Shown here piece after piece: positions 1-44,172 of a DNA stretch of 44,172 nucleotides. The first letter of the stretch is position 1, and each line of letters starts with the position of its first letter. Position numbers and translations under genes: made by a program. The DNA comes from Solirubrobacterales bacterium (GTDB lineage Bacteria > Actinomycetota > Thermoleophilia > Solirubrobacterales > 70-9), in assembly GCA_019456285.1 (NCBI GenBank), contig VRUE01000001.1:4354-48525 (forward strand), given 5' to 3'. Under the pieces are notes generated by a model. It saw only the letters and a program-made list of their open reading frames with translations, did no database searches and had not been told where the DNA came from.

Positions 1-16
1 CTTTCTTATGAGCCAT
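1..16 (-). CDS. rpmA: 50S ribosomal protein L27, first codons only (runs off window)
   Basis: On the minus strand an ATG at position 16 opens a frame reading M-A-H-K-K, the typical start of ribosomal protein L27. It lies inside the end of rplU and overlaps it by 11 nt, in the usual rplU-rpmA order. Only five codons are visible; the rest lies beyond base 1. The overlap implies that L27 translation is coupled to L21 termination. The identification rests on five residues plus synteny. Confidence 0.8.
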
Positions 17-530
17 CGGAGCCCTCCTTCTTCGCAGCGGATTTCTTGGCTGCCGGTTTCTTGGCTGCCGGTTTCTTCGCAGCAGGTTTTTTAGCAGGCG
101 CCTTCGCTTTGGCTTTGGCTCTCGGTTTCGCTTTCGCCTTCTTCGCCGCCGGTTTCTTCTCTTTCGCCGCCGCTTTCTTCTCCTTCGGCTCGGCTTTCGG
201 CGCCGCCGCTTTGCGGGCCTGCAGCTTCAGCTCGGTCACCTCGAGCTTGGTCAGCTCGGAGCGGTGTCCGGCGCGGCGGCGGTAGCCCTTCTTCGGCTTG
301 TATTTGAAGACCTTGATCTTGGGCCCGCGCAGGTGCTCGGCCACGGTCGCCTCGACCTTCACCCTCTCCAGCTCCTTCGGCTCCGCGATGACCTCCTTGT
401 CGCGGAACATCACGGCGCGCAGGGCGACCTGGTCGCCCTGCTTGGCGCTGAGCCGGTCGACGAGCAGGGAGGTCCCCCTCTCGACCTTGTACTGCTTGCC
501 TCCGGTCTCTATCACTGCGTACATGCTCAT
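6..530 (-). CDS. rplU: 50S ribosomal protein L21 with a long Lys/Ala-rich tail
   Basis: Residues 1 to about 100 match the L21 fold (MYAVIETGGKQYKV start, GHRSELTKLEV near the end), a 23S rRNA-binding protein of the large subunit. Family members are usually about 100-105 aa, whereas this one is 174 aa. The extra ~70 residues are a basic tail of K, A and P, ending in repeated PAAKK pentads like a histone H1 tail and a short EGSDGS terminus. The ATG at 530 overlaps the RNase G/E stop (ATGA). A second in-frame ATG at 524 gives the usual family start and lies 9 nt after GGA of an AAGGA box, so 524 may be the true start. It is cotranscribed with the upstream RNase gene and rpmA. The tail probably adds RNA contacts (inference). 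Confidence 0.95.
   Translation of the reverse strand: MSMYAVIETGGKQYKVERGTSLLVDRLSAKQGDQVALRAVMFRDKEVIAEPKELERVKVEATVAEHLRGPKIKVFKYKPKKGYRRRAGHRSELTKLEVTELKLQARKAAAPKAEPKEKKAAAKEKKPAAKKAKAKPRAKAKAKAPAKKPAAKKPAAKKPAAKKSAAKKEGSDGS
31..105 (-). repeat. 15-bp tandem repeat coding PAAKK pentads in rplU
   Basis: Five consecutive 15-nt units encode Pro/Ser-Ala-Ala-Lys-Lys type pentads at the L21 C-terminus. The units at 46-60 and 61-75 are identical and the others diverge at synonymous or single-residue positions. The unit number could vary between strains by slippage. Confidence 0.85.
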
Positions 531-2368
531 TCGTCCTTGCCGCTCTGGGTGGAGCGCGACCGACCGCGACCGCCTCTGGGGCCACGACGGCGACTGCGCG
601 AGGTGGCGGATTCTAGCTCGGAGCCGTCGTCGCCGCCACCGGCCCCGTTGCTCGCCTCCGTGCCCGGCAGCGAGGCGACGGCGGCGGAGCGCTCGACCCG
701 CTCGATCCGCACCAGCTTGCGCTCGCCGACGAAGCGCCCGCCGCCGGTGACGCTGACGGTGTAGGAGTCGACGCGGGCGACCGCGTCGTCGGGGTTGTAC
801 ATGTGCGGCTCGTCGATCTTGACCAGCACCTCCTCGCCGACCTTGAACGGCAGCGCCCGCTCTTCGATCTCCTCGCGGCCCCCCGCCTCGACCAGCTCGA
901 ATATGTCGATCGAGAGCGCCTCGCCGCCCTCGAAGTGGAACTGCTTGCCGGTTTCGGACTCCAGCTCGGCGAGCCCGCTGTCGGGGTCGATCAGCGCCGC
1001 CGCCACCTTCGGGTGGACCCGCAGCAGGAAGGCGTCGGACCCCCGGTCCCCAGCGGCGATGTCACGCAGCTTGCGCAGTCCCTCCAGCGCCACCGTCTCG
1101 GCGGAGAGGACGACGCCCTCTCCCTCGCAGGTGGGGCACGGCGCGGTGAGGATCTCACGCACCCCGTCGGTGACGTTCTGGCGGGTCATCTCGACCAGCC
1201 CCAGCGGCGAGACCTCGACCACGTAGCTCTTCGACTTGTCGGCGTCGAGCGCCTTGCGCAACGTTTTCAGCATCTTGTCGCGGTTGCGGGCGCGGGCCAT
1301 GTCGATGAAGTCGATGACGATGATCCCGCCGATGTCGCGCAGCCGCAGCTGCCGCACCGCCTCCTCCGCCGCCTCGGTGTTGACCCGCGTGATCGTCTCC
1401 TCCAGGCCGCCCTTGCCGCGGCCGGTGAAGCTGCCGCTGTTGACGTCGATCACGGTCAGCGCCTCGGCGTAGTCGATGATCAGGTAGCCGCCCGAGGGCA
1501 GGTCGACGCGCCGGTTCAGGGTCGACTCGATCTCCTCGTCGATCCCCCATTTCTCGAACAGCGGCTCCTTGTCCTTGTACAGCTCGACCCCGTCGACCAG
1601 CTCCGGCGCGGTGCGCTGGAAGAAGCCGGTGACCCGCTCGAACTGCTTCGGGGAGTCGATGGTCGCCCTCTCGAAGTCGCTGAGGAAGACGTCGCGCAGC
1701 ACCCGCACCGGCAGGTCGGCCTCCTGGAAGACGAGATCCGGGGCCTTGGTCTGCTCGGTGCGCCGCCCCAGCACCTCGTTGAGCTTGTGCAGGTAGCCGA
1801 TCTCCCGCACGAAGTCGGCTTTCTTGGCGCCGTGCGCGGCGGTGCGGACGATCAGCCCGCCCGGGCCCTTGTAGGTGCGGTCAACCATCTTGCGGAGGCG
1901 ATCGCGCTCGGAGTCCGAGAGCCGGCGGCTCACCCCGACCCCGCTGCCCTGCGGCGCATAGACGAGGTAGCGGCCGGCGATCGAGACGTTCATCGAGAGC
2001 CGCGCGCCCTTCGTCTTCAGCGGGTCCTTGACGACCTGCACGACGATCTCCTGCCCGGACTTGATCAGCTCGTTGATGCGGCGGCCGCTGCCGCGGCCCC
2101 GCCTCGGCGCCTGTTCGCCGTTCGGCATGACGATCTCGTCGACGTGCAGGAAGCCGTTACGCTCGAGACCGATGTCGACGAAGGCGGCCTCTATGCCGGG
2201 AAGGGCGTTGTCGACCTTCCCCTTGTAGATGTTGCCGACGATCGAGCGACGGCCGCGGCGCTCGATGTAGAGCTCCGCAACGTCGCGTTTGCCGCCTTTC
2301 GTCTTCGACTCGAGCACGGCCACGCGAGTCTCGTCGCGATCGGCGGAAACCAGAATTGTTTTTTTCAT
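527..2368 (-). CDS. rng: Ribonuclease G/E family endoribonuclease
   Basis: This 613-aa protein belongs to the RNase E/G family, which cleaves single-stranded RNA in rRNA maturation and mRNA decay. An S1 RNA-binding domain occupies about residues 35-120 (GNIYKGKVDNALPGIEAAFVD). The DNase I-like catalytic part carries the two metal-binding Asp segments, VIDVNSGSFTGRG and IIVIDFIDM. The zinc-link CPTCEGEG follows at about 400. The family's long RNase E C-terminal scaffold is absent; only a short acidic stretch and an Arg/Gly/Ser tail remain, so it is closer to RNase G in size. ATG at 2368 begins MKKTILVS. It sits 50 nt after rodA and overlaps rplU by 4 nt, the common RNase-L21-L27 order. The rng versus rne name is a judgement call. 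Confidence 0.93.
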   Translation of the reverse strand: MKKTILVSADRDETRVAVLESKTKGGKRDVAELYIERRGRRSIVGNIYKGKVDNALPGIEAAFVDIGLERNGFLHVDEIVMPNGEQAPRRGRGSGRRINELIKSGQEIVVQVVKDPLKTKGARLSMNVSIAGRYLVYAPQGSGVGVSRRLSDSERDRLRKMVDRTYKGPGGLIVRTAAHGAKKADFVREIGYLHKLNEVLGRRTEQTKAPDLVFQEADLPVRVLRDVFLSDFERATIDSPKQFERVTGFFQRTAPELVDGVELYKDKEPLFEKWGIDEEIESTLNRRVDLPSGGYLIIDYAEALTVIDVNSGSFTGRGKGGLEETITRVNTEAAEEAVRQLRLRDIGGIIVIDFIDMARARNRDKMLKTLRKALDADKSKSYVVEVSPLGLVEMTRQNVTDGVREILTAPCPTCEGEGVVLSAETVALEGLRKLRDIAAGDRGSDAFLLRVHPKVAAALIDPDSGLAELESETGKQFHFEGGEALSIDIFELVEAGGREEIEERALPFKVGEEVLVKIDEPHMYNPDDAVARVDSYTVSVTGGGRFVGERKLVRIERVERSAAVASLPGTEASNGAGGGDDGSELESATSRSRRRGPRGGRGRSRSTQSGKDE

Positions 2369-2418
2369 CGATTAGCTCAGTTCAGTTAGGTACGCATCGC
2401 CCGGCCTCTTTCGAGAGA

Positions 2419-3615
2419 TCACCAGGCGAACCTGCCCTTCTGGCTGAGGCGCGCTTGCATGTGGATGCTCTGAAGGACTCCGATCGCCAAGAACGTCGCG
2501 AGCACGGAGGAACCCCCGTAGCTCATCAGCGGCAGGGGGATCCCGGTGATCGGCATGATCCCGAGGTTCATCCCCACATTGACGAAAACTTGGAACAGCA
2601 GCATGGCGGCGATGCCGCCCGCCACAAGGGTCCCGTACGAGTTCTTCGAGAGCGTCACAATCCGCAGCGCCCGCCAGATCAGCAGGGCGTAAAGGGATAG
2701 GACTAACGCGGCTCCCCCGAATCCATAGCGCTCACCGATCACCGCGAAGATGAAGTCGGTGTGCCGCTCAGGGACGAAGTCAAGCCGCGTCTGGGTGGCC
2801 CGATCGCCGCGTCCGGTCTTCTGCCCGGAGCCGATCGCGATCTTGGCCTGGTTCTGCTGGTAATCGGCGTCGCTGGAGTCCTCGCCGGGGTGCAGGAAGG
2901 AGGTCAGCCTCTCTTCCTGGTAACCCTTCAACACCGGCGTCCCGACTGCGGGCGCCACGACGAGGACCACGGTTGCGAGTGCGACAGCGGCCGCGCCGAT
3001 CGCCGCGAGGTGCGTCCAGCGGGCGCCCCCCACGTACATCACGGCGAGGGTGATCGCCCCGAACACCAGTGAGGTGCCGAGGTCCGGCTGCAGGAACACA
3101 AGCGCAGCCGGGACCAGGCCGAACGCCAGGTAGCGCAACGTGCGCCGCCGGTCGAATCCGCGCCTGGCGCCATCGATTACGAACCCGGCAAGCGCAAGCG
3201 CAAGCAGGAGCTTGCCGAGCTCCGATGGCTGGAAGCTGAAAAACGGCAGGTCGAAGGCGCGCCGTGAGCCGCGCGCCACGAACCCGAACACGAAGACCAG
3301 CGAGATGCTCACGCAGAGGAAGGTGTAGATGCCGACCCGCAGCTCGCGGAAGCGCGAGTAGTCGACGCGGGTGAGCAGGTACATGCCGACGACGCCGAGG
3401 CCGACGTAGATCGCCTGGCGATCGGCGAAGTAGTTGGGGCTGCCGGGCACGTCGTGGACGGTCGTCTGGCTCAGCACGAAGACGCTGAAGGCGGCCAGGG
3501 CGACGGCCGAGAGCATCAGCGCCCCGTCCATGTACGGCAGGCCGAGGCGCTCGGCGATGCTGGGGCGCGCGGTGAACGCCTCGGGACGGGCCTGACGGGC
3601 GCGGGTCGCGTACAC
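2419..3615 (-). CDS. rodA: Rod-shape SEDS peptidoglycan glycosyltransferase RodA
   Basis: This SEDS-family polytopic membrane protein of about 398 aa polymerises lipid II for lateral wall growth with its partner PBP2. Family signatures seen are FQPSELGKLLLALALAGF, the long extracellular loop with FVPERHTDFIFAVIGERYG, and the end motif GIPLPLMSYGGSS. I count about ten hydrophobic segments. The longest ORF starts at 3789, inside the PBP2 gene, but GTG at 3615 lies just after the PBP2 stop with GGAG 5 nt upstream and gives MYATRARQARPEAF, so I choose it. The order mreB-mreC-mreD-PBP2-rodA is the classic elongasome operon. Confidence 0.93.
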   Translation of the reverse strand: MYATRARQARPEAFTARPSIAERLGLPYMDGALMLSAVALAAFSVFVLSQTTVHDVPGSPNYFADRQAIYVGLGVVGMYLLTRVDYSRFRELRVGIYTFLCVSISLVFVFGFVARGSRRAFDLPFFSFQPSELGKLLLALALAGFVIDGARRGFDRRRTLRYLAFGLVPAALVFLQPDLGTSLVFGAITLAVMYVGGARWTHLAAIGAAAVALATVVLVVAPAVGTPVLKGYQEERLTSFLHPGEDSSDADYQQNQAKIAIGSGQKTGRGDRATQTRLDFVPERHTDFIFAVIGERYGFGGAALVLSLYALLIWRALRIVTLSKNSYGTLVAGGIAAMLLFQVFVNVGMNLGIMPITGIPLPLMSYGGSSVLATFLAIGVLQSIHMQARLSQKGRFAW

Positions 3616-3617
3616 GG

Positions 3618-5486
3618 CTACTCCACCGCCCCCTCGCCGGCTTCGACCGGCTTGGCGCTCTTGCCGAAGTGCTCGGAGAGGATTCGCAGGGCGGCCGGGG
3701 CGGCCGTGTCGGAGCCGAACCCGCCCTGCTCGAAGGTCACCGCGACGACGATCTCTGGGTTGGGATACGGAGCCAGCACCACGTACCATGACTGATCCGC
3801 GTGCGGGGGGCGCTCAGCGGTGCCGGTCTTGCCGGCCACGGGCACCGGGAAGCCGCCGAAAACGCCGTAGGAGGTGCCGCCCGGCGACTGCGCGGCGTCG
3901 TGAAGCCCGGCCAGGATCGTCTCGCGCCACCCCCGGTCGATCCGCACCCGGCCGGCCGCGGCGGGAGCGATCTCCCGCAGCACGCGGCCCGCCGCGTCTT
4001 CCACCTGCATGCCGACGTGCGGGCGCGGCACCTTGCCCCCGTTGGCGATCGTCGCGTAGGCGACCGCCATCTGCAGCGGGTCGGTCTGCAGGTCGCCCTG
4101 GCCGACCGCGAGGTTGACGTTGTCGCCCGCCGACCAGGGCCGATCCGTGAGCCCCTCGCGATAGAGGTCGTTGCGCCAGGCCGGGGTCGGCAGCAGGCCC
4201 GGCTGCTCGCCGGGAAGGTCGATGCCCGTCTCACTGCCGATCCCGAGCCGGCGCGCCCAGGTCTGCAGCGCCGTGCCGGGGTACATGCGGTCGCCGAGCG
4301 TGTAGTAGAAGACGTCCGAGGAGACCCGCAGCGCGGTCTGCATGGCGATCGTCCCGTAGGCGGCGCCGCCGGCGTTCTGGAAGGTGATGCCCCCGAGCGT
4401 GAAGGCCCCGTCGTCGAGGATCGGCTCGTCGACGGTCGCGGCGCCGCTTGCCAGGGCGGCGACCGAGGTGATCGGCTTGAAGCTCGAGCCGGTCGGGTAG
4501 GCGCCGGCGATCGCCCGGTTGGTGAGCGGCGAGAGGACCGGGTCGCGGTAGAGCTCGTCGACCTGGCCCTGGGTGAGCGGGCGGGTGAACACCGTCGGGT
4601 CGAAGCTCGGGTTGGAGCCCATCGCGAGGATCTCGCCGTTGCGCGCGTTCATCGCCACGTAGGCGCCGGGCAGGCCCTGGCCGGAGAGCGCCGCGTCCCC
4701 CGCCTCCTGGAGGCTGGAGTCGATCGTGAGGCGCAGGTTGCCGCCGGGAGCCGGCTTCAGGACTTTGAGCCGGCCGCCCGGCGTCGGCCGGCCCAGCGAG
4801 TCGACCTGGATGCGGGTCGCGCCGGCGCGGCCGCGGAGGTCGCCGTCGTACTGGTACTCGACGCCGTCCTGGCCGACCGCGTCGCCGGGCTCGAGGCCGC
4901 GGTGGCGGGGCGCCTTCAGCTGCTCCTCGCTGACCTCCCCGACGTTGCCGAAGAGGTGGGCGGCGAGCGTCCCCTGCGGGTAGTCGCGGACGAAGACCCG
5001 GCGCACCTCGACCCCGGGGAAGCGGTCCTGGTTCTCCTGCAGGTAGTAGACGAGGTAGTGGCCGACGTCGCGGCGCAGCGTGACCGGGGCGCTGGGGGCC
5101 AGCATCAGCCGCTTGCGCATCGTCCTGCGCACACGGCGCAGGGAGGTGTGGGTGAGGGCGCCCAGCCGCGCCAGCTCGGCCCGCCGCCGGGCCGTGTTCG
5201 CGGGCAGCTTCCGCGGGTTGACCTGCAGCGCCAGACTGGTGCGGTTCTGGACCAGCACGTTGCCGTCGCGGTCGAGGATCTCGCCGCGGGGGGCGCTGAC
5301 CCGGAACTCGCGGATGCGGTTGTTGTTCGCCTCGGCCAGGTACTCCTCGCCGGAGATCACCTGCAAGAACCAGAGGCGGACGAAGAGCACAGCGAAGAGG
5401 ACCAGCGCCAGGCCGCCGAAGGCGGCGATCCGCAGCGCCAGCCGGTTGTTCATCCGGGGGCCGCGTTCGTCGGAGCGAAGGTACAT
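3618..5486 (-). CDS. mrdA: Penicillin-binding protein 2, elongasome transpeptidase
   Basis: This 622-aa class B PBP cross-links peptidoglycan as RodA's partner. An N-terminal membrane anchor lies at about 20-45, followed by the PBP dimer domain (RGEILDRDGNVLVQN near 68-81). The transpeptidase domain carries the active-site SSFK at about 334-337, SSD at about 390 in place of SxN as is usual for PBP2, and KTGTAE near 556. The length is normal for the family. ATG at 5486 is 5 nt after the mreD stop; a second ATG at 5453 (MNNRLALRI) is possible. It is followed directly by rodA. Confidence 0.95.
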   Translation of the reverse strand: MYLRSDERGPRMNNRLALRIAAFGGLALVLFAVLFVRLWFLQVISGEEYLAEANNNRIREFRVSAPRGEILDRDGNVLVQNRTSLALQVNPRKLPANTARRRAELARLGALTHTSLRRVRRTMRKRLMLAPSAPVTLRRDVGHYLVYYLQENQDRFPGVEVRRVFVRDYPQGTLAAHLFGNVGEVSEEQLKAPRHRGLEPGDAVGQDGVEYQYDGDLRGRAGATRIQVDSLGRPTPGGRLKVLKPAPGGNLRLTIDSSLQEAGDAALSGQGLPGAYVAMNARNGEILAMGSNPSFDPTVFTRPLTQGQVDELYRDPVLSPLTNRAIAGAYPTGSSFKPITSVAALASGAATVDEPILDDGAFTLGGITFQNAGGAAYGTIAMQTALRVSSDVFYYTLGDRMYPGTALQTWARRLGIGSETGIDLPGEQPGLLPTPAWRNDLYREGLTDRPWSAGDNVNLAVGQGDLQTDPLQMAVAYATIANGGKVPRPHVGMQVEDAAGRVLREIAPAAAGRVRIDRGWRETILAGLHDAAQSPGGTSYGVFGGFPVPVAGKTGTAERPPHADQSWYVVLAPYPNPEIVVAVTFEQGGFGSDTAAPAALRILSEHFGKSAKPVEAGEGAVE

Positions 5487-5491
5487 AGAAC

Positions 5492-6040
5492 TCAGGCTCC
5501 CAGCACCGTCGGTTGCCTGCGGCGCCGCACCCGCGGCTCCTCGACCAGGGCCGGGCGCAGCGCCAGCCGCACGCCCAGGTAGATCGGCCAGCCGAGGAAG
5601 AAGGCGAAGATGCTCTTGAGGGCAATGTCGCGGGCGATCAGCGGGCTGACCGGGGCGTCGACCCCCAGCATCAGCTGCACCGCGGCGAAGCCCAGCTCGG
5701 CGACCAGGGTCAGCCCCATGCAGAGCAGCGGCGGGACGAGCGGGCTGTGGATGTCGACGCGCTCGCGGAAGAGGCCGGCCAGGTAGCCGGTGCCGAGCAG
5801 CACCAGCGAGGTGGGGCCGAGCACCGCGACGAGGAGGCAGTCGACCAGGAACCCGATCGAGAACCCGGCCACGGCGCCGGTCATGCTGCCGCCGAGCAAG
5901 CCCAGCGAGACGACCAGGGCGGGCAGCGCGTCGGGACTGGTGTGGAAGAGCTCGACCCTGGAGAAGAAGGAGAGCTGGAGCAGCACTCCGAGGACCGCGA
6001 TGGCGGCGATGCGGGCGAGGATCTTCGGGGTGACGATCAC
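5492..6040 (-). CDS. mreD: Rod shape-determining protein MreD
   Basis: This 182-aa, highly hydrophobic protein with about five membrane segments starts at GTG 6040, overlapping the mreC stop as GTGA. MreD proteins are poorly conserved in sequence. The call rests on size, topology, the segment LLGGSMTGAVAGFSIGFLVD, and the invariant position between mreC and PBP2. It is thought to hold MreC and the elongasome in the membrane. The C-terminus is a short Arg-rich cytoplasmic tail. Confidence 0.9.
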   Translation of the reverse strand: MIVTPKILARIAAIAVLGVLLQLSFFSRVELFHTSPDALPALVVSLGLLGGSMTGAVAGFSIGFLVDCLLVAVLGPTSLVLLGTGYLAGLFRERVDIHSPLVPPLLCMGLTLVAELGFAAVQLMLGVDAPVSPLIARDIALKSIFAFFLGWPIYLGVRLALRPALVEEPRVRRRRQPTVLGA

Positions 6041-6888
6041 CGGCGCGACCCCCCGGTCAGCACCTGCACGACGTCAAGGTTGCGGAGGTCGGCGTAGGGC
6101 CGCAGGTGGACCTGCTGGCTCGCCTCCTGCTCGACGATCGAGGCGCGGGTGACCTCGCCCACCGGCAGGCCGGGCGGGAACAGCGAGGCGAGGCCCCGGG
6201 CGCGCCAGCCCGCGGTGACCACCGTGTCCCCCTTCTTGACGCGCTCGGTCGAGTCGATGAAGTCGAGGACCAGGTCCTCGGGGTCGCCGATCTCGGGTCT
6301 GACCACTCCCTGCACCCCCTGCGGGACGACCTTGGCCGAGACCGCGCTGGCATGGTCGGTGAGCAACGTCACCTGGGAGACGCCGCCCTGGACCGAGGCA
6401 ACCTGCCCGACCAGGCCGTCACCGCTGACCACCGGGTCGTCGACGCGGACGCCGTCGCCGCCGCCGAGATCGATCGTCACGGTCGAGTACCAGACGGTCG
6501 GCGAGCGGGCGATCACCCGGCCGGTCACCGGTTCGTAGGCGGAGGAGGCGAGGGCGGGGCCGCGATCCAGCTCGACCAGCTTGCGCAGCTGGGCGTTCTG
6601 CTGGATCGCCTCCTGCCCGGCGACCGCCTGCTCTCGCACCGTCGCCAGCTCGGACTTCAGCCGGCTGTTCTCGCCGCGCGCGTCGAATGTCTTGTCGAAC
6701 CAGCCGGCCAGGTCGCGAGCCGGCTTCAGCGCCCGGTCGGCAACCGACTGCACGGGGCCGAAGATCGCGCTGACGCCGCGCTGCAGACCACCCGAGCCCT
6801 GCCCGTAGGTGATCGTCAGCAACACAAAGGAGCCGATGACCAGCAGCGCCAGCACCGCCCTACGGCGGCGTACTTGCTTTCGGTACAC
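6037..6888 (-). CDS. mreC: Rod shape-determining protein MreC
   Basis: This 283-aa protein starts at GTG 6888 (MYRKQVRRRRAVLALLV). A basic cytoplasmic N-terminus is followed by one membrane helix at about 12-30, a coiled coil at about 70-105 (SRLKSELATVREQAVAG), and the extracellular beta domain (ARSPTVWYSTVTIDLGGGDGV; VVTAGWRARGLASLFPPGLPVGEV). The latter is the MreC signature. It links MreB to PBP2 and RodA outside the membrane. The stop overlaps the mreD start. Confidence 0.94.
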   Translation of the reverse strand: MYRKQVRRRRAVLALLVIGSFVLLTITYGQGSGGLQRGVSAIFGPVQSVADRALKPARDLAGWFDKTFDARGENSRLKSELATVREQAVAGQEAIQQNAQLRKLVELDRGPALASSAYEPVTGRVIARSPTVWYSTVTIDLGGGDGVRVDDPVVSGDGLVGQVASVQGGVSQVTLLTDHASAVSAKVVPQGVQGVVRPEIGDPEDLVLDFIDSTERVKKGDTVVTAGWRARGLASLFPPGLPVGEVTRASIVEQEASQQVHLRPYADLRNLDVVQVLTGGSRR

Positions 6889-6926
6889 GATGGAGGCCTA
6901 AGTTTGGGGTTTGATATGAGCGACGG

Positions 6927-7976
6927 TTAAGCAACGCGCGTCGCTCCCGAATTCATCTTGCTGGCGCGGTGGATCGCCTCGAACTCCTCCAGCGAGACGC
7001 CGGAGCCGACCGCCACGCACGTCAGCGGTGACTCTGCCAGTTGACAGGGCATCTGGCACTCGTCGCGGAGGCGCTGTTCGAGCCCTTGCAGAAGGGCGCC
7101 TCCCCCCACCAGGGTGATCCCGCGGTCCATGATGTCGCCGGCCAGCTCAGGCGGGGTGCGGTCGAGGGTGTCCTTGACCGCGTCGACGATGTGCCCGACC
7201 TGCTCGTCAAGCGCTTCGCGGATTTCCTCGGAGCCGAGCGTGACCGTCTTCGGCAGACCGGAGACGAGGTCGCGGCCGCGGATCTCCGCCCGCGTCTCCT
7301 CGGGAAGCGGCGCAGCCGAGCCGGCCTCGAGCTTCACCTCCTCCGCGGTCTGCAAGCCGATCGCCAGCTTGTGCTCGTGCTTGCAGTGGCTGACGATCGC
7401 CTCGTCGAGCTCGTCGCCGCCGACCCGGATCGACTGCGAGACGACGATCCCGCCGAGCGAGATCACCGCCACCTCGGTGGTGCCACCGCCGACATCGACG
7501 ATCAGCGAGCCGGTCGGCTCGGCGACCGGCAGGCCGGCCCCGATCGCCGCCGCCATCGGCTCCTCGATCAGGTAGGTCTGGCGGGCGCCGGCCGAGAGGC
7601 AGGCCTCCTCGACCGCGCGCTTCTCCACCCCGGTCACCCCGGAGGGGACGCAGACGACGACGCGCGGGTGGGCGAAACGGTTGGAGTGCACCTGCTTGAT
7701 GAAGTGGCGCAGCATCTGCTCGGTGACGTCGAAGTCGGCGATCACGCCGTCCTTCAGCGGGCGGATCGCGGTGATCGTGCCCGGCGTCCTTCCCAGCATC
7801 CGCTTCGCCTCCACACCCACCGCGTGGACCTGGCCGTTGCGCGAGTCGATCGCCACCACCGAGGGCTCGGAGAGCACGATGCCGCGGCCGCGGACGTAGA
7901 CGAGCGTGTTGGCCGTGCCCAAGTCCACAGCCATGTCGCGACCGCCGAGTCCTCTGAGATAGCTAAGTACGCCCAT
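6927..7976 (-). CDS. mreB: Rod shape-determining protein MreB (bacterial actin)
   Basis: This actin-family ATPase forms filaments that guide lateral wall synthesis. Motifs seen are phosphate-1 DLGTANTLVYV, IDVGGGTTEVAVI for phosphate-2, and GGGALLQGLE near the C-terminus. The ORF can start at 8009 (MITLEGPQSLR). The ATG at 7976 gives MGVLSYLRGLGGRDMAVDLGT, with about the same number of residues before DLGTANT as characterised MreBs, so I prefer it (349 aa). Neither start has a strong ribosome site, and I see no convincing TANNNT box close upstream. It heads the mreBCD-PBP2-rodA block. Confidence 0.95.
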   Translation of the reverse strand: MGVLSYLRGLGGRDMAVDLGTANTLVYVRGRGIVLSEPSVVAIDSRNGQVHAVGVEAKRMLGRTPGTITAIRPLKDGVIADFDVTEQMLRHFIKQVHSNRFAHPRVVVCVPSGVTGVEKRAVEEACLSAGARQTYLIEEPMAAAIGAGLPVAEPTGSLIVDVGGGTTEVAVISLGGIVVSQSIRVGGDELDEAIVSHCKHEHKLAIGLQTAEEVKLEAGSAAPLPEETRAEIRGRDLVSGLPKTVTLGSEEIREALDEQVGHIVDAVKDTLDRTPPELAGDIMDRGITLVGGGALLQGLEQRLRDECQMPCQLAESPLTCVAVGSGVSLEEFEAIHRASKMNSGATRVA

Positions 7977-8104
7977 GCGTAGACTTTGGGGACCTTCGAG
8001 GGTAATCATCCCAGAAGTCGCCGAGTGGGCCTATTGACGCTCCGGTAGGCCAAACCTCACAGCTCGACCGGGCGCGGCGGCTGGAAAGCGCCAGGCCGGG
8101 TCGC

Positions 8105-8127
8105 CCGAGCCCCGGGCCGGGGCTCGG
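8105..8127 (-). terminator. GC-rich hairpin after maf, possible terminator
   Basis: A perfect 9-bp stem (CCGAGCCCC/GGGGCTCGG) with a 5-nt loop lies just after the maf stop and before mreB. There is no T-run on the minus strand, so it is not a classic intrinsic terminator. It may act as an RNA-stability or Rho-independent-like element, as proposed for high-GC actinobacteria. Confidence 0.45.
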
Positions 8128-8138
8128 ATAGTCACTTA

Positions 8139-8714
8139 TTAACCCTGCTCGAACAGCTGCGGCGCCAGGTCCGCCAGCAACCCGACAGGCAACCCCACCA
8201 CGTTGGACACGCTCCCCTCGAGCCGCGCCACCAGCGTCGACCCAAGCGTCTGGATGGCATATCCGCCCGACCGCCCCCGCCACTCCCCAAACCGCACATA
8301 CCGCTCCATCGCGGCCTCGTCCAGGGCCTTGAACACCACGGTCGTCCGCTCCAGCCCACTCCGCTCCCCCTCCTCGGTGAGCACAACCAGCCCACTCAGC
8401 ACCTCATGCGCCCGCCCGGAGAGCAGCTCCAGGTACCGGCGGGCTTCCGCCTCGTCCTCGGGCTTCCCCAGCGCCCGACCATCGACGACCACATCTGTGT
8501 CACAGGCGATCACCAGGCGCCCCACGACGCCACCCGCCCGAGCTACCGCTTCAGCTACCGCAGCGGCCTTGCGCCGCGCGTTCTCCAGCACCTCGACCTC
8601 AGGATCGCCGCCACTCAGCTCCTCCATACCCGGCACAACGACCTCAAAGTCGATCCCCAGCTTCCGCAGAATCTCGCTCCTCTGCGGCGACCCGGATGCC
8701 AGGATGACGCTCAA
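8139..8714 (-). CDS. maf: Maf-family nucleoside triphosphate pyrophosphatase
   Basis: This 191-aa house-cleaning enzyme hydrolyses non-canonical or modified NTPs to NMP and pyrophosphate. The signature LASGSPQRSEIL is at residues 5-16, ENARRKAAAV at about 44, and VIACDTDVVVDGRALGKP at about 68-85, with the catalytic Asp in the ACDT segment. The start is TTG 8714. The gene lies between ndk and mreB, a common actinobacterial neighbourhood for maf. The codon use is somewhat less biased to terminal C/G than in its neighbours. Confidence 0.92.
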   Translation of the reverse strand: MSVILASGSPQRSEILRKLGIDFEVVVPGMEELSGGDPEVEVLENARRKAAAVAEAVARAGGVVGRLVIACDTDVVVDGRALGKPEDEAEARRYLELLSGRAHEVLSGLVVLTEEGERSGLERTTVVFKALDEAAMERYVRFGEWRGRSGGYAIQTLGSTLVARLEGSVSNVVGLPVGLLADLAPQLFEQG

Positions 8715-8722
8715 AGTCCTGA

Positions 8723-8834
8723 CCGGGGCGTGGGTGGGGGGCGAAACGTCTTGTACTTTTTCGCCAATCCGCTCGCGGACAGCCGACCACGCCCCACCGA
8801 AAAAGTTAAGTGGAGCCCCCCGCCCACGCCCCGG
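8723..8834. repeat. 112-bp nested inverted repeat between ndk and maf
   Basis: The outer arms ccggggcgtgggtggggggc (8723-8742) and its complement at 8815-8834 match at 19 of 20 positions. Inside, actttttcg at 8755-8763 pairs perfectly with cgaaaaagt at 8798-8806, with an adjoining ctt/aag extension. At the tip tccgc-tc-gcgga (8768-8779) forms a third hairpin. It fills almost the whole ndk-maf gap. It could be a large RNA structure, a processing or attenuation site, or a miniature inverted-repeat element. I saw no other copy in this window. Confidence 0.8.
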
Positions 8835-8842
8835 CCGCCGCG

Positions 8843-9250
8843 CTAACCCAACTCCGGGAACCAGATCCCGATCTCGCGCTCGGCCGACTCGTCAGAGTCG
8901 GACCCGTGGACCATGTTGAAGGTGATCTCGAGGGCGAAGTCGCCGCGGATCGAGCCCGGCGCCGCCTCGACCGGGTCGGTCGCACCGATCAGCTGGCGCG
9001 CGGCGGCGACCGCCTCGTGACCCTCCAGCACCATCGCGACCAGCGTGCCGCCGATGATGAAGGAGACCAGCTCGCCGAAGAATGGCTTCTCGGCGTGCTC
9101 GGCGTAGTGCCTGTTGGCGATCGGCTCGTCGGCCCGCATCGTCTTCAGCGCCGCGATGCGAAGCCCCTTGCGCTCGAAGCGGGCGATCACCTCGCCGCTC
9201 AGGGCGCGCTCGAAGGCGTCAGGCTTGACGAGGATCAGGGTCCGACTCAC
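8843..9250 (-). CDS. ndk: Nucleoside diphosphate kinase
   Basis: This 135-aa enzyme transfers phosphate from NTPs to NDPs through a phosphohistidine. [20 protein letters not shown] opens the fold and [16 protein letters not shown] holds the catalytic His. The length is typical. The longest ORF begins at 9412, but GTG at 9250 gives the family start ([12 protein letters not shown]) with AGGGAG 8 nt upstream, so I use it. The first 32 nt overlap the upstream zinc-ribbon gene in another frame. Confidence 0.96.
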
Positions 9251-9929
9251 GGCTGGGGCTCCCTTGCTGTCGTTTTGGGCTCGGCGCCTCCTTGGAGGCA
9301 GCGCCTGTCGCCGGCTTCTTCTTGGCGCCGGGCGGCGGCGCCTTCTTGCCGGCGGCGGGCTGGCGCTTGGGCGCGGGTCGCTCCTCGCGAGGCTGCGGGC
9401 GCTGCTCGCCACGGGGCGCCTGCCGCCCCTCGCGGGGCGCAGCCTTGCGGCCCTCCGCCTGCCGCGGCCGGCGCGGGCGCTTCCGCTCCGACAGGGTCTT
9501 CTCGCAGTAGGGGCAGAGCGCCCAGCGCGGGTCGACCGGCTTGCCGCAGCTCGGACACGGATCCCTGAGGCGGCGCCGGCACTGGGGGCAGCGCAGGTAG
9601 GTCTTCTCGACCGGGTACTCGCAGTCGGGGCAGGAGAGCTCGGTGAGCTGGCGCACGCGCAGCTCCGCGGCCTTGATCTCCAGCTCGCGCTCGTGGGCGT
9701 CCTCGAGGAACTCGGGCGGGCGCACGATCACGTAGACGGCGGTGCCGAGATAGGGGATGAAGGAGCCGATCGTGGCGCAGCCGACCAGGAAGGGGTCGGA
9801 GATGCGGCGCTTGGCGTCGAGGTGGGTGTAGACGATCAGCGCCAGCCAGACGACGACGAGCATCAGCGCGAAAAGGCTGGCGACCAAGTTGAGACCGCTG
9901 CTGCTGATGCCGAATATCGCTGTTGACAT
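9219..9929 (-). CDS. Membrane protein with double zinc ribbon and basic tail
   Basis: In this 236-aa protein, residues 1 to about 70 contain two hydrophobic segments ([21 protein letters not shown] and [23 protein letters not shown]). Then come four CxxC knuckles (CPDC, CPQC, CPSC, CPYC) at about 100-165, forming a double zinc ribbon. The last ~75 residues are rich in Arg, Pro, Ala and Lys and look disordered. The function is unknown; zinc ribbons of this type often bind protein or nucleic acid. The gene overlaps ndk by 32 nt and follows folC and the 39-aa peptide, so it is probably in the same transcript. Confidence 0.8.
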
Positions 9930-10011
9930 GGCTGGGCGCCCACCTGGAAGGGCGCGGGCAGTCTACTTCGCCGCTGGGATCACGAACCCTGTCCGGGCGC
10001 GGAATCGATCC

Positions 10012-10131
10012 TCACAGAAACAGCCTGCCGAACAGGTACCCGATGCCGAAGAAGACGAGGATCACCGCGGCGACAGCCGTGGCGACCAGAGCCATCATCG
10101 ACAGCAGTTCCGATCCGGCCCCGCGATCCAT
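10012..10131 (-). CDS. 39-aa single-helix membrane peptide after folC
   Basis: This ORF is below the track cut-off. ATG at 10131 follows the folC stop after 3 nt and ends TGA at 10012. The peptide starts MDRGAGSELLSMMALV and has one long hydrophobic helix (about residues 9-32), ending GRLFL. The tight spacing after folC suggests coupled translation. I do not recognise the family. It would be too short for most gene callers, so conservation in related genomes is the key test. Confidence 0.6.
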   Translation of the reverse strand: MDRGAGSELLSMMALVATAVAAVILVFFGIGYLFGRLFL

Positions 10132-10134
10132 GCC

Positions 10135-11391
10135 TCAATCCTCGCACAGTCGAAGCGACGCGCGGGCCGGCGCCAGGACGTAGTGCGATCCGGTCACGAG
10201 GAGCATCCCTCCCGGCGGCTCGGAGGCGAGCGCGCGGCCGCGCCGCAGCGCCTCCACGAAGCTGGGCTCGGCCTCGGCGGGCAGGCCCGCCGTCGCGCAG
10301 GCATCCGCCAGCTCGCCCGCCGAGCACGAGGCGGCCGCCGGCAGGCCGCGGGCGTAGAGCGCCGCGGTGGGGAGCTCGGTGCAGACGGCGCGCTGCAGCG
10401 CCGGCGCCAGGGCGCGGACCATCGCCCCGGCGTCCTTGTCACGGAGGATCGCCAGACAGGCGACGACGGGGCGGCCGCCGGCCAGCTCGGGCAGCGCCTC
10501 GGCCAGCGCTGCGGCGCCGTCGGCGTTGTGGGCGGCGTCGACAAGGGCCGGGGGATCGCCCGAGACCCGTTCCAGGCGACCCGGAATCGAGAGCGTCGCG
10601 GCCACCTCGGCGACCCGGCCGGGGTCGAGCTCGCCCAGGAACGCCTCGGCGGCGGCGCGGGCCAAGGCGAAGTTGCGCCGCTGGAAGCGGCCGGGGGCGC
10701 GCAGCCGCAACCCGGCGCCCGGGTCCTCCGGAGCCTGGACCAGCCTGGCGCCGCGCTGGCCGGCGGTGCGCTCGGCCAGCGCCGCCACCCCGGGCCCGAC
10801 CCGGCCCAGCGCTAGGGTCGAGTGATCGCGCAGCACGGCCAGCTTCTCGGCCGCGATCTCCGCCTCGGTCGCGCCGAGCCACTTGGTGTGGTCGAGCCCG
10901 ACCGAGGTCAGCACGGTGACCCGCGAGGGGATCGTGTTGGTCGCGTCGAGCCTCCCCCCCAGGCCCGCCTCGATCACACCCACCTCGACGCGGGCGGCGG
11001 CGAGGGCGACGAAGGCCGCGGCGGTCGCCAGCTCGAACTGGGTGACCGCCTCCCCCTCCTCCAAGCTGCGATCGACGACCTCGGCGGCCCGGGCGGCGCG
11101 CTCCACCGCGGCGGCGAACTCGGCCGCGCCGATCTCCTCGCCACCGATCAACACCCGCTCCGACCAGCGCACCGCGTGCGGCGAGACGCAGGCGCCGGCG
11201 CTCACCCCGTGCGCCTCCAGCAGCGCCGCGGCCATCCGGGTCACCGAGGACTTGCCGTTGGTGCCGACGACGTGGATCGAGGCGAAGCGGTGCTGGGGCA
11301 TCCCCAGCACCGAGGTGAGCCGGTGCATCCGCTCCAGCCCCAGCCTCCACCCGATCGGCGCCAGCGAGTCGAGATGGGCCTCCGGGTCTAT
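10135..11391 (-). CDS. folC: Folylpolyglutamate/dihydrofolate synthase, non-canonical start
   Basis: This Mur-ligase-family enzyme adds glutamate to folates (and usually to dihydropteroate). VVGTNGKSSVTRMAAALLEAHG is the P-loop, VIEAGLGGRLDATNT is the FolC-specific motif, and VDAAHNADGAAALAEAL the C-terminal domain. The only ATG, at 11328, removes the conserved N-terminal helix: upstream codons read EAHLDSLAPIGWRLGLERM, which matches the start region of other FolCs. No ATG, GTG or TTG occurs between the in-frame stop at 11571 and 11328. An ATA at 11391, overlapping the valS stop, lies 8 nt after GAGGAG; CTG codons at 11364, 11343 and 11337 are alternatives. I annotate from 11391 as the best fit (418 aa). 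It follows valS directly. Confidence 0.88.
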   Translation of the reverse strand: MDPEAHLDSLAPIGWRLGLERMHRLTSVLGMPQHRFASIHVVGTNGKSSVTRMAAALLEAHGVSAGACVSPHAVRWSERVLIGGEEIGAAEFAAAVERAARAAEVVDRSLEEGEAVTQFELATAAAFVALAAARVEVGVIEAGLGGRLDATNTIPSRVTVLTSVGLDHTKWLGATEAEIAAEKLAVLRDHSTLALGRVGPGVAALAERTAGQRGARLVQAPEDPGAGLRLRAPGRFQRRNFALARAAAEAFLGELDPGRVAEVAATLSIPGRLERVSGDPPALVDAAHNADGAAALAEALPELAGGRPVVACLAILRDKDAGAMVRALAPALQRAVCTELPTAALYARGLPAAASCSAGELADACATAGLPAEAEPSFVEALRRGRALASEPPGGMLLVTGSHYVLAPARASLRLCED

Positions 11392-13949
11392 TCGGCGAGC
11401 TCCTCGAGCTCGGAGCGGTAGCGCTCGAGCTTGCCGCGCTCCTCCTCGACCACCTCCGGGGGCGCCTTGGCGACGAAGCCCTGGCTGGCGAGCTGGCGCT
11501 CGGCGCGGTCGACCTCGGAGCGCAGCTCGGCTCGCCGCCTGTCGAGGCGGGAGGCCACCGCCGCCGCGTCAATCTCCGCCGAGGCGAGCACCCTGACCGG
11601 GCCGACCGAGGCGATCGGGTCGCCGCCGTCCTCGCTGAACTCGAAGCGGGCGAGGCGGCCGACGAACTCGCGCGGCTCGACCCCTTCGGCGCGGGCCGGC
11701 AGCACGCTCGCCACCGGCGCCTCGACCAGGTCGCGCCAGGCGCGCAGGCGGCGGGTCAGCTCGATCCCCGCCTCGATCTCCTCCTCGGCCTCGGGGTCGA
11801 GCAGCGACTCCTCGGCTTCCGGGAAGGCGTGCACCGCGAGGTGGCCGCGCCGGGCCGGGTGGTGGGCCCAGATCTCCTCGGTGACGAAGGGCATGATCGG
11901 GTGCAGCAGGGCGAGCAGCCGCTCCAGCACCCAGAGCAGCGTCGCCGAGACGTCCTCCTCGCCGTCGTAGAGGCGCGGCTTGGCGATCTCCAGGTACCAG
12001 TCGCAGAGGTCGCGCCAGAAGAACGAGTAGGCCTCCTGCGCGGCGTGGGCGAAGTCGTAGGACTCGAGCAGCTCGGTGACCGAGGCGATCGCCCGCTGCA
12101 GGCGAGAGAGGATCCAGCGGTCCTCGGCGCAGCGCGGGCGGGGCTCGGCCTCGACCTCGGCCGCGTTGAGGAGGATCAGGCGGCTGGCGTTCCAGAGCTT
12201 GTTGGCGAGGTCGCCGCCCTGCTGGACCTTGGCGTCGGAGTAGCGGACGTCCTGGGTCGAGGACATCGACAGCAGCCCGAAGCGCAGCGCGTCGGCGCCG
12301 TGCACGTCGATCTCCTCCAGCGGGTCGATCCCGGTGCCGAGGCTCTTCGACATCCGCCGCCCGTCGCGGGCCTGGATCACCGAGTGCACGTGGACGTCGC
12401 GGAACGGCACGTCGCCGGCGAGCTCGATCCCGGTCATGATCATCCGCGCCACCCAGAGGAAGAGGATCTCGCGCGCCGTGGTGAGGAAGCTGGTCGGGTA
12501 GAAGGCGTGCAGCTCCGGCGTGTCGTCGGGCCAGCCGAGCGTCGCGAAGGGCCAGATCGCCGAGCTGAACCAGGTGTCGAGCACGTCCTCCTCCCGGCGC
12601 AGCTCGCCGTCGCAGGCGCCGCACCTCTCCGGCGGCCGCTCGGCGACGAAGGTCTCCTCGCAGGCGTCGCAATACCAGACCGGGATCCGGTGCCCCCACC
12701 AGAGCTGGCGCGAGATGCACCAGGGCCGGATCTCCCGCATCCAGTCGAGGCAGACGCGCTTCCACTGCGGCGGGGTTATCCGCACCTCGTCGCGCTCCAC
12801 CGCCTCGATCGCCGGCTTCGCCAGCTCGTCCATGCGGCAGAACCACTGCAGCGAGATCAGCGGCTCGATCCGCTCCCCGGAGCGGTGTGAGAAGGGGACC
12901 GAGTGGGCGTAGGGCTGCTCGGCGCGCAGCAGCCCCTGCTCGCGCAGCGCCGCCACCACCGCCTCCTGCGCCTCGGCCGCGGTCATCCCGGCGAACCGCT
13001 CCCCCGCCGCCTCGGTCATCCGCCCGTCGGGGCCGATCGCGCCGATCTCCTCCAGCCCGTGGGCGCGGCCGATCTCGAAGTCGTCGGGGTCGTGGCCCGG
13101 GGTGATCTTCAGCGCCCCGGTGCCGAACTCGGGGTCGACGTGCCCGTCGGCGATGATCGGCAGGCGGCGGCCGGCCAGGGGCAGGACGCAGTGCCGCCCG
13201 ACCAGGTCGCGGTAGCGCTCGTCGTCCGGGTTGACCGCCACCGCGGTGTCGGCCAGCATCGTCTCCGGGCGCACCGTGGCCACGGTCAGCACCCGCTCGG
13301 AGCCCTCGACCGGGTAGTCGATCGAGTAGAGGGTGTCCTCGACCTCGCGGTTCTCCACCTCGAGGTCGGAGATCGCCGAGTGCGAGCCCGGATCCCAGTT
13401 GACCATGTAGTTGTCGCGGTAGATGTAGCCCTTGTCGAAGAGCCGCCTGAAGACGCGGTGGACGGCGCGGGCGTAGCCCTCGTCGAGGGTGAATCGCTCA
13501 CGTTCGTAGTCGCAGGAGGCACCCAGCCGCTTGTACTGCTCGACGATCCGCGAGCCGTACTCCCGCTTCCAGGCCCAGACCCGCTCGACGAAGGCCTCGC
13601 GGCCGAGCTCGTGCCGCGAGGTCCCCTCGGCCGCAAGCTCCTTCTCCACCACCGACTGGGTGGCGATCCCGGCGTGGTCGGTGCCGAGCACCCAGAGCAC
13701 GTTGCGGCCGCGCATCCGGTTCATGCGGACCAGCACGTCCTGCAGCGAGCCGTTCAGCGCGTGGCCCATGTGCAGGGCGCCGGTCACGTTGGGAGGCGGG
13801 ATCGCGACCGAGAAGTTCCCCTCCGGGGCGCCCTCGGCGAGTGGGTGGAAGTAGCCGCCCTCGATCCACTCGGCGAACACCCGCCGCTCGACCTCCGCGG
13901 GGTCGTACCGCGTCTTTTCCTTCAGTGAGTCTCGGCGCTCCTCGATCAT
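11388..13949 (-). CDS. valS: Valyl-tRNA synthetase
   Basis: This 853-aa class I synthetase charges tRNA-Val. PPPNVTGALHMGHALN contains the HIGH-type motif, and DGRRMSKSLGTGIDP contains the KMSKS loop. In between lie the editing domain (TVRPETMLADTAVAVNP) and two CxxC zinc pairs (CDAC, CGAC). The C-terminal coiled-coil arm is present (LDRRRAELRSEVDRAERQLASQGFVAKAP). It starts at ATG 13949, 9 nt after a TAAACT box, so the mRNA may be leaderless. The stop overlaps the proposed folC start. clpP-clpX-valS-folC is a common bacterial order. Confidence 0.97.
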   Translation of the reverse strand: MIEERRDSLKEKTRYDPAEVERRVFAEWIEGGYFHPLAEGAPEGNFSVAIPPPNVTGALHMGHALNGSLQDVLVRMNRMRGRNVLWVLGTDHAGIATQSVVEKELAAEGTSRHELGREAFVERVWAWKREYGSRIVEQYKRLGASCDYERERFTLDEGYARAVHRVFRRLFDKGYIYRDNYMVNWDPGSHSAISDLEVENREVEDTLYSIDYPVEGSERVLTVATVRPETMLADTAVAVNPDDERYRDLVGRHCVLPLAGRRLPIIADGHVDPEFGTGALKITPGHDPDDFEIGRAHGLEEIGAIGPDGRMTEAAGERFAGMTAAEAQEAVVAALREQGLLRAEQPYAHSVPFSHRSGERIEPLISLQWFCRMDELAKPAIEAVERDEVRITPPQWKRVCLDWMREIRPWCISRQLWWGHRIPVWYCDACEETFVAERPPERCGACDGELRREEDVLDTWFSSAIWPFATLGWPDDTPELHAFYPTSFLTTAREILFLWVARMIMTGIELAGDVPFRDVHVHSVIQARDGRRMSKSLGTGIDPLEEIDVHGADALRFGLLSMSSTQDVRYSDAKVQQGGDLANKLWNASRLILLNAAEVEAEPRPRCAEDRWILSRLQRAIASVTELLESYDFAHAAQEAYSFFWRDLCDWYLEIAKPRLYDGEEDVSATLLWVLERLLALLHPIMPFVTEEIWAHHPARRGHLAVHAFPEAEESLLDPEAEEEIEAGIELTRRLRAWRDLVEAPVASVLPARAEGVEPREFVGRLARFEFSEDGGDPIASVGPVRVLASAEIDAAAVASRLDRRRAELRSEVDRAERQLASQGFVAKAPPEVVEEERGKLERYRSELEELAE

Positions 13950-13958
13950 CGAAGCGCG

Positions 13959-13964
13959 AGTTTA
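13959..13964 (-). promoter_or_regulatory. Putative -10 box (TAAACT) for valS
   Basis: TAAACT on the minus strand is followed by 9 nt and then the valS ATG. This spacing would place the transcript start at or within a few bases of the start codon. A second, tandem TAAACT lies 9 nt further upstream. Confidence 0.55.
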
Positions 13965-14018
13965 GAGTTTAGTAGCGCTTTAGTCGCGCTATGTCCGAGT
14001 AACGCGCCAGTCCGGCGC

Positions 14019-15305
<1,287 letters not shown>

Positions 15306-15531
15306 CGGAATCCCCTCCTTGCGGGGCGGTAGTTGCCTACCGGCGTCGCGCGCCAAAAAGCTTAAACGGAGCTGCAAGCCGGCCTCTCGGTCTGGTCGTT
15401 CATACTTCGCGGCCGAGGCGGTCCCTTCCTGCGAGCGGGCCATTGCGGTCAGCGCGGTACGGTGGGCGGCGTGTCCGGCGCGGCCCGGATCGAGCCGATC
15501 TCCGCGGCGCAGCTGGCGACGCTGCTGCCGC
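15306..15531. other. clpP-clpX intergenic region
   Basis: On the minus strand it holds the strong AAGGAGGGG ribosome site before the clpX CTG and a possible -10 TAAGCT at 15364-15359. On the plus strand a TACGGT box at 15458-15463 sits 7 nt before GTG 15471, opening a 25-codon ORF that stops at 15548 inside antisense clpP. That ORF looks more like a remnant of a lost gene than a functional peptide. Nothing else was recognised. Confidence 0.4.
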
Positions 15532-16116
15532 TCAGTGGTGTTCGATGACGCGGTCGACGAGGTTGTACTCCTTCGCTTCTTCCGCGCTCAGGAAGTAGTC
15601 GCGCTCGGTGTCCTTGGCGACTTTCTCGAGCGGCTGGTCGGTGTGCTTGGCGAGGATCTCGTCGAGGCGGCGGCGGACGTCGATGATCTCTTTGGCGTGA
15701 ATCTCGATGTCGGTGGCCTGGCCCTGGAAGCTGGAGGAGACCTGGTGGATGAGGATCTTCGAGTTGGGCAGGGCCATCCGCTTGCCCGTGGCGCCGCCGG
15801 CCAGCAGCAGCGCCCCCATGCTCATCGCGACCCCGACGCAGATCGTCTGCACGTCGGGCTTGATGAACTGCATCGTGTCGTAGATCGCCAGCCCCGCGTA
15901 GACGGAGCCGCCGGGCGAGTTGACGTAGAGGCTGATGTCCTTGTCGGAGTCATCGGACTCCAGGTGCAGGAGCTGGGCGACGGTCAGGTTGGCGATGTCC
16001 TCGGTGATGGGGGTGCCGAGGAAGACGATCCGCTCGCTGAGCAGGCGCGAGTAGATGTCGAAGGCGCGCTCGCCGCGCGAGGTCTGCTCGACCACCATCG
16101 GAACGAGAGGGCTCAT
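15532..16116 (-). CDS. clpP: ATP-dependent Clp protease proteolytic subunit ClpP
   Basis: This serine protease forms heptameric rings capped by ClpX. The nucleophile Ser lies in [12 protein letters not shown], the His in [10 protein letters not shown], and the Asp in [31 protein letters not shown] is the oxyanion region. The length of 194 aa from ATG 16116 is typical; GTG 16125 is an alternative. TAGAGT lies 7 nt before ATG 16116, favouring that start. It stands between tig and clpX, the classic order. Confidence 0.97.
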
Positions 16117-16123
16117 GAGCCGC

Positions 16124-16129
16124 ACTCTA
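16124..16129 (-). promoter_or_regulatory. Putative -10 box (TAGAGT) for clpP
   Basis: TAGAGT is followed by 7 nt and the ATG of clpP, suggesting a leaderless or nearly leaderless transcript. Confidence 0.5.
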
Positions 16130-16156
16130 TAGAAGGCGTCATACGCCGCTCGCGGC

Positions 16157-17539
16157 TCAGTCGGAGCCGGGCGTCCAGAGCGAGCCCGCGGCCTCTCGCC
16201 CCTTCTCCGGCGTCCACAGCTTCTCGCGCGCCTTGGCCTGCTCGATCGCGATCGGCGTCGCCGCCTCGGCGACCAGGTCGATCGCCTTGCGGACCCTGAC
16301 GTCCTCGCGGAGCAGCGCGTCGCGGCCGCTTTCGCGCAGCCGCTTCAGCAGCTTCTCGGGCGTGGTGCGCTCGTGCTCGGCCGCGTCGGCGAGCGCCTCG
16401 ACCATCTCCTCCTCGGAGACCTCGATCCCCTCGGCGTCGGCGATCGCCGCCAGCACCGCCTCCCGCTTCAGCTCCTTCTCCGCATCGGGCTTGGCCTCCG
16501 CGACGATCTCCTCGCGCGTCTTGCCCTGCATCTGCAGGTAGGCGGCGGAGTCCATACCACGGGCGGCGATCTGGCGCTCGACCTGCTCCCAGCGCTCGGC
16601 GGCGCGAGCGGCGACCAGGTCGTCCGACACCGCCACCGTCGCGGCCTCCACAGCGGCGTCGATCGCGGCGACCCGGAAGTCCTGCTCGATCCGCTGGCCG
16701 ACCGCCTCGGAGAGCTTCTCGCGGATGTCGCCGCGAAGCTCCTCGAGCGTGTCGAACTCGGAGGCTTCGGCCACGAAGTCGTCGCCGAGCTCGGGCAGGA
16801 CCTTCTCGCGCACCTCCTTGACGCTGACCGCGAAGACCGCTTCGGCGCCGGCGAGCTGCTCGGCGTGGTAGTCGTCGGGGAGGGTCACCCTGGCCTGGCG
16901 CTCCTCGCCGGCCGTCGCGCCCGTCAGCTGCTCCTCGAAGCCCTCGATCAGCTGGCCGGCGCCCAGCTCCAGCAGGTAGTCGGCGGCCTTGCCGCCCTCG
17001 ACAGGCTCGCCGTCGATCGAGCCCTCGAAGTCGATCAGCAGCACGTCGCCCTCGCCGCCGGGCCGCTCGACCGGCTCCAGCCTGGCGACGCTGGCGCGGA
17101 TCCGCTCGACCTCGCGCTCGACGACGTCGTCGGGAACCTCAGCCTCGGCCCGACCCACCTCGAGGCCCCTGTACTCGCCGAGCTTGGCCTCGGGCCGCAC
17201 GCCGACCTCGAACTTGAAGCCGAGCGGCTCTCCCTCCGCCTGCGGGGCGGAGGCGATCTCGACGTCGGGGCTGCCGACCGGGCTGACGCCGGAGCCGAGC
17301 AGCGCCCGCTCGTACCACTCGGGCAGCGAGTCGCGGATCGCCTCCTCCAGCACAGCGCCGTAGCCGAGCCGCTGGATCACCAGCGCGGGCGGCGCCTTGC
17401 CCTTGCGAAAGCCCGGCATCCGCATCTCGCGCGCCAGGCCGCGCGCGGCGCGCTGGACGCCGCGGTCGACATCGGAGGCCGGGACCTCGACCTCGACCCG
17501 CACACGCGAGCCGGGCAGCTCTGTGACCGCGGTCTGCAT
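16157..17539 (-). CDS. tig: Trigger factor (ribosome-associated chaperone)
   Basis: This 460-aa protein has all trigger-factor parts. The N-terminal ribosome-binding domain carries the signature [21 protein letters not shown] at about 38-58. The FKBP-like PPIase domain lies around 150-240 ([20 protein letters not shown]). A long helical C-terminal chaperone domain runs from about 250. It binds near the ribosome exit tunnel. ATG 17539 lies 9 nt after TAGGGT. The C-terminus ([14 protein letters not shown]) is longer than in E. coli. Confidence 0.96.
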
Positions 17540-17548
17540 CGGCGCCGG

Positions 17549-17554
17549 ACCCTA
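17549..17554 (-). promoter_or_regulatory. Putative -10 box (TAGGGT) for tig
   Basis: TAGGGT is followed by 9 nt and then the tig ATG, the same arrangement as at valS and clpP. Confidence 0.5.
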
Positions 17555-17571
17555 GAGGAATCGACCGGCGG

Positions 17572-17721
17572 CTATCCGCGCCGCCGGGCGAGGCCCCTGC
17601 TCAGCGCCACCCCGAGGTCGAACGCGAAGGAGAGCCCCCGCCCCAGCGGTCCGGTGACCAGCCACGCCTTCGCCCTGACCAGGCCCTCGCCGCGTCCTCT
17701 GGATGGACCTTTACTCGTCAT
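17572..17721 (-). CDS. 49-aa small protein overlapping the spermidine-synthase-like gene
   Basis: This ORF is below the track cut-off. ATG 17721 lies inside the last codons of the upstream gene (11-nt overlap, frame-shifted) and TAG is at 17572. The peptide starts MTSKGPSRGRGEGLV. It has a basic, glycine-rich N-terminus, a moderately hydrophobic or amphipathic middle (TGPLGRGLSFAFDLGVAL), and an Arg-rich end. It fills most of the otherwise empty gap before the tig promoter. The family was not recognised; the overlap and ordered composition make chance less likely, but this needs conservation data. Confidence 0.5.
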   Translation of the reverse strand: MTSKGPSRGRGEGLVRAKAWLVTGPLGRGLSFAFDLGVALSRGLARRRG

Positions 17722-19213
17722 TCGCGTATTCCAGCAGGGAGGCGTCGACCAGCCACTCGACCGGGGCGCGGTCGTCGGTGTAGACGCGGCCGCCGGGGAG
17801 CCGGGGCGCCAGCGCGGCGGCGGCTTCCAGCGCCAGCGGCCGCAGCGGCGGCGGCAGGGTCCTCGCGTTGCGGCGCAGGCGGGCGGCCGAGAGCTGCCCG
17901 TCGCCGGCCAGGAGCAGCGTGTTGGTCGGCTCGATCGGGTGGCGCATGACCCGCGGGAAGACGGCGGCCATCGTCCTGCCGAGAACCCGCTCCAGCTCCT
18001 CGCCGCCCTCCGGGTGGCCGACGTTGACGATCGTCACCCCGCCCGGCGCGAGGCGCTGCCGCGCCAGCTCGAAGAACTCCCGGGTCGTCAGGTAGAAGGG
18101 GATGTAGGGCTGGCGGTAGGCGTCGACCATGATCGCGTCGTAGCCGCCCGCGGCGCGCTCCAGCCAGGGCCGGGCGTCCTCGGTGAAGGTGCGCATACGC
18201 GGATTGCGGAGGTCGAAGAAGCGGCGGCCGAGCGCGGTCAGCTCGCCGTCGATCTCGACCGCGTCGACCCCGGTACGCGGGAAGAAGCGGCCGTAGGCGC
18301 GCGCCACCGTGCCGGCCGCGTTGCCGAGGATCGCGATCCGGGCGGGCGGTCGGGCACGGGAGGCGAACGGCAGCGCCAGGTGCCCGTCCCAGTAGTCGCC
18401 GGTCAGGAAGCTGCCCGGGCGGTAGAGCGAGTGGACCGCCTGCCCCTCGTTCAGCTCCAGCACCCGGGCGCCGTCGGGCCGCTCGACGACGCGGGCGTAC
18501 TGGTGCGTGGTCTCCACCTCGTAGAGGACGCGGCCGGGGCCGGCGGCCTTGATGCTCCCCACCGGCATCGAGAGCGCCAGGGCCAGGGCGACGGGGGCGG
18601 CGGCGAAGCGCCAGCCGAGGCCCGCCGCCGCGACCAGGGCGAGGGCCAGGGCGAAGATCAGGAAGGTGCGCTGCGTCCCCAGCAGCGGGATCAGGACGAG
18701 GGCGGCGACCATCGTCCCGAACAGCGAGCCGGCGGTCGAGATCGCGTAGAGCCTTCCCACCACCTCGCCGGAGTGGCCCACGTCCCCCACCGAGAGGCGC
18801 ACCGCCCAGGGCGCCGCGGCGCCGAGCAGGGCGACGGGAACCGCAACCAGGACCAGCACCCCGAACAGCGAGCCGGCGAAGCCGCCGACCGAGACCGTCT
18901 CGAAGGCGTCGACCGAGAAGCCGAGGAAGGGCCGCGACGCGAACGGGACCAGGGCGATCAGCAGCGCGGCCGCCAGCACCACCAGGCAGAGCCCGCGCAG
19001 GTGGGGGTGGCGATCGGCGAGGCGGCCGCCGAACCAGTAGCCGGCCGAGAGGGCGACCAGGACGACGCCGATCGTGTTCGCCCAGACGATCGTCGAGGCG
19101 CCGAAGTACGGCGCCAGCAGACGCGCCGCGGCGATCTCCGCCCCGAGGCTGGCCGCGCCGACGACGAAGACGAGCGCCGGCAGCAGTCGCCGCTCAGGTG
19201 CGGTCGGGCTCAG
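17711..19213 (-). CDS. Membrane-fused spermidine-synthase-like protein, probable CTG start
   Basis: The N-terminal ~220 residues form about seven or eight membrane helices (VFVVGAASLGAEIAAARLLAPYFG). The C-terminal half is a SpeE-like Rossmann domain with ILGNAAGTVARAY, VDAVEIDGELTALG and an IMVDAYRQPYIPFY segment. Classical spermidine synthases carry an Asp-rich catalytic site there; here DAYRQPY replaces it, so the substrate is uncertain. The track start at 18982 (GTG) cuts off the first conserved helices. No ATG/GTG/TTG exists between there and the upstream in-frame stop. CTG 19213 with GGGGAGGG just before it restores a full N-terminus (500 aa) and overlaps the end of ctaG by 20 nt. Confidence 0.82.
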   Translation of the reverse strand: MSPTAPERRLLPALVFVVGAASLGAEIAAARLLAPYFGASTIVWANTIGVVLVALSAGYWFGGRLADRHPHLRGLCLVVLAAALLIALVPFASRPFLGFSVDAFETVSVGGFAGSLFGVLVLVAVPVALLGAAAPWAVRLSVGDVGHSGEVVGRLYAISTAGSLFGTMVAALVLIPLLGTQRTFLIFALALALVAAAGLGWRFAAAPVALALALSMPVGSIKAAGPGRVLYEVETTHQYARVVERPDGARVLELNEGQAVHSLYRPGSFLTGDYWDGHLALPFASRARPPARIAILGNAAGTVARAYGRFFPRTGVDAVEIDGELTALGRRFFDLRNPRMRTFTEDARPWLERAAGGYDAIMVDAYRQPYIPFYLTTREFFELARQRLAPGGVTIVNVGHPEGGEELERVLGRTMAAVFPRVMRHPIEPTNTLLLAGDGQLSAARLRRNARTLPPPLRPLALEAAAALAPRLPGGRVYTDDRAPVEWLVDASLLEYANDE

Positions 19214-20108
19214 GGTCCCTCCCCGCCGCGGTCAGCCGCTCCTCCAGCAGCGCGCCGTGGCCGGCGGCGACGGCGCGCCGCGCCCGGCGCTCGTCGAGCG
19301 CGACGCCGCGCCGGTGCGCCAGGTCGAGCAGCCGCTGCTTCTCGATGCTCTCGCGGGAGACCTCGAAGAAGACCCAGGCCAGCACGCCGAGGGCCAGGAA
19401 CGTCCCCTCGAGCATCATCAGCACCCCCGCGGTGCTCTGGTCGGCCAGCGGCGCGATGCCCCAGTAACGCTCGCCGGGGGCGTAGATCGGGTAGAGGACG
19501 GTCCCGGACCACATCAGCACGTTGCCGAGCAGCGCCCCGGTGAAGCGCACCGCGATCACGTAGCCGACCTTCCAGCCGGCGCCGAACCACTCCGGCTTGG
19601 GCAGCGGGCCGAACACCGGCATCCACACCAGGCAGCCGAAGAGGAGAAAGGAGGCGTGCTCGAGGGCGTGGATCGGAGCGGTCCCGTAGGCGTCCTGGTA
19701 GAGGGCCGGCAGGTGCCAGAAGAAGAGGTTGAGGGCCCAGAGCGGGAAGGCCACCGCCGGGTGGGCGAGGACCTGCAGACGGTTGAAGACGCGGATCGCG
19801 AGGACCGGCTGCAGCAGCGAGCGGGTCAGCCCCAGCACCAGCAGCAGCGCGGCGATGTCGGCGATCAGCAGGTGCTCGCCCATGTGGGCGATCACCAGCT
19901 CCTCGGAGAGGTGGCCGATCGGGCTGAAGAGGGCGATCGCGATCGTCGCCAGCCCCGCGGCGAAGGTGGCCTGGCGCCAGGCCGGCACCGGGCGCTCGTC
20001 TCGGGAGAGCACCATCGCCCGCCGCCAGTAGAGGATCGCCGCAGCGGTCAGCGGGATCGCCTCGAGCGGCACCAAGGCGCCGGCGACGTGGGCGAGCGGC
20101 AGGGTCAC
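19194..20108 (-). CDS. ctaG: CtaG-type cytochrome c oxidase assembly membrane protein
   Basis: This 304-aa protein of the caa3-type CtaG family has about seven helices. It includes AHMGEHLLIADIAALLLVLG, FFWHLPALYQDAYGTAPIHALEHASFLLFGCLVWMP and a GYVIAVRFTGALLGNVLMW segment. The His residues in HMxxH and HALEH are typical and may bind copper (family knowledge). It is involved in copper delivery or assembly of terminal oxidase. GTG 20108 lies 9 nt after TACGCT. The oxidase-like operon of this window is 19 kb away. The C-terminus is a charged cytoplasmic helix. Confidence 0.85.
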   Translation of the reverse strand: MTLPLAHVAGALVPLEAIPLTAAAILYWRRAMVLSRDERPVPAWRQATFAAGLATIAIALFSPIGHLSEELVIAHMGEHLLIADIAALLLVLGLTRSLLQPVLAIRVFNRLQVLAHPAVAFPLWALNLFFWHLPALYQDAYGTAPIHALEHASFLLFGCLVWMPVFGPLPKPEWFGAGWKVGYVIAVRFTGALLGNVLMWSGTVLYPIYAPGERYWGIAPLADQSTAGVLMMLEGTFLALGVLAWVFFEVSRESIEKQRLLDLAHRRGVALDERRARRAVAAGHGALLEERLTAAGRDPEPDRT

Positions 20109-20117
20109 AGATTTCCC

Positions 20118-20123
20118 AGCGTA
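20118..20123 (-). promoter_or_regulatory. Putative -10 box (TACGCT) for ctaG
   Basis: TACGCT is followed by 9 nt and GTG 20108. It is divergent from the GH15 promoter about 40 bp away. Confidence 0.5.
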
Positions 20124-20161
20124 GCGCCGCCGTTTGCCCCGGCGCCGCCCGCGCCCGCTGC

Positions 20162-20167
20162 TAGCTT
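20162..20167 (+). promoter_or_regulatory. Putative -10 box (TAGCTT) for the GH15 gene
   Basis: TAGCTT is followed by 9 nt and the TTG start at 20177. The box supports TTG as the initiation codon. Confidence 0.5.
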
Positions 20168-20176
20168 GGGCTCGCT

Positions 20177-22072
20177 TTGAGCCCCGGCGACAATCGCTTC
20201 CCGCCGATCGGCAGCTACGGCTTCCTCTCGGACTGCCACACCAGCGCCCTGGTCTCCTTCGCGGGCTCGGTGGAGTGGCTCTGCCTGCCGCGCTTCGACT
20301 CCCCCAGCGCCTTCGCGGCGCTGCTCGACCGCGGGGCCGGCCACTTCAGGCTGGGGCCCCGCGGCGTGGTCGTGCCGATCAGCCGCCGCTACGAGCCCGG
20401 CACGCTGATCGTCGAGACGACCTGGGTGACCGACACCGGCTGGGTGGTGATCCACGACGCGCTGACGATCGGCGAGTGGGCCGCGCCGGGAGGCCCGGGG
20501 AGCCGGCCCGACACCGGGCACGAATCCGACCACTCGCTGCTGCGGCTGATGACCTGCGTCGACGGCGAGGTCGAGATGGATATGGAGTGCCTGCCGCGTT
20601 TTGCCTACGGCGCCGAGGACGCGGACTGGAGCGGCGGCGAGCTGGGCGAGGCGATCGCCGGCGGCGGCGGCGAGGTCGAGCTGCGGCTGACCAGCGACAT
20701 GGAGCTGACCCTGGAGGGCGGCGTCGCCCGGGGCACGATGAGGCTGCGGGAAGACGAAACGGGCTTCTGCGCGGTTTCCTGGGGAAACGACGATCCGGGT
20801 GGGCCGCGCAGCGCCCCCGAGGCAACCGAGCGGCTGGACTCGACCGCCGAGTTCTGGCGTGACTGGCTGCGCAACGGCGACTTCCCGGACCACCCCTGGC
20901 GGCTCCACCTGCAGCGCTCGGCGCTGGTGCTCAAGGGGCTCACCTACACCCCGACCGGGGCGATCGTCGCCGCCCCGACCACATCGCTGCCCGAGACCCC
21001 GGGCGGCGAGCGAAACTGGGACTACCGCTACAGCTGGATCCGCGACTCGACCTTCACGCTCTGGGCGCTGCACACGCTCGGCTTCGACCAGGAGGCGCGC
21101 GATTTCATGCGCTTCGTCCTCGACCTCTGCCGCAGGGACCCCAAGCTGCAGATCATGTACGGGATCGGCGGCGAGAAGGACCTGACCGAGCGGACGCTCG
21201 ACCACCTGAGCGGCTACGCCGGCTCGAAGCCGGTGAGAGTCGGCAACAGCGCCTTCGAGCAGCGCCAGCACGACATCTGGGGAGCCCTGCTGGACTCGAT
21301 CTACCTGCACGAGAAGGCGCTGCGCGGCGCCGGGACCCCCACCGACCGAAAACTGATCCGCGAGCAGGTCGAGGCGGCGATCGCCGCCTGGCCGCTCCCC
21401 GACCAGGGGATCTGGGAGTCGCGCGGCGAGCCCCGGCACTACGTCTCCTCGAAGCTGATGATCTGGGTCGCTGTCGACCGGGGAGCGCGGCTGGCCCGCC
21501 GCATCGGCTTCGAGGAGGTCGCTGAGGGATGGGAGGAGACCGCGGAGCGGTTTCATGGGGAGATCCTCGAGCGCGGCGTCCGCGACGGCGTCTTCTGCCA
21601 GCACTACGACACCGACGCCCTCGACGCCTCCACCCTGCTGATTCCGCTGGTCCGCTTCCTCCCCCCCGACGACCCGAGGGTGCACGACACGGTCGAGGCG
21701 ATCGCCGATCGGCTGACCGAAGATGGGTTTGTCCTCCGCTACAGGGTCGAGGAGACCGACGACGGCCTGCGCGGCGAGGAGGGCACCTTCCTGATCTGCT
21801 CCTTCTGGCTTGTCTCGGCGCTCTCGGAGATCGGCGACCAGGCGCGGGCCCGGGCACTATGCGAGCGGCTGCTGGAGTCGGCCGGCTGGCTCGATCTCTT
21901 CGCGGAGGAGCTGGAGACGCCGAGCGGCCGCCACCTCGGCAACTTCCCCCAGGCCTTCACCCACCTCGCCCTGATCAACGCCGTCTCGCACGTGATCGCC
22001 GACGAGCGGCGTGAGGACGGCGGCGTGACCGCCGTGTTCAGCGAGATGGGCGGCGTCCGCGAGGACGCCTGA
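20177..22072 (+). CDS. Glycoside hydrolase family 15 (glucoamylase/trehalase-like)
   Basis: This 631-aa enzyme starts at TTG 20177. The N-terminal beta-sandwich begins GSYGFLSDCHTSALVSFAGSVEWLCLPRFDSPS, typical of actinobacterial GH15 proteins. The (alpha/alpha)6 barrel has RNWDYRYSWIRDSTFTLWAL, the general-acid region QGIWESRGEPRHYVSSKLM, and the general-base region GRHLGNFPQAFTHLALINA. Some mycobacterial homologues hydrolyse trehalose, while others cleave starch-type alpha-glucosides; sequence alone does not decide. There is no signal peptide, so it is cytoplasmic. It is divergently transcribed from ctaG and convergent with the XRE gene (4-nt gap). Confidence 0.9.
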   Translation: MSPGDNRFPPIGSYGFLSDCHTSALVSFAGSVEWLCLPRFDSPSAFAALLDRGAGHFRLGPRGVVVPISRRYEPGTLIVETTWVTDTGWVVIHDALTIGEWAAPGGPGSRPDTGHESDHSLLRLMTCVDGEVEMDMECLPRFAYGAEDADWSGGELGEAIAGGGGEVELRLTSDMELTLEGGVARGTMRLREDETGFCAVSWGNDDPGGPRSAPEATERLDSTAEFWRDWLRNGDFPDHPWRLHLQRSALVLKGLTYTPTGAIVAAPTTSLPETPGGERNWDYRYSWIRDSTFTLWALHTLGFDQEARDFMRFVLDLCRRDPKLQIMYGIGGEKDLTERTLDHLSGYAGSKPVRVGNSAFEQRQHDIWGALLDSIYLHEKALRGAGTPTDRKLIREQVEAAIAAWPLPDQGIWESRGEPRHYVSSKLMIWVAVDRGARLARRIGFEEVAEGWEETAERFHGEILERGVRDGVFCQHYDTDALDASTLLIPLVRFLPPDDPRVHDTVEAIADRLTEDGFVLRYRVEETDDGLRGEEGTFLICSFWLVSALSEIGDQARARALCERLLESAGWLDLFAEELETPSGRHLGNFPQAFTHLALINAVSHVIADERREDGGVTAVFSEMGGVREDA

Positions 22073-22076
22073 GCCG

Positions 22077-22373
22077 CTAACGAGAGCGCTTCACCTTGAA
22101 GCGGCCGGAGCCGGGCGACCACTCGATTCCGGCGCAGAGCCGGTCCGGGGTCGTGCCGAGGGCGCCGGCCAGCTTGACGATCGTCCCCAGCCGCGGCTCG
22201 CGGCCGGCGCGCTCCAGCAGGGACACCTCGGTCCGGTGCAATTTGCAACGGAAGCCAAGCTCTTCCTGGGATATGTCCTTCGCCAGGCGCGCCTTGCGCA
22301 GGTTGACGGCGAAGCGCTCACGCGGATCCACGGCTGAATCATCTGTTGCCGGAGACAGAACCTCTACAGACAA
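22077..22373 (-). CDS. XRE-family helix-turn-helix regulator
   Basis: This small DNA-binding protein carries an HTH at about residues 20-75 (NLRKARLAKDISQEELGFRCKLHRTEVSLLERAGREPRLGTIVKLAGAL). The C-terminus (SPGSGRFKVKRSR) is short and basic with no sensor domain. The start is TTG 22373, lying inside the first copy of a 15-bp direct repeat, or GTG 22331 (MDPRERFAVN). It is divergent from the ArsR-like gene and probably autoregulated through the repeat (inference). Confidence 0.82.
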   Translation of the reverse strand: MSVEVLSPATDDSAVDPRERFAVNLRKARLAKDISQEELGFRCKLHRTEVSLLERAGREPRLGTIVKLAGALGTTPDRLCAGIEWSPGSGRFKVKRSR

Positions 22374-22397
22374 AAGGTTTCCCAGACAAAAGGTTTC
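22367..22397. repeat. Tandem 15-bp direct repeat, 16-bp period, operator-like
   Basis: cagacaaaaggtttc occurs at 22367-22381 and again, identically, at 22383-22397. The AT-rich motif in a GC-rich genome, in tandem between two divergent regulator genes, looks like a pair of binding sites. The second copy overlaps the putative -35 of the ArsR-like gene. Confidence 0.75.
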
Positions 22398-22412
22398 GTT
22401 TGCTCTATATTA
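22383..22412 (+). promoter_or_regulatory. Bidirectional promoter between XRE and ArsR-like genes
   Basis: On the plus strand CAGACA (22383-22388), a 17-bp spacer and TATATT (22406-22411) resemble a sigma-70-type promoter, 12 nt before ATG 22424. The same AT island read on the minus strand gives TAATAT (22412-22407), which could serve the XRE gene. The repeats lie where a bound regulator would block both. Confidence 0.5.
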
Positions 22413-22423
22413 CCTCGCTCCAG

Positions 22424-22735
22424 ATGGCAGCGGCCGATCGCGAGACCCACCTCCTCCTCGTCACCCTCCAGCATCCGCTGCGGCGGCGGATCCTGTGGGA
22501 GATGGACGGGGGGGAGCCGACCAGCCCGCAGGACCTGGCCGGCAGCCTCGACAAGTCGCTCGGCGGGGTCGGCTACCACGTCAAGGTCCTGGCCGACTGC
22601 GGCGCTCTGAAGCTCGTCCGGACGAAGCAGGTTCACGGCTCCACTCAGTACTTCTACCGCTTGTCGGCGAAGGGGGATCGGGCGCAGTCCATGCTCGGGG
22701 GCGCGGAGGGAACATCGTCCGACAGTGACTCGTAG
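22424..22735 (+). CDS. ArsR-like winged-helix transcriptional regulator
   Basis: This regulator of about 103 aa starts at ATG 22424 (MAAADRETHLLLVTLQHPLRRRIL). The winged helix shows HPLRRRILWEMDGGEPTSPQDLAGSLDKSLGGVGYHVKVLADCGALKLVRTKQVHG, with the recognition helix around SLGGVGYHVKVL. There is no obvious metal-binding CxC in the helices, so the effector is unknown. The longer track start (22346) would run through the repeat and promoter and is rejected. The C-terminus is Ser/Asp-rich. Confidence 0.82.
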   Translation: MAAADRETHLLLVTLQHPLRRRILWEMDGGEPTSPQDLAGSLDKSLGGVGYHVKVLADCGALKLVRTKQVHGSTQYFYRLSAKGDRAQSMLGGAEGTSSDSDS

Positions 22736-22778
22736 GGGGGAGAGATCGGCTGACAGCGCCCTTATACAAGGAGAGCCC

Positions 22779-23051
22779 ATGGAGGAAATGGACGACATCC
22801 GCAGTTGCGCCGAGGACGACGCGGTCACCGAGTCAGCGGTTCTCCAGCACCTGCTCGCCCTCCACCCCACCCAGATCACCTTCGACGAGTTGCTGCGGGA
22901 GCTGGCCGAGGACCCCAGCGACTTCGCCCAGCGCGACGCGATCGAGCGAGCCGTGCGCGGCCTCGCAGACACCGGCCTGCTGCACCACCGCAACGCCTTC
23001 GTGCTGCCGACCCGAGCCGCCCTCCGCTTCGATGAGCTTCTGGACGGGTGA
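22779..23051 (+). CDS. Hypothetical 90-aa winged-helix-like protein
   Basis: ATG 22779 has AAGGAG 5 nt upstream, which decides the start over the track's 22725. The 90-aa protein is acidic at the N-terminus (MEEMDDIRSCAEDDAVTES). It then shows a helical pattern like a winged helix (VLQHLLALHPTQITFDELLRELAED; AIERAVRGLADTGLLHHRNAFVLPTRAAL). Similar small proteins in actinobacteria are annotated as hypothetical. It lies 44 nt after the ArsR-like gene in the same direction and may form a unit with it. Confidence 0.72.
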   Translation: MEEMDDIRSCAEDDAVTESAVLQHLLALHPTQITFDELLRELAEDPSDFAQRDAIERAVRGLADTGLLHHRNAFVLPTRAALRFDELLDG

Positions 23052-23074
23052 GGGGCGCCAGAGGCTTCCTGAGG

Positions 23075-23148
23075 GGTGAGCGACCGGATTCGAACCGGCG
23101 ACCGCCTGGACCACAACCAGGAGCTCTACCTGCTGAGCTACGCCCACC
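23075..23148 (-). tRNA. tRNA-His (GTG)
   Basis: The minus strand reads GTGGGCGTAGCTCAGCAGG onward and folds as a cloverleaf. It has a 7-bp acceptor, anticodon loop TTGTGGT with anticodon GTG, and T-arm GCCGGTTCGAATCCGGT. The extra G at -1 (position 23148) opposite discriminator C is the His identity element. No CCA is encoded. Confidence 0.96.
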
Positions 23149-23301
23149 ACGCAACTCCAATCTAGCGATACCGTTGGCAGGGATGCCCAGACGAGGCGCG
23201 ATCGCGTTCTTTCGGCCGGAGGCTCGTGCGGCGAGCGCGAGCGGCGCGCAGGCTCGGGGCGCGGTTGCGATCGGGGCGCCGGCGGTCGGCGCCGCGTGCG
23301 G
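23149..23301. other. Non-coding gap between tRNA-His and the DUF4395 gene
   Basis: This is about 150 bp of GC-rich sequence. I see no promoter for tRNA-His and no convincing ORF or terminator in it. Confidence 0.3.
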
Positions 23302-24006
23302 TCAGGGTGCGAGCCGCTCCAGCACGGTGCCGTCCGCCGCCACCGCGAAGACGGTCGGGACGACCGCGATCCCGTACTTGCGGGCGAGATCGGGACGGTC
23401 GCGGACGTCGAAGGTGACGAGCGGGTCCGACTCGGCGGCAAGGCGCCCTTCCCACTCCTGGCACTCGGAGCAGAGCGGGTGGGTGAACTCGACGAACGTG
23501 CGACGGTGCCCGTTGACGGCGCCGAGATCCGCCGGCTCGATATGGCTATGGCGCCCTGGCGAGATCCCGCGCAGCCGCGCACTCAGCTTGTAGATCTCGC
23601 AGCCGGTGCAGAAGCCGCTTGCCGCGGCAAGCAACGCCAGCGCCGCCACGATCGCGGCGAGAACCGTGCCGACCGTCGCGGATCCCAGCCACCAGGCAAG
23701 GGCGGCGGCGGTCAGCAAGGCGAAGCCCATCGCGTTGGCCAGGCGGGGAGGCCGCGAGTCCTCGAGCGGCCCCTCGCCGAAGCGAGGCTGGATCAGCGTG
23801 AAGTAGGCAACGCATGTGAGGCAGAGGCGGCGGCCCAGGGTCAACCCGACCAGCAGCTGCGCGCCCATCAGCGCCCAGGCGAGCGGCCAGCCGAAGAGGA
23901 CTCCCGCAAGCGCGACCGCTCCGACGACAAGCTGGTTGAAGCGCGGCGCTCGCGCGTCGATCACTTCCGTGTCCCGCCACGGGTCCGCTGTACGGGGCTT
24001 GCCCAT
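23302..24006 (-). CDS. DUF4395 membrane domain fused to a thioredoxin-like domain
   Basis: This is a 234-aa protein. Residues ~15-150 match DUF4395: paired helices, RLCLTCVAYF, and the family GFCTGCEIYK motif near 130. Residues ~160-234 form a thioredoxin-like domain with FVEFTHPLCSECQEW (CxxC-type active site CSEC) and the cis-Pro segment YGIAVVPTVFAV. Most DUF4395 proteins lack the fusion, which ties the family to thiol redox or sulfur transfer at the membrane (inference). ATG 24006 lies 6 nt after TAGACT. Confidence 0.83.
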   Translation of the reverse strand: MGKPRTADPWRDTEVIDARAPRFNQLVVGAVALAGVLFGWPLAWALMGAQLLVGLTLGRRLCLTCVAYFTLIQPRFGEGPLEDSRPPRLANAMGFALLTAAALAWWLGSATVGTVLAAIVAALALLAAASGFCTGCEIYKLSARLRGISPGRHSHIEPADLGAVNGHRRTFVEFTHPLCSECQEWEGRLAAESDPLVTFDVRDRPDLARKYGIAVVPTVFAVAADGTVLERLAP

Positions 24007-24012
24007 ACTTTG

Positions 24013-24018
24013 AGTCTA
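24013..24018 (-). promoter_or_regulatory. Putative -10 box (TAGACT) for the DUF4395-thioredoxin gene
   Basis: TAGACT is followed by only 6 nt and ATG 24006, which implies a leaderless mRNA. Confidence 0.55.
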
Positions 24019-24090
24019 GGGACCCGGGGTCGGCCGCCCGCGCCGCAGCGCTCGACCGGAGCGAGCCGTACCGCGACGCCAAATGCGGAA

Positions 24091-24163
24091 CGCCCCCGGC
24101 AGGATTCGAACCTGCGACCCACGGCTTAGAAGGCCGTCGCTCTGTCCACTGAGCTACGGGGGC
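24091..24163 (-). tRNA. tRNA-Arg (TCT)
   Basis: The minus strand GCCCCCGTAGCTCAGTGGAC folds with acceptor GCCCCCG/CGGGGGC. The anticodon stem ACGGC/GCCGT encloses CTTCTAA (anticodon TCT), and the T-arm is GCAGGTTCGAATCCTGC. It is 73 nt long with no encoded CCA. Confidence 0.96.
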
Positions 24164-24237
24164 AGCCCGCCTAGGTTAGGGCTCTGGCAAGCCGATTCGC
24201 ATAGCATCGCCCCCCGGTGCCGAGCAGCGGGCCGTCC

Positions 24238-26412
24238 TCAGCCGCCGCCCAGCTCGGCGCAGCCGGCGGGGTCGAGCTTGTCGTTGACCTCGAAGACGTA
24301 GTCCGGCTGGGGCACGATGTCGGGCTCGGCGATCAGCAGCTCCAGCGCCGGGTCGGTTTTCACCCAGGCGTAGACCGGGTACCAGTAGGGGGCGTCGGGG
24401 GAGTCCTGCGTGTACTGGCTGACGATCAGGTAGTCGTAGTCGCCGACGTTGACCTGGCGGCGGAACTGGCGACAGGTCGTGGCCAGCCGGTACTGGCCCT
24501 CCGGCCCCGGTACGCCGATGTACTGGACGTGGTTGGAGAGGTCACGGCCGTAGAAGCCATACTGGCCGAAGAAGATCTCGCCCGAGCCGGCGATCCCGAT
24601 CCGCTTGTCGTGCTGGTTGTGCGCGAACTCGTAGGCCTTCTGCGGACCGCCGTCCTGGAGGAAGAGGGTCGTGCGGGTGTAGTGGTGCTTCGCGTACTGC
24701 ACCTCCTGGGCGCGGCCGAGCACGACTGCGAGCAGGAGGATCGCGGCGAGCACCGCGGCGACGACCCCGCGGCTGACCCGCCGCCGCGCCCGAAGCAGCC
24801 CCAGGGCCGCCGGCGCCCAGACCAGCGCCAGCGTCAGGAAGACGGTGCCGACGATGAAGCCCGGGTACCAGCGTGGCGTGGTCAGCACCGTGATCGCGTA
24901 GAGCGCGGTGAGGAAGATCAGCGTCTGCCAGGCACGGCTGTCGGGGGCGCGCAGCGGACGGGCGACCGGCAGCAGCACCAGGGCCAGGACCAGCCCCGGC
25001 GTCAAGTACCTCGTGTTGGTGAAGAACCCGGTCGGCGAGCCCTCCTGGCCGGCCGCGGTCAGCGGCGTGACGATGTAGACGGCGGCGGTCAGCAGGGCGG
25101 CGGCGGCCAGCACCCGCAGGATCAGGTTGCGGGAGCGGAAGGCGATGTAGACCGCGGCGGCGACGGCCATCACCAGGATCAGCGGGAAGAGCGGGCCGAG
25201 CGCGTTCTCGAGCTGGGGGAAGAACCACTTGCGGTAGACGGCCGGCTCGAGGAGGTAGTCGGCGACGGCGAAGCGCGGTCGCGGGTCGAGCGGCATCTGG
25301 TCGGGGCGCGGCAGCCGCAGCGGCCCCCAGCCGATCTGCGGGATCGGGTTGCCGCCGGTGTGGATCGCCGCCCGCACGTACCAGTAGCCGCCGACCACGA
25401 AGGCGGGGATGCCGATCGCCGCGGCGGTCATCAGCCGGCGCCCGGCGCCGCTGACCAGGATCATCCCGACCGTGATCGCCCCGACCGGGACCAGGAAGGT
25501 GAGCTTCACCGAGGCGGCGAGCCCGGCGGCGATCCCCGCCAGCACCAGCGGCCCCCCGTCCAGCAGCGGCGCGTCGCGCTCCGGGACGTCCTGCACCGCC
25601 CCCGCCGCAGGCGCCCGGCGCTGGTGGCCGTTGATCAGGAAGGCGGCGAAGGCAATCAGGAAGGCGAGCCCCATGATGTCGTTGCGTCCCTCGCCCGGCT
25701 GGGTCTCGATCATCACCCCGGAGGCGAGGACCAGCGCCGCGGCGACCAGCGTCACCGGGCCGACCTTGTAGGGGCGGCCCATGCACCAGGCTGCGAGCAG
25801 CGCGATCGCCAGCCAGCCGAGGTTGATCAGCGGCGAGAGCCAGTCGCTCTGCATCAGGACGATGCCGGCGGCGTGGATCAGCTCCGAGCTCTGCGGGTAG
25901 AACCAGGCGGCCAGCCGCAGCGGGTCGGTGAAGTGCAGGTGGACGATCGAGCCCTCTTGGGCGATCCGCCCGGAGAAGGGCATGTGGTACCAGGTCGTGT
26001 CGCCGCCGAACATGCCCTGGTCGAGGCTGAGCTGCGACGGGAAGGTCCACTCGGCGACGGTGAAGGAGGCGACGCCGAGCGCGATCAGCAGGGCCAGCGT
26101 CTGCACCCGCGGCGCGGTGATCTCGCGGCCGTCGCGGGGCGCCATCTGCCAGCCCAGCAGCGCCGCGCCCAACCCGACCGCGATACAGCCGACGATCGTC
26201 CAGCCGAGGGTCAGGATGCTCAGCGTCCCCAGCAGCTGGAGCGCCAGGACCAGCAGCGCGGTGGCGATCGTCAGGTCGGCGAGGCGGGCGAGCGCGCCCG
26301 AGAACTCGGGCACGATCCAGCGCCGCAGCCAGTAGCCGCCGAGGCCGACCGCGGAGAGGATGCCGATCACCGCAAGGCAGCCGCCGATGTAGGAGCCGAG
26401 GGAAGGGATCAC
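24238..26412 (-). CDS. Large multi-spanning membrane protein, GT-C glycosyltransferase-like
   Basis: This 724-aa protein has roughly 13 or more hydrophobic segments up to about residue 590, then a soluble C-terminal part of about 130 residues. An extracellular loop after the third or fourth helix (FPSQLSLDQGMFGGDTTWYHMPFSGRIAQEGSIVHLHF) resembles the first loop of GT-C enzymes that use lipid-linked sugars, with an Asp in GGDTTW. I infer a membrane glycosyltransferase or related envelope enzyme; the substrate is unknown. GTG 26412 lies 9 nt after TAGCAT, a box whose first three bases are the msrA stop codon. Confidence 0.72.
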   Translation of the reverse strand: MIPSLGSYIGGCLAVIGILSAVGLGGYWLRRWIVPEFSGALARLADLTIATALLVLALQLLGTLSILTLGWTIVGCIAVGLGAALLGWQMAPRDGREITAPRVQTLALLIALGVASFTVAEWTFPSQLSLDQGMFGGDTTWYHMPFSGRIAQEGSIVHLHFTDPLRLAAWFYPQSSELIHAAGIVLMQSDWLSPLINLGWLAIALLAAWCMGRPYKVGPVTLVAAALVLASGVMIETQPGEGRNDIMGLAFLIAFAAFLINGHQRRAPAAGAVQDVPERDAPLLDGGPLVLAGIAAGLAASVKLTFLVPVGAITVGMILVSGAGRRLMTAAAIGIPAFVVGGYWYVRAAIHTGGNPIPQIGWGPLRLPRPDQMPLDPRPRFAVADYLLEPAVYRKWFFPQLENALGPLFPLILVMAVAAAVYIAFRSRNLILRVLAAAALLTAAVYIVTPLTAAGQEGSPTGFFTNTRYLTPGLVLALVLLPVARPLRAPDSRAWQTLIFLTALYAITVLTTPRWYPGFIVGTVFLTLALVWAPAALGLLRARRRVSRGVVAAVLAAILLLAVVLGRAQEVQYAKHHYTRTTLFLQDGGPQKAYEFAHNQHDKRIGIAGSGEIFFGQYGFYGRDLSNHVQYIGVPGPEGQYRLATTCRQFRRQVNVGDYDYLIVSQYTQDSPDAPYWYPVYAWVKTDPALELLIAEPDIVPQPDYVFEVNDKLDPAGCAELGGG

Positions 26413-26421
26413 CGGCGCGGG

Positions 26422-26427
26422 ATGCTA
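26422..26427 (-). promoter_or_regulatory. Putative -10 box (TAGCAT), overlaps msrA stop codon
   Basis: TAGCAT begins with the TAG stop of msrA and lies 9 nt before GTG 26412. The downstream gene may therefore be both read through from msrA and started separately. Confidence 0.5.
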
Positions 26428-27021
26428 ATCGGCGCGCCGGGTGAGCGAAGCGCTAGCGGCAACCGCCGGGACGCGGCAGGAGACCCCGGTGCCGGCCAGG
26501 CCGCAGTAGCCGTTCGGCGCCTTGTGCAGGTACTGCTGGTGGTAGTCCTCGGCGTAGTGGAAGGGGCCGGCGGACTCGATCTCGGTGGTGATCGGGGCGC
26601 GGCCGGCCGACCGCAGCGCCTCGTCGTAGGCGCGCCGCGCCGCCGCGGCAGTCGCCTTCTGGGCGTCGTTCGTGAAGTAGATGCCGGAGCGGTACTGGGT
26701 CCCGACGTCGTTGCCCTGGCGCATGCCCTGGGTCGGGTCGTGCCCCTCGAAGAAGACCCCGAGCAGGTCCGCGTAGGCGATCCGCGCCGGGTCGAAGGCG
26801 ACCAGCACCGCCTCGGCGTGCCCGGTCCGCCCACCGCAGACCTCCTCGTAGGTCGGGGTCGGCGTGACCCCGTTCATGTAACCGACCGCGGTGGTGCAGA
26901 CGCCGTCCAGCCCCCAGAACAACCGCTCGGCGCCCCAGAAGCAGCCGAGCGCGAAGTAGGCGGTCTCGATCCCGTCGGGGAAGGGCGGCTCCAGCGGAAC
27001 GTCAAGCACGGCGTGGTGCAC
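26425..27021 (-). CDS. msrA: Peptide methionine sulfoxide reductase MsrA
   Basis: This 198-aa enzyme reduces Met-S-sulfoxide in proteins using thioredoxin. The catalytic motif [11 protein letters not shown] is at about 26-36, and [35 protein letters not shown] and YHQQYL follow as in the family. C-terminal cysteines ([12 protein letters not shown]) can act as resolving residues. GTG 27021 lies 9 nt after TAGGCT. trxB lies 9 kb away. Confidence 0.95.
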
Positions 27022-27030
27022 GGAAAATAC

Positions 27031-27051
27031 AGCCTAACGCTGCGATAGCGT
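27031..27051. promoter_or_regulatory. Divergent -10 boxes for msrA and a small membrane gene
   Basis: TAGGCT on the minus strand (27036-27031) lies 9 nt before the msrA GTG. TAGCGT on the plus strand (27046-27051) lies 6 nt before codon ATC 27058 of the opposite gene. The intervening acgct...agcgt is an inverted repeat that a regulator could bind. Confidence 0.5.
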
Positions 27052-27057
27052 GGGCCA

Positions 27058-27333
27058 ATCGGCTGCCTCGCCCTTCTCTTTGCGCTGATCTCGCCGCGGC
27101 TGGCGCTGTTCGTGCTGTGGCTGTTCAGCGACCTGCTCAGCCGCCCCTTCGAGAGCTGGATCGTCCCGTTCCTGGGGTTCTTCCTGCTGCCCTGGACGAC
27201 CCTCGCCTACGTGGTGATGTGGAGCACTTCGGACGGCGTCGTCGGCTTCGAGTGGTTCGTCGTAGTCCTCGCCTTCCTCTTCGACCTGGGCTCCTACGCC
27301 CAGGGAGGCAGGCGGCGGACAGCGCAGAGCTAG
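27058..27333 (+). CDS. Small membrane protein (2-3 helices), start uncertain
   Basis: The track gives GTG 27112 (73 aa). The in-frame codons upstream continue a helix (GCLALLFALISPRLALFVLWLF) that resembles the N-terminus of a common actinobacterial small membrane protein family. They run back to a stop at 27046 with no ATG, GTG or TTG. ATC 27058, 6 nt after TAGCGT, is the position expected for a leaderless start; CTG 27085 or 27100 are alternatives. The body has further helices (WIVPFLGFFLLPWTTLAYVVMW; WFVVVLAFLFDLG) and a basic tail. The function is unknown. Confidence 0.65.
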   Translation: MGCLALLFALISPRLALFVLWLFSDLLSRPFESWIVPFLGFFLLPWTTLAYVVMWSTSDGVVGFEWFVVVLAFLFDLGSYAQGGRRRTAQS

Positions 27334-27355
27334 TGGTCCGTCCAGAGACAGGCCA

Positions 27356-27622
27356 CTAGGCTGCCTCGACCGGGAAGGCGATCCTCACATGGGCCTTGGA
27401 GACGACGATGAAGTCGCGTTTCTCGACCTCCCCACCTTCCAGCGGTTCGATCTCGGCATTGACGACCGGGGTGAAAGTTATGTCGACCCGGTTGAGCGAG
27501 TCGGAGAAACGGCCCTGATACCCCTCCGGCGGCAGCGTCACGTCACCGACGATCACCTGCCTGTCGGTTTCGAACTGGACCCGTTCGGTGCGGCGCTCGG
27601 TGTTGACTCCCGCCTCCATCAT
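27356..27622 (-). CDS. Small 88-aa beta-rich protein, DUF6812-like
   Basis: This ORF starts at ATG 27622 with GGAG about 7 nt upstream. The sequence (VQFETDRQVIVGDVTLPPEGYQGRFSDSLNR; KRDFIVVSKAHVRIAFPV) resembles a small actinobacterial family that I recall as DUF6812; the assignment is from memory. It is predicted soluble and beta-rich, without catalytic motifs. It is convergent with the small membrane gene, the stop codons being 22 nt apart. Confidence 0.68.
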   Translation of the reverse strand: MMEAGVNTERRTERVQFETDRQVIVGDVTLPPEGYQGRFSDSLNRVDITFTPVVNAEIEPLEGGEVEKRDFIVVSKAHVRIAFPVEAA

Positions 27623-27744
27623 GGATGCGCTCCATCGGCACTTCCCGCAGCGGGCACAATCGGATACCCGTCCAGCCGGCCATGACCTGCCTGCCGCCAG
27701 CCGCTCATGGCATCAAGGCTAGGGCCCTCAATCGGCCTAACCGG

Positions 27745-27758
27745 ACGGTATTTGAACC
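27745..27758. repeat. Left copy of 14-bp repeat flanking the ORF6N gene
   Basis: acggtatttgaacc is identical to 28415-28428, exactly 670 bp away, and the pair brackets the intact ORF6N gene. On the minus strand it reads as a tRNA T-loop (GGTTCAAAT), so it resembles an attachment-site remnant. Confidence 0.7.
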
Positions 27759-27761
27759 GAG

Positions 27762-28355
27762 TCAGGCGGCTGATCGAGACTTCGGCTTCTCCTCGTCGTC
27801 CTGAACCCTGAAGCCAACCGGCCTCTTTGGGCACGGTGGTGGCGCCATCAGCTGATGTAGAGCCTTGAAGATCTGATCCAGCTGCTCGTCGTGCTGATCG
27901 AGTCGTCCGACCATCTCCTTCTCCAAGTCCTCCAGCTGCCTTTCGAGGGCCGCATAGGAGCCAGCGACCCGCCGCAGCTCGACGAACGCCCGCATGATCT
28001 CGATGTTCACGGCAATCGCTCGATCACTGCGAAGGACGCCGGAGAGCATTGCCACGCCCTGCTCCGTGAAGACGTACGGCGCATAGCGGCGGCCGCCCCG
28101 ACCCTCGTTTGAGATCACAATTTGTGATCTCAAAGCTTCTGCCTCGGCTTTCGTCAGCTGGAACATGAAGTCCGCGGGGAAGCGCTTCGCGTTTCGTTTG
28201 ACCTGCTGCACCAGGACCCTGGTCTCAACGCCATAGAGGTCCGCCAGATCTTCGTCGAGCATCACCTGTCGCTCTCGCACAACCAGGATCCGCTTCTCGA
28301 TCGCGGGCGCCGCAACGATCTCAAGCGACGCCGTGTTCCCTACCGAATCTGCCAT
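27762..28355 (-). CDS. ORF6N-domain protein (phage antirepressor-like)
   Basis: In this 197-aa protein, residues ~15-120 form an ORF6N domain (EKRILVVRERQVMLDEDLADLYGVETRVLVQQVKRNAKRFPADFMFQLT; GGRRYAPYVFTEQGVAMLSGVLRS). This is a DNA-binding module found in phages and mobile elements. A coiled coil follows (ALERQLEDLEKEMVGRLDQHDEQLDQIFKAL), with a short tail KRPVGFRVQDDEEKPKSRS. The codon bias is weaker than in neighbours, suggesting transfer. It starts at ATG 28355, about 60 nt after a tRNA T-arm-like 14-bp repeat. A damaged paralogue lies at 29.1-29.5 kb. The physiological role is unknown. Confidence 0.9.
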   Translation of the reverse strand: MADSVGNTASLEIVAAPAIEKRILVVRERQVMLDEDLADLYGVETRVLVQQVKRNAKRFPADFMFQLTKAEAEALRSQIVISNEGRGGRRYAPYVFTEQGVAMLSGVLRSDRAIAVNIEIMRAFVELRRVAGSYAALERQLEDLEKEMVGRLDQHDEQLDQIFKALHQLMAPPPCPKRPVGFRVQDDEEKPKSRSAA

Positions 28356-28414
28356 CCACCCAGAATGGCAAACGAGCCGGATGCTTTTGTCTGCGAAATC
28401 GCCTTAGTAACTGA

Positions 28415-28428
28415 ACGGTATTTGAACC
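28415..28428. repeat. Right copy of 14-bp T-arm-like repeat
   Basis: acggtatttgaacc is identical to 27745-27758. The sequence from here to the ORF6N start aligns with the stretch between the tRNA-Pro T-arm and the second ORF6N copy (28 of 39 bases next to the ATGs). Confidence 0.7.
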
Positions 28429-28539
28429 AAGGCGTCGTCGCGCGAATCTGCGCGCTGCACAACAAACCCCCGGTCGCATAACAGCCCCCGGGCATGACGA
28501 AGACGGTGACAGCGCTGCGCTCGGCCTTCTCCCGGCGAG

Positions 28540-28965
28540 TTACAGATTGCGCACTCGACGACCGATGTCGCGATCCTGCGGATAGCCGGCGGACTCCCAG
28601 AACGCTCCAGCCGCCTCGTCCTCGAAAGCGACCAGGGCGGTTACTCGACGGACGCCACAGCCGCGCAGGTACTCCTCGCCAGCCCGGGTTAGCGTGATCC
28701 CAATGCCCTCTCGCCGGTGCCCTTCGCGAACTGCGAGCCGATACAGGTTCCCTCGCCAGCCGTCCCACGCGGCAATCATGGCGCCGACGATCTCGTCGTC
28801 TCGCTCGGCGACCAGGAGTGCAGCCGGAGAATCGGCGATCAGGCGCTCGACGTCAGCTATTCGGTCCGTCGTGCTTGCGTGTCCACTTCGCGCCTGAGCC
28901 CACAACTCCAATACCGAGCGCGCGTCCCGTGGGCGGCACCGACGTATGAAGATCCCCTCGTCAGT
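28540..28965 (-). CDS. GNAT-family N-acetyltransferase
   Basis: This acetyltransferase has about 141 aa from TTG 28965. The GNAT fold is visible: IFIRRCRPRDARSVLELW (beta1/alpha1), ALLVAERDDEIVGAMIAAWDGWRGNLYRLAV (beta4), and the acetyl-CoA loop REGHRREGIGITLTRAGEEYL (R-x-x-G-x-G/I type). The end AGAFWESAGYPQDRDIGRRVR is typical. The acceptor substrate is unknown. The track start at 29040 adds residues with no family similarity. CATACT lies 6 nt before TTG. It sits between the two ORF6N copies, so it may have moved with them. Confidence 0.85.
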   Translation of the reverse strand, partial: TDEGIFIRRCRPRDARSVLELWAQARSGHASTTDRIADVERLIADSPAALLVAERDDEIVGAMIAAWDGWRGNLYRLAVREGHRREGIGITLTRAGEEYLRGCGVRRVTALVAFEDEAAGAFWESAGYPQDRDIGRRVRNL

Positions 28966-29060
28966 CAAGCCCCAAGTATGGCGAAGGCGCAAGCTGGTGC
29001 GCTTCGGTGCTGTGGCCTGGGACACGGAGGGTCCCTGCAAGTCTGGGATGGCAGGAGTCG

Positions 29061-29484
29061 CCTATTCCTCGTCCTCAGGCACCCTGAATCCGATTGGACG
29101 CTTTGGTCGACGAACGCCCGCATGGTCTCGATGTTCACGGCGATGGCCCGCTTGCTCCGCAGGACCCCGGAAAGCATCGCCACCCCTTGCTCGGTGAAGA
29201 CATACGGGGCGTAGCGACGTCCGCCCCGGCCGGCGTTTGAGGTCGCAATCTGCGACCTCAAAGCTGCCGCCTCGGACCTATCCAGCTGAAACATGAAGTC
29301 CTCCGGGAAGCGCTCGAGGTTCCGTTTGACCTGCTCGATCAGGCGTTTCGTCTCCACGCCGTATAAGTCCGCCAGGTCTTCGTCGAGCATTGCCTGCCGC
29401 TCACGGACAACGAGGATCCTCTTCTCGATCGCCGGTGCGCGCAATCAACTCCAGCGACGCCTTCTTCCCTGCCGATTCGGCCAT
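29061..29484 (-). pseudogene. Second ORF6N gene, frameshifted and internally deleted
   Basis: ATG 29484 starts MAESAGKKASLELIA, parallel to the intact copy's MADSVGNTASLEIVA. An extra base in the GCGCGC run near 29445 shifts the frame. The ORF6N domain continues in the next frame (APAIEKRILVVRERQAMLDEDL...VNIETMRAFV). At about 29112 the ~50 codons of the coiled coil are missing, with another frame change. The old tail KRPIGFRVPEDEE and its stop are readable in the original-type frame and end at 29061. The track ORF 28965..29444 is a read-through of these lesions. Its position next to tRNA-Pro(GGG) mirrors the intact copy next to a T-arm remnant. Confidence 0.85.
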
Positions 29485-29524
29485 CCAGACAGGGTGCCAG
29501 ACGCGTCGGAAGCTATTGTCTACA

Positions 29525-29598
29525 TCGGGGCGACTGGATTTGAACCAGCGACCGCTCGGCCCCCAGCCGAGTGCGCTACCAGACTGCGCCACGCCCCG
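29525..29598 (-). tRNA. tRNA-Pro (GGG)
   Basis: The minus strand CGGGGCGTGGCGCAGTCTGG folds as a 74-nt cloverleaf. It has acceptor CGGGGCG/CGCCCCG, anticodon arm CTCGG-CTGGGGG-CCGAG (anticodon GGG), and T-arm GCTGGTTCAAATCCAGT. No CCA is encoded. The ORF6N pseudogene begins 41 nt downstream. Confidence 0.95.
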
Positions 29599-29757
29599 TG
29601 ATCGCTTGCATCTTGACGGATTCGAGCAGCGATCGTGAACGACGGGGGCGGGGGCCTTGTGCCGCGCCCTGACTGAGATTCGGGCAAACTGTCTTGCGCC
29701 GCGGGCCGCAAGCGGGAGGCGGCTCGCGCGACAGGCGGATCTCACATTTTTCCGCGG

Positions 29758-29792
29758 GGAGGCGGGCGCTCGACCTTCGAGCGACCGCCTCC
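29758..29792. terminator. Long hairpin between the tRNA-Pro genes, possible terminator
   Basis: ggaggcgggcgctcg and its complement pair at 14 of 15 positions around a 5-nt loop. No T-run follows on either strand, so termination is possible but unproven. Confidence 0.4.
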
Positions 29793-29890
29793 CTCTTCGC
29801 GCCCTACTCCTTGCCGCCGGGAATAAGCGTCAAGCTGCCGGGCAGGTCAGAACCATTCCCTGATTTTTGGCTCTACAAAGGGAAATCCGA

Positions 29891-29920
29891 TGGGCGCGGC
29901 TGGGCTCGAACCAGCGATCT
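29891..29920 (-). other. tRNA 3'-end fragment (T-arm plus acceptor strand)
   Basis: The minus strand shows a perfect T-arm GCTGGTTCGAGCCCAGC followed by CGCGCCC-A, the form of an acceptor 3' strand and discriminator. The 5' part of a tRNA is not found upstream. It closely resembles the tRNA-Pro(GGG) T-arm and looks like a remnant left by recombination at a tRNA 3' end. Confidence 0.6.
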
Positions 29921-30202
29921 AATTCAGGCTCGGCTGACGATTCGTCCTAGGGCGTAGGGTCGCGCTTACGGCTGTGGGATGCGTCCGATGTGCTGCCGAC
30001 AGGAATCGGCGCAAACAAATAACGGTAGGGCGAAGGCTGCGGGCGGCGGGAAGCGACCGGGAAAGTGCGTCACTCGACGGGGGCCGGGTGCATCACACTT
30101 GCATCACAGATTCCCCCGCAGCGCCCCGCATCGCCGCCCGTCGTGCCTGGCACGGTGCGGCTGTGCGGGGGGGTGCTAGGCAGGACGGGGGAATCTTGCC
30201 AA

Positions 30203-30276
30203 TCGGGGCGCCCGGATTCGAACCGGGGACCTCGGCCACCCAAAGGCCGCGCGCTACCAGGCTGCGCCACGCCCCG
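30203..30276 (-). tRNA. tRNA-Pro (TGG)
   Basis: The minus strand CGGGGCGTGGCGCAGCCTGG folds with acceptor CGGGGCG/CGCCCCG. The anticodon arm CGGCC-TTTGGGT-GGCCG gives anticodon TGG, and the T-arm is CCCGGTTCGAATCCGGG. It is 74 nt long with no encoded CCA. Confidence 0.96.
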
Positions 30277-30334
30277 AAGCGCTCAGTCTAGAGCCGCCCC
30301 GGCGCTCGAGCCGGTGCCCCCGAGAGACAACCGC

Positions 30335-30340
30335 TAGCGT
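30335..30340 (+). promoter_or_regulatory. Putative -10 box (TAGCGT) for the DUF1015 gene
   Basis: TAGCGT is followed by 8 nt and GTG 30349. Confidence 0.5.
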
Positions 30341-30348
30341 TCGCCGCG

Positions 30349-31632
30349 GTGGCCGACGTCCGCCCCATCCACGCCACTCTCTACGACCTCGCGGCGGTTG
30401 GGTCGCTCGGCAGGGTCGCGGCGCCTCCCTACGACGTGATCGACGCGGCGCAGCGGGCCGAGCTGCTGGAGCGCTCTCCCTACAACGCGGTCGCGATCGA
30501 CCTGCCGAAACCGTACAACGCGGGACCGAAGCAGACGCCCGAGGGCGACCCGTACGCGCACGCGGCCAAGACGATGGATGCCTGGTGCAAGGCGGGTGTC
30601 CTGGTCGAGGATCGCGCGCCGGCGATCTGGGCGATGACGCAGGAATACACCGGGCCCGACGGCTCGGCCCGCACCCGCCACGGCATCCTCGCTCGGGTCC
30701 GGGTCGAGGACTTCGAGAGCGGCCAGGTCCTCCCCCACGAGCGGACGCTGCCGGGCCCGAAGAAGGACCGGCTCGAGCTGACCCGCGCCACCCGCCACAA
30801 CCTCTCGCCGATCTTCTCGCTGAGCACCGAGGACCCGTGGCCGCTGGTGCAAACGGAAACCGAATTGGACGACCCCTGGGGCGAGGCGACCGACTCCGGC
30901 GGCACCATCACCAGGATCTGGCGGGTCGGCGATCCGGGGATCCACACCGCCGTCGGCGAGCTGCTCGCCGGCGCCCGGCTGCTGATCGCCGACGGCCACC
31001 ACCGCTACGAGACCGCGATCGCCTACCGCGACGAGGTCGGCGGCGAGGGGCCCCAGAACTACACACTGATGGCGCTGACCGGGCTCGACGACCCCGGCCT
31101 CGCCGTCTTTCCCACCCACCGCCTGCTCTCCGGGCTGGCCGGCGACGAGGAGCGCCGGCAGCGCCTCGGCGAGGGGCTGCGCGAGCTGTTCGAGGTGACC
31201 GAGGTGGACACCGCCGAGCTCGATCCGCTCGGCCAGGAGGGGATCGGCGTCTTCGGCCTCTACGACTCTCACCACAAGCGCGGCTTCCGCCTCCGCCTCA
31301 AGGACACCGCCGAGCTCGACCGGCTGCTGGAGGGCAAGCCCGAGGCCTACCGCCGCCTCGACGCGGCGATCCTCGAGACCCTGGTGCTGAAGGGCATCGC
31401 CGGGATCAGCGAGGAGGACATCCTCGCCAAGCGCGGGGTCGGCTACGCGAAGAGCGTCGAGGACTCGCTGGCGCTGCTCGAGGACGGCTCCTACGACGTC
31501 GCCTTCATCCTGCGGCCGATCCCGGTCGATCAGGTCCGCGCGATCTGCGAGAGCGACGAGAACATGCCGCCGAAGTCGACCTACTTCTTCCCCAAGGTGC
31601 CGACCGGGCTGGTCTTCAACCCGGTCGGCTGA
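30349..31632 (+). CDS. DUF1015 family protein
   Basis: This 427-aa protein starts at GTG 30349. It matches DUF1015 along its length (VRPIHATLYDLAAVGSLGRVAAPPYDVIDAAQR; LLIADGHHRYETAIAYRDE; FPTHRLL near 265). The conserved DGHHRYE motif suggests an enzyme active site, but no reaction is established to my knowledge. It is cytoplasmic, with no membrane segments. It lies upstream of pduO, which has its own TAGGAT box 13 nt after this gene's stop. Confidence 0.88.
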   Translation: MADVRPIHATLYDLAAVGSLGRVAAPPYDVIDAAQRAELLERSPYNAVAIDLPKPYNAGPKQTPEGDPYAHAAKTMDAWCKAGVLVEDRAPAIWAMTQEYTGPDGSARTRHGILARVRVEDFESGQVLPHERTLPGPKKDRLELTRATRHNLSPIFSLSTEDPWPLVQTETELDDPWGEATDSGGTITRIWRVGDPGIHTAVGELLAGARLLIADGHHRYETAIAYRDEVGGEGPQNYTLMALTGLDDPGLAVFPTHRLLSGLAGDEERRQRLGEGLRELFEVTEVDTAELDPLGQEGIGVFGLYDSHHKRGFRLRLKDTAELDRLLEGKPEAYRRLDAAILETLVLKGIAGISEEDILAKRGVGYAKSVEDSLALLEDGSYDVAFILRPIPVDQVRAICESDENMPPKSTYFFPKVPTGLVFNPVG

Positions 31633-31644
31633 CGGCCGCGGGCG

Positions 31645-31650
31645 TAGGAT
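31645..31650 (+). promoter_or_regulatory. Putative -10 box (TAGGAT) for pduO
   Basis: TAGGAT is followed by only 6 nt and GTG 31657, which predicts a leaderless transcript. Confidence 0.55.
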
Positions 31651-31656
31651 CGGGCC

Positions 31657-32223
31657 GTGGTCAAGATCTACACCAGGAAGGGCGACGACGGCTCGACCTC
31701 GCTCTGGTACGGAGGCCGCGTCCCCAAGCACCACGGCCGCACCGAGGCCTACGGCTCGCTCGACGAGGCCTGCGCCGAGCTGGGCGTCGCCCGCGCCCTC
31801 TGCGGACCCGAGCAGGCGGGGCTGGCCGCAGACGTCCTCTGCCTCCAGGACGACCTCTTCGTCGCCGGGGCGGAGCTGGCGACCGCGCCGGCGGCGGCGG
31901 AGCGGCTCGAAGACGGGGTCAGCCGCACCACCGGGGAGATGGTCGCGGCGCTCGAGGAGCGGATCGACCGCTACATGGCGCAGGTCGAGCTGCCGCCGCA
32001 GTTCGTGATCCCCGGCGGCACCCAGCTCTCCGCCCAGCTCGACGTCGCCCGCACCGCGATCCGCCGCGCCGAGCGCCACATCGCCGCGCTCAACGAGGCC
32101 GGCGAGCTTGCCGGCGAGACCGTCATCCACCTCGTCAACCGCGCCTCCGACCTCGCCTACGCGATGGCCCGCTTCGCCGACGTCGACGACCCGGCGCTGT
32201 TCGAGGGCCGGGGCAAGGCTTAG
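31657..32223 (+). CDS. pduO: PduO-type cob(I)alamin adenosyltransferase
   Basis: This 188-aa enzyme transfers adenosyl from ATP to cob(I)alamin, giving adenosylcobalamin. The ATP-binding N-terminus KIYTRKGDDGSTSLWYGGR and the helices with YGSLDEACAELGVARAL, FVIPGGTQLSAQLDVARTAIRRAERH and VIHLVNRASDLAYAMAR are family hallmarks. The C-terminus after FADVDDP is short. No cobalamin riboswitch is visible upstream. The stop is immediately followed by a fossil SDR tail. Confidence 0.94.
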   Translation: MVKIYTRKGDDGSTSLWYGGRVPKHHGRTEAYGSLDEACAELGVARALCGPEQAGLAADVLCLQDDLFVAGAELATAPAAAERLEDGVSRTTGEMVAALEERIDRYMAQVELPPQFVIPGGTQLSAQLDVARTAIRRAERHIAALNEAGELAGETVIHLVNRASDLAYAMARFADVDDPALFEGRGKA

Positions 32224-32277
32224 CAAAGCGGCACCGCCTGGTCGGTCGACGGCGGCACCGTCCAGGTCATCATCTGA
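32224..32277 (+). pseudogene. SDR dehydrogenase C-terminal remnant
   Basis: Directly after the pduO stop the plus strand reads QSGTAWSVDGGTVQVII and a TGA, the usual C-terminus of short-chain dehydrogenases such as 3-oxoacyl-ACP reductases. No Rossmann domain precedes it. The rest of the gene appears to have been deleted with the junction at the pduO stop codon. Confidence 0.7.
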
Positions 32278-32335
32278 TTTCCGGTCCCCGGGTGGCGCTT
32301 TCTTCGGGTATGCGCCGAACAAAGCGCAGTCGAGG

Positions 32336-32914
32336 ATGATTCGGGCCGTGGACTTCACCGCTCGCGACCTTGCGGAGCTACTCCTCTCTCCCGAGGAGGC
32401 GGTCGCGATGGATGCGAGTGGCCGCACCGACGCGGCGGCCCTGCTGGCGCTCTACGGCTGGCCGGAGCGCCCTGGCCTCGTCTTCACCAAACGCCGTTCC
32501 GACCTTCGCAAGCATGCCGGCGAGATCTCCTTTCCCGGCGGTCGCAGCGACGAGCTGGACGAGAGCCTGAGCGCGACGGCGCTGCGCGAGGCCAACGAGG
32601 AGATCGGGCTGAGCCCCGGCGCGGTCGAGGTTGTGGGAGCGCTACCCCCGGTCGGCACCTTTGTCACCTCCTACAAGATCCATCCGTTCGTCGGGCTGAT
32701 CGGCAACGAGCTCGCGCATGTCCCCAACCAGGCAGAGGTGGAGGAAGTCCTCAGCTTCAGCTTCGACGAGCTGCGAGGGAGCTACGCGATGCGACGCCTG
32801 GTCCGCAGAGGCATCCCGATCCACACTCCCAGCTACTCGGTCGGCGACCACCTGATCTGGGGCGCCACCGCCCGAATCCTCGGCGACCTGCTGGAACGTC
32901 TTTCCTTCACGTAG
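32336..32914 (+). CDS. Nudix hydrolase, CoA pyrophosphatase type
   Basis: This enzyme has about 192 aa from ATG 32336. The CoA-specific motif LVFTKRRSDLRKHAGEISFPGG precedes and merges with the Nudix box GGRSDELDESLSATALREANEEIGL (G-x5-E-x7-REUxEExGU). It probably cleaves CoA to phosphopantetheine and 3',5'-ADP. The C-terminal part (HTPSYSVGDHLIWGATARILGDLL) matches the family. The codon use is slightly less GC-biased than in neighbours. The track start 32108 overlaps pduO and the SDR fossil and is rejected. Confidence 0.9.
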   Translation: MIRAVDFTARDLAELLLSPEEAVAMDASGRTDAAALLALYGWPERPGLVFTKRRSDLRKHAGEISFPGGRSDELDESLSATALREANEEIGLSPGAVEVVGALPPVGTFVTSYKIHPFVGLIGNELAHVPNQAEVEEVLSFSFDELRGSYAMRRLVRRGIPIHTPSYSVGDHLIWGATARILGDLLERLSFT

Positions 32915-32940
32915 CTCGCCCGGTCAGCCCCCGTCCTCGT

Positions 32941-33222
32941 CTACGGGTCCCGCCAGCGCAGCCGCTCGAGCTCCTCGGCGGCGACCTCCTCGCGCAGCTT
33001 CTCCTCGCTCCGCTCGGGGGCGCCGCGGCGACGCCGCATCTCGTTCTGGGCAGCCAGCATCTGCTGGATGTCGTCGATCTCGTTCTGCGCCTCGACATCG
33101 GGCGAGCGGGTCGGTTTCCAGTCGACCAGGTCGGCGCTGCTGCCCGAGTAGAAGTGGCCGACCAGGAACAGCACGCCGACCAGGACCAGGAGCATGGCGA
33201 TCGATCCGAGGACGAAGCCCAT
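32941..33222 (-). CDS. Small single-pass membrane protein with charged C-terminus
   Basis: ATG 33222 gives a 93-aa protein. One helix spans residues 2-24 (GFVLGSIAMLLVLVGVLFLVGHFY). A charged, helical cytoplasmic part follows (NEIDDIQQMLAAQNEMRRRRGAPERSEEKLREEVAAEELERLRW), probably a coiled coil. The longer track start at 33360 lacks hydrophobic or conserved content. The family was not recognised. It is convergent with the Nudix gene. Confidence 0.65.
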   Translation of the reverse strand: MGFVLGSIAMLLVLVGVLFLVGHFYSGSSADLVDWKPTRSPDVEAQNEIDDIQQMLAAQNEMRRRRGAPERSEEKLREEVAAEELERLRWRDP

Positions 33223-33396
33223 CAGTGGTCCGTCCGGTGAGTCCGGTGCCGAGTGGACGCGCGAAAACCGAGTCGGCCGCGGGCGCGGGACGCAGCCTTC
33301 GGCGGCGCCGAAGGCAAGCCCGAGGACGCAGAGATGCGCAGCGCCACGCGCGTCATCCAAGTGTGCGGGGTCGTGGGGTCAATCGTCTTGCAAGGA

Positions 33397-33402
33397 TACG
33401 GT
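33397..33402 (+). promoter_or_regulatory. Putative -10 box (TACGGT) before the thiolase remnant
   Basis: TACGGT is followed by 8 nt and ATG 33411. The promoter of the lost thiolase appears intact. Confidence 0.45.
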
Positions 33403-33410
33403 TCCCCCCG

Positions 33411-33572
33411 ATGCCCGAGGCCTACATAGTCGAGGCTCTCCGCACCCCGAGGGGCGCCCTGCCGGCGGGGCTGCCGGCGCGCGTGCCCGGCGCCACCGTC
33501 AACCGCCCCCGCGTCGGCGTCGGCCAGGGCCTGGCGAACGTGGTCGAGGCGGTAGCCTCGCCGCGTCGATGA
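33411..33572 (+). pseudogene. Internally deleted thiolase (N- and C-terminal ends only)
   Basis: The 53-codon ORF starts MPEAYIVEALRTPRG, the N-terminus of acetyl-CoA acetyltransferases. It later reads GVGQGLANVVEAVA, like the C-terminal GGGQGxAxxxE segment of the same family. Both catalytic Cys regions and ~340 residues between are missing. The stop overlaps the next gene's start as ATGA, so the remnant may persist as a translated leader. It lies close to an acyl-CoA dehydrogenase gene, fitting a former beta-oxidation cluster. Confidence 0.65.
33553..33558 (+). promoter_or_regulatory. Putative -10 box (TAGCCT) for the class IV aminotransferase
   Basis: TAGCCT is followed by 10 nt and ATG 33569. 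It lies inside the thiolase remnant. Confidence 0.4.
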
Positions 33573-34360
33573 CGAACGTCGCTACAGAGCTGGCAAGCGT
33601 CGACGGAAAGGTCTCCCCCACCGCCGAGGCGACGATCCCGCTCCGCGACGACGGCCTCTACCGCGGCGACGGCGCCTTCGAGGTGATTCGCCTCTACGGC
33701 GGGCGGCCGTTCGCGCTGGCCGACCACCTCGACCGCCTCGAGCGCTCCACCGCGGCGATCCAGCTCGAGTTCGACCGGGCCGCGCTGGAGGGCGAGATCG
33801 AGGCGCTGCTGGCGGAGGCCGGCGAGGTCGACGGCCAGCTGCGGCTGATCGTCACCCGCGGCGGGCGGCGGATCGCCGCCACCGAGCCGCTGCCGCCCCA
33901 CGCCGAGACGCTGCGCCTCGCCACAGTCACCTACTGCCCGTCCGTGATCCTCAACGGGGTCAAGTCGCTCTCCTACGCAGCCAACATGCAGGCGACCCGG
34001 CTCGCCCGGGCCCGGGGCGCCGACGAGGCGGTGCTGGTGCAGCCGGACGGGACGGTGCTGGAGCCCCCGACCTCCGCGATCTTCTGGGTCTCCCCGCAGG
34101 GCGCGCTGCACACTCCGGCGCTGGAGGCGGGTGTGCTGGAGTCGATCACCCGCGACCGCCTCGTCCAGGCGCTGCACGTCAAGGAGGGGGCCTGGCCGGT
34201 CGCCGACCTGCGCGCCGCGCAGGAGGCCTTCCTCGCCTCGACCACGCGCGAGATCCAGGCGGTCGCCGCGATCGACGGGACCGAGCTGTCCGAAGCGCCC
34301 GGGCCGCGCACCCGCGAGGCGCAGGAGGCGTTCGCGGCGACGCTTGGAAGGGAGCTTTGA
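33569..34360 (+). CDS. Class IV aminotransferase (BCAT / aminodeoxychorismate lyase type)
   Basis: This 263-aa PLP enzyme starts at ATG 33569. Family features are PLRDDGLYRGDGAFEVIRLYGGRPFALADHLDRLERS, the PLP lysine in NGVKSLSYAANMQATRLARARGADEAVLV, and ESITRDRLVQ near 190. At this similarity level, branched-chain aminotransferase, D-amino acid aminotransferase and PabC cannot be told apart by eye. The length is nearer to PabC. The track start 33194 is rejected because ATGA coupling and TAGCCT point to 33569. Confidence 0.88.
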   Translation: MTNVATELASVDGKVSPTAEATIPLRDDGLYRGDGAFEVIRLYGGRPFALADHLDRLERSTAAIQLEFDRAALEGEIEALLAEAGEVDGQLRLIVTRGGRRIAATEPLPPHAETLRLATVTYCPSVILNGVKSLSYAANMQATRLARARGADEAVLVQPDGTVLEPPTSAIFWVSPQGALHTPALEAGVLESITRDRLVQALHVKEGAWPVADLRAAQEAFLASTTREIQAVAAIDGTELSEAPGPRTREAQEAFAATLGREL

Positions 34361-34387
34361 ACACGGAATCGAGAGAGCGGAGGTGAG

Positions 34388-35554
34388 ATGGACTTCCAGT
34401 TGACCGACGAGCAGCGGCTGATCTCCGAAGCCGCCCGCGAGTTCGCCGACCGCGAGATCCTCCCGCGGGTGCGCGACAACGATCGCGCCGCCCGCTTCGA
34501 CCGCGAGCTGGCAAGCAGGCTGGGAGAGGTCGGCTACCTCGGCGCCACGGTCGCCGAGGAGTACGGGGGCCGCGGCCTCGACCAGATCGGCTACGGGCTG
34601 ATCGTCGAGCAGATCGGGCGCGCCGACTCCTCGGCGCGGACGGTGGTCTCGGTGCAGACCTCGCTGGTCGCCGGCTCGATCGAGCGCTGGGGGACCGAGG
34701 AGCAGAAGCGGCGCTGGCTGCCCCGCCTCTGCTCGGGTGAGGCGCTCGGCTGCTTCGGCCTGACCGAGCCCGACACCGGCTCCGACGCCGCCAGCCTGCG
34801 CACCCGGGCGGCGAAGACCGACTCGGGCTGGTCGATCAGCGGCCAGAAGATGTGGATCTCGCTCGGCAACTTCTCCGAGGTGGCCCTGATCTTCGCCCAG
34901 ACCGACCCCTCGCTGAAGCACCGCGGGCTCGTCTGCTTCCTGGTCCCGACCGCCAGCGAGGGCTTCGCCACGCAGGAGATCCACGGCAAGCTGGGGCTGC
35001 GCTCCTCCGACACGGCGGAAGTCTCGCTGGACGAGGTCGAGGTCGGCGACGACGCCCTGCTCGGCGAGGTCGGCGACGGCTTCAAGGTGGCGATGAGCGC
35101 CCTCGACAGCGGCCGCTACAGCGTCGCCGCCGGCTGCGTCGGGATCTGCGACGGCTGCGTCGACGCTTCGGTGGCCTACGCCAAGGAGCGCAAGCAGTTC
35201 GGCGTGCCCCTGGCCCGCTTCCAGCTGGTCCAGGAGATGATCGCCGAAATGATCCTGAAGCGCGACGCCTCGCGGATGCTGGTCTACCGCGCCGGGGCGC
35301 TGAAGGACCGGGGCAAGCCGAACACGACCGAGACCTCGGTGGCGAAGCTCTACGCGACCGAGTCGGCGGTGGAGTGCGCGAACCTGGCGATCCAGGTCCA
35401 CGGCGGCGCCGGCTACGTCGACGACTACCCGGTCGAGCGCTACCTGCGCGACGCCCGGGTGACGACCCTGTACGAGGGGACCTCCCAGATCCAGAAGCTG
35501 ATCATCGGCCGCGCGGCCACCGGGATCAACGCGATGCTGCCCCTCGAGGACTAG
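34388..35554 (+). CDS. Acyl-CoA dehydrogenase
   Basis: This 388-aa FAD enzyme oxidises acyl-CoA to enoyl-CoA. FTL-type N-terminal helices (MDFQLTDEQRLISEAAREFADREI) are followed by the signature CFGLTEPDTGSDAASLRT, then ISGQKMWISLGNF. The C-terminal catalytic region is RVTTLYEGTSQIQKLIIGRA, with the Glu of YEGTS as base. GGAGG lies 4 nt before ATG, so translation is leadered. It follows the aminotransferase by 27 nt. The substrate chain length is not predictable here. Confidence 0.95.
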   Translation: MDFQLTDEQRLISEAAREFADREILPRVRDNDRAARFDRELASRLGEVGYLGATVAEEYGGRGLDQIGYGLIVEQIGRADSSARTVVSVQTSLVAGSIERWGTEEQKRRWLPRLCSGEALGCFGLTEPDTGSDAASLRTRAAKTDSGWSISGQKMWISLGNFSEVALIFAQTDPSLKHRGLVCFLVPTASEGFATQEIHGKLGLRSSDTAEVSLDEVEVGDDALLGEVGDGFKVAMSALDSGRYSVAAGCVGICDGCVDASVAYAKERKQFGVPLARFQLVQEMIAEMILKRDASRMLVYRAGALKDRGKPNTTETSVAKLYATESAVECANLAIQVHGGAGYVDDYPVERYLRDARVTTLYEGTSQIQKLIIGRAATGINAMLPLED

Positions 35555-35643
35555 CCAGCATGGCGAGGCCTACCGCCCGGCGCCGCACCTTGTGAACGCA
35601 GCCACCGCTTGAAGCTCGGATCCCGTCGACTTTGACCCTGGCT

Positions 35644-36654
35644 CTACGACCCGGGTGTCGGGGCGATCTCGGCGGACTCGCCGCCTGGCATCCGGTGGGC
35701 CCCGGGGGAGGGTGGGGTGTCTCGCAGGTACCACTCGGCGTCGAGGGCGCCCATACAGCCTGTGCCGGCGGCGGTGACCGCCTGGCGGTAGGTGCGGTCG
35801 ACGATGTCGCCGACCGCGAAGACGCCGCCCAGGTTGGTGCGGGTCGAGCCGGGCTGGACGACTATGTAGCCGTCCTCGTCGGTCTCGACCTGGTCCTGGA
35901 CGATCTCCGATTTCGGGATGTGGCCAATCGCTACGAAAGCGCCGTCGGTGACGAAGTCCTCGGTCTCGCCGGTCTCGGTGTTGCGGAGCCGGACGTGGTC
36001 CAGCTTGCCGTCCTCGCCGGCGACGAACTCCGCCGCCACGAAGGGAGTCTTGAAGTCGATGTTGGGCCGCTCCTTGGTGCGCTCCAGCATGATCTTCGAG
36101 GCGCGGAACTCGTCGCGCCGGTTGACCACGGTCAGGTCGCTGGCGTACTTGGAGACGAAGATCGAGTCCTCCATCGCCGAGTCGCCACCGCCGATCACGA
36201 TCACCTTCCGGTCTTTGAAGAAGGCCCCGTCGCAGACACCGCAGGTGGAGACGCCGCGGCCTCCCAGCTCGATCTCACCGGGGACGCCGAGCCGGCGCGG
36301 CTCGGCCCCCATCGCCAGGATCACGGTCTTGGCGAGGTGCTCCTCGTCGCCGAGGTAGACCCTCTGGACGTCGCCGTCGGAGAGTTCGACCCGGTCGACG
36401 TCGTCGGTGACGAACCGTGTCCCGAAGCGCTCCGCCTGGGCGCGGAACTGGCTCATCATCTCCGGCCCCATGATCCCGTCGGGGTAGCCGGGGTAGTTCT
36501 CGACGTCGGTTGTGTTCTGGAGCTGCCCGCCCCACTGGAAGCCCTCGAAGACGAGGGGCGCGAGGTTGGCTCGCGCGGTGTAGAGCGCCGCGGTGTAGCC
36601 GGCGGGCCCGCCGCCGACGACGATCACGTCCTCGACCTTCTTCTCGTCAGCCAT
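35644..36654 (-). CDS. trxB: Thioredoxin reductase
   Basis: This 336-aa flavoprotein has FAD motif VIVVGGGPAGYTAALYTARA, NADPH motif VIVIGGGDSAMEDSIFVSK, and redox pair STCGVCDGAFF near 135-145 (CGVC instead of the usual CATC). GVFAVGDIVDRTYRQAVTAAGTGCMGALDAEWYL is the C-terminal FAD segment. It recycles thioredoxin for MsrA and other reductases. The tail after YLRDTPP is an extra, low-complexity ~25 residues. ATG 36654 has AGGAG directly adjacent. It is convergent with the acyl-CoA dehydrogenase. Confidence 0.95.
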   Translation of the reverse strand: MADEKKVEDVIVVGGGPAGYTAALYTARANLAPLVFEGFQWGGQLQNTTDVENYPGYPDGIMGPEMMSQFRAQAERFGTRFVTDDVDRVELSDGDVQRVYLGDEEHLAKTVILAMGAEPRRLGVPGEIELGGRGVSTCGVCDGAFFKDRKVIVIGGGDSAMEDSIFVSKYASDLTVVNRRDEFRASKIMLERTKERPNIDFKTPFVAAEFVAGEDGKLDHVRLRNTETGETEDFVTDGAFVAIGHIPKSEIVQDQVETDEDGYIVVQPGSTRTNLGGVFAVGDIVDRTYRQAVTAAGTGCMGALDAEWYLRDTPPSPGAHRMPGGESAEIAPTPGS

Positions 36655-36672
36655 CTCCTGCCGCCTAACGCT

Positions 36673-36703
36673 ACTTTACTTTTTATAGTAACGGGCCGGT
36701 CAA
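36673..36703 (-). promoter_or_regulatory. Putative sigma-70-type promoter for trxB
   Basis: TTGACC (36703-36698) and TAAAGT (36678-36673), 19 bp apart, lie in an AT-rich island of an otherwise GC-rich gap, with a short leader before trxB. The spacing is longer than ideal; AGTAAA at 17 bp is an alternative -10. Confidence 0.4.
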
Positions 36704-36722
36704 CGCTCGCAGCTCAGTCATC

Positions 36723-37844
36723 TCAGTGAGCCGCCGCCCCCAGCTCCGGCTCCGCGGCCGGGCACCGCTCGATCGGCAACCCCTCCTCCTTCCACTCCTG
36801 GACCCTGGTGCGGAGCTGGAAGAAGGCGACGATCCCGAGCGGGATCGGCATCCAGAAGGCGACCAGCCGGTAGACCAGGATCGCCGGGAAGACCGTCTCC
36901 TCGGGCAGGCCGAAGAGGACGAAGGCGCCGATCATCCCGGCGTCGACCGCCCCCACCCCGGCCGGCGCCAGCGGGAAGAGGTTGGCGACCATGCCGAGGA
37001 AGAAGCCCTGGGAGACGACGGCGAGCGGAACCTGGACGCCGAAGGCCTTGAAGCAGGCCCAGAGGATGCCGATGTTCGCCGCCCAGAAGCCGGCGGCGCC
37101 GATCACCGCCAGCCCGCCCCGCGACGGGTGGGCGAAGAGGCTGAGCGCGAACCTGAACCCCTCTCCGACCGTGATCGGCACTCTCGCGATGCCGGCGGCG
37201 ATCGCCCGGCCCCGCTCCCCCCGGGCGAAGGGCGCCAGGCGCCGCCCCAGGCTCGGGGGGATCCGCGCGACCAGCACCCCGCCGACCAGCACCCCGCCGG
37301 CCACCGCGGCGGGGATGATCGTCAGCTCGACCGCGTCCTCGCCAGGCAGCACCCCGGTGCGCAGCAGGATCCCGAAGACGATCAGGGCGATCGGGTAGAA
37401 GGCGTAGTGCAGGGTGAGGAAGGCGACCATCCGCCGCGCCACGTCGCGGCGGCACATCCCGGCCCTGCGCAGCGCCCAGTAGGTGAGCGCGATGCCGCCG
37501 GCGCCGCCAGCCGAGAAGAGCAGCGTCGCGGCGACACCGGCCATGTTGATCTCGTAGGTCTCGGTCCAGGTCAGCCGCAGCGCATCGCCGCCGACCACGG
37601 CCTTGAAGAGGGCGACGTAGGTGGCGATCGCGGCGACGTTGAAGCCGATCGCCACTGCAATCCAGACCGGGTCGGCGTCGCCGAGCTTGCTCAGCGCATC
37701 ACCCAGCCCGACCAGCCTCGGGAAGAGGAAGTAGATCCCGATCAGCAGCGCGAAGACGACCAGCGCCGTCTGGATCACCCGTCGCGGAGTGAACAGCGGC
37801 AGCTCGACGGCGCCGTTGCCGTTCGCCGAGTCCTCCTGAGACAC
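36723..37844 (-). CDS. UPF0104/flippase-like lysylphosphatidylglycerol-synthase-type membrane protein
   Basis: This 373-aa protein has about eight helices and matches the AglD/MprF-N (TIGR00374) family. Matching segments are YEINMAGVAATLLFSAGGAGGIALTYWALRRAGM, ANLFPLAPAGVGAVDAGMIGAFVLFGLPEE and YRLVAFWMPIPLGIVAFF. Relatives flip or handle lipids and are often near glycosyltransferases. GTG 37844 lies 7 nt after TAGCTT, a box that begins with the TAG stop of the upstream PAP2 gene. The function is not assignable beyond family. Confidence 0.88.
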   Translation of the reverse strand: MSQEDSANGNGAVELPLFTPRRVIQTALVVFALLIGIYFLFPRLVGLGDALSKLGDADPVWIAVAIGFNVAAIATYVALFKAVVGGDALRLTWTETYEINMAGVAATLLFSAGGAGGIALTYWALRRAGMCRRDVARRMVAFLTLHYAFYPIALIVFGILLRTGVLPGEDAVELTIIPAAVAGGVLVGGVLVARIPPSLGRRLAPFARGERGRAIAAGIARVPITVGEGFRFALSLFAHPSRGGLAVIGAAGFWAANIGILWACFKAFGVQVPLAVVSQGFFLGMVANLFPLAPAGVGAVDAGMIGAFVLFGLPEETVFPAILVYRLVAFWMPIPLGIVAFFQLRTRVQEWKEEGLPIERCPAAEPELGAAAH

Positions 37845-37851
37845 ACTCGGG

Positions 37852-37857
37852 AAGCTA
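37852..37857 (-). promoter_or_regulatory. Putative -10 box (TAGCTT), overlaps PAP2 stop codon
   Basis: TAGCTT starts with the TAG stop of the PAP2 gene and lies 7 nt before GTG 37844, the same arrangement as at msrA and its downstream gene. Confidence 0.5.
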
Positions 37858-38799
37858 CCCGCTCGCCAGGCGCTCCAGACGCCGCAGGCCCCGGTTGACG
37901 CCCAGGACCAGCGGTTCGACCAGCGGCTCCCCGTGCCGCACGGCGACGACCAGCGCCGCCCCGGCGGCGAGATCGGTGACGTAGTGCTCGCCCAGGTAGA
38001 CGAGGGCGAAGCCGAGGGTCAGCGCGTAGCCCCAGCCGACCGCGCCCTCGACCGGCCCCGCCTCCGCGAGCAGCAGGGCGGCCGCGAGCGCGGTGGCGAA
38101 GTGGAGCGAGGGCATCGCGGCCCAGGGGTTGCTGTCCCCCACCGCCCGGTACATCGCCGGCCAGGCCGGCCCCCAGGTCTCCTCCCCCACCCCGACCATG
38201 ATCCGCCGCACCTCCTCCCCGGTCAGGCCCTCCTCCGAGGACCACCAGGGCGGCGCGGTCGGCGCGGCGAAGTAGACCGCGCAGCCGAGATCGAAGACGA
38301 CGGCGAGCTGGCGGGCGGCGTGCGGGAAGCGCTCCGGGTGACGGACGAGGATGAAGAGCAGCGCCAGGTATGGCTCGAGGAACCAGAGCCAGTGAACCCA
38401 GCTGAGGCCGCGGTCGACGACGCCGACCCGCCTCCAGCGGGCGAGCGCCCGCTGGAGGCGGACGGTCGGCAGGACGCCACCCCCGATCGCCCGGTCGATC
38501 GCGACCGGGTAGCGGATGCGGAGGCGCCGGCGCAGCCGCTCGGGGTCGTCGTAGGGGAGCTCGTGGACCTTCGCGAAGGCCCACATCTGCATCGCGAACA
38601 GCGCCATGTCGCGCTTGCGGGAGCGGGGGTACAGCACGGCGAGAGCCAGTGGGCCGCTCGCACAGGCGGCGATCGTGACCGGCACGGGGATGCGGTGGCG
38701 GCGCAGCAGCGGAACCGCAACTGTCGCGGCGACCGCGCCCGCCGCCCCGGCGCGCAGCGCCACGCGAAGCGCCGGAGATGGCCTGGCGACCCGTCTCAT
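37855..38799 (-). CDS. PAP2-superfamily membrane phosphatase
   Basis: This protein has about 314 aa from ATG 38799. Six or so helices carry the PAP2 catalytic motifs AMPSLHFATALAAALLLAE and GEHYVTDLAAGAAL; the first lysine motif region is weak (WWSSEEGLTGEEVRR). Proteins of this shape resemble phosphatidic-acid phosphatases and inositol-phosphoryl transferases. Pairing with a UPF0104 flippase-like gene suggests a lipid-processing function (inference). The longer track start 39303 runs antisense to coxB and is rejected. TATACT lies 10 nt before ATG. Confidence 0.88.
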   Translation of the reverse strand: MRRVARPSPALRVALRAGAAGAVAATVAVPLLRRHRIPVPVTIAACASGPLALAVLYPRSRKRDMALFAMQMWAFAKVHELPYDDPERLRRRLRIRYPVAIDRAIGGGVLPTVRLQRALARWRRVGVVDRGLSWVHWLWFLEPYLALLFILVRHPERFPHAARQLAVVFDLGCAVYFAAPTAPPWWSSEEGLTGEEVRRIMVGVGEETWGPAWPAMYRAVGDSNPWAAMPSLHFATALAAALLLAEAGPVEGAVGWGYALTLGFALVYLGEHYVTDLAAGAALVVAVRHGEPLVEPLVLGVNRGLRRLERLASG

Positions 38800-38809
38800 A
38801 GGGTCGGCG

Positions 38810-38815
38810 AGTATA
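38810..38815 (-). promoter_or_regulatory. Putative -10 box (TATACT) for the PAP2 gene
   Basis: TATACT is followed by 10 nt and ATG 38799. It is divergent from the oxidase-like operon promoter. Confidence 0.55.
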
Positions 38816-38850
38816 GGTCCACGGCCGACGTCGCGAGCGGCCCGCGTGAT

Positions 38851-38856
38851 TAGAAT
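38851..38856 (+). promoter_or_regulatory. Putative -10 box (TAGAAT) for the oxidase-like operon
   Basis: TAGAAT is followed by 9 nt and TTG 38866, the start of the subunit II-like gene. Confidence 0.55.
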
Positions 38857-38865
38857 GGCCGCGCT

Positions 38866-39564
38866 TTGGCACCCCACTCCCCTGGCACTGACCAGATCGA
38901 CACCCTGCTCTGGATCGGCTTCGTCGCCGCGGCGATCGTCGTGGTCGCGGTCAACGCCGGACTGGCCCACGCGCTGCGCCGCCACCGCGCCGGCCGCGGC
39001 GCCGAGCCGCGCCAGGTCCGCGGCGGACGGCGCATCCAGCTCCGGGTCGGGGCAGCGCTCACCGTCTTCGCCACCGCGATCCTCGTCCTCAGCCTCGTCT
39101 TCACCGACCGGGCGCGACAGACGCCCGCCACCGGGCCCGACGGCCTCCAGGCCTCGAACTCCGAGCCGCTGCGGATCGAGGCGACCGGCCAGCAGTGGAT
39201 ATGGCGCTACGACTACCCCAACGAAGCCTTCTCCTACTACAAGCTGGTGGTCCCGATCGACACCACCGTCGTCCTCGACCTCGTCTCCACCGACGTCATC
39301 CACACCTGGGACGTCCCCGAGCTGGCCGGCAAGCGCGACGCCGTCCCCGGCAAGCTGAACCGGGTCGTCTTCCGCGCCGACGAGGAGGGCGTCTACCGCG
39401 GCCAGGCGGCGACCTTCTCGGGGCAGGCATACGCGGCGATGCGGACCGCGGTCGAGGTCGTCGCGGTCGAGGAGTACGAGAGCTTCGTCGAGCGGCAGGA
39501 TGCCGAGATCCAGGCCGCCCAGGACAGCGTCGTCGGGCTGATCGAGAGCGGGGAGGCGCGATGA
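38866..39564 (+). CDS. Cytochrome c oxidase subunit II-like protein lacking CuA ligands
   Basis: This 232-aa protein has two membrane helices (about 11-33 and 60-80) and a periplasmic cupredoxin domain like oxidase subunit II. GQQWIWRYDYP (the conserved Trp region) and STDVIHTWDVPELAGKRDAVPGKLN are well conserved. The CuA loop, normally GQCxExCGxxHxxM, reads GQAATFSGQAYAAM. Both Cys (positions ~181, 185), the Glu (183) and the second His (189) are replaced, while the first His (146) and the Met (192) remain. It cannot form a normal CuA centre. Quinol oxidase subunit II also lacks CuA, but here the partner subunit I is also degenerate. TTG 38866 is supported by TAGAAT. The stop overlaps the next start (ATGA). 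Confidence 0.88.
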   Translation: MAPHSPGTDQIDTLLWIGFVAAAIVVVAVNAGLAHALRRHRAGRGAEPRQVRGGRRIQLRVGAALTVFATAILVLSLVFTDRARQTPATGPDGLQASNSEPLRIEATGQQWIWRYDYPNEAFSYYKLVVPIDTTVVLDLVSTDVIHTWDVPELAGKRDAVPGKLNRVVFRADEEGVYRGQAATFSGQAYAAMRTAVEVVAVEEYESFVERQDAEIQAAQDSVVGLIESGEAR

Positions 39565-41246
39565 GGCGCAGCGCCCCGCCCCCCGAGATCGTCGTCGACG
39601 GCTTGCCGCGGCGCCGGCCGCGCTGGATGGAGCTGGCGACCAGCGCCGACCACAAGGACATCGGCCGCATCCTCCTCGTCGCCGCGCTCGGCTTCCTCTT
39701 CATCGCCCTGGTCGAGCTGCTGCTGATGCGCTTGCAGCTGGCGATCCCCGAGAACACCTTCCTCTCCCCCGTGACCTTCGACCGGATGCTCTCGCTCTAC
39801 GGGGCGACGACGATCTTCCTCTTCGCGATCCCGCTCGCGCTGGGGCTCTTCTACTACCTTGTGCCGCTGCAGATCGGCGCCCGCGGCACGGCGCTGCCGC
39901 GCCTCGGCCAGATCGGCCTCTGGCTCTACATCGCAGCCGGGACGGTGCTCTACGCAGGCTTCCTCTTCACTCCCTCCGAGGCCGGCGTCAACCCGCTGGC
40001 GCCGCTCTCGGAGCTGACCTTCCTGCCCGACAACGGGGTCGACGCCTGGGCCACGGCGACCGGGCTGGCGACGCTCGGCTTCGTCCTGATCGCGATCGAC
40101 CTGGCGACGACGCTGCGCAACATGCGCGCCCCGGGGATGGCCTGGCGGCGGCTGCCGGTCTTCTCCTGGGCGGCGGCGATCTGCTCCTGGCTGCTGCTGG
40201 TGATCGGCCCGGTGATGCTGGCCGCGATCGCGATGCTGCTGATCGACCGCAACTTCGACGGGAACTTCTTCGCCGACGGCTCCGGCGGCGCGCCGCTGCT
40301 CTGGCAGCACCTGAGCTGGATCTTCTACACCGGCGCCTACATGCTGGTCCTGATCACCGCGCTCGGAGCGATCGCCGAGATCGTCCCGGTCTTCGCCCGC
40401 AAGCCGCTCTTCAACCGCGGCGCGACGATCGGCTCGCTGGCCGCGATCGCGGCGATCGGCACCCTCGCCTGGATGCAGAACATGCTGACCGCGCCGATCG
40501 GGATCGGCTGGATGTACTTCGCGATGATCATGGCGCTGGCGCTGATCGTGCCCTTCGGCCTCGTCGTCTTCAACCTGATCGCGACGATGGTCGGCGGCGC
40601 GCTGCGGATGCGGGCGCCGCTGCTGTTCGCCGCCGGGGCGATCTCGGCGATCTCGATCGGGCTCGCCGCCGAGATCGAGCACTCGATGGTCGCGGTCGCC
40701 TGGCATCTGAAGAACACCACCGACGCCACCGCGGCGACCCACTTCGCGCTGGTCGGCGGCGGCGTCTTCGGCGGTTTCGCGGCGCTGCACTACTGGTTCC
40801 CGAAGATGACCGGGCGCACGATGGGCGAGAGCCTGGCGCGGATCTCCTTCTGGACGATGGCCCTCGGCATCCTGCTCGCCTTCGTGCCGCTCTTCCTCGC
40901 CGGCGCCGAGCAGGGCGAGGTCGTCGACGCCTACAAGTTCTTCGACAAGACCGGCGTCACCACCTACAACCTGATCGCCTCGATCGGCGCCTTCGTCCTC
41001 GCGACCGGGATCGTGTTGACGCTCGTCAACGCGATCCTCAGCCGCAGCGGCGGCCCCGGGGCCGGCCACGACCAGTGGGGCGGCGACTCGCTCGAGTGGT
41101 TCGCGCTGTCCCCGCCCGAACCCCACAACTTCGACCTGCTGCCCGACGTGCGCAGCGCCCGGCCGATGCGCGACATCCGCGCGGCGATCGCCCACCGCAC
41201 CGGCCGCGCCGAGCAGCCGGCGCCCGAGTCGCAACCGATAGCCTGA
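39561..41246 (+). CDS. Cytochrome oxidase subunit I-like protein lacking most heme/CuB ligands
   Basis: This intact 561-aa, about 12-helix protein is clearly homologous to heme-copper oxidase subunit I: TSADHKDIGRI, YYLVPLQIGARGTALPRL, LLWQHLSWIF, EIVPVFARKPLF, LHYWFPKMTGR. The ligands are changed. Helix II MHG is LYG (Tyr80); HPEVY of helix VI is replaced by TGAY (~257-260), losing CuB His and the Glu; HH of helix VII is QN (306-307); HDTYFVVAHFH reads KNTTDATAATH, so the high-spin heme His is Ala392 and only His394 (low-spin side) remains. The K-channel Lys is Val335. It should bind no CuB and no normal hemes. It starts at ATG 39561 in coupling with the subunit II-like gene. The reading frame shows no decay, so another function is likely. 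Confidence 0.88.
   Translation: MRRSAPPPEIVVDGLPRRRPRWMELATSADHKDIGRILLVAALGFLFIALVELLLMRLQLAIPENTFLSPVTFDRMLSLYGATTIFLFAIPLALGLFYYLVPLQIGARGTALPRLGQIGLWLYIAAGTVLYAGFLFTPSEAGVNPLAPLSELTFLPDNGVDAWATATGLATLGFVLIAIDLATTLRNMRAPGMAWRRLPVFSWAAAICSWLLLVIGPVMLAAIAMLLIDRNFDGNFFADGSGGAPLLWQHLSWIFYTGAYMLVLITALGAIAEIVPVFARKPLFNRGATIGSLAAIAAIGTLAWMQNMLTAPIGIGWMYFAMIMALALIVPFGLVVFNLIATMVGGALRMRAPLLFAAGAISAISIGLAAEIEHSMVAVAWHLKNTTDATAATHFALVGGGVFGGFAALHYWFPKMTGRTMGESLARISFWTMALGILLAFVPLFLAGAEQGEVVDAYKFFDKTGVTTYNLIASIGAFVLATGIVLTLVNAILSRSGGPGAGHDQWGGDSLEWFALSPPEPHNFDLLPDVRSARPMRDIRAAIAHRTGRAEQPAPESQPIA
41239..41244 (+). promoter_or_regulatory. Putative -10 box (TAGCCT) for ctaB
   Basis: TAGCCT ends in the first base of the subunit I-like TGA stop and lies 7 nt before the ctaB ATG, so ctaB may also be transcribed on its own. 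Confidence 0.45.
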
Positions 41247-41251
41247 CCGGG

Positions 41252-42148
41252 ATGAGCGGCGCGCAGTCGGTGGCCATCTCGCAGCGCCCGGTGGCGCTGA
41301 CGGTGCTGCGCGACTACCTCACACTGACCAAGCCGAAGGTGCAGTCGCTGCTGCTCTTCACGACCGTCACCACGATGTACGTGGCCGGCGACCCCTCGAT
41401 CGGCCTGGTCTTCCTGACCTGCCTCGGCGGCGCCCTCTCGGCCGGCGGCGCCGGCGCGATCAACCACGCGATCGACCGCGACATCGACCTGGCGATGGCC
41501 CGCACGGCCGACCGCCCGGTGGCCAGCGGCCGGATCTCCCCCGCCGTGGCGATCGCCTTCGGCGTGCTGCTCGGCTGCTCCTCCGTCGTGCTGCTCTCGC
41601 TCGCCGTCAACCCGCTGGCCGCGGCGCTCTCGCTCTCCGGCCTGCTCGGCTACGTCTTCGTCTACACGCTGTGGCTGAAGCGCGCGACGCCGCAGAACAT
41701 CGTGATCGGCGGCGCCGCCGGAGCGGTTCCGCCGCTGGTCGCCTGGGCCGCCGTCACCGGCGGGCTCAGCGGCACCGCCTTTTTCCTCTTCGCGATCATC
41801 TTCTTCTGGACGCCCCCCCACTTCTGGGCGCTCTCGCTGCTGATCAAGGACGAGTACGCGAAGGCCGGCGTGCCGATGCTGCCGGTGGTTCGGGGCGAGG
41901 ACGAGACCCGCCGCCAGATCCTCCTCTACGCGGTGCTGCTGTACGCGGTCACCCAGCTGCCGTTCTGCGCCGGGGGATTCGGGGTCACCTACCTGGCCGC
42001 CTCGATGGTGCTCGGCGGCGGCTTCGTCTACTGCGCGGTGCGGCTGCTGCGCAGCGCCGATCACCGCTGGGCGCTGCGCACCTACCTCTTCTCGCTCGCC
42101 TACCTGGCGCTGCTCTTCCTGGCGATGCCACTCGACCGCGTCGTCTAG
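41252..42148 (+). CDS. ctaB: Protoheme IX farnesyltransferase (heme O synthase)
   Basis: This UbiA-family membrane enzyme of 298 aa joins farnesyl diphosphate to heme B, the first step to heme O/A. The two Asp-rich motifs are NHAIDRDIDLAMARTADRPV and KDEYAKAGVPMLPV. About nine helices and FFWTPPHFWALSL agree with CtaB. The start is ATG 41252, 5 nt after the subunit I-like stop. Its presence beside a ligand-poor oxidase homologue is odd; it may serve a normal oxidase encoded elsewhere. The track start 41075 is rejected. Confidence 0.95.
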   Translation: MSGAQSVAISQRPVALTVLRDYLTLTKPKVQSLLLFTTVTTMYVAGDPSIGLVFLTCLGGALSAGGAGAINHAIDRDIDLAMARTADRPVASGRISPAVAIAFGVLLGCSSVVLLSLAVNPLAAALSLSGLLGYVFVYTLWLKRATPQNIVIGGAAGAVPPLVAWAAVTGGLSGTAFFLFAIIFFWTPPHFWALSLLIKDEYAKAGVPMLPVVRGEDETRRQILLYAVLLYAVTQLPFCAGGFGVTYLAASMVLGGGFVYCAVRLLRSADHRWALRTYLFSLAYLALLFLAMPLDRVV

Positions 42149-42161
42149 TAAAAATCCGAGC

Positions 42162-42275
42162 GTGGATCGCGAGACGGCAAGGCGCAATGTGACCGGGGGG
42201 CTGCTGGCCGGCGGCCTCGCCGTGACGATCTTCTCCCTCTGCTTCGTCGCCGCGACGCTCTACATCGCATCGTGA
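42162..42275 (+). CDS. 37-aa single-helix membrane peptide in the oxidase-like operon
   Basis: This ORF is below the track cut-off. GTG 42162 opens MDRETARRNVTGGLLAGGLA and continues as one transmembrane helix (VTIFSLCFVAATLYIAS), ending TGA 42275. The stop overlaps the start of the next gene as GTGA, which supports real translation. It resembles in size the tiny accessory subunits of some terminal oxidases (for example Thermus ba3 subunit IIa), but no sequence relation is claimed. Confidence 0.65.
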   Translation: MDRETARRNVTGGLLAGGLAVTIFSLCFVAATLYIAS

Positions 42276-42565
42276 CCGAGCACCGCGACATCCCCGAGCC
42301 CGGCGAGCTGATCTATCCGCCCCGCCCCTCCTGGGCGCCCGCCTTCCTCGCCCTCGCCCTCGCCCTGATGGTCTGCGGGATCTACGCCCAGGGATTCATG
42401 GTCCGCAGCTGGATCTACTCGATCATCGGCGCGGTCGTCGCGCTCGCCGCCTTCCGGATCCTGGTCAAGGGCGCGACCCGCGACCACTTCCGCCTGCCCC
42501 GCAGGCAGAAGGTGCGCAGCGCGGCCCTGCCGGTCGAGACGATTCAACCTCCCCCGACGGACTGA
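42272..42565 (+). CDS. Cytochrome oxidase subunit IV-like small membrane protein
   Basis: This 97-aa protein starts at GTG 42272, coupled to the 37-aa peptide. The N-terminus PEPGELIYPPRPSWAPAFLALALALM, two helices (about 20-40 and 47-66) and a basic cytoplasmic tail resemble actinobacterial cytochrome c oxidase subunit IV proteins. With the two preceding degenerate subunits it completes a four-protein complex; no subunit III gene is present. Confidence 0.7.
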   Translation: MTEHRDIPEPGELIYPPRPSWAPAFLALALALMVCGIYAQGFMVRSWIYSIIGAVVALAAFRILVKGATRDHFRLPRRQKVRSAALPVETIQPPPTD

Positions 42566-42604
42566 TACCGGCGCATCTCGGGGTCCTCGCCCGGCCTCAG
42601 GCCG

Positions 42605-43006
42605 TCAGCCTGGAGTCATGCCAGACGTCGCGCCCTCCGAGGTCCAGACGTGGACGATGTCGCGCATCGAGAGCACGCCGACCAGCTCGCCGTCGTCGTA
42701 GACGACCAGATGGCGAATGCCGCGCCGCGACATCTCCGCCGCGGCCCGCTCCAGGCTCCAGTCCGGGGAGGCGGTGATCACGCTGCTGCTCATGTGGGCG
42801 ACGACACGCTCGGAGTCGGGATCCTCGCCGTGGCCAAGTGAGATCAGGATGTCGCGCTCGGTGATGATGCACGCCACCGGCTTCTCGGCGTCGGTGACCA
42901 GCGCCGCCCCGAGCCCCTTCTCGGTCATCTTCTCGGCCGCCTCGCGCAGCGTGTGCGAGGGGCCGACGGTCAGAACCACATCCGACATCCCTTCCCGTAC
43001 CTGCAT
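42605..43006 (-). CDS. CBS-domain pair protein
   Basis: This protein of about 133 aa starts at ATG 43006 after AAGGAGAGGGAG, and consists of two CBS motifs: VLTVGPSHTLREAAEKMTEKGLGAALV...ITERDILISLG and VITASPDWSLERAAAEMSRRGIRHLVV...GVLSMRDIVHVW. Such proteins bind adenosine nucleotides and regulate partners. No enzyme domain is attached. It is convergent with the oxidase-like operon. The track's longer start at 43462 runs antisense to the cytochrome gene and is rejected. Confidence 0.9.
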   Translation of the reverse strand: MQVREGMSDVVLTVGPSHTLREAAEKMTEKGLGAALVTDAEKPVACIITERDILISLGHGEDPDSERVVAHMSSSVITASPDWSLERAAAEMSRRGIRHLVVYDDGELVGVLSMRDIVHVWTSEGATSGMTPG

Positions 43007-43106
43007 CTGGCTCCCTCTCCTTGGGGGTTGCGAGGTCGTATGAATCGCCTCAATCGTACTCCACGATTCGCGCCCGGCAAGACCGTTGGACAGGGGTCTC
43101 GGCAGA

Positions 43107-43112
43107 TAGACT
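43107..43112 (+). promoter_or_regulatory. Putative -10 box (TAGACT) for the diheme cytochrome
   Basis: TAGACT lies 21 nt before ATG 43134. The short leader holds a hairpin ggcgcg-ctt-cgcgcc (43115-43129) and no ribosome site, so the start region would be structured. Confidence 0.4.
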
Positions 43113-43133
43113 CCGGCGCGCTTCGCGCCGCAT

Positions 43134-43844
43134 ATGCCCGACAAACTGCCGAACCCAACTCGCCCGCTTCTAGTCCTCGCCGCCCTGGCCGCGATCGCGC
43201 TGCCCGCGTCCGGGTGCGGAACGAGCACGGCGGACGAGGAGCGAGGGCGGGTCCTCTTCACCCAGAAATGCGGCGCCTGCCACGGGCTCGCCCAGGCCGG
43301 CACCACCTCCCAGATCGGCCCCGACCTCGATGACGCCTTCGCCGCGGCGCGCGCCGCGGGCGAGGGAGCCGACACGGTCGAGGGGATCGTCAAGTCACAG
43401 GTGGAGTTCCCGCTTCCAAGCAACGCCAACCCCGCGGTCTCGATGCCGGCCGACCTTGTCACCGGCCAGGATCTGGACGACGTAGCGGCCTACGTGGGCC
43501 GCTACGCAGGGGTCCCGGGCGTCGCCCCGCCCAAGGCGCCCGTCGGCCCGGGCGCCCAGATCTTCGCCGACAACGGCTGCGGCGGCTGCCATGTGCTCGC
43601 CGCGGCGGACTCCGGCGGGGTCACCGGGCCGGACCTGGACCAGATCCTGCCCGGGCAGAGCGCGGCGATGATCGAAGAGTCGATCGTCGATCCCAACGTC
43701 CAGCTCACGAAGGGCTACCCGGCCAACCTGATGCCGGACAACTTCGGCACGCTGATCACCCCGACGGAGCTCGAACAGCTCGTCGAGTACCTGATCGGCT
43801 CGACCGCCAAGGACGGCGGCTCGAAGAAGGGCAAGGGCGGCTGA
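43134..43844 (+). CDS. Diheme cytochrome c lipoprotein
   Basis: This 236-aa exported protein has a signal peptide with lipobox LPASGC (Cys28). Two cytochrome c domains carry heme motifs CGACH (46-50) and CGGCH (149-153), with likely axial Met residues at SMPADL (104) and LMPDNFG (200). The second domain resembles the cytochrome c tail of caa3 oxidases. It should shuttle electrons at the outer membrane-side surface. It lies near but not in the oxidase-like operon, with the CBS gene in between on the other strand. The C-terminus is Lys/Gly-rich. Confidence 0.92.
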   Translation: MPDKLPNPTRPLLVLAALAAIALPASGCGTSTADEERGRVLFTQKCGACHGLAQAGTTSQIGPDLDDAFAAARAAGEGADTVEGIVKSQVEFPLPSNANPAVSMPADLVTGQDLDDVAAYVGRYAGVPGVAPPKAPVGPGAQIFADNGCGGCHVLAAADSGGVTGPDLDQILPGQSAAMIEESIVDPNVQLTKGYPANLMPDNFGTLITPTELEQLVEYLIGSTAKDGGSKKGKGG

Positions 43845-43862
43845 GGGACGCCAAACGGCCGC

Positions 43863-43893
43863 GCCTCGAGCCGAGCGACGCCCGCTCGGAGGC
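43863..43893. terminator. Hairpin between convergent cytochrome and coiled-coil genes
   Basis: ccgagcg and cgctcgg form a perfect 7-bp stem with a 5-nt loop, extended by gcct/aggc across a bulge. There is no T-run. The location between convergent genes suggests a bidirectional terminator. Confidence 0.4.
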
Positions 43894-43941
43894 TGCCGGG
43901 CGGGCGCCGCCGCCAAGCGAACGGCGGACTCCCGCGCTGAG

Positions 43942-44172
43942 TCAAAGCTGAGTCGCGATTAACCCGGCGAAGGACGCCAGCAGGGCGACGATCATGCCGC
44001 CACCGAGCTGAATCATCGTGCGCTGCAACGAGTCGAAGCGGCCGTTCATGGCGTCGAAGCGCGAGTTCATCTCCGCCCGCAGCGAGCCAACCTCGGAGCC
44101 TATTTCGGCCCGCACGGCGCCGATCTCAGAGCCTATTTCGGCCCGCACGGCGCCGATCTCGGCGCGCAGCTC
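43942..44172 (-). CDS. Hendecad-repeat coiled-coil protein with C-terminal membrane anchor (5' end cut off)
   Basis: The frame is open to the window edge, so the start is missing; GTG 44148 in the track is probably internal. Visible residues repeat with an 11-residue period (VRAEIGSEIGA, VRAEIGSEVGS, LRAEMNSRFDA, MNGRFDSLQRT). The protein ends in one membrane helix (LGGGMIVALLASFAGLIATQL). Tail-anchored coiled coils of this kind (DUF1640-like or similar) occur in many bacteria; the function is unknown. Confidence 0.7.
   Translation of the reverse strand, partial: ELRAEIGAVRAEIGSEIGAVRAEIGSEVGSLRAEMNSRFDAMNGRFDSLQRTMIQLGGGMIVALLASFAGLIATQL
44092..44157 (-). repeat. 33-bp tandem repeat within the coiled-coil gene
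   Basis: Two 33-nt units (44092-44124 and 44125-44157) differ at one base, and the sequence continues toward the window edge. Each unit encodes one 11-residue coiled-coil repeat, so copy number could vary. Confidence 0.85.

What the first reader, a model, noticed from the sequence alone, without database searches (positions are those of the whole stretch)
8723..8834. A 112-bp nested palindrome fills the ndk-maf gap
Outer 20-bp arms (19/20), an inner perfect 9-bp pair and a tip hairpin form a near-continuous stem. It is far larger than a terminator and lies inside a coupled operon. It could be a miniature inverted-repeat element, an RNase G/E processing site or a regulatory RNA structure controlling maf and mreB.
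Basis: seen in the sequence. Interest (0 to 1): 0.6.

Follow-up and report, generated by a model that had tools for sequence, protein, structure and literature searches.

The report
Dispersed stop-codon palindrome in Solirubrobacterales
The 112-bp hairpin between ndk and maf is one of about 19 copies in this uncultured soil actinobacterium of a previously unnamed palindromic repeat, which sits just behind stop codons or in-frame inside genes and whose arms change sequence freely yet always stay complementary; it looks like a RAYT-less relative in kind of REP and Rickettsia palindromic elements.

Summary
The palindrome is real: 20-bp arms (19/20) at 8723-8742/8815-8834, the only such inverted repeat in the window. 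It is not unique. A covariance model finds about 19 places in the host genome and about 99 copies examined in nine genomes, confined to two genera of one Solirubrobacterales family. The core (CTYAAC...GTACAAG) is 91% identical between own-genome copies. The outer arms are only 54% identical, like the loop (55%), yet 96% Watson-Crick paired, with 20 of 34 pairs doubly changed. G.U (18) does not exceed A.C (25), unlike tRNAs (7:0), so symmetry is probably kept at DNA level. 59 of 99 copies lie in sense orientation at a stop codon; some lie in-frame inside ORFs. The ndk-maf site is filled in three species, holds another palindrome family in a fourth, and is nearly gapless in seven. No Y1 transposase was found in carriers. 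Best reading: a REP/RPE-like non-autonomous palindromic repeat, new family. RNA processing is unsupported but untested.

The parts
8723..8834 (-). whole palindromic element, forward orientation (CTTAAC...GTACAAG) on the minus strand, i.e. same sense as ndk and maf
   Evidence: CM match 8724-8837 minus, 120.6 bits
8815..8834 (-). 5' outer arm (transcript sense), CCGGGGCGTGGGCGGGGGGC; sequence differs between copies, complementarity kept
   Evidence: both-sided changes in 17 of 19 outer pairs
8723..8742 (-). 3' outer arm, GCCCCCCACCCACGCCCCGG
8798..8810 (-). conserved 5' motif CTTAAC plus inner stem (minus strand CTTAACTTTTTCG)
   Evidence: near-invariant columns in A2; pattern confined to Solirubrobacterales apart from a few isolated hits
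8750..8763 (-). inner stem plus conserved 3' motif (minus strand CGAAAAAGTACAAG); asymmetric to CTTAAC, so an internal loop remains
8764..8797 (-). variable terminal loop region, partly foldable
   Evidence: 55% mean identity among the 11 own-genome copies
8843..9250 (-). ndk; stop codon TAG at 8843-8845, 8 nt upstream of the stem
   Evidence: orthologues 75-93% identical in 24 genomes
8139..8714 (-). maf (septum formation/nucleotide pyrophosphatase family by name), TTG start 8 nt after the stem; AGGA at 8717-8720 could be its ribosome-binding site
   Evidence: sequence; RBS role inferred

Best explanation
It is a copy of a non-autonomous dispersed palindromic DNA repeat, working like REP/REPIN and Rickettsia palindromic elements. 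Shown: many copies; lineage restriction; sense-oriented location at stop codons or in-frame inside genes; perfectly pairing but freely diverging arms; invariant asymmetric internal loop; near-gapless relatives at ndk-maf. Inferred: copies spread as single-stranded DNA hairpins recognised through the asymmetric CTYAAC/GTACAAG loop by an enzyme supplied in trans (not found), and the arms are kept symmetric at DNA level, by hairpin-templated copying or template switching, or by selection for the DNA hairpin. At ndk-maf it most likely is a tolerated insertion which, transcribed, puts a very stable hairpin 8 nt behind the ndk stop and 8 nt before the maf start, so that it may hinder ribosome release on ndk and breaks the close ndk-maf spacing of relatives. 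A specific regulatory role for maf/mreB is not needed.
For: About 19 places in the own genome; up to 29 matches at E<=0.1 in relatives, some counted on both strands; only genera g1 and g11 among 232 genomes of the order; hits in 84,980 genomes almost all Solirubrobacterales/Thermoleophilia MAGs, none in IMG/VR. 20 of 34 pairs changed on both sides, covariation 0.408 against 0.114 shuffled. Arms 54%, loop 55%, motifs 91% identical. 1576 Watson-Crick pairs, isolated mismatches G.T 18 and A.C 25 against tRNA 7:0, p=0.0096. 59/99 copies with a sense stop within -35..+20 nt, 15 with an antisense one, p=4e-11; sense distances peak at -7..+16 while next-gene distances are broad. In-frame copies in a glycosyltransferase and a two-domain ABC ATPase sit in linkers absent or variable in orthologues. 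ndk-maf gap about 0-22 nt in seven relatives. Published REPs also lie <20 bp behind ORF 3' ends, supply stop codons and occur inside ORFs, and CGTC REPs lack a transposase (PMC3733652).
Against: No mobilising enzyme identified (PF01797 absent in carriers). No GTAG/CGTC-tagged 20-40 bp unit. No target-site duplication demonstrated. About 15 orthologous sites are shared between species, some between genera, which could also mean conserved function rather than inert DNA. The wobble test rests on 43 mismatches and only 10 tRNAs. Gene calls come from a simple home-made caller.
Confidence: 0.74

Rival explanations
1. A functional 3'-UTR RNA element: the hairpin acts in the transcript (mRNA 3'-end protection, ribosome stalling, RNase processing) and is kept by selection on RNA pairing.
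For: Sense orientation and tight spacing behind stop codons; strong covariation; orthologous retention at ndk, ABC ATPase, clpP, glnA and others. E. coli REPs within 15 nt of a stop codon are reported to stall ribosomes (PMC12306157).
Against: No G.U excess over A.C although tRNAs of the same genomes show it; copies also inside ORFs in both orientations; no Rfam match; upstream genes functionally unrelated.
Confidence: 0.14
2. A bidirectional factor-independent terminator that ends ndk transcription.
For: Very stable GC-rich stem directly behind a stop codon; frequent between convergent genes, sometimes one copy per gene.
Against: No U-tract after the stem (sequence); conserved internal motifs are not needed for termination; in this window it sits between two close co-directional genes of the ndk-maf-mreB cluster, and copies occur inside ORFs.
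Confidence: 0.08
3. The element inserted into pre-existing palindromes (terminators or other repeats), which explains the different arms.
For: Arms differ between copies while the core is conserved; another palindrome family occupies the same spot in G001.
Against: Relatives lacking it have no palindrome and almost no gap at ndk-maf; arms share a graded consensus (GATCCCGGTAGGGG in G001), so they look diverged rather than foreign.
Confidence: 0.05

Closest known systems
REP sequences / REPINs (GTAG- and CGTC-tagged, RAYT-associated)
   Same: Dispersed palindromes, often in inverted pairs, lying <20 bp behind ORF 3' ends, sometimes supplying the stop codon, sometimes inside ORFs (PMC3733652); REPINs are hairpin doublets proposed as the mobile unit (PMC3116915)
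   Different: One 112-bp hairpin with 20-bp divergent arms and a conserved asymmetric internal loop; no tagged 20-40 bp REP unit recognised; no Y1 transposase in carrier genomes
Rickettsia palindromic elements (RPE)
   Same: Long palindromes inserted in-frame in unrelated protein genes (described in PMC3733652 and its references; here)
   Different: Different phylum; most copies here are behind stop codons, not inside ORFs; no sequence comparison with RPEs was made
Coding palindromes of Nematomorpha mitochondria
   Same: Inverted-repeat arms stay perfectly matched while sequence changes; template switching is proposed there (PMC6649704)
   Different: Those are not a dispersed repeat family and are not inserted elements
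ERIC / MITE-type imperfect palindromes (from general knowledge)
   Same: Size of about 100-130 bp, long palindrome, transcribed intergenic regions
   Different: Arms here are not conserved in sequence; no parent insertion sequence or target duplication found

Membership tests
REP/REPIN | many dispersed palindromic copies in one genome, mostly extragenic | tested here: met
REP/REPIN | location close behind ORF 3' ends | tested here: met
REP/REPIN | GTAG or CGTC tag at the foot of a 20-40 bp palindrome | tested here: not met
   by inspection of 99 copies: GTAG occurs inside many type-1 arms, CGTC inside the internal loop of types 1 and 3, neither at the foot of a short REP; the window copy has no GTAG in its arms
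REP/REPIN | a RAYT (Y1 transposase, PF01797) in the genome | tested here: not met
   0 of 9 carrier genomes; control rings in E. coli; genomes are draft MAGs
Rickettsia palindromic element | in-frame insertion in ORFs at tolerated positions | tested here: met
Rickettsia palindromic element | sequence homology to RPE-1..RPE-10 | not tested
   no RPE sequences were compared; the core pattern gave no Rickettsia hit
MITE | target-site duplication and parent transposon with the same ends | tested here: inconclusive
   near-gapless orthologous sites too diverged to define the junction; no transposase found between inverted copies that were inspected
integron attC site | R'' RYYYAAC paired with R' GTTRRRY at the base of the hairpin | tested here: not met
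   RCTTAAC is present, but the partner is GTACAAG, and both lie inside, not at the base
intrinsic terminator | short GC-rich stem followed by a U-tract | tested here: not met
   no T-run follows either arm in the window
known RNA family | match to an Rfam model at gathering score | tested here: not met
   only four tRNAs in the window

The most novel reading that the evidence does not exclude
These genomes carry a RAYT-independent hairpin-DNA transposition system that targets gene 3' ends (stop codons) in sense orientation and rewrites or actively re-symmetrises the outer arms, so that several unrelated palindrome families (A and B) use the same landing places.
Probability: 0.2. Interest if true: 0.75.

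Novelty: new variant of a known kind. Interest (0 to 1): 0.5.

Why it matters
It adds an uncultured actinobacterial lineage to the bacteria known to carry REP/RPE-like palindromes that reach into proteins, without the usual RAYT transposase. The freely diverging but Watson-Crick-perfect arms offer a clean comparative test of how palindromes are kept symmetric (DNA template switching or hairpin intermediates versus RNA selection), and the fixed position behind stop codons makes the old question of what such repeats do to translation and operon coupling directly testable.

Tried and rejected
Insertion into a pre-existing terminator (relatives have no palindrome there). RAYT mobilisation. Inverted pairs as ends of an autonomous transposon: most pairs read out are about 190-440 bp apart, with no room for a transposase, and a pair 3.4 kb apart in G026 encloses housekeeping-type genes. 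integron attC (motif partner wrong). Rfam families. Viral origin (no IMG/VR match to the exact core pattern). TAG-specific target: TAG 38/77 near copies against 93/238 elsewhere, not convincing. Strand-specific wobble: a first count on the model-fitted alignment suggested more A.C than G.U; the stricter count shows no significant bias. Automatic stem-base detection by folding flanks over-extended the stem and was replaced by model coordinates. Literature search for palindromic repeats in Solirubrobacterales found nothing relevant.

Full report
Observation. The window shows ndk (8843-9250, minus), a gap of 128 nt and maf (8139-8714, minus) upstream of mreB, with mreC/mreD/penicillin-binding-protein genes following (gene names from my reading of the translations). 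Inside the gap lies an inverted repeat with 20-nt arms, 19/20 complementary, unique in the window at this quality and expected 0.017 times by chance. Both strands fold far better than shuffles.

Copies. A DNA search of the window's own genome (2.1 Mb draft, 146 contigs) gave 12 strong places including the window copy. Aligned in one orientation, they share TTCCRCTTAACTTTTTCGG ... CCGAAAAAGTACAAGACGCTYCA, while the outer arms differ between copies but pair within each copy. A covariance model built from 11 copies has 20 of 34 pairs with changes on both sides, none of 500 shuffles reaching any measure, and slid versions far lower. With that model there are about 19 places in the own genome, 13-29 matches (E<=0.1, some counted on both strands) in two genomes of the same genus and 1-15 in six of a sister genus, and none in the other 52 relatives. 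In 232 genomes of the order, only those two genera match at 1e-7. An exact core pattern over 84,980 species genomes hits almost only Solirubrobacterales/Thermoleophilia MAGs, plus a few isolated hits elsewhere that were not examined; IMG/VR gave none.

Anatomy. From the base inward: outer stem of about 19-24 bp, variable; an asymmetric internal loop whose two sides, CTYAAC and GTACAAG(A/C)C, hardly vary; an inner A/T-rich stem of 9-10 bp (replaced by other pairing sequences in G031, e.g. AACCCT/AGGGT); a variable loop. Sub-types: type 1 (CTTAAC with AAGACG), type 2 (CTCAAC with AAGCCG, arms such as GGAGGGGTCGGGTGCCCCTCC that are themselves palindromic), and type 3 (GCTGGGTTTTTCGCC...GGCGAAAAACAGGACGCC). 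Among the own-genome copies the motifs are 91% identical, the outer arms 54% and the loop 55%: the arms are as free in sequence as the loop, but bound to pair.

DNA or RNA. In 81 copies with recognisable motifs, the outer arms give 1576 Watson-Crick pairs; single mismatches flanked by good pairs are G.T 18 and A.C 25. In RNA kept by selection, G.U should exceed A.C on the transcribed strand; in 10 tRNAs found in the loci held (from this and related genomes) it is 7 to 0 (Fisher p=0.0096). The symmetry is therefore more likely maintained on DNA, by copying between arms (template switching, hairpin intermediates) or by selection for a DNA hairpin. The persistence of the asymmetric internal loop in the face of such symmetrisation suggests that the loop itself is selected, most simply as a recognition site of a mobilising enzyme (inference).

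Position. With a simple codon-usage gene caller, 59 of 99 copies have a sense stop codon within -35..+20 nt of the element's 5' end, 15 an antisense one, 12 both. Sense distances cluster at -7..+16; distances to the following gene range from about 0 to several hundred nt. Classes at -19 and -32 are genes whose stop is read from the element itself (TAG in GGTAGGGG, TAA in CTTAAC). Convergent genes sometimes each have their own inward-pointing copy. Other copies lie inside ORFs without breaking the frame: a glycosyltransferase, a two-domain ABC ATPase, membrane proteins. Alignment with orthologues shows the glycosyltransferase copy as an extra stretch of about 40 residues absent from eight sister-genus orthologues (G002 has an unrelated-looking insert there), and the ABC copy in a linker of variable length, filled in G000, G001 and G019.

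The ndk-maf site. Seven sister-genus relatives have ndk and maf nearly touching (motif-to-stop distances -4 to +22 nt) and no palindrome. G002 and G023 carry the element there, G002 with an extra half element behind it; G001 has a different palindrome (family B, CACGGTTTTGG...CCAAAACCGTG) 6 nt behind the ndk stop, itself one of more than 20 matches in G001. Orthologous copies have quite different arms, each fully or nearly fully paired, e.g. CCGGGGCGTGGGCGGGGGGC (G000), CCCGGGATATGGGCGGGGGC (G002), GGGACCGGATAGGCCC (G023). About 15 site groups share flanking genes between species; that several orthologous sets share a sub-type (all three ABC copies are type 2) suggests descent from old insertions rather than repeated new ones, but repeated insertion is not excluded.

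Mechanism. Best supported: a non-autonomous palindromic repeat in the manner of REP/REPIN and RPE, old and partly still spreading. The reported behaviour of REPs (next to ORF 3' ends, supplying stop codons, inside ORFs; CGTC REPs without transposase; PMC3733652) agrees closely. What differs is the large single hairpin with free arms and fixed asymmetric loop, and the absence of PF01797 transposases in all nine carriers tested. Locally the hairpin lies 8 nt behind the ndk stop and 8 nt before the maf start. By analogy with E. coli REPs within 15 nt of stop codons, reported to stall ribosomes (PMC12306157), it may lower ndk output and uncouple maf; this is inference.

Limits. All genomes are drafts from metagenomes; gene calls are my own; empty sites are from different species, so insertion boundaries and target duplications could not be fixed; no transcript data were available.

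Noticed in passing
L181 (G001:C169:6162-6270) and one search list; also G033, G002: A second, different palindromic repeat family (GGGCCGGCGGGTCCTGTCACGGTTTTGG...CCAAAACCGTGCCACCC) with more than 20 matches in G001; its ndk-maf copy lies 6 nt behind the ndk stop.
   Followed up: partly
L031-L059, types 2 and 3 (e.g. G000:C107:9396, C70:57036, C100:5053): Divergent sub-types of the element; type 2 arms are palindromes in themselves, type 3 has GCTGGGTTTTTCGCC instead of CTTAAC. In C70, 20-nt family-B fragments lie directly beside a type-3 copy.
   Followed up: partly
L143 (G002:C28:61443-61640): Behind the complete element between ndk and maf lies a half element (GGCGAAAAAGTGCAAGACGCTCCACCCCC), a decayed second copy.
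   Followed up: no
L090, L091, L171 (G031:C74, C45, C94): Inverted pairs about 360-420 bp long end to end; the two C74 pairs share a similar spacer, as if the pair moved as one composite unit.
   Followed up: partly
G000:C42:53461-53574 (outside the window, same contig): A copy in antisense orientation, in-frame in a glycosyltransferase gene, adds about 40 residues.
   Followed up: yes
window 23075-30276: Four tRNA genes on the minus strand.
   Followed up: no
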